This document shows positions 1 through 64,000 of a stretch of 64,000 bases of DNA, piece after piece (within the stretch, counting starts at the first letter, position 1; every line of letters begins with the position of its first letter). A model generated the notes under the pieces. The model had not been told where the DNA came from. It saw nothing but the letters and a program-made list of their open reading frames with translations, and made no database searches. Both the position numbers and the translations under genes were made by a program. The stretch is from Amphibalanus amphitrite (taxonomy: Eukaryota > Arthropoda > Thecostraca > Balanomorpha > Balanidae). The stretch spans positions 62,001-126,000 of the forward strand of contig NW_024881710.1 of the NCBI RefSeq assembly GCF_019059575.1, given 5' to 3'.

Positions 1-1789
1 GTTAGTTGCACGCTTTTTATTGCGATATTGCGTATTATGCTGCGCAGTGCACATCGTTCCGTTTGGGGTGCCCTAATCAGTGACCCTTTGTCTAGTCTCA
101 TGTAGTGCACCGTTCCTTTCGAAGAGTTGCGCTGACACCGTTTCCATTTTCACTATGCGTAATGAGTACCGACTATCGCTGGCCGTTCCGGCGTTCGGGC
201 CGGGAGATTTCCGGTGTATGTCATGCTGCATAGTGCGACTGCAATTGCATACTCAATACTGCGTCCCGTTCCGTGTGCCCAGAGCAAAGGCACCATTTCC
301 AGTATCATCCGGCCATTGTCATATCTGTTGAAAGTGGAAAGCTCAAAGCTATACTGCGTACACTGTACGAATATTACCAGATCAGATGCGAACGAAAACT
401 ACATACTTATATTGCCGCATATTATCTCAAATATACAGTAATCTTTGAAGCGGTGCTGCCATATTGTAGGCGCAAAACGTCCCATAGGCCAGAACACACG
501 AGTTATACGGTTTCTGGTTTCATAGCGATCAGTTACGTCAACAAACTGCCCATCAGAGTATCATGATTACCTAAGATTTTATGTCTGACAGTGTCACAGT
601 GATGACCACGCCTCACGCATTACACACTTACATAATTATTACACAGTCTGAGTCAACTGCACTAAATCAATAATACAGGACGACAGAATGATACCCTTTG
701 CAACGGCAACGACAGGTTCCTTCCCACTTCCTTTGCTTAAAAAAGAAAGAAAACTTCTCCACATGGCACTAGTACCAAAGCCTGCATATAGAGAGAGCTC
801 CCTCACCCGCCCCTCCCCCACCCTCCTTAAGATATGACAACAGATTTCAACAGAATCATTGCATCTTCTGCTTCTTAAAGACCTAGTTCGCTCGCATGAT
901 GGCGACTGGCGTCGCGAGGATGGAGGTCCGCGGATGATCTTTAGGAGAAATATACAGGCAGAAGGACCGTCCTGGATCCGTGCCACTGTGCCAGTAAGCA
1001 TGAGTAGGAACTTAGCAGATGCTGACGGTAATATCTGCTGTCTGCATCTGAAACGGAAAGGAAGGCATTGATTTAAGGCTAGGAGAAGGATGGCCACTGG
1101 ACAGTCATTCAATTTTGACAATGCATTTTGACTTGTGAGGAAAATGAAATCTCACTGGTTGAAGTAGGTATTCATTCTTAGCTGTATAAGAGACAAGGGC
1201 GATTCTTAACTTCATTAGTCTCAATCAAACACAAAGGTTGGGATAAAATGGGACGGATTTCGAAACACTTGGCGATCAGATGCTAAAGTTATAATTCTGC
1301 CGTATATCATCCTAACCTATTTGCATCGTCTTTTTCGGTTAGTTTTGGTGGTCAGGAATGGTATGTTCTTTTATTATCAGCCAGCGTAGCGTTACGCCTT
1401 TATTGCGAAAGTGATATAGGTTTTCACTTGTTTTTTTTTTCTCATCCTAGATTTTTTGGTCATCATCGTCACACCCAACCAAAATCCAATTTTAGAACAC
1501 TGCCCCAGGCACCACCATTCGCCACCTGCTGGGTGATGACTCACCCTGGGTTTTATCCGGCAGCATCTTTTCTTATATTAAATCCATCAGTTTTCCTGTG
1601 ATATACTCGTTTTACTAGTATAACGTATCTCAAGTAGTTCTAGTCTTCTTCAGTTCGTCAGTTCTCTGTTGACATATCCGCTTTACCAGTACAGCGTTAT
1701 GGGCGCAAAATGACCACCGCAGTCGACGCGCCCGTAAACCCCAATGAACGAACGAATGAGCCGCGCCCTCTGCACCTGTGTGTGTGCAG
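1..1789. other. Intron or upstream DNA, no gene seen
   Basis: The stretch precedes the first RABGAP1 exon in the window. I find no exon with matching phase, no transposon ends and no RNA gene. It ends in a TG-rich splice acceptor at 1780-1789. The preceding RABGAP1 exons, including the TBC domain, must lie outside the window. Confidence 0.5.
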
Positions 1790-1941
1790 AGCAGGAGAGG
1801 CTGCGAGAGGACCCGGCCGACCGTCTGCAGCGCGAGAACCGGCAGATGCTGGCCGCCAACCTGCGGCTCGAGCACGAGAACGACGACCTGGCACTCGAGC
1901 TGGTCACCGGCAAAATCCAGCTGCAGCGAAAACTGGACGTG
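1790..1941 (+). CDS. RABGAP1: RABGAP1 coiled-coil exon
   Basis: Acceptor tgtgtgtgcag at 1779-1789 and donor GTGAGC at 1942. The incoming phase is 1 (the first codon is completed by AG). It encodes LQRENRQMLAANLRLEHEND and onward, the family's heptad-rich segment before LVTGKIQLQRKLD. Confidence 0.9.
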
Positions 1942-4900
1942 GTGAGCACGCGACTCGTCCACTAAATCATATTAGATGTCCGCAACGGCGAATCTAACAC
2001 TTCAAGTTAGGCAAGTTAGGCAAGCACTTCATTTTCTACGCGGAAAGATTTTTCAGCTACAGATGTATTTAAGTCGAATCCTGCTGGCGTCATTGTGGGA
2101 CCCTAGCCGGCTGAAAAGCAATGTGAGCTGCACCCGCTGCATTCACTTGTGTTTCTGGGCGATTTAGTCAGACTAGGACTGGGAGCAGCAGGCGATGTTC
2201 GAAAGTTTGTTCAAAGGTCATATCGAAAGTGCCTCCTTTTTCTGTCGGATCAAAATAACAAAATCAGCTACCACAAGCTGTACTCACGATGAACCGATAC
2301 CGGACACAAACTCATAACGTCACCGTTTGTCTGTATCTCTCAGGCGGAAGAGCAGTGTGAGCGTCTCTCGAAGGACCTGGCCACCTCCCAGACGCGTCTG
2401 GCCGACACCGAGGAGGAGAAACGACGGCTCCTCGAGGAATCGTGTCAGGTAGGCACTCGTGGAAAACCTCGCTGGAATAGCTTTCTCCTATGAACATTCT
2501 GGAAGTAAGTCCAGTTTGTACGTTTCTATTTGTGAATGCGATAAATGCAATGGAATGGCTAGCACCTATAGGAGTTTCTCTCATGGGTTGCACGTTATTA
2601 TTGCCGCATTCATACTGTCTAATGTCTTTGCAACTCACACCCCTTCTTTCGGTACCCGTGGTTAATTGGAACTTACCCGGAATATCGAAAAATTGGCAAT
2701 GAATAACTGCATCTTATCTTCCATAGAAAAAAAAGATGGCCAATAATAGCGCTGCCTCAGTTGAGAGCGTTCTTCATAAAAGGCTCGTCAATATGTTATG
2801 GACGTATTTGGCAGCATTTTTATTTAATACAGATAAAATGCTAGTTTAATGCCTTTTCTTGAAACCGTTTAGCGTTAGCCTGTATCGGTACGCAGCAAAG
2901 TGACAAACAACCGCCTCCAGGTGAAGGAGCTCCTGAAGCGAGAACTGCGTAAGGGCGAGACAGAGCTACAGAGGAATGTCGCCATTATCGCCGACTATAA
3001 ACAGGTGAGTTCTACCGGCACATTTGTCGTTTAAAGTATTGTCTTGTTTTGCATACTCCGCATCCGCCTCTGCTCTTGCTAAAGGTGGAAGTACGAGCTT
3101 GGGTAACGAGCTGTAGTCGAAAAAAAATATGAATGATGGATATTGATTAAGTGATCTTATCCCTAAGTGGTGACCGCCAACCGGCACAGTAGCGATGGTT
3201 CTGTTATCTATACACCAGGCTGTTAAAAGGAACATTATGTGTATGGGGCACGGGCTATATTAACAGCTGCCATTGACACACCATGTTTGTCCGTGTTCAG
3301 ATCTGTAAGCAGCTGAGCGAGCGGCTGGAGCGGGAGCAGCTGGCGGCCAGCTCCGAGATTCAGCTGCTAAAGGTGAGCGCCAGCCCTTCTCGTAATGTAT
3401 GGTCACTTTCTTGGAATATAACGTCCTCTCACGAATCACGATCAGCAACGAGTGTGGCTGAGTAAACCAAATTGTGTAATTCAAAATCACCATTTTTCGT
3501 AATGAGCCCTATAACGGGTCGATAAATCTAAAAATATGTTTGATTTCTTGTCTCACAAGAATAACCCTGCCCTATAAATTTTGACTGCATCGACAATGCT
3601 GCTTATGACGGATAAATGATTTGCTAACGCATCAAAAAACATTGTTGCATCGTTTTTTTTTTTTTTTTTTTAGCTTCACCCACGTAATGGGAAAATAGAC
3701 AAGCTGCACCGCGGCTGAGACCCGCACATTCTGTACTTCTGTACCGGCTAATCTGCGTGTGTCCGTTTCTTTGGCAGGATATTGTGAAGTCGTGCGAGAG
3801 CTGCAGTCAGCGACTGAGCAGCGAGTCGCTCCGTCCGGTCCAGCACCCGCTGTCCGATCTGTGTGAGGAGCAGGACCCCGTGCGTGCCCGCGACGCCCGC
3901 ATCCGTGAGCTGGAGCTGGAGCTGGCCACCACCAAACTCGCACAAGTCGAGGTCGAGTGTAAAAACCAGGTGAGGGGAAGTTCATTTGAAGACGGCAGTC
4001 GGTTACAACAATCGGCCCTATCCATGATATCCATGGATCGATCATGGTATGAACTAATCGGCTCAGTCAGAAGTGCAGCTGACGGTATGTTTTCCCCGAT
4101 ATTTCCACTATTTGATCCTGCCTTTACTGGCTGTCGTGACGACTGAAGATTTTCACGCCAGGCAATTCAGGATGAGCTGATTATGTTTCATGGAAGTGAG
4201 CTGTGAAGAAGTGACGAGTAGTGAACCAGCTGTTATAGGAAAGTTACTTCTAAATGACGTCCCTGATTCGATGATTTTACCTATAGCGGGGATATAGAAA
4301 TTGGCCAATAGTTTATGATTGAGATGAATGGCCTTTGCAGACATTGTCGTGGATACACGAGAGCTATTACTGCTTCCATGAGTCGGATGAATAATGTAAC
4401 ATGAGAATTTGGTGGATTGGTTAATTGTGAAACAATTGTTGCCGTCGAAAATCGTTATCGATTATCGATAAGTACCTTTATTTTACATAAAAAGACATTT
4501 ATGCTCTGAGTGTCATGACTGAATTGGCACTGGAATGAGTTTGCCTATGTCTCGGGGTGATACTGCCGAATGCCGAACACTTGGTTTGTGGCATGTACAG
4601 GGTGTCCCAAAAGTAAGGTCATCATTTGTTTTGGCCACACCGCCAAAAATACGCGATGGATAGAAATAAATAGGACATGATATGAAAGAGCATTTTATAA
4701 AATTTATTCTGATATACCTATGAGTCAATACATTGTCTCGTAGCCCCACATTTGCTGCTTTTCTGCATGGCTACCATTTCGGGCCGCGTGCATGAATAGA
4801 CTGCGTTTTACTTCCTCCACTATTCTGGAGCGATTCTCTGGTGAGATGCCGCTTATGTTTGCTCGGAGAGATCATCCTTTAGTTCTTCCCGGCTCGTTGG

Positions 4901-7900
4901 GTTGTCCTAAAAGACAACCTTTCCGTTGTGTACCCAGAGAATAAAAATATGAAGGTGTAACGTCAGGTGCCCGCTGAGGCCATTCAATGGCGTTGCCCTG
5001 ACTGAAAATTACGCGATCTCACATCCACTCTCGGAGACAATGCATGATCTTCAGGACGGTGCAAGCATAGTCTCCATCCTGCTGAAACCACTGCTGGTTT
5101 ATGGTGTCGGCACAGCTGCGTTGCGACGAGCGGAAGAACCACTGGGAGGACTCTCGGCCACCTCTCTTGATTTATTGTCACCCGATTCCCGCTGTCGTCC
5201 TCAGGACCTCGAAGCACTGGTGGCTAAGTATACATGCCCTGTGCGTACGTTATACCTTTTTTCTGACGTTTTGCCGGTTGAGGCGAAACTATGCATGAGT
5301 TCAGAGATAGGGCGAGCCACAGACTTCTCTATACATGGACTGTGCACTGATCTGGCCGAAGTAGCATAAGGGGCCCAAAAGTGAACCTAGTTTTAACTTA
5401 TTAAGAACCCTGCAAACCTGGCAAAATTTAACATGGATATGGTTTGAAGTTTTATCTGTCTAGTAAGTAAAAAAAAAATGTTTTGATTTTGATATAAACA
5501 AAAAAAAATCGTTAAAAACAATAACAGTTTTCATGAAAATAGTAGTGGTAAATGATATCTGAGAATATCGGAGGTATCTCCCGCAAATAAGCACCAATGA
5601 GTTGCACGCAAATTCTTTATTTTCTGGAAATCCTGCCACAATCAAGCCAAGGCACTATATATGGCCTTGGCCAAGGCCCTAAAATTAAGCAAGGCTTCAC
5701 CACATGTAGGATATTTAGCCTATGATTTTAGTTGTCTATTTTCCATCTTTTCTATTTTCCTTTGAAAGGGTTTTTGATGACACGGAAGTGTACGGTACGT
5801 AATTGTTATTCTGGATACAGAATCACACGGCATCGGAGAGGAAGTGACAAGAGAAAGGGAAAGGTATCGGTATTTAGCTTTCCACGCGAATGTGCATTGC
5901 GAAAGAAGTGGCTGGAAGCAATCAGACGAGGTGCAAAAGAATCATACCCTAAAAGTGGTGGGGTTTGTGAGCTCCACTTTTCCAGTGATGACTTTTGTGT
6001 CACTGCCACGACAAGAAGAACCGACCGTCAGCGACGGCGCCTCAAGCCAACCGCAGTTCCAACAGTGCTCCCACCCCGGGACAAGTAAGTTGATATGTTA
6101 ATACCTCATCAAAGCAATATGGGCATTAGTAAGGTATTAAGGACATCTTAGGTGTTGAGGATGGTCTTTACATTTTGACACCTGTGAAAATTTGGGAACT
6201 CTACCTCAAATGACCTTTGATCTGTTACGTCATTAATGTGATCATGTCAGACGTTAACCCGCGCCGGGCCGGTGCCCCATCAGCGGGCCGGGGGGGGGGG
6301 GGGCGTCGTAGAGACAAGCGGTAGGCGGCGTTCGAAAGAACGGTAAAAAAAAACAGTAAGAAAGTACTTCGGTCATTTTTCGGTCAGGTCAAAAACTGGG
6401 TCACCAACCAGAGGTAACCGAAGAAAAATGTTCGTTTTTACTTCTGATGGTTTTCTTGAATAACTTTTGATCCAGACAACTCTGACGGCCCGGAGTTGGA
6501 GTCGGTTTCAGCACATTTTAATCTTTTCCTTTTCTGACCCGACCCGACCTTACAAGCTGACCTTACATGACCTCCGTAGGCCGAACTGTTAACCTGCATG
6601 CATACATAGCGGTTAAAAAGGGTCGCACATGCTGCTGAATTGTTCTTTTTGTGTATATAACTGTATATAACTTCTTTTTGTGTATATAAGTTCCGAGCTA
6701 CATTTATCAATTTATAGCATTTATCCGGCAATGTCCAAATTACCCATGTATGCTAATTTGTTTCCCATATATTTTGCAACCGTTGCTAAATGCAGTTGTT
6801 AAGTGAAATATTTCTCTCCTTTTGCAGGAATGAGAGCGGACAGGAGACTCCACGACCCACTATACGCGCGACTCCAACAGCACGAAGGCTGCTGCAAAGA
6901 GAACTGTGGGAGGAACAAGCCGCATCCATGTTTCGTTCCGAGAACGTGGCATCTCTTACCGACATGGTGAGAAAGCTCTCTACGGAGGACCTGCCGACTG
7001 GGTACCGGCTCGTACAGATGCATGTTCCTGAACTTCAGGAGGACATTGTGACGATCAGAATGGAGGCATTTGACACAGATCAAGGTATTCCAGTCATCGT
7101 ACGAAACCTGACGATCTACAGCGATCTTCGTTTCCGTTTGTACGCAGCCGGGAGCGAGTTGCCTACTCTCAGGGCAGCTGATCTGACAAGCGTTCCCGGG
7201 AGCTTCGAAACGACGACTGAGGTCCTGAACGTGCTGGCGTTCCTCAAGGCACAGTCTTTGAAAGATGGCAACGTGATGACTGCACTGCATTTTCTGCAGA
7301 AAATCAGCACGGACGATGCAGCTGGATCATGCGGTACTTTTGGGGAGTTCGCCGCTGAACAGCTGCAACTCCGACTCAGTCCAGCAAAAAGGAGGAGGTA
7401 CAGCACGACACTCATGTCCACTGCAGTGGTGTGGAGCCGAACGAGTCCCCGACTGTATGAAGACATGCGCAGCTCGGGTCTTCTGGTCCTGCCACACAGA
7501 GTCACTCTCCGGAGACTTACGTCAGCACTAAGCGTGCAAGAGGGACTGGAGATCGGGACCATCAAGTATTTGGAGATGCGGGTCGCCAAGTTGTCTCCAA
7601 GAGAACGGCTGGTAAATCTGGCCATGGACGAGGTTTACTGTGCCACAGCACTCGATCTGGCGGGAGGAAGACTGCATGGGGAGAGCAGCGGAGAAGCAAT
7701 AGCTGTCGCCAGTACCTTGTTCTGCACCCACATTTCGTCGGTTGCCGGGAACTACGAGGACTTGGTAACCATGTCGCCAGTCACCCACGTCACAACCCAA
7801 GAAATGAAGAGAATCTTCTTCCAAGTCCTGCGATGTCTCACCCATCTTGGGTACCGTGTAGTGTCCGTTACAACTGACGGACACAGAACAAACCAAGCCT

Positions 7901-10900
7901 TCCATCGAGCGCTTGGAGAAGATGGGAGGCATCAGGAGTATATCCTGAATCCCTGGAGTCCACACAGTGATGACAGGATATACACCATGTACGACTCAGT
8001 CCACTTGTTCAAAAACATGTACTTCAACCTCCTGAACAAAAAACAACTGCACTGTCCGCCACTCGATGCAGGTGGGCCTCCTCTGGATGTTCACCTCAGC
8101 CACCTGGAAAAGGTACACTCCATCGAGTACAGCTCTGATGCCAAGATGGCATACCGACTCACGGATAAGGTGCTCCATCCAACAAGCATAGAGCGCGTGA
8201 ACGTGCAGCTCGCCGTAGCAGCCACTCACGAGACAACCATCGCTGCGCTCCGCTACTATGGGCAACATGCAGAGTACGGCTCCTTAAACGGTACAGCAGA
8301 GTTCCTGCACCAAGTTCGGAGGTGGTTCGACATCGTCAACGTGAAGTCCCCTGGGAAGCATGTTCGTCGCAACGACTCGACTCTGCAGCCTATTTCCACT
8401 GGAGATGAAGAAGGGCTGGCATACATCGAGAAGTTCGGAAAGATGATGCTGCGCTGTGAAGCCCAGGGAAACAAGAAGACGCAAATGTCGCTCGACACGA
8501 TACGTGGAGTGGCAGCAACCTGTCGAGGGCTGGTCGGGCTGGCCAAGTATCTGCTCAGACAGTGTGATCTCGAGTATGTCCTGCTTGGCAAGATTCAATC
8601 CGACCGGCTAGAAGGTCACTTCGGCCATCTCCGGAAACTGGCCGGAGGCAACTTCTGGGCGAGCTCTCGTCAATTTTTTGAAGGAGAGGCTATCGTCCGC
8701 GTAAAAAGCCTAATTTGGCTCTCAGGCTATGGTCTGAGCACAGTGACGGCTGGCATGCACCCTGTCTCTCAGCAGCGCCTGGAAAACGACCAGCGAGCCG
8801 TCACTGAGATCACCGAGTATGCCGCTGCTGCCTCTTCTGATGACCCAGCCCAAGACGTCCCAGAAGGGACACAGCAGGCTCTGCACCACATAGCAGGCTA
8901 TTTAGCCCACTCAGTCAAGAAGATTCACAGATGTGATGAGTGTCGCGCGCTACTCTCTGACGGGCTAAGGGCGCAACTGGTAACCGTGGTGGCAGAGAAT
9001 GCTGAAGAAAAGCTGGTGGCTGCTAGCTTCACCGACCTCCTCAACCGTGGAAAGCTCCTGCAACCGAGTGAACTGTGCCTGCGAGTCGTCATGGAGGTCT
9101 GCCAGCTCTACAGACTTCTGGTGAATTCACAGTCAGAGACTCACACCATCCTCTTTGGCAGTTCAAGTCCCAAGAATGTGTTCAGATCTGTGGTTCAGAA
9201 CATGCTCGGCGATGACGAAGAACTGAAGGAAGTGGCTTGTGGAAGGGGGCACAAGTTTACCAGCAATATCCTCGCCACCATGGCCGGAGCGCTGTTTAAC
9301 GTGTTCGTGTCTAACCACGTGAAGGATGTGAACAGCCAAGTGCATAGCAAGAAACGAAAGGGGCCGCCGACCCGCACCAGTGGGCGCGGTGTGGACTCGG
9401 ACAAGATCCGCAAACTAACGGGCGCGAGCTGAGTTCATGCCTGTTCAAGAACATGTAGCATGCACCCTGTCTCTCATCAACGCCTGGAAAACGACCAGCG
9501 AGCCGTCACAGAGATCACAGAGCATGCTGTTGCTGCCTCTTCTGACGAGCCGGCCCAAGATGTCCCAGGAGAATCGGCCCAAGGGCTGGGATAGTGGACC
9601 AAATCGGTGTTTGTGCCCATGCTGGCCGTTGGGAATCGTTACGAATACATACGTGTGGGAACCAAAACTGTCTTTGTTGAACCTGATCGATGGTGAAAAG
9701 TAGTCCACTTGTAGCTGGGAGAATAACTTTCTGTTTTATGACAGTACCTACCATTGAACACACAACTCAAAATGCACAGAAACACTTGCATGCCTCTGAT
9801 CTTCGCTTGATATTTAAGTCCACAGCCTGGAATTTTGACTCAAGATTGGCAATTCTGGCGGGAAAACATAGCGGAAAATGTTTTGTTTTCCATTTAAGCG
9901 AAGGTTCCAGAACGTTAAAATGAATAATTCAAAGAAAAATGGCCATGCTCCCTGGCAAATGCTTCAAACGTATTGCCACAATTTTGGGCCCCTTATGCTA
10001 CTTCGGCCAGATCAGTGCACAGTCCATGTATAGAGAAGTCTGTGGGCGAGCTGATAGGGTCTGCTTAGGTCCGAAAACTGGGCGGTATTTACCCTTTGTT
10101 TTAATGACGGACCCTCTCTTGCTCAGGCTACACTAGCGACGTTTTTTCGGTTTCTGCGGGATTTCGGTTTCCGCGTTTTTTCGGTTTCTGCGTTTTTTCG
10201 GTTTCTGCGTTTTTTCGTTCCAATCGGAGCGGCCTCTGCGAATGCGTGCTATGCAGCAGCCGCATTTGTGTACGTCGTATTGTCTGATCTGTTGAAGTTG
10301 AGCCGCAGTAAATGGATCGTCAAACATTATTAAGAGTTTTATTTTTGCGCCGTGAACGCGAGAGACAGCGACGAAGCCTGTGGGTTCGCCCGGTGCTGTT
10401 GCGCCGAGAAGAGTGCGGCGAGTTCCACACGCTAGTACAGGAACTGCGCCAGAATGATCCTGAGGGCCATCGGCGCTACTTCAGGATGAGCGTCAATGAA
10501 TTTGACGAGGTGCTCGGCAAGATCGAGCCCGTCATCACGAAGGAGATCACGCACCTGAGGAAGCCGATCTCGGCAGCAGAGCGCCTGGCGGCAACGCTGC
10601 GGTAAGACCTGAAGCCTCTTCATACTTTCAATGCGCGTATAATTCTCAATGAAACACATAAGCTTGCATAACCAGAAAAGGTGCCTCAATTTCCAATCGA
10701 CTAATTACGAATATGACATAGGCGCAATGACGTAACAAAGGACTGACATTTTTTAATTACTACATATGTGTACACCTTTTGCAGTTACCTGGCGTCAGGT
10801 GGGACTATGAAGTCTGTGGCAGAATCTTACCGCATAGGCTTCGCCACGATCCGCCTGATCGTCCCTGAGACATGCCGCGCCATCTGGGAGGAGCTCGGAC

Positions 10901-13900
10901 CAGGGCTGATGGGGCTACCGTCGCCCGAGCAGTGGCGCCAGCACGCCCTGGATTACGAGGAGGAGTGGCAGTTTCCCAACTGCTGTGGGGCGGTTGATGG
11001 AAAGCATATCATGGTCGACAAGCCTGCCAACAGTGGCTCAATGAACTTTAACTATAAAGGGTTCTTCAGCATCGTGCTGATGGCTGTGGTGGACGCGAAG
11101 TGTCGCTTTCGCTACATCAGCGTGGGCAGCCACGGTCAGGAGAGTGACGGGGGAGTGTGGGGAGGAAGCGACCTGGGTCGGCTGCTGGAGGACCAAGACA
11201 ACGGCGGGCCGCCTGTTCTGCCAGGCCCAGAGCCGCTCCCTGGCTCCGCAGTGACCGTGCCTCACGTGTTCGTGGCAGATGAGGCTTTTCCGCTGCGGCA
11301 ACATATGATGAGGCCATTTCCTGGGTCGCGCCTGACGAACGACCAACGACGTGTCTTTAACTACAGACTCAGCCGCGCCCGTCGGACCTCCGAGAACGCG
11401 TTCGGGATCCTCGCACAACGGTGGCGGGTGTTCCGGGGTCCGATCGGGTGTGACGTGGAGGCCGTTAAACTCATCGTCCTGGCAACCTGCGTCCTGCATA
11501 ACTTCCTGAGAGAGAAGGACATCGAGACCAGACGTGGAGGGCCAGCGGCCTACGGCTACGTCACGCCTGAAGAGCGACGAGACATCCCCGGTCTCCGTGA
11601 CCTACGTGACGCAGGCGCGTCTCACAATCACCCTCAGCAGGCGGCCCAAGTACGAGAGAAGTACGTCGAGTACTTCAGCGGCGTCGGCAGTGTCCCCTGG
11701 CAGCTGAACAGCATTCGCCGCTAGTGAAGAACTGTGGGTGTATCATGTGTGCGTGTACGCCGTGTGTGTGTAACCACTGCCGCTGTGACTCCCATGGCGA
11801 GAGCGCATAAGAAGCGGTATGATGTTGGATGTGCCGTTCTTGTAAAAGTGATGATTTGAATTTTGAACTATTCAGTGCCTGGTCGAAACGGATTGACTGT
11901 TTCACGCCGTTTACTTGACGATTCAAGCATCGATTCAATGTGTCGTGAAGTTTGAAATATAAGCTGACGATGGTTACGATTGAATGTGTATATCGTAAAG
12001 ATGATGTCACTGTTACCGGCAATTGCTCTCAAAAACAATCAACAAGCACGGCAAAGCCATGTATTGAATGAATGTCAGCAACAAACTACTGTTGGCTGTT
12101 GCTAACCAAAACGAACAACTTATATCACAGGGACAGACGACTTAACGAAAGCTGTCTGTCCTTGTGGGCTGTGGCTATCAACGCAACGACAAAACAAACG
12201 TTGTCAACTCCAAATTGAACAATAACAGCCATAGGTAAATATCGCAGAAAAGGCAGTCTGTCCTTCATCCCTGCGGATATAAACGCCAGGACAATACATA
12301 ACAAACGTCGTCAGCTACAAAATAAATATCCATAGAGATACATACGGCAAAACAGGTTGTCTGCACACGTAGGCATCAACGTCAAGGCACCAGTTAGTTA
12401 AACAAAAAAAAAAAAAAAATCAACCACAGCCACACATACAAACACGTCGCAGTCTCAGTGACTTATGGGTGTCCTTCAGTCCTCGTATTCATCAAGGATC
12501 TGCTGGAACGCACGTTTGATCAGTTTTTTGGTGGCCTCACTCCTGTGCTGCAGCTCAGCATACACATTCATACAGAATGTGTAGTCCCTGTCAGATTGTT
12601 GTCTCCTGCTCCTATCTAGCTCCTCCAAGATAGCATAGTCTATGTCTGTTGTTTTGCGCTTGCTTCGTGTGCCCGATGTGGTGCGCGGTGTACCTTGTGT
12701 ATCCGATGTACCTTGTGTGTCCTGGCCACGCGGTGTGTGTGTGTCGTCAGCGGACGGTGTATCTTGTGTGCCAGGTGTGTGTTGTGTGCTCGGAGCGCGT
12801 GTTGTGTGTTGAGTCTGGTGGGCGCGCTGCGTGTTTTGTGTCGGTGCGTTTTGTGCGCCCAGAGCGTGCGTTGTGTCGTGCACGAGCCGTGTGCCTTGTG
12901 TGCCCGGTGTGTGTTGTGTGCCCAGAGCGCGCGTTGTGTGCTGAGTGTGGTGAGCGCGCGATGTGTTTTGTGCCGGTGCGTTTCGTGTGCTCAGAACGCG
13001 CGGTGTGTTTTCAGTGTAGTCAGCGCGCGATGTGTTTTGTGTTGTATCATGTGAGTGCGGTGTGTCGTCTGTGTTCTCCTCAGTCACTTCAATTTCATAT
13101 TGGGTATCTTCAAGATACAGGATGTGAGGGTGAGTGTTGGTCTCAGCCCCAGGATCACCTCCAGGATCATCTCCGCCTCCATGTGAATCCAGCCGGAAGG
13201 TCATGGATGAGGTTGTACTGAAAAGGAAAAAATATGGAAATAAGGAAAGGTTTGGGACGTTGAATGTGGAATGGAGAAAACCGCGCCGGACCGGCGGGGG
13301 TGGGGTTCTGAAAATCACCCAGTCTCGGCTCCTGGACCAACGTAGCGACAAACGGCGGGGCCATTTTTCAGATATCTGCGAAAAACCACTCGGGGGTGTC
13401 CACTGTCCACCCCCCCCCCCCACCCCCACCCTCTCCCCAGTCTGGAGCGGGTTAAATCAATATGGGGCAATTCCTTAACTCTGATGATTAAGTTTGGATA
13501 GAAACACACTAACGTTTCGGCAGATAAGGGAAAGGAACTGATGTGAAATATGCATTGGGTACAAAATGAGAGAACATGGCTTCAGTACATATTTCAGGCA
13601 GGCGAGCTGATGAAGTCATGGAGGAAATCATGGTTGCATTTCAGAACAAGGAACATAAGTAATCGAGTGATAAGAAATATAAAATAAACACTATGGGAGG
13701 TCATGGTAACAAAAGGTACATCCAAGTTACTATGCATGGAACTATTACCTTGAATATTTCAGCAGGACAATGACAAACTGTCAATTCTGACCTGTGTGAC
13801 AATATAGAATGATGGACAAAGTCAAAGGATGGCTGGATGGAGGACAAAGTAGGTATGGATATTGCACATCTGTTTAATACTCACGGCCCACGCTGGGTGC

Positions 13901-16643
13901 TGGGGTCCAGAAATCTGAGCATATTCCCATAGGGTCCTAGGTGCTGATGGCCACCTGCAGGTGCTGCTGATCCACTGGGCAGAGTCTTCCTTTTTCTGGC
14001 CAGATAGTAGTCCCGCAAAGACTTCCACCTCTCTTTGGCAGCTTGCACTGATGATGGAAGGAGAGTATTGTTACCATTTCATTTCATCCAACAGAACAAA
14101 ATGTCACCAATAGAACTAAATTGGTGTGCACTGTGCAGAATATAAAAACGGCTTAATTTTGGCGCAAACAGGCATCAAACTGTCGGCTAAAACAACAGAG
14201 AAATTTCGGCGCAAAACCAACTGCGCAGAATTTCAGTTTTCAGCGGATGAGGGTCTAACAGGCGTCAGGCATAGTGCATTGATGCTTTCCAGTCTGGATC
14301 GATATCAATGTATAATATATTGCAAAATAAAACACACTGATTGTGCCAAACCAATCAATAAAGGCATCTCTATGTATCTTGATCTTCTAAATTCAATCTA
14401 AATACCCTTTCTTCTTCGTGACTATGATGTTTAGACCATTTAAGTTCAATAGTGTACTTGAAAAAGCCCATTTCAAGGCATGTAACCACCAATTATTGCA
14501 AGCTCAAGTGATATCAACTGAAAACCTCAGCTGCGTAGGTAGCCAGCAGTCAGCACTCACCATCACATCTGCACTCAGCTGCCACTCTTTGCCAATCAAG
14601 ATCTTTTACAGTCTTTTTCTTTGCATAGTCCTTCGACTTTTTGTCCCACAAACCTGGGTACTTCCTGACTGCTTCAATTATTGATTCGTTGAAGTCCATT
14701 TCTGCAACAAAGAAATGCCAGTGATCTGGAGGTTGTCAAACATTCAGTACCTAATAACAACAATTATTTTAGTGATTTTCTCCTTCTGCACCATTTATTA
14801 ACTTTAATTCTTAAAATGGAAAAAAACACATCCTTCCAAGGTTGACGAATAAGACCACACATTTATAATTGTTACTATTTACACAAAACATTTATATCTT
14901 AACACCCAGCCACATGTTGTCAGGCATAGGCGGCGGAACGGGGAGGGCACCATGCCCCCCTTTGATTCTGGCATTTTAACATTAGCCCTATGGGCATTGC
15001 ATGGAAAGAATGGGACCAAAAGTCAGCAGTGCCCCCCCCCCCCTTAATTGAAGGTGTTCCGCCGCTACTGTTGTCAGGCTAGGTTATGTTACGTTGGTAA
15101 AATTAGGTCAGGTTAGCTTAGGTTTTGTTATTTCTGCTCATGATGTAGCTAATTTTTTAGCTTTACATGATCATGTGAACAATGTTCTAGATTGATAGTT
15201 GGTTTGTGACAATATGGTGTTGTCTTCATTCAGTATGGAGCCCAAGGTGCAATTTCGGGAGACTTCACAAAGGGCGATTTCACATTCTTTTCATGTGCTT
15301 AGTTAATGCGTGCAAAAATAATACAAATCAAAGCTTGAGCTTCATATTTCTCCTTGAATTTTCCACACCATCAGTGCAACTGAAATGCTGGAGCCACCAA
15401 ACTACCCAATTAATTTAATTATAACAATTCAATTCATGTGAAACACATTAGTAGGGTGAGGTTACAGATTGATTTTCATTTGATTATAACAACATTCAAA
15501 TTACCTCCACTCATTTCTCCATCTTCATCTCTCATTGCACGTTCCATACTGATGCGTAGGTAGGTGAATATCCAGAACAACTTAACACAGAAAATACGAC
15601 TATAATCTACACAAATCGGATGAAAACTGACACCTACTCAACCTTCTGTCACTTCAAAAAAGGCAGAAGTAAACAAAACAAAAGAATGCCGCTGTGCGCC
15701 ATAAAATGTCGCGTGGAACGATATCCCGCAGAAATCGAAAAAAAGTTCACGGCTCTGAACTTTTTTTCGGTTCCGACTCGTCGGTTTTTGCGGGTTTTCG
15801 TTCCACGGGACGCCAGACTGGCAGTGTAGCTTGCGCAATGCTTTCGCTATGAGGCGAACTTTACGACGCGAACCGAAATCCCGCAGAAACCGAAAAAACG
15901 TCGAAATTCATGCTAGTGTAGCTTAGGCTTAAGAGTTGAATTTCGACCTTCTCAGTTTTATGCCTACTGCTCGGTGTAGTTATGATCAAAAATGGTTTAA
16001 GCATGCAAGAAAATAATTTTATGGATGTACCTTGCACGTGTTAAAATTGGAAGTGATTCGGACTCTTACTTCTCGAGATATTTAAGTTTTAAATCATGAC
16101 CTTACTTTTGGGACACCTTGTATTCTGTAGGCCTGATATGAGATCAAAAGGAAATTTAGGTAAGTGTTGGGTATGAAGCTTCTCAATTGACAGCCCATTG
16201 ACTTTTTCCACGTCAGTTCCTTTGCAACACGTTGAAACATAGCGAATTTTGGATACCGTTTTCAGTAAACCAACTGTCACAAGCTTGTTGTTTGATGTTT
16301 CCATTCTGTGCAAGATCTGATAGTCTAGTGTGGGGTCATAGAGAGCTTAAATATGAAAGTTATCTATAGATGGGTCAACCCTAAATTACTCGTACATGGT
16401 CTATGCATGAGCTCATTTAAAATTGTTCATGTAGGTATTGTGCACCGTTGCGTGCTTGTCTGAGCCGACACTGACATCGAGTCTCAGGGGCTGCTGCCTT
16501 ACCGTTGACTGTGGTTGGTCTTTTCTCAGGATCTGACACACCAAATGGGCGCCGCGCTTGCTGAGCTGCAGGCTTCCAAGAGCACATGGTTCCACAAGAC
16601 ACTCTCCTCTATAAAGGAAGCCGCTAAGAAGGAGAGTGGCTAG
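1790..16643 (+). CDS. RABGAP1: RABGAP1/RABGAP1L-type Rab GTPase-activating protein, C-terminal exons (5' partial)
   Basis: Six exons at 1790-1941, 2344-2448, 2921-3004, 3301-3372, 3778-3969 and 16530-16643 (stop TAG) join in one frame. All internal boundaries are phase 0, and acceptors end in AG with donors GTGAGN or GTAGGC. The roughly 238 residues are a charged coiled coil. Family landmarks are NDDLALELVTGKIQLQ, AIIADYKQICKQLSERLE, a CxxC-like CESC, RELELELATTKLAQVE, and the C-terminal STWFHKTLSSIK, which in vertebrate RABGAP1 and RABGAP1L reads nearly the same. These proteins stimulate GTP hydrolysis by Rab GTPases through a TBC domain. That domain is not in this window, so only the regulatory and dimerising tail is seen. 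The paralogue (RABGAP1, RABGAP1L) cannot be decided from the tail; EVI5 fits less well. The last intron is inflated to 12.6 kb by nested transposons. Confidence 0.9.
2344..2448 (+). CDS. RABGAP1: RABGAP1 coiled-coil exon
   Basis: 35 codons, phase 0 at both ends, between tatctctcag and GTAGGC. It contains LATSQTRLADTEEEKRRLLE, the counterpart of the vertebrate KQRLVETEEEKRK stretch. Confidence 0.9.
2921..3004 (+). CDS. RABGAP1: RABGAP1 coiled-coil exon
   Basis: 28 codons, phase 0, between ccgcctccag and GTGAGT. It ends in NVAIIADYKQ, a conserved RABGAP1 motif that continues into the next exon as ICKQLSERLE. Confidence 0.92.
3301..3372 (+). CDS. RABGAP1: RABGAP1 coiled-coil exon
   Basis: 24 codons, phase 0, between tccgtgttcag and GTGAGC. 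It encodes ICKQLSERLEREQLAASSEI and then QLLK. Confidence 0.92.
3778..3969 (+). CDS. RABGAP1: RABGAP1 exon with CxxC-like motif
   Basis: 64 codons, phase 0, between ctttggcag and GTGAGG. It carries CESC, where vertebrate orthologues have CKHC, and then RIRELELELATTKLAQVEVE. Confidence 0.92.
3970..4597. other. RABGAP1 intron, unique part
   Basis: Intron sequence between exon 3778-3969 and the mariner insertion. No coding or repeat structure was recognised. Confidence 0.6.
4620..5309 (-). pseudogene. Broken mariner transposase, C-terminal part
   Basis: Read on the minus strand in shifting frames, this gives INQQWFQQDG (around 5100), RAPDVTPSYFYSLGTQRKG (around 4950) and ENRSRIVEEVKRSLFMHAA followed by a short tail (around 4800). 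These are the FQQDG, APDLTP and C-terminal blocks of mariner transposases. The normally conserved FFLWG is degraded and frames are broken, so it is a dead copy. The P element interrupts it upstream. Confidence 0.75.
5318..5380. repeat. P-element left terminal inverted repeat
   Basis: 63 bp, a perfect inverted match to 9982-10044. It begins CACAGACTTCTC and ends GGGCCCAAAA. Confidence 0.95.
5777..9432 (+). CDS. THAP-domain P-element transposase, two exons, intact
   Basis: Exon 1 is 5777-6084 (ATG at 5777) and exon 2 is 6828-9432. The donor GTAAGT at 6085 leaves two bases that combine with the first base after tttgcag (6821-6827), giving 970 codons plus stop. Residues 1-103 are a THAP zinc finger: C5, C10, C64 and H67 form the C2CH set, with FSFP, W45 and the AVPT box at 93-96. 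The rest is the RNase H-like P transposase. Likely catalytic acidic residues are D370 in LAMDEVYCA, D453 in SVTTDGHRTN, and E698 in SDRLEGHFGHLRK. The THAP domain binds the element ends and the catalytic core cuts and joins DNA in the nucleus. The length is near that of THAP9 and P transposases. The single intron is 743 bp. No frameshift is seen, so it may be active or domesticated; perfect terminal repeats favour a mobile copy. Confidence 0.9.
6254..6592. repeat. Possible degraded piggyBac-like repeat inside the transposase intron
   Basis: It starts TTAACCCGCGCC at 6254, as do the elements at 55757 and (nearly) 20012. It is followed by a G tract and by TGACCT/AGGTCA motifs, and another TTAA lies at 6589. 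The right end does not match well, so this is tentative. Confidence 0.35.
9456..9590 (+). pseudogene. Diverged second copy of a transposase segment after the stop codon
   Basis: About 130 bp closely matches 8750-8880 of the transposase coding sequence, for example CGCCTGGAAAACGACCAGCG in both. It lies in the 3' untranslated part of the same P element, with several substitutions and no intact role as an exon. Confidence 0.85.
9982..10044. repeat. P-element right terminal inverted repeat
   Basis: A perfect inverted match to 5318-5380. The final G at 10044 also counts as the first base of an 8-bp target duplication. Confidence 0.95.
10141..10215. repeat. Subterminal tandem repeats of the Harbinger element
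   Basis: Four imperfect copies of CGTTTTTTCGGTTTCTG lie just inside the left end, with inverted counterparts near the right end. Such repeats are commonly bound by the element's own DNA-binding protein. Confidence 0.65.
10312..11724 (+). CDS. Harbinger DDE nuclease/transposase, two exons
   Basis: Exon 1 is 10312-10601 and exon 2 is 10785-11724. The donor GTAAGA at 10602 and acceptor ttttgcag join in phase to give LAATLRYLASGGTMKSVAES, for a total of 409 residues. The C-terminal half is the DDE_Tnp_4-type nuclease: D168 in GAVDGKHIMVDKP, D262 in VFVADEAFPL, and E300 in RTSENAFGILAQRWRVF, followed by ATCVLHNFL. These match HARBI1-like proteins. The protein cuts element ends and joins them to target DNA, normally together with a Myb/MADF partner such as the gene at 12476-14699. 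The frame is intact, so the copy could be functional. Confidence 0.9.
11725..12475. other. Spacer between the two Harbinger genes
   Basis: Non-coding, lying between the tail ends of two convergent genes. A run of 15 A at about 12405-12419 is present. No other feature was recognised. Confidence 0.5.
12476..14699 (-). CDS. MADF-domain protein of the Harbinger element, three exons
   Basis: On the minus strand, exons 14699-14561, 14047-13885 and 13217-12476 join with consistent phases (139, 163 and 742 nt) to give 347 residues. Residues 1-100 are a MADF domain: MDFNESIIEAVRKYPGLWDK, then KTVKDLDWQRVAAE, and VQAAKERWKSLRDYYLARKR. The middle of exon 3 is a low-complexity run rich in Thr, Gln, His and Asp (repeats like TQHTPGTQDT). 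The end, FCMNVYAELQHRSEATKKLI, resembles a BESS-like interaction helix. Such proteins bind element ends and carry the nuclease into the nucleus. Convergent orientation with the nuclease gene supports one element. Confidence 0.85.
14700..14925. other. 5' flank of the Harbinger MADF gene
   Basis: AT-rich DNA upstream of the MADF start codon. It presumably holds the promoter, but no clear motif is seen. Confidence 0.4.
14927..15062. mobile_element. Short MITE, GGCGGCGGAAC family, copy 1
   Basis: Ends TAGGCGGCGGAAC and GTTCCGCCGCTA are inverted. TGTTGTCAGG occurs on both sides (about 9-10 bp target duplication), which suggests a Mutator-like origin. A second copy lies at 28960-29104. This copy inserted into the Harbinger element. 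Confidence 0.8.
15713..15810. repeat. Hairpin-forming inverted repeat near the Harbinger right end
   Basis: GTGGAACGATATCCCGCAG pairs with CTTTTTTTCGGTTCC and CGGGTTTTCGTTCCAC on the opposite arm. The motif resembles the element's own subterminal repeats, and a further TIR-like GGCAGTGTAGCTT lies at about 15822. It may be a duplicated end or a nested short derivative. Confidence 0.6.
16530..16643 (+). CDS. RABGAP1: RABGAP1 terminal coding exon
   Basis: 37 codons plus TAG after acceptor ttttctcag (16521-16529), phase 0. It encodes DLTHQMGAALAELQASKSTW followed by FHKTLSSIKEAAKKESG, matching the conserved C-terminus of RABGAP1/RABGAP1L. It is separated from the previous exon by 12,560 bp of intron. 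Confidence 0.95.
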   Translation, partial: DLTHQMGAALAELQASKSTWFHKTLSSIKEAAKKESG

Positions 16644-17720
16644 TCCCGCGGGGGGCCACCACCCACGAACAATACGCGCGCGCTGGGCCGGGCCGAGAGC
16701 GGCTCGGTCGGCCGGTTATCCGTACTGCAGATCACCGGCCGACGAGCTCGGTCCTCTCGGAGCGGCCACCAAGTGTCCAGAGCTTTGGCGAATGTGCAAA
16801 CAGGGAGGGCTCTTACATTCCCATCACTAACCCTGTATAACTACTTACGTTGCTTTGAGGCTTGTCTGTGATGGTCATCCGTAGCTGATATTGTGTGTAG
16901 CGTGTACCGAATGTTCCGTTCATGGCTTGGTTATTGTGTCAAATATGTATTATCTCGCGATGTTGCTGTGTGCAGAATATGAATCAGTGCATATATTCGA
17001 GACATATAAATGCGATAAGTCAGAAGTCACAATATATTACATTGTGAAATTCTTCTCATGTATGGTTGATGGTGGATGTGTTTTGCCGATCACGCACAAG
17101 CCCTAATCACACGGGGATTGATGATGATGAGGGGGAGACCCTGATGTATAGTTTTTTTTTTCGCTCTCTAAGTAGAACATGACGACCTTTCAGCTGTGCC
17201 ACAGATGACACAGTGGTAGCTGTTAACTGTGGCTGTGCTTATCGCTATGTAGGGTGTCAGTGTGTATTTTTCTTGTACCTGTTCATCATCGCTTTTCTCT
17301 TTTTGAGACGTGTCGAGTGCATGTCATTTGATCTTAAAAAGCCGACTCGAAAATTTTGTTCAAAATTATTATGCCTCACGGTATCCCAGAAAATGTTAAT
17401 TACATGCTATTTGATGGATTAAAACAAAACAATTCATTCACGCGATCGCCCTGATTTCAGGTGACCCTTATGACAACTACGATACACAAGTTGTAAGGAG
17501 TTGTGAACTTACTGCTTCCTGACATTTTTGTCTCCCTCGGGAAGCTCCCCTTGCATAAAGAGCTCAGAGCGGTGCGAATTTCGACATCTTTTGACCGTGC
17601 AGTGGTTAACTTATGACGTCGTAGGTCTAAGGTTAGTGACCTGACCAGACTGTCAGGTCAGCTTTGGTAGGTGTTGAAAAATCTGGCTTGAATAAAGTCA
17701 GGCGTTCCAATTTGCTCTTT
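16644..17720 (+). other. RABGAP1: Probable RABGAP1 3' untranslated region
   Basis: Non-coding after the stop codon. AATAAA at 17691-17696 is a candidate polyadenylation signal, and ATTAAA at about 17418 is an alternative. No transposon ends are seen. Confidence 0.45.
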
Positions 17721-18923
17721 CGCTAATGCGTCCTGAGTAATCGCAAAAGCCCGTCTCGGATGGCACCAGTGTTCCCATATCGACCGAGGAGTGTTAATCT
17801 GGCACTCCATCGAAGACATCTAGGCACATAGTGTATGCACCTCAAAGAGCTTCTGATAAAGTGCTTACAAGTGAATCAGCTTTGCGCATTTTTGTCTCAT
17901 GCATACTTAAAATATCAATTATGCATACGTTTTCTATAAACACATTTAGTAAAGATATATCGAAGCAAAAAATGTGTTGGGTCGACACCTGACAGTTCCT
18001 ATTTACCCGGGTGCAGCTTGGGTGCACTGCGTGAAGAACGTTGTAGCCAGTTCCTAAATTTTATGGATCGAAATACAGTTGCAACTGACGTCGGGAGGGA
18101 GCGGCACTATTACGACACCCCTTTTTATGTATACATAATAAAATTGGAGCTTAGCTATACCGTTTCAGCAAACCTAAGCCTAGCTATACCGTTTCAGCAA
18201 ACCTTTCAGCACACCTAAATAATTTCCGTACGTTTTGTGAAAACTCGCACTCAGGTACTCTAGGTCAGGTCACCGGGTCGCGTCAACCGTCAAATAACCT
18301 TACCTAAAATAAAAATATCACTTGCTCGCCTCACCCATTGCTTGCACCGATCGAACGATTGCTTTGGTGATCTCTTGAAGCCTTGCATTTGACCTACCTA
18401 AAAAAGGAACTGAGTACTTTTTCGTAATTCAAAAACCCTACTAACGCCACTTACTGATTGTCTCTCGTTGACACAAGAGTCGAGTTGGAAGGAACACTTA
18501 ATCCCTCCACCCTCCCGTCATCCCGCCCTGTCTCGGGGACCGGGGTGTTGCGATCAGGCCACTGCGTGCTAACTAAAGTGAACTAAGCTAACCGCTTTAA
18601 CGGCATACACTTTTTAAGCTATATTTCGATTAATCTGTAGTGACATCAAATATGAGTCACTTTTCATATTCAACAAGTCAGTGAATGTCAGGTCATCATT
18701 GGTGGCATCGGCATCGAGTTAGGTATCAGACAAGTCCACCTGAGCCAAAGATGGAGTTCTCAAGTCAAAATCCACATCTGTCCATCGTATCTTGAAACGT
18801 TCCAGGTGCACGAAACCATTTCGTCTGATGCCAGCTCACCGCTTGGAGAATCAAACATCTCTCAAGCTGATGGTGCGCTTTCATCCGTTGATGGTTGGGC
18901 CGTTTGACTACCGGTCAGCAACG
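17721..18923. other. Intergenic DNA
   Basis: It contains a 27-bp tandem duplication (TAGCTATACCGTTTCAGCAA and neighbours) at about 18153-18206. No gene was recognised. Confidence 0.45.
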
Positions 18924-21900
18924 CTACCTGCGGCCGAAGCGAAGCTTGCGAACCCTTTCTGGTCTGCCGTCATGATCGATTTCATGGTCTCCGAGCTCGC
19001 TGCGAAACGGAGGCAGTCGCCTGAGCAGGGTGAACGCCTTCTTGGAGAGGACGTGGTGCGACAGGTCCAGGCGCCAGCTGGCCGGCTCCTTGGGCTGCGC
19101 GCTGGTGGGTGGCTCCACTCGCCGCCTGGATGACCGCTCCGGCTTCCAGTTGAGCAACTGATCTTGTCGCCGGGCCGCCCTATGGGTCATCTGTCGACCG
19201 TCCGACTGTGCCGCCTTCCATCGGGACAGGAGCTGACCCGGTGACTTGGAGACGTCCCCAAGTGTGAGCTGCCACGGACCCGGCTCTTCAAGGGTGTCAT
19301 CGTGGCTAGTTTTCCAGAGACCGAGCTCTTCTGGCGTGCTCTCAGGGTTGGTTTGCCAGGGGCTTGACTCGTCTGACGTTTCCCTAGTCTGCCACGGGGC
19401 CGGGTCTTCTGACGCGCCCCTAGTCTGCCACGGGGTCGACTCTTCTGGGTTGTCCGCGTGGTTGATTTTCCACAGACCAGACTCTTCCGTGATGTCCCCG
19501 TGGTTGGTTTTCCACAGACCGGGCTCCTCCGAAGCGCCCCCGTGGTTGGTTTTCCACAGACCGGGCTGTTCTGAAGCGCCCCCGTGGTTGGTTTTCCACA
19601 GACCGGGCTCCTCCGAAGCGCCCCCGTGGTTGGTTTTCCACAGACCGGGCTGTTCTGAAGCGCCCCCGTGGTTGGTTTTCCACAGACCGGGCTCCTCTGA
19701 AGCGCCCCCGTGGTTGGTTTTCCACAGACCGGGCTGTTCTGAAGTGTCCCCGCTGGTCGTCTGCCACGGGATCGGCAATGGTCGCTCGTTGCTGTGACGT
19801 AGCAGTCCGGCGGACACGAGTCGCAGCACACCAACGGCGGCCACACACCTGGGAACAGCATCATGACACAGTCAATACGCAATGTATACATAATCGGTGT
19901 AAAATGTATGCCCATAGTTCTCTCACCAGCACGATGCAAAGCCTAAACATAGGTCAGAGGTCAGGTCAAAGACCCTGAGATCGGGTTTTAGATTTTCTTC
20001 TCGCAAATAACTTAACCTTCCAGGCGGTAGGGGGGGGGGGCATTTTTTGCCCCCCCCCCCTTTAGTTTTTTCGATATATCTAGAGAACCGCTAACCGCTG
20101 CGCCGATCGTCACCAAACTTTCAGCACCCTCCCGGGAGTAGCTAGCGCACATGGTGACCAAATTTTTTTCCAAAGGCTATGATAGGTTGGCCGCTAATGA
20201 CGGCAGAGTGACGTCATTTTTGCCATTTTCGACCCAAAAAAAGGTTTCGCGGGAAGAGCTGTCAGGCCTACAGCTTTAGAGATACAGAAAAATGTTCCAG
20301 ACGTAAAAGGTGTGGAATCAAGAAGGCTACAAAACTGCTATTTTGGTTTTTCGATTTTTTTTTTTTGGATTTTGACCCCTAAAATAAAAAAATAGATTTT
20401 TTGAAAATAATAGCTGAAAAATCCAAAAAAAATGAATTTCGAAAAAACCGGAATATATGTGAAAGTCCCTACCACCTTCTATCTACATACCAAATTTGAG
20501 ATCAATACCTCTTTTTTGGCCAAGTTATAGCGAAAAAAACTGTTCAAAATTGATGACGTCAAATTTTCAAACTCAATTTTTTAGCAATTCTAGACCTCGT
20601 AGCGCAAAACAAAGACCACCATTAGACTCCCCATGACGAGCTGCATCGAATCGATACCCATTTTATGCAAAAATATCAACTTTGAAATTTTACCTTTTTT
20701 GACCTGACCTTGACCTGACCTCCGCCAGAAAGTGACCTAAACCGTACCTGATGGTCTTATAACCAATACCATTGAGTTGGAAATGAAAAACTGGTCATAA
20801 AACATGCATCGCACAACCTTAGTAAAGTTGGGTTCATGTGGTACCTACTGGTGACCCTTGGTGACCTTTAGTGACCTGACCTGTGACCTGACCTGGTATG
20901 ACCAGTGACCTCTAATAGCAACATATGTACTAGACAACTGACGCCTTATCGCTGATTTTCGACAAAATGCGTTTTACTCGGTGTTATAGCGCTTTCCTTA
21001 GAAGCCCCGTGAACGGTGAAACATTTTATCTTTGACCTGACCTGTGACGTCATCGGTGACCCCTAGGTCAATGAAATTTGGTTTCCTTCAACAAAGTTGA
21101 CAGGGCTATCGAACGCCGTTTGAATTTTCCGGATCCGTCCAGTAGTTTCGGAGATACGAGGGGGGGGGGGCAAAAAATGTCCCCCGCGCGGAAGGTGGCT
21201 GGGAGGCCCACCGCCTGCCGGGTTAAACAAAAATGGTCCTAGGGCTAGGACAGTGGTAGGTACCAATGCATTCGTCTTGTCAAGACGCGTCTAATGGCAT
21301 ATTTTGTGTTTCGTGACGGTTAAGTTTTATGTTGACCTTACTTGACCTCTCAAATGACATGTACCTAGATGACGTTGACACATACTAAGTCGTTTATGAT
21401 ATTGTATTCGTAGCCGCTGATCACAAATATGACATCCATTTTGTTGGGCCATGTCAATGGCGAAATTACTTGAATCATTTCTTAGGTCAGGTCAAAGGTC
21501 AGGTTTTCAGAGGTTTAACGGGCAACTTTCATCAGTGTTCTGACAATTTTCGACAAACCGACGTATAACTCGGAAACGAAAGACCCACGGCGCCCCATGG
21601 AGAAGTGCATTTGATATACCGTTAGGTGGGGCTATTTGAGACAGTATTTAAAATTGCTATAAAATAAAAACCACTTAAAATTTATGCTTAATTTTTTGCT
21701 CAGGCGATTTACTGCTCGATTCCACACCTCCCTGAGCAAAAATAGGTATCACACACAAAACGATCGATCAAACGATCAAACAATCTTCATTTTATAGCGA
21801 TTTTAAATACTGTCTCAAATAGCCCTACTGTCTCAAATAGCCCCACTCTACGGTAGGTATATGTTAACGTTCTTTCCAATTCCCTCAGATTTGTTCTTAG

Positions 21901-22926
21901 GCCAACGGTGTAGACTTAAGCCTACAGGGGGCAAACACTGCCAAAATAGATAAAATTTGCGGAAACGGTTTCCTGTAAGAACTCTTGACTCACACATTGC
22001 ACCAGCTTTTTTACCGGCATCGTGTTCCCTTCGTCAAGACGCGTCGAATGGACTATATTTTGACCTTGAAAGGTTAGGTTAAAGTTGACCTCAGTTTAAG
22101 CCTACGGCAATGACCTGACCGGAGAAGGTCGTGTTGCATATCAGTCGATCCGTATCGTCGAGCTGAATAGTGAATGCATCTGAGGTGTTTTTTATCACTT
22201 TAGCATGCCTCTATTCAAAAGTCATTGGCGAAAAACTGTTGCGTAACTTTCGTGACCTGAGATGACCTCAGCTGAGTTTGCGTCACTGACTTTTGCGATC
22301 GATATCCACTGAACCCGATTACAACACGCTGACGAAGTTTTTGTAAGCTTGATAATTGTTTTTTTTTCTTACATACAAATACTAATAAACATACCTAGGT
22401 GAGCTGTGGCCTAGGTGATTAAGTGACGCCTGTATATCGGACGTGTCGCTCGAGCCAGTGTATTCCACCGTGACCGAGCTATCCCCGGGCGGTCGGCCAA
22501 TTGCAGGGATGTATGGAACCTGGTTGGAACCTCCGGGCTATCGGCCGGCCATATCGCGCCGCGCCTTTTCATACCAGGCCGCCTCGTCCTGGAACCGCCT
22601 GCCGCCGGCCGCGCTAGTTCCCGAGCTCAGAGCTGAGTTTTTACGTTTACCGGACATGTGCGTTTTATTTTTGTCTCAATTCATCCATGTGTGGATCGTA
22701 GGTACTGTGTGTGTTTTTTCTTCTTTGGATGTTAATGTCTCATTTATGTACCTATCTAGACTCGGGGTAACAATTAACCCACCGAGTGAAATAGCTTGTA
22801 AATAAACAGCGCGGAACAACCTAAATGGAACGGAACGGAACGGTGGGCACAATGTCTTATACACATTACATACTGTGGGCAGTGCCACACTGCCGCAGTC
22901 ACTCACCTGAAGAGGTGGACCGCCAT
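18924..22926 (-). CDS. Predicted secreted repeat precursor ending in LRFGRR (new gene, two exons)
   Basis: I do not recognise a family. On the minus strand, exon 1 (22926-22907, ATG in a good start context) ends at donor GTGAGT and leaves two bases. Exon 2 (19848-18924, after ttcccag) supplies the third, giving 314 residues. Residues 1-20 (MAVHLFRCVAAVGVLRLVSA) look like a signal peptide, with V18-S19-A20 fitting a signal-peptidase site. Thirteen tryptophan units follow from W35, mostly 14 residues long (GLWKTNHGGASEEP, with E/Q alternating; diverged PWQT versions outside). The C-terminus has dibasic sites KK (276-277), RR (283-284) and final LRFGRR, where Gly-Arg-Arg is an amidation and cleavage signal. 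It could therefore release an RF-amide-like peptide. Weak points: the repeats keep all frames open, exon 1 is only 20 coding bases, and the 3.06-kb intron is transposon-filled. Confidence 0.55.
19480..19750. repeat. 42-bp coding tandem repeat with 84-bp higher order
   Basis: Near-identical 42-bp units (CCCCCGTGGTTGGTTTTCCA followed by CAGACCGGGCTSYTCYGAAGC) alternate between two versions, giving the E/Q alternation in the minus-strand protein. Outer units are diverged but keep Trp and acidic positions. Confidence 0.9.
20012..21226. mobile_element. piggyBac-like non-autonomous element, copy A
   Basis: It is bounded by TTAA on both sides. The left reads TTAACCTTCCAGGCGGTAGG and the inverted right TTAACCCGGCAGGCGGTGG, each followed by a G tract, CATTTTTTGCCCCC and a C tract. 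The interior is about 45-bp-to-kilobase similar to 55757-56933 (for example CAAAGGCTATGATAGGTTGG against CAGAGGCTATGATAGGTTGG). No transposase. Its right half is dense in TGACCT. It lies in the intron of the minus-strand repeat-precursor gene. Confidence 0.75.
21227..22442. repeat. TGACCT-rich repetitive intron DNA with two related blocks
   Basis: Blocks at about 21268-21360 and 22030-22110 share TCAAGACGCGTC, AATGG, ATATTTTG and following TTGACCT motifs, so they are diverged copies of one repeat. A separate palindromic element sits between them (21621-21852). Confidence 0.5.
21621..21852. mobile_element. Palindromic MITE, GTGGGGCTATTTGAGACAG family
   Basis: The left arm GTGGGGCTATTTGAGACAGT continues into ATTTAAAATTGCTATAAAAT. 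The right arm is its inverted match, ending CAAATAGCCCCACTCTACGG. The arms are about 42 bp with a 130-bp interior and no coding capacity. CTGTCTCAAATAGCCC is repeated twice at the right end. Confidence 0.75.
22443..22812 (+). pseudogene. 3' end of a LINE-type reverse transcriptase
   Basis: The frame gives SRRAFSYQAASSWNRLPPAA, the C-terminal signature of non-LTR reverse transcriptase polyproteins (RxxFxxxAxxxWNxLP). A short 3' tail with AATAAA at about 22800 follows. The 5' part is absent, as in a 5'-truncated insertion. It lies in the intron of the minus-strand gene, in opposite orientation. Confidence 0.65.
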
Positions 22927-23165
22927 GGCTCTGCGAGCGGTGAGGGAGACTGGTGGGGCTCGCTCCCCGGCCGGCGGTAACCGCCAGACAGAACGGCAGG
23001 AGGCTGCGGTCGCCCGGCAGGTGAGCCCGAGCCGGCTGCGCCGCTGCGCACCTCTCAGTCGGTGCAACTTAGAACAACTGACGAGCTTACCGATACACCG
23101 CTGTATGAGCATCGATGGAACCATTAGTATGTTCTTGGTATATGTACCTACCTGTAGTTTAATCA

Positions 23166-23223
23166 GGGCTGCGGAGTTGGAGTCGGCTGTCGGCAGACGG
23201 CAGGGCTGTCGACTCCGCAGCCC
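23166..23223. repeat. Short hairpin, GGGCTGCGGAGT
   Basis: GGGCTGCGGAGT and ACTCCGCAGCCC are perfect inverted arms around a GTCGG/CTGTCG-rich loop. It resembles ends of short DNA elements that carry AGTCGGAGTCG motifs. Confidence 0.5.
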
Positions 23224-24604
23224 CGATTCGAATGTTTTTTCTCATTCGTCTCGTCCCCATTGTCATCGACTTTCGGCTTAGTGGCTCTTGAGTTATTACA
23301 AGGTGTTGTAGGGGTTTCACGCATCGGAACCTGCGACCTTTTATTGGTTCCCCCCATGTATAGTCTCTCTTGAAAGTATCGCGACTCTGAGGGAAGGCGC
23401 TGCCTGTCCCAGCCGCGGTTGAGAGGAAAAGTTTGAGAGCCACTGGTAGCACTGACCGAAGCCTGACACGCGGAGGCACGCAGCCAGCGCGGCGTGGCGA
23501 GGGGAGTGGTTACGGACTGCGGAGGGATAGGGGGAGGTGGGAGTCGCCGTCCGCTAACTGGTGATGGCAGTAAGCATGTAGTCAACGGAAGCCGACCTAC
23601 TCGCAGAGGATTTGTTGAGCTTTGTTTCATTGCAAAGTTAATCATTTCAGCCGTCATCGGCACGACTGTCACATATTTTTGTTGTAAAATCCGGAAACCC
23701 GTGCCCGAATACGAAAAAAAAACATCGGTGGCACTCACTTGCACCCGCTAACAGAATGCATCCGTGGTTGCAGACCCGCGAACGGGTTAAAAAAAGCAAA
23801 AGTTCTCTCTCTCTCTCTCGCCAATTCGCCCATTCGCTCTCTAGCCAATTCGCCAATTCGCTCTCTAGCCATTTCGCCAATTCGCTCTCTAGCCAATTAG
23901 TCTATATTTGGAGTTCTCTCTTTTTAATGAGCTGGTTAGTGAGCGGCGACAAAAAAAATGCTTACCGTTCAGCCGTCTTCTTTTTAAAAGCCTTATTTGA
24001 TGCCAGGCTGCCCCCCCCCCCCCCCCCCCTCATGACCTGTTGACGTCGTTCAGCAGGCCTCTTTACAGTAGGATTATGGCGGAACTTTGCTTCGATGTGA
24101 TTTTCGCGTCACGCACACTGAGTCATTGGCGCCCACTAAGGCAGACCGACGAGCGCCCGGCTGGTGAGCCCAGGCGGCGCCGCTATCCGCCTGGGGCGGG
24201 GGACGGGGTCAAGGAAGAGCGATACGAGTATGACCTTTGGCCGGCCTCCGCCTGTTTTGACCCAGTTGTCAGCCGCTGGTGCCTGCGTCATATAGCAGTT
24301 TTCCTCCTACCGCTGGCGTAGAATCGTGTTACAGCGCACTTTTTATGATACAGGCCATGACCTCACTGCTGGGGTCCCCAAACTGAATGGAATAGTTCGC
24401 CGAGCCGCCGCAGCCCCTGACGCGATACTTTCAAGAGAGACTATACAGACATTACGTTAATCAAAGTTACTCTACAATGCCCGCCTGCCACCCGGGTGTA
24501 TTAAACTAAGCGGCCCGTATGATTGTTCGTTCACGTTCACCGTGTATCAGCCCGGCATCTGCCTTTACCCCATTGAAAGATTTCGCTCACATTCCGAATT
24601 CTAT
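23224..24604. other. Intergenic DNA with a small minisatellite
   Basis: At 23800-23900 a 22-bp unit (CCAATTCGCTCTCTAGCC type) is repeated about four times after a TC run. A run of about 18 C lies at 24011-24028. No gene was recognised. Confidence 0.5.
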
Positions 24605-25582
24605 GTAGGGTAGCCTGGGGCAAGACGCCCCAGATAATTTATTTTGCTACATAAATTTTGTCCCACATCACCTGAAAGGCCAAATTTGTGCTCAATGCGT
24701 TCTTTGGACATTTTACTTTAAATTGCACCCCTCAAATTGATTCACTTATGATCGGACTCCAAGCTAGGAAGTGATTTGTGAAGCAACTGCAAATGGGGCA
24801 TTTTGCCCCAACCCCAGGGCAAAACGCCCCACGGCCTGGGGCAAGTAGCCCCATACCTTAGATTAAAGATTTAACATGGTAGTTGGCTAAATCTTATGTG
24901 AGAGGTCCGTTAGACCTCTGGAGGCACGGCACTGAAGTTAGCACATTCCATCCTTTCAGGTGCTCAGCATATGACACTGTTGTATGAGCAGGTTTTTCAC
25001 CTACCTCATAAGACCAAATAATAAATTATTGCAATGCAAATGTTAACAAAATACTTCCTTTGCCATCCAGTTGCTGAGAAAAATACACATAAAGGCATAG
25101 AAACTTACTGTTCGCCAGCTACCGAACATTAGAAAGTGGGTAGCCCCAACAACACAAGAGGTAAAACGCCCCAGGGGCTTTTTGCCCCGCGACCTTCTGG
25201 GGCGTTTTACCCCATCACGTAGTTCGGTCAGAGAACAACGCCTTGCACTCCAGTAAGACATAATTTAACACGAACCAACCCGGCATGATAAGCGTCAGAC
25301 AATAGTTGTTCAAAATACATAAAAGTCGTTAACCTAATGTGGACCATAAAAGAACGCCATGATTCATAATCTGACAACAAAACATAAAAATCACTCAAAA
25401 AACACATTTTTAGCTATATCTCCCGAAAGAGTCATCACAATTTCTTTCCAGTCTGCTCATATAATGATCATATAGTGCACGTTTTATAGAAGAGATGATG
25501 TTTCCCCAGACCCTTGCCAGTTCCGAGAAACATCGGTGAGGCGTTTTACCTCGGCGGGGCGACTTGCCCCGGTCTACCCTAC
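24605..25582. mobile_element. DNA element with GTAGGGTAG...GGGGCAAG...GCCCC ends
   Basis: The left end GTAGGGTAGCCTGGGGCAAG continues ACGCCCC. The right end, inverted, reads GTAGGGTAGACCGGGGCAAG and TCGCCCC. Several internal blocks repeat the GGGGCAAAACGCCCC theme in both orientations (24808, 24833, 25165-25215). About 977 bp with no coding frame. The superfamily is uncertain. It abuts the mariner at 25582. Confidence 0.75.
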
Positions 25583-25789
25583 AGGGTGGACCAAAAAGGA
25601 TGGAAACATTTTTAACTCGCATAAAACATGCATTATTGCATGCATGTGACTGGAAATGGTACCAAACGAGAGTACATTTCGTGGAAATTCATAACGGCAT
25701 CACTCTCATCTGCTTTCTCTCGTTTTCAGTCTCTCACAGCAAATGTTCGAAAAGACCGCCTTCGCGAGACAGGCACAGAGCGGCCGGTC

Positions 25790-27592
25790 CAGGGGCGGAT
25801 CCAGGAAAACTCCAAGGGGAGGGTCATGAATCGAAGTGGTGCCCCTACCTATACCCAAAATTAAAAACTCAACGGATTTCGTCCACTTCATTTTGGTGGT
25901 GCCCCCATTTTCAGTTTTTTATTTTTATTTTTATTTTTAGTCAGTATCTTACCTCTTAGCCACAACCACATTTACCAATTGTAAGCAAGTATATATGAAT
26001 GTGCTATGTGTATATATGTTGTGGACGCTGAGTAATGAGTACTTACCAGGAACGTTATCAGGTAAGCAAATCGTTGTCAGTCCGACGAACTTGACCCTGG
26101 CGCCTAAAGGGTCTGTCCTTGACACTTCAGGCTTGTCAGGGGCACCAAAGTCCTTCCAGGGACACCACAAACCTGTCAGGGGCACCTACGGCCTTGTAGG
26201 GGCGCCACAGGCCCGCCAGGGGCACCACAGGCCTGCCAGGAAGCAGGGGCACCACAGGTCTAGCAAGTATACACGACAGGCCTGTCAGGGGCACAACGGG
26301 CCTGTTGGGCCCATGAGCACCCCTAGGGGCAGGGGCACCACAGTCCTTCCAGGGGCACCTCAGGCCTGTGAGGGGCACCAGCGGCCTAGCAGGGGCACCA
26401 GTCAACACAGGCCTGCCAGGGGCACCACAGACCTGCCAGGGGCACCAGAGGCCTGCCAGGAGCACCACCGACCTCGCAGGGGTGCCCAGGGGCACCACGG
26501 GCCTGTCGAGAGGCACTTCAGGCTTTTCAGGGGCACCATAGTCCTCTCAGGGCGCAGGGGTAGCAGGGGCACCAGAGGCCTGCCAGGGGCACTACAGGCC
26601 TAGCAAGGGCACCACTGGTCTATCAGGGGCACCACGAGCCTGTCATAGCCAGGCATCTCAGGCTTGTCAAGGCCCAGGGGCACCACAGGTCTGTGAGGGG
26701 CACCAGCGACCTAGCAGGGGCACCAGTCAACACAGGTCTGCCAGGGGCGCCACAGACCTCCCAGGGGCACCACAGACCTGCCAGGGGCACCAGAGGCCTG
26801 TCAGGGGCACCACCGGCCTCGCAGGGGCACCTTGGGCCTGTCAGGGGCACGACGGGCCTGCCGAGGGGCACTTCAGACTTTTCAGGGGCACCAGTCCTCT
26901 CCGGGCGCAGGGGCACCAGAGGCCTGCCAGGGGCACCAGCGGCCTAGCAAGGGCACCAGAGGCCTGCCAGGGGCACCAGCGGCCTAGCAAGGGCACCAGA
27001 GGCCTGCCAGGGGCACCACAGGCCTAACAAGGGCACCACGGGCCTGTCAGGGGCACCTCAGGCTTGTCAGGGCCCAGGGACACCACAGTCCTTCCAAGGG
27101 CACCGCAAGCCTGTCAGGGGCACCAGAGGCCTGCCAGGGGCACCACAGGCCTAGCAAGGGCACCTCTGGCCTGTCAGGGGCACCTCAGGCTTGTCAGGGC
27201 CCATGGGCACCACAGTCCTTCCAGGGGCATTACAAGCCTGTCAGGGGCACCAGAGGCCTAGCAAGGGCACCACAGGCCTGCCATGGACACCACAGGCCTG
27301 CCAGGGGCACCACCGGCCTTGCAGGGGCGCCTCAGGCCTGTCAGGGGCACCACGTGCCTGCCGGGGACACTTCAGGCTTGTCAGGGGCGTTACAGTCCTG
27401 TCAGGGCCCAGGGGCACCAGGCCCGTGGTGTCCCTGCTAGGCCTGTGGTGCCCCTGGCGGTCCTGTGGTGCCCCTGTCAGGACTGTGATACCCCTGATAG
27501 GCCGGTGGTGCCCCTGGAAGGTCTTTGGGCCCCCGGGCCTCAAGGGAGGGGCCATGACCCATGTGACCCCCCCCCCCTTGGATCCGCCCCTG
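25790..27592. mobile_element. hAT-like non-autonomous element carrying a minisatellite
   Basis: Terminal inverted repeats CAGGGGCGGATCCA (25790) and TGGATCCGCCCCTG (ending 27592) are flanked by identical GGCCGGTC at 25782-25789 and 27593-27600. The 8-bp target duplication is the hAT hallmark. There is no transposase; the interior is mostly a 20-bp tandem array. Confidence 0.92.
26100..27530. repeat. 20-bp minisatellite array, about 70 units
   Basis: The unit is GGGCACCACAGGCCTGTCAG with variants. It fills the hAT-like element. From about 27420 the orientation flips (GGTGCCCCTG units), so the right edge forms an inverted repeat with the main array. Open frames across it (period 20 aa over three units) are by-products, not genes. 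Confidence 0.92.
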
Positions 27593-27717
27593 GGCCGGTC
27601 TGGTGGCTGACGCGATAGCCCGACGACACATGTTCGCTGGTATGGCTCACACAGTCTTGGTGATCGCTCTCTTCGGGTCACAGAGACCTTCCTTGTAGAC
27701 CTGGCCCTTGAGATGAG

Positions 27718-28117
27718 ATGATAAAGAAGTCACTGCACAGCAGCAAGGTCACCGAAATGGTGTGCCCTCAGCGGAAAAGGAATCGTGGGTCCACTTTGGT
27801 TCGAGGAAGGGAGCGGCGACACCGTGACCGTCAATCAACAGCGCTACCAGGCGGCGCTGAGGAAGTTCTGAGAGCGAGTCCAAACGAAGCATGGCAGCCT
27901 CATCATAGACCTTATGTGGTTCCAGCAAGACGGTGCGCCTCCTCATATCGCAAAAACAACGCTCAAGTGCATCGAAAACCACTTCGGTGACCGGCTGATA
28001 TCCCGCGATGCCAGTCGGAACTGGCCTACCTGCTCATCCGACCTGACCCCTATGGATGTTTTACTGTGGGGTCATCTCAAGGACCAGGTCTACAAGGAAG
28101 GTCCAGAAAATCTCTGA
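27718..28117 (+). pseudogene. Broken mariner transposase, C-terminal half
   Basis: It gives MWFQQDGAPPHIAKTTLKCI, then SSDLTPMDVLLWGHLKDQVY, the FQQDGAPPH and DLTPxD blocks of mariner DDD transposases. Upstream, VNQQRYQAALRKF is in another frame with a stop following. There is no N-terminal half and the frame is broken. Confidence 0.85.
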
Positions 28118-28386
28118 ACTGAAGAGAGCGATCAGCAAGGCTGTGTGAGCCATACAAGCGGGCTATCGTGTCAGCAGCCAGACCGACCGCTCTGTGCCTG
28201 TCTCGCGAAGGCGGTCTCTTCGAACATTTACTGTGAGAGACTGAAAACGAGAGAAAGCATATGAGTGATGCCATTATGAATTTCCACGAAATGTACTCTT
28301 GTTTGGTATCATTCCCAGTCACATGCATGCAATGATACATGTTTTATACGAGTTTAAAATGTTTCCATCCTTTTTGGTCCACCCTG

Positions 28387-28957
28387 TATTTTAGATTTGC
28401 GGGATAAGTGTCATTCTCTCGGATCAATTTCCTCACGCACACTGTACACATCACACTTACAATCGCTCACTCATATACGCCACGCGCCGCGCCGATTAAT
28501 TATAATTTAGATGGGACTGTCCTGGATATAAAACGGGAATGCCCACCGCTATTTGCGGCGGGTCGGAAAGCCAAATGAAATCCAGGACATTTGTCGGGGA
28601 CTTCCGCAGCGCCTGGGCGCTGCGGCATTAATTTAGGGGGGAGGGAAAAGTTCGCTTACCGAAAGATGTTGCCCCGACGACACCGCACTGGTAAATGCCA
28701 CGAGAGGCGGGTCCGCGAGTCCCAGGTGCCGGCCAGCCGCTGCCTTTCACCCGGCGGGCACGCCTTTCCCGCCGGAGGCTATCGTACGGCGGACTGGCCT
28801 CACACGCACTCTGGTACTCCGGCCCGCCGCTCCTCACCGACGTACGCGTCGCGCTAAATTTTGCCCTTACAGTGTTATCAGTTGGCTGCAATAATGGGTA
28901 GCGGTCGAGTTGTGTTGTCCCGGTCGGTAAAACCGGCTAAAGATCGGTGCGTCCAAC
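28387..28957. other. Intergenic DNA, GC-rich patch
   Basis: 28560-28860 is GC-rich and non-repetitive, and could be a regulatory or 5' exon region of the downstream gene. No start codon or splice site could be linked to ARFGEF3. Confidence 0.35.
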
Positions 28958-28959
28958 AT

Positions 28960-29104
28960 AGGCGGCAGAACGGGGAGGGCAGTACCGGGGCACCGTGCCC
29001 CCTTTGATTTTGGCATTTTAACATTAGCCCTATGGGCGTTGCGTGGAAAGAATGGGACCAAAACTCGGCAGTGCCCCCCCCTTAGTTGAAGGTGTTCCGC
29101 CGCT
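28960..29104. mobile_element. Short MITE, GGCGGCGGAAC family, copy 2
   Basis: Same ends and interior as 14927-15062 (shared CATTTTAACATTAGCCCTAT). Flanked by GCGTCCAA on both sides, an 8-bp or longer target duplication. Confidence 0.8.
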
Positions 29105-31127
29105 ACTGGCGTCCAAGGCCCTAAATACAGGTGCGTCAATGTTTACGAAGTCTCGCACGGTTTCGGCGTGTCTGATGCACTGATAGCACTGGCATAATGT
29201 GGTTCGTGGATTTTTAGATCGAATGGTTCGTTTCGAGGTGTCCAATCCAACGTTTCGAGGTGTAAGAAAATACTAAGCGTTAAATGTTCTTGGTCTTCTC
29301 TGTAGAATAATGAAAAAATAATCAGAATCAGTCAGGTAGTTTTGGATCATAAGTTAGTCTACCAAATTAGTCTGCTTTTTAGACACCCTGGCTGCAGTTT
29401 GGCTTCTGCTAGTGTACATGTGATTGCTGATTTTAGCTAGAAACTTGTGGAGATCACGTGATTGAAGCATCACTGATATCGTAAAATATATTTTTTGTCA
29501 AGAAATCTTAGGTCATTGTGCACCTAATGAATTTAAAAATAGATATATGAATATAATAATTTGTTAAATAAATCAAACTTGCTGTGAAAAATGGATATTT
29601 GTTTGACTGTGGAAGCAACCCATGTGACCTCCAGCAGCGCCCGAATCAGCCCAAGGTGTGTGAGCTAGTAAATTGATCTCGTGGAAATGCAGCTTCTGCG
29701 TAAACTCAACCTGAAATACTATTAGGAATGTTGTTTGTCTAAATTTCCTTTGCTGCAAGCTCTAAGGTACGTGTTTCATACTTACTTGTCAAGGAACGTT
29801 GCCAATTATCCAAAATTCAGCGCATGTACTGCTGCGCCGTAAATGTCGCATGTGCGTTATTTCAACTCATTAAGTACTTTTTGCATTTAAATCATAATAA
29901 AATATGACTTGATCTAGCCTAACACTCACTTAAAATCTGCTCAATACTTTTCTTTAATCCAATACCTACTGCTGACATTGGTGTAAATCTCATTTAGCAT
30001 ACTTGGTTCGTAACAATAGTAAGAAAACACTAAGCCATGTGGTTGGAAATAATAAAGGGATTAATTACCTATATAGTTGAGGCAGTTGCTTGCATACAAG
30101 AAGTATGCTTACTGCCATATAATAATGTAAAAATGAGAACCCAAATTATCGTGTGCTGCTGTTTGCTGCCATCACCAAACAAGAAGCATCACAGATGATG
30201 GCATCGTAATTTTAATTCTAACTTAAGCTAGCAACTTGCATGAATCAAATGGAACACCATGTTGAATTGTGAATGTTTGAGTAGTTATGAAGTCATATCA
30301 TACATTTGAAGCCATAGGTACTTCATTGGTCATTTTTACCTATGATGGCACATATAGGTAAAGTAAATTTATGGGTGTACAATGAACAAACATTTTATTA
30401 TGTAAAGGTGACCTTTACAAGCAAAAGAGATGACATTGCTCACATTGAGTCAGGGAGAGATGAATAAGTATTATAGGTATTACCCTAGACTAATTTCAAG
30501 TACAAATGCTGAAAATAATGTGACATAAGAACAGTTCCTGTATTTGTGGTCTTTGAAATGGCTATATATTTGGCAGTTTCAGAGATATTTCATTGATTTT
30601 TTACATTGTAAAGGTAGGGAGGTGCTCTCTGATATATTCTGTTTCTTTTTTAGTTTCAAAAGAAAAATGAAAAAAAAATGCTGAGCAATCTTGACTTCAA
30701 GTTTGAAAATTTAAGTATCTTAATATTTTATTTTTGGAAATTTCATGTTTAGTATTCATGGAAATTTTTAGATAGCAGTTTCCTTTGCCATGCATTTTTG
30801 TAGATTCGGTGCAAATTTGGAGTCTCAAGATTGTTTATCTGACTTTCTGCATTTTTTCCATGAACAGCTTTTTTGACTGAAAATATATGAACATGACCTT
30901 AGTTTGACCTCTGTAGCTCATGACCTAAGATGATGAGCTGGACCCAATTTTTCGGGAATTGTGTGAAATTGATGTGCAGAAAGGTACTGATAACAGCGAG
31001 TCAAAAGTAATTGTTGGCCGTTTTTTAGTTATCTGTGAAAAAAAAAACAGGAAGGAAGGGCCCCTTGCCCAAGCATACACGGAGGCGCACGTCGGCAGCG
31101 CTAACGTTTACTGTTGTCTATCGACAG
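29105..31127. other. AT-rich 5' flank of ARFGEF3
   Basis: No coding or transposon structure was recognised. A splice acceptor-like tgttgtctatcgacag ends at 31127, so a non-coding first exon may lie upstream. Confidence 0.4.
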
Positions 31128-31179
31128 GGAACATGAGGTGCTGACACTGGCCTGCGGACGCCTCCAGCCTGGGCTACGA

Positions 31180-63449
<32,270 letters not shown>

Positions 63450-64000
63450 AGGCGAGTGGAGACGTGTCGAGGACGCCTCTCAGGTGACCACTCAGATCTC
63501 TAACGGCCTGTAACACTTTTTTCATTCCTACCAGAATATCCGCAATTGCGCTTTGCACCATTGGATGTAGAGGTTTATGAGCAAACAACATTTCCTCGTA
63601 GCAGTAATGTTTCTGTTTATGAGATGACCTTTGTCCATGACCGTTAGGAGCTATTGTGAGTGATTATATACCTAGTCAAGAGACAACAAAACCGTTATTT
63701 TACGTAGTCTACGTCTTTAGTCAGTTACCTCGAATCCAGTGACGTCAGCAGGCTCAACATCCGGGAACTGAATGGTAAAACCTATCTAAGGACGGTCATA
63801 TGTGATGACAAAGAAACGTCGCTGAATCAGGGAATGCAGGATGTGAACAGATTGTCAGTAGTCATCAGTCTCTGTGTGAGCTCTGGAAAAGAGCTCTGAT
63901 GCATCGACAGTAATGAGTAAAGACTCCGCTCGTCACATTGCCCCAACAGACGGTAAATAACTTTTGAAAATACCCATCTCCAATTTTAGTGTTTTCTGAA
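63450..64000 (+). other. ARFGEF3: ARFGEF3 3' untranslated region and flank
   Basis: Non-coding after the stop. No canonical AATAAA; AGTAAA at about 63916 is a weak candidate. The transcript end may lie beyond the window. Confidence 0.4.

What the first reader, a model, noticed from the sequence alone, without database searches (positions are those of the whole stretch)
18924..22926. Possible new secreted peptide precursor with tryptophan repeats and a C-terminal LRFGRR
Seen: a 20-base ATG exon (22926-22907) and a 925-base exon (19848-18924) on the minus strand splice in phase into 314 residues that start with a plausible signal peptide. They contain thirteen Trp-centred repeats and end in RKLRFGRR. 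Known: Gly followed by dibasic residues after RF is the processing signal of amidated RF-type neuropeptides. Inference: the final 27 residues after RR (285-311) may be an amidated peptide, and the repeats may be a spacer or further product. I match no known precursor family.
Basis: partly seen in the sequence, partly recalled or inferred. Interest (0 to 1): 0.82.

Follow-up and report, generated by a model that had tools for sequence, protein, structure and literature searches.

The report
Barnacle gene for candidate RF-amide neuropeptide
A barnacle genome carries a real two-exon gene for a probably secreted protein that has tryptophan repeats and ends in the processing signal of an RF-amide neuropeptide, with no recognised relative; that the peptide is actually made is not yet shown.

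Summary
In detail: two exons join in phase into 314 residues with 13 Trp-centred repeats and the end RKLRFGRR. The window lies in an 807.6-Mb genome that encodes exactly the published Balanus amphitrite pigment-dispersing hormone, so it is a barnacle. A second copy lies on a contig collinear with the window, best read as the other haplotype. There the frame, start codon, donor, acceptor AG and stop are kept, the only coding indel is 3 nt, and pN/pS is 0.33. The repeats also evolve as protein. The gene is therefore real.

No further copy of the C-terminal part was found, and no Pfam or PDB relative. Myosuppressin-type and NPF exons lie elsewhere, so it is neither; a diverged short neuropeptide F remains a rival. 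Best reading: a precursor with an acidic, uncleaved Trp-repeat region and a basic tail releasing LPPFRSELGDHEIDHDGRPERVRKLRF-NH2. Transcription, secretion, cleavage and amidation are inferred.

The parts
22907..22926 (-). exon 1, coding part: ATG GCG GTC CAC CTC TTC AG (MAVHLF + first 2 nt of codon 7), followed by donor GTGAGT
   Evidence: the other copy has ATGGCGGTCCACTTTTTCAG|GTGAGT. The in-frame extension upstream of the ATG is shifted by compensating 1-nt indels between the copies, so this ATG is the likely start.
19849..22906 (-). intron (3058 nt here, 1976 nt in the other copy)
   Evidence: two inserts (about 20014-21222 and 21618-21853) are missing from the other copy
18924..19848 (-). 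exon 2, coding to TAG stop
19809..19848 (-). exon-2 part of the proposed signal peptide (CVAAVGVLRLVSA; possible cleavage VSA|G)
   Evidence: mean hydropathy 2.76 over residues 8-15; residues 1-20 differ by 4 synonymous and 1 non-synonymous change between copies; no signal-peptide predictor was available
19242..19775 (-). thirteen Trp-centred repeats (12-14 residues each), net acidic, no dibasic site
18927..19241 (-). basic C-terminal part with dibasic sites at residues 233, 248-250, 276, 283, 307 and 313
18936..19016 (-). predicted amidated peptide LPPFRSELGDHEIDHDGRPERVRKLRF-NH2 (residues 285-311; calculated monoisotopic amide mass 3269.73)
   Evidence: one D-to-E change between copies; processing is inferred
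18927..18935 (-). Gly-Arg-Arg amidation and cleavage signal directly before the stop
   Evidence: same residues in both copies

Best explanation
This is a protein-coding barnacle gene for a neuropeptide or peptide-hormone precursor. A signal peptide split by an intron directs the protein into the secretory pathway. Residues 32-209 are an acidic, probably disordered Trp-repeat region without dibasic convertase sites, acting as spacer or propeptide, or leaving as one long by-product. Convertases cut the basic C-terminal part at its dibasic sites. The last cut, after RR284, with trimming of the terminal RR and amidation through Gly312, releases LPPFRSELGDHEIDHDGRPERVRKLRF-NH2, which would act on a receptor that recognises a C-terminal LRF-amide. 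Shown: an intact frame under protein-level constraint in two copies, with the terminus kept. Inferred: transcription, secretion, cleavage, amidation, receptor action. The coding gene itself I hold at about 0.95; the peptide-precursor function at the value given here (lowered from 0.58 on re-checking, because the tail's synonymous sites are also nearly unchanged).
For: Gene model and terminus. Both copies intact with pN/pS 0.33 and one 3-nt coding indel, against non-triplet indels in UTRs and intron. Residues 1-20: 4 synonymous, 1 non-synonymous change. Repeat units constrained in the true frame. Dibasic sites confined to the C-terminal part in both copies. A terminal RFG[KR][KR] has a composition-based chance of about 1e-5, any G[KR][KR] end 0.3% (post hoc). 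A low-confidence, mostly unstructured single-sequence model is compatible with a precursor. Myosuppressin-type and NPF exons lie elsewhere; no second locus for the C-terminal part besides the probable allele.
Against: No transcript, peptidomic or SignalP evidence. R16 lies in the hydrophobic run. No canonical polyadenylation hexamer within 2.4 kb downstream. The internal R-K directly before LRF could be cut, leaving a mere LRF-amide. Residues 263-314 are 51 of 52 identical between copies, but synonymous sites there are also nearly unchanged (1 synonymous, 1 non-synonymous), so this is not by itself proof of constraint on the peptide. Both copies come from one genome. The terminus was singled out after being seen. 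The Trp repeats have no proven role in this model although all 16 W are kept.
Confidence: 0.55

Rival explanations
1. A secreted repetitive protein (gland, cuticle, cement or defence protein) whose working part is the Trp-repeat region or the basic C-terminus; the RFGRR end is incidental or only a cleavage site.
For: 13 tandem repeats fill more than half of the protein and all 16 W-[KQR] are kept in both copies; acidic repeats (-18) against a basic tail (+13) is also the layout of propeptides that neutralise a cationic peptide.
Against: Residues 116-208 (late repeats) change most between the copies (pN 0.071) and the tail least (pN 0.009 over 263-314), though pS in the tail is low too (0.026), so this is weak; the end RFGRR-stop is unlikely by composition.
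Confidence: 0.22
2. A strongly diverged barnacle short neuropeptide F: the end KLRF-amide is one conservative step from the sNPF signature RLRF-amide.
For: The arthropod review gives -RLRFa as sNPF end (PMC12035899, passages); a search of the genome with a canonical sNPF peptide gave no match; the families named in the passages seen of the 2012 barnacle survey do not include sNPF.
Against: The P-S-L before RLRF is absent (here E-R-V-R-K-L-R-F); the precursor has a large repeat region; one search had no positive control, and its own note says that an empty answer shows nothing.
Confidence: 0.12
3. The coding gene is real but the first exon is wrong, and the protein is intracellular (for instance a Trp-motif docking protein).
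For: No transcript evidence; the hydrophobic run is short and broken by R16.
Against: The only perfect minus-strand donor lies 20 nt after the start of an ATG in good context; ATG and donor are kept in the other copy, and the region upstream is frame-shifted between copies; residues 1-20 show 4 synonymous to 1 non-synonymous change.
Confidence: 0.09
4. Not a gene: an open tandem repeat in G+C-rich DNA.
For: Repeat units of 3n length stay open cheaply; other frames are also long; openness of the C-terminal part alone is likely by chance.
Against: pN/pS 0.33 between copies, only a triplet indel, splice sites kept; frame-specific constraint among repeats.
Confidence: 0.02

Closest known systems
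Arthropod myosuppressin precursors
   Same: One LRF-amide peptide close to the C-terminal end of its exon frame (in this genome [15 protein letters not shown]-stop and [15 protein letters not shown]-stop; the general precursor layout is recalled)
   Different: No D-[VLM]-D-H-V-F-L-R-F; 27-residue peptide; long Trp-repeat region; canonical myosuppressin exons lie elsewhere in this genome
Short neuropeptide F (sNPF)
   Same: Last four residues KLRF-amide against RLRF-amide (PMC12035899 passages)
   Different: No P-S-L-R-L-R-F core; single long peptide; large repeat region; no canonical sNPF was found in this genome (no control)
Neuropeptide F (NPF)
   Same: Long peptide with amidated RF end
   Different: No RPRF and no Tyr at all; an NPF core ending ...DDYYSNVARPR is encoded at C933 and C1168
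Extended FMRFamide/FLRFamide precursors
   Same: LRF-amide end
   Different: Those are mostly multi-copy precursors (PMC12035899 passages; PMC4696782 passages); here one copy

Membership tests
Amidated peptide precursor (general kind) | N-terminal signal peptide | tested here: inconclusive
   Hydrophobic residues 8-15 and a VSA cleavage-like site, kept between copies, but R16 inside; hydropathy only
Amidated peptide precursor (general kind) | Dibasic site before and Gly plus dibasic signal after the peptide | tested here: met
   RR283-284 and G312-R313-R314-stop in both copies
Amidated peptide precursor (general kind) | The amidated peptide exists | not testable with these tools
   needs peptidomics
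Myosuppressin | xDxDHVFLRF-amide core | tested here: not met
   End is PERVRKLRF; canonical cores lie at C504/C1260 and C465/C566
Neuropeptide F | Hormone_3-type core ending RPRF-amide | tested here: not met
   No Pfam match, no Tyr; such a core lies elsewhere (below the Pfam cut-off, recognised by reading)
Short neuropeptide F | RLRF-amide end with P-S-L before it | tested here: not met
   KLRF preceded by E-R-V-R; a diverged member is not excluded
Extended FMRFamide-like peptides | F[LM]RF-amide ends, mostly in several para-copies | tested here: not met
   One RFG in the protein, ending KLRF; no PF01581 match in the protein. The genome search with PF01581 rang nowhere, not even at the myosuppressin exons or in controls, so that model is insensitive
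Sulfakinin | Y-G-H-[ML]-R-F-amide with Tyr | tested here: not met
   Protein has no Tyr

The most novel reading that the evidence does not exclude
A neuropeptide family without known relatives, so far seen in a barnacle: a 27-residue LRF-amide whose precursor carries a Trp-repeat region (16 of 16 W-[KQR] kept) that is itself functional, for instance as a second secreted product or as a sorting or storage domain.
Probability: 0.3. Interest if true: 0.65.

Novelty: new variant of a known kind. Interest (0 to 1): 0.5.

Why it matters
Neuropeptides are implicated in barnacle settlement, and the 2012 barnacle survey states that the FMRF-like peptide seen by antibodies was not found in its transcriptome (PMC3462748, passages). 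A new RF-amide gene, and the two myosuppressin-type exons found on the way, are candidates for that immunoreactivity. An RF-amide with no family would also be a new ligand to pair with an orphan receptor.

Tried and rejected
Rejected: myosuppressin and NPF identity; chance open frame; an upstream in-frame start (frame shifted between copies).

Led nowhere: Rfam at gathering thresholds and tRNA scans, 0 hits; Pfam without a match for this protein; PDB sequences (2 matches, best E 0.22); viral and prokaryote contigs: 1 and 35 stretches matched a pattern, none a relative, as expected for an animal gene; PF01581 and the sNPF query over the own genome: empty and uninformative by the tool's own notes. 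Literature strings KLRFamide, KLRF-NH2, KLRFa, LRFGRR, GLWKTN, KLRFGRR and RKLRFamide, RKLRF-NH2, VRKLRF, KLRFamide, RKLRFa: 6 papers and 1 paper, none on an RF-amide by title and abstract start; only open-licence PMC is covered. Structure: one single-sequence model, mean pLDDT 47.8; no fold search made because of that.

Papers: passages only of PMC3462748 (plus its section 14), PMC4696782, PMC12035899, PMC13329902, PMC11331182, PMC8270832 and PMC8371367; PMC7441091 only as a search listing; the A. amphitrite genome paper (10.3389/fevo.2019.00465) is not held.

Organism: assembly size did not match the 609 Mb quoted for the published A. amphitrite draft (PMC8270832 passages), so the species within barnacles is not settled; the PDH identity supports a barnacle.

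Full report
What is there. The start lies in GCCATGGCG context, and its 20-nt exon ends at CAG|GTGAGT, the only perfect donor of the four variants counted on the minus strand of the window. G+C is 0.63 in exon 2 and 0.44 in the intron, and by codon position 0.635, 0.533 and 0.727, an order common in G+C-rich coding DNA (recalled).

Which organism. The window is G000:C213:62001-126000 in an assembly of 807,550,619 bases and 2644 contigs. The pigment-dispersing-hormone family rang once over its cut-off, and the place reads ...KRNSELINSLLGLPKIMNEAGR, identical to the mature peptide published for the barnacle Balanus amphitrite (PMC3462748, passages). I take it to be a barnacle, probably Amphibalanus; the assembly size differs from the 609 Mb quoted for the published draft (PMC8270832, passages), so the species is open.

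Second copy. Exon 2 has one further match in the genome, at C693 (94% identity). About 59.5 kb of C693 (212501-242000 and 250001-280000) were compared with the window. Matches of 250 bases or more run, apart from a few repeat matches, in the same order from window 1757 to 63933, mostly at 88-99% identity; C693:242001-250000 was not fetched. The two intron inserts and window 4597-16117 lack a counterpart. This is what two haplotypes of a very diverse species look like; an average coding diversity near 5% is reported for the barnacle Balanus improvisus (PMC8270832, abstract passage). A recent segmental duplication cannot be excluded.

Is it coding. Between the two copies pS is 0.117 and pN 0.039 (26.5 synonymous and 27.5 non-synonymous differences by Nei-Gojobori counting, ratio 0.33); the only coding indel is one codon, while the 3' UTR, intron and 5' UTR differ by indels of 1, 2, 4, 5 and 7 nt among others. 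Ratios by part: residues 1-20 0.10, 46-115 0.21, 116-208 0.42, 209-314 0.40; the counts per part are small. At the acceptor the AG is kept, the first exon base differs (G/A) and the codon remains Arg. Independently, nine distinct repeat units compared with each other give pN/pS 0.56 in the true frame; the five other frames give 0.61 to 1.23, the 0.61 being an antisense frame. In 2000 column shuffles 19 reach the observed value. Against this, openness of the frame alone is weak evidence: 28% for the C-terminal part and 0.9% for a non-redundant version under a first-order Markov model.

Anatomy. Residues 1-20 look like a signal peptide with a short hydrophobic run (C8-L15) and R16 after it. Residues 32-209 are 13 units centred on W, with net charge -18 over 32-208 and no dibasic site in either copy. 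Residues 209-314 have charge +13 and dibasic sites at 233, 248-250, 276, 283, 307 and 313; at residue 248 the other copy has Gly, leaving RR. All 16 W are followed by K, Q or R in both copies. The peptide between RR284 and Gly312 is LPPFRSELGDHEIDHDGRPERVRKLRF; the other copy has one D-to-E change. The internal R-K before LRF is a possible further cut. AlphaFold2 on the exon-2 protein alone gives mean pLDDT 47.8 with no helix or strand in the repeats and helices in the C-terminal part; without an alignment this says little. No canonical polyadenylation hexamer lies within 2.4 kb downstream, nor in the 3.4 kb; the other copy shows only AATACA in 1352 nt.

How it probably works. Secretory entry, spacer or propeptide repeats, convertase cleavage in the basic tail, amidation through Gly312, release of one LRF-amide. 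Only the gene, its protein-level constraint and the kept end are shown; the rest follows from the established handling of Gly-dibasic signals.

Compared with what is known. No Pfam family, no PDB relative. A search of the own genome with the C-terminal 106 residues gave 13 matches up to E 10, of which only the two copies are significant; the next has E 0.37. The Trp repeats were sought genome-wide only as DNA of exon 2, not as a protein. The genome encodes two myosuppressin-type exons, [12 protein letters not shown] and [12 protein letters not shown], each at two places, and an NPF core ...FLRKLDDYYSNVARPR at two places, so this gene is neither. A canonical sNPF query found nothing, without positive control; KLRF against RLRF leaves a diverged sNPF as a rival. 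Literature strings found no such peptide; eight paper searches in all were made.

Verdict. A real gene and a good candidate for a new RF-amide precursor in barnacles; function unproven. I score it as a new variant of a known kind, interest 0.5.

Noticed in passing
L018, L019 (C504, C1260) and L020, L021 (C465, C566): Two distinct myosuppressin-type exons ([14 protein letters not shown] and [14 protein letters not shown]), each at two places, perhaps two paralogues with two haplotypes each. The word myosuppressin does not occur in the main text of the 2012 barnacle neuropeptide survey.
   Followed up: partly
L023, L024 (C933, C1168): NPF core ...KTLTFLRKLDDYYSNVARPR, ending at what looks like an exon border; below the Pfam cut-off, so easily missed by profile scans.
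   Followed up: partly
window 4597-16117: About 11.5 kb without counterpart in the other copy; it holds an 880-aa TNP-like transposase frame (6790-9432), a THAP domain frame (5732-6088) and a DDE_Tnp_4 frame (10747-11724).
   Followed up: partly
window 20035-21185 and 55838-56868: A repeat element of about 1.1 kb with 27-base inverted ends (96% alike) rich in C/G runs; the two window copies are 77% identical; the first lies in the intron of the gene and is missing in the other haplotype.
   Followed up: partly
window 21617-21855: Short element with inverted arms (GGGGCTATTTGAGACAGTA...), missing in the other haplotype.
   Followed up: no
window 46705-49261: This stretch is 99% identical between the two copies while matches around it are mostly 88-95%.
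   Followed up: no
window 26128-27406: Array of about 60 copies of a 20-base unit, matched only at 75-78% in the fetched part of the other copy.
   Followed up: no
window 59961-60941: Long plus-strand frame with a weak, sub-threshold match to the BIG2 C-terminal domain (E 0.0027, 18.3 of 27 bits), perhaps the last exon of an Arf-GEF-like gene.
   Followed up: no
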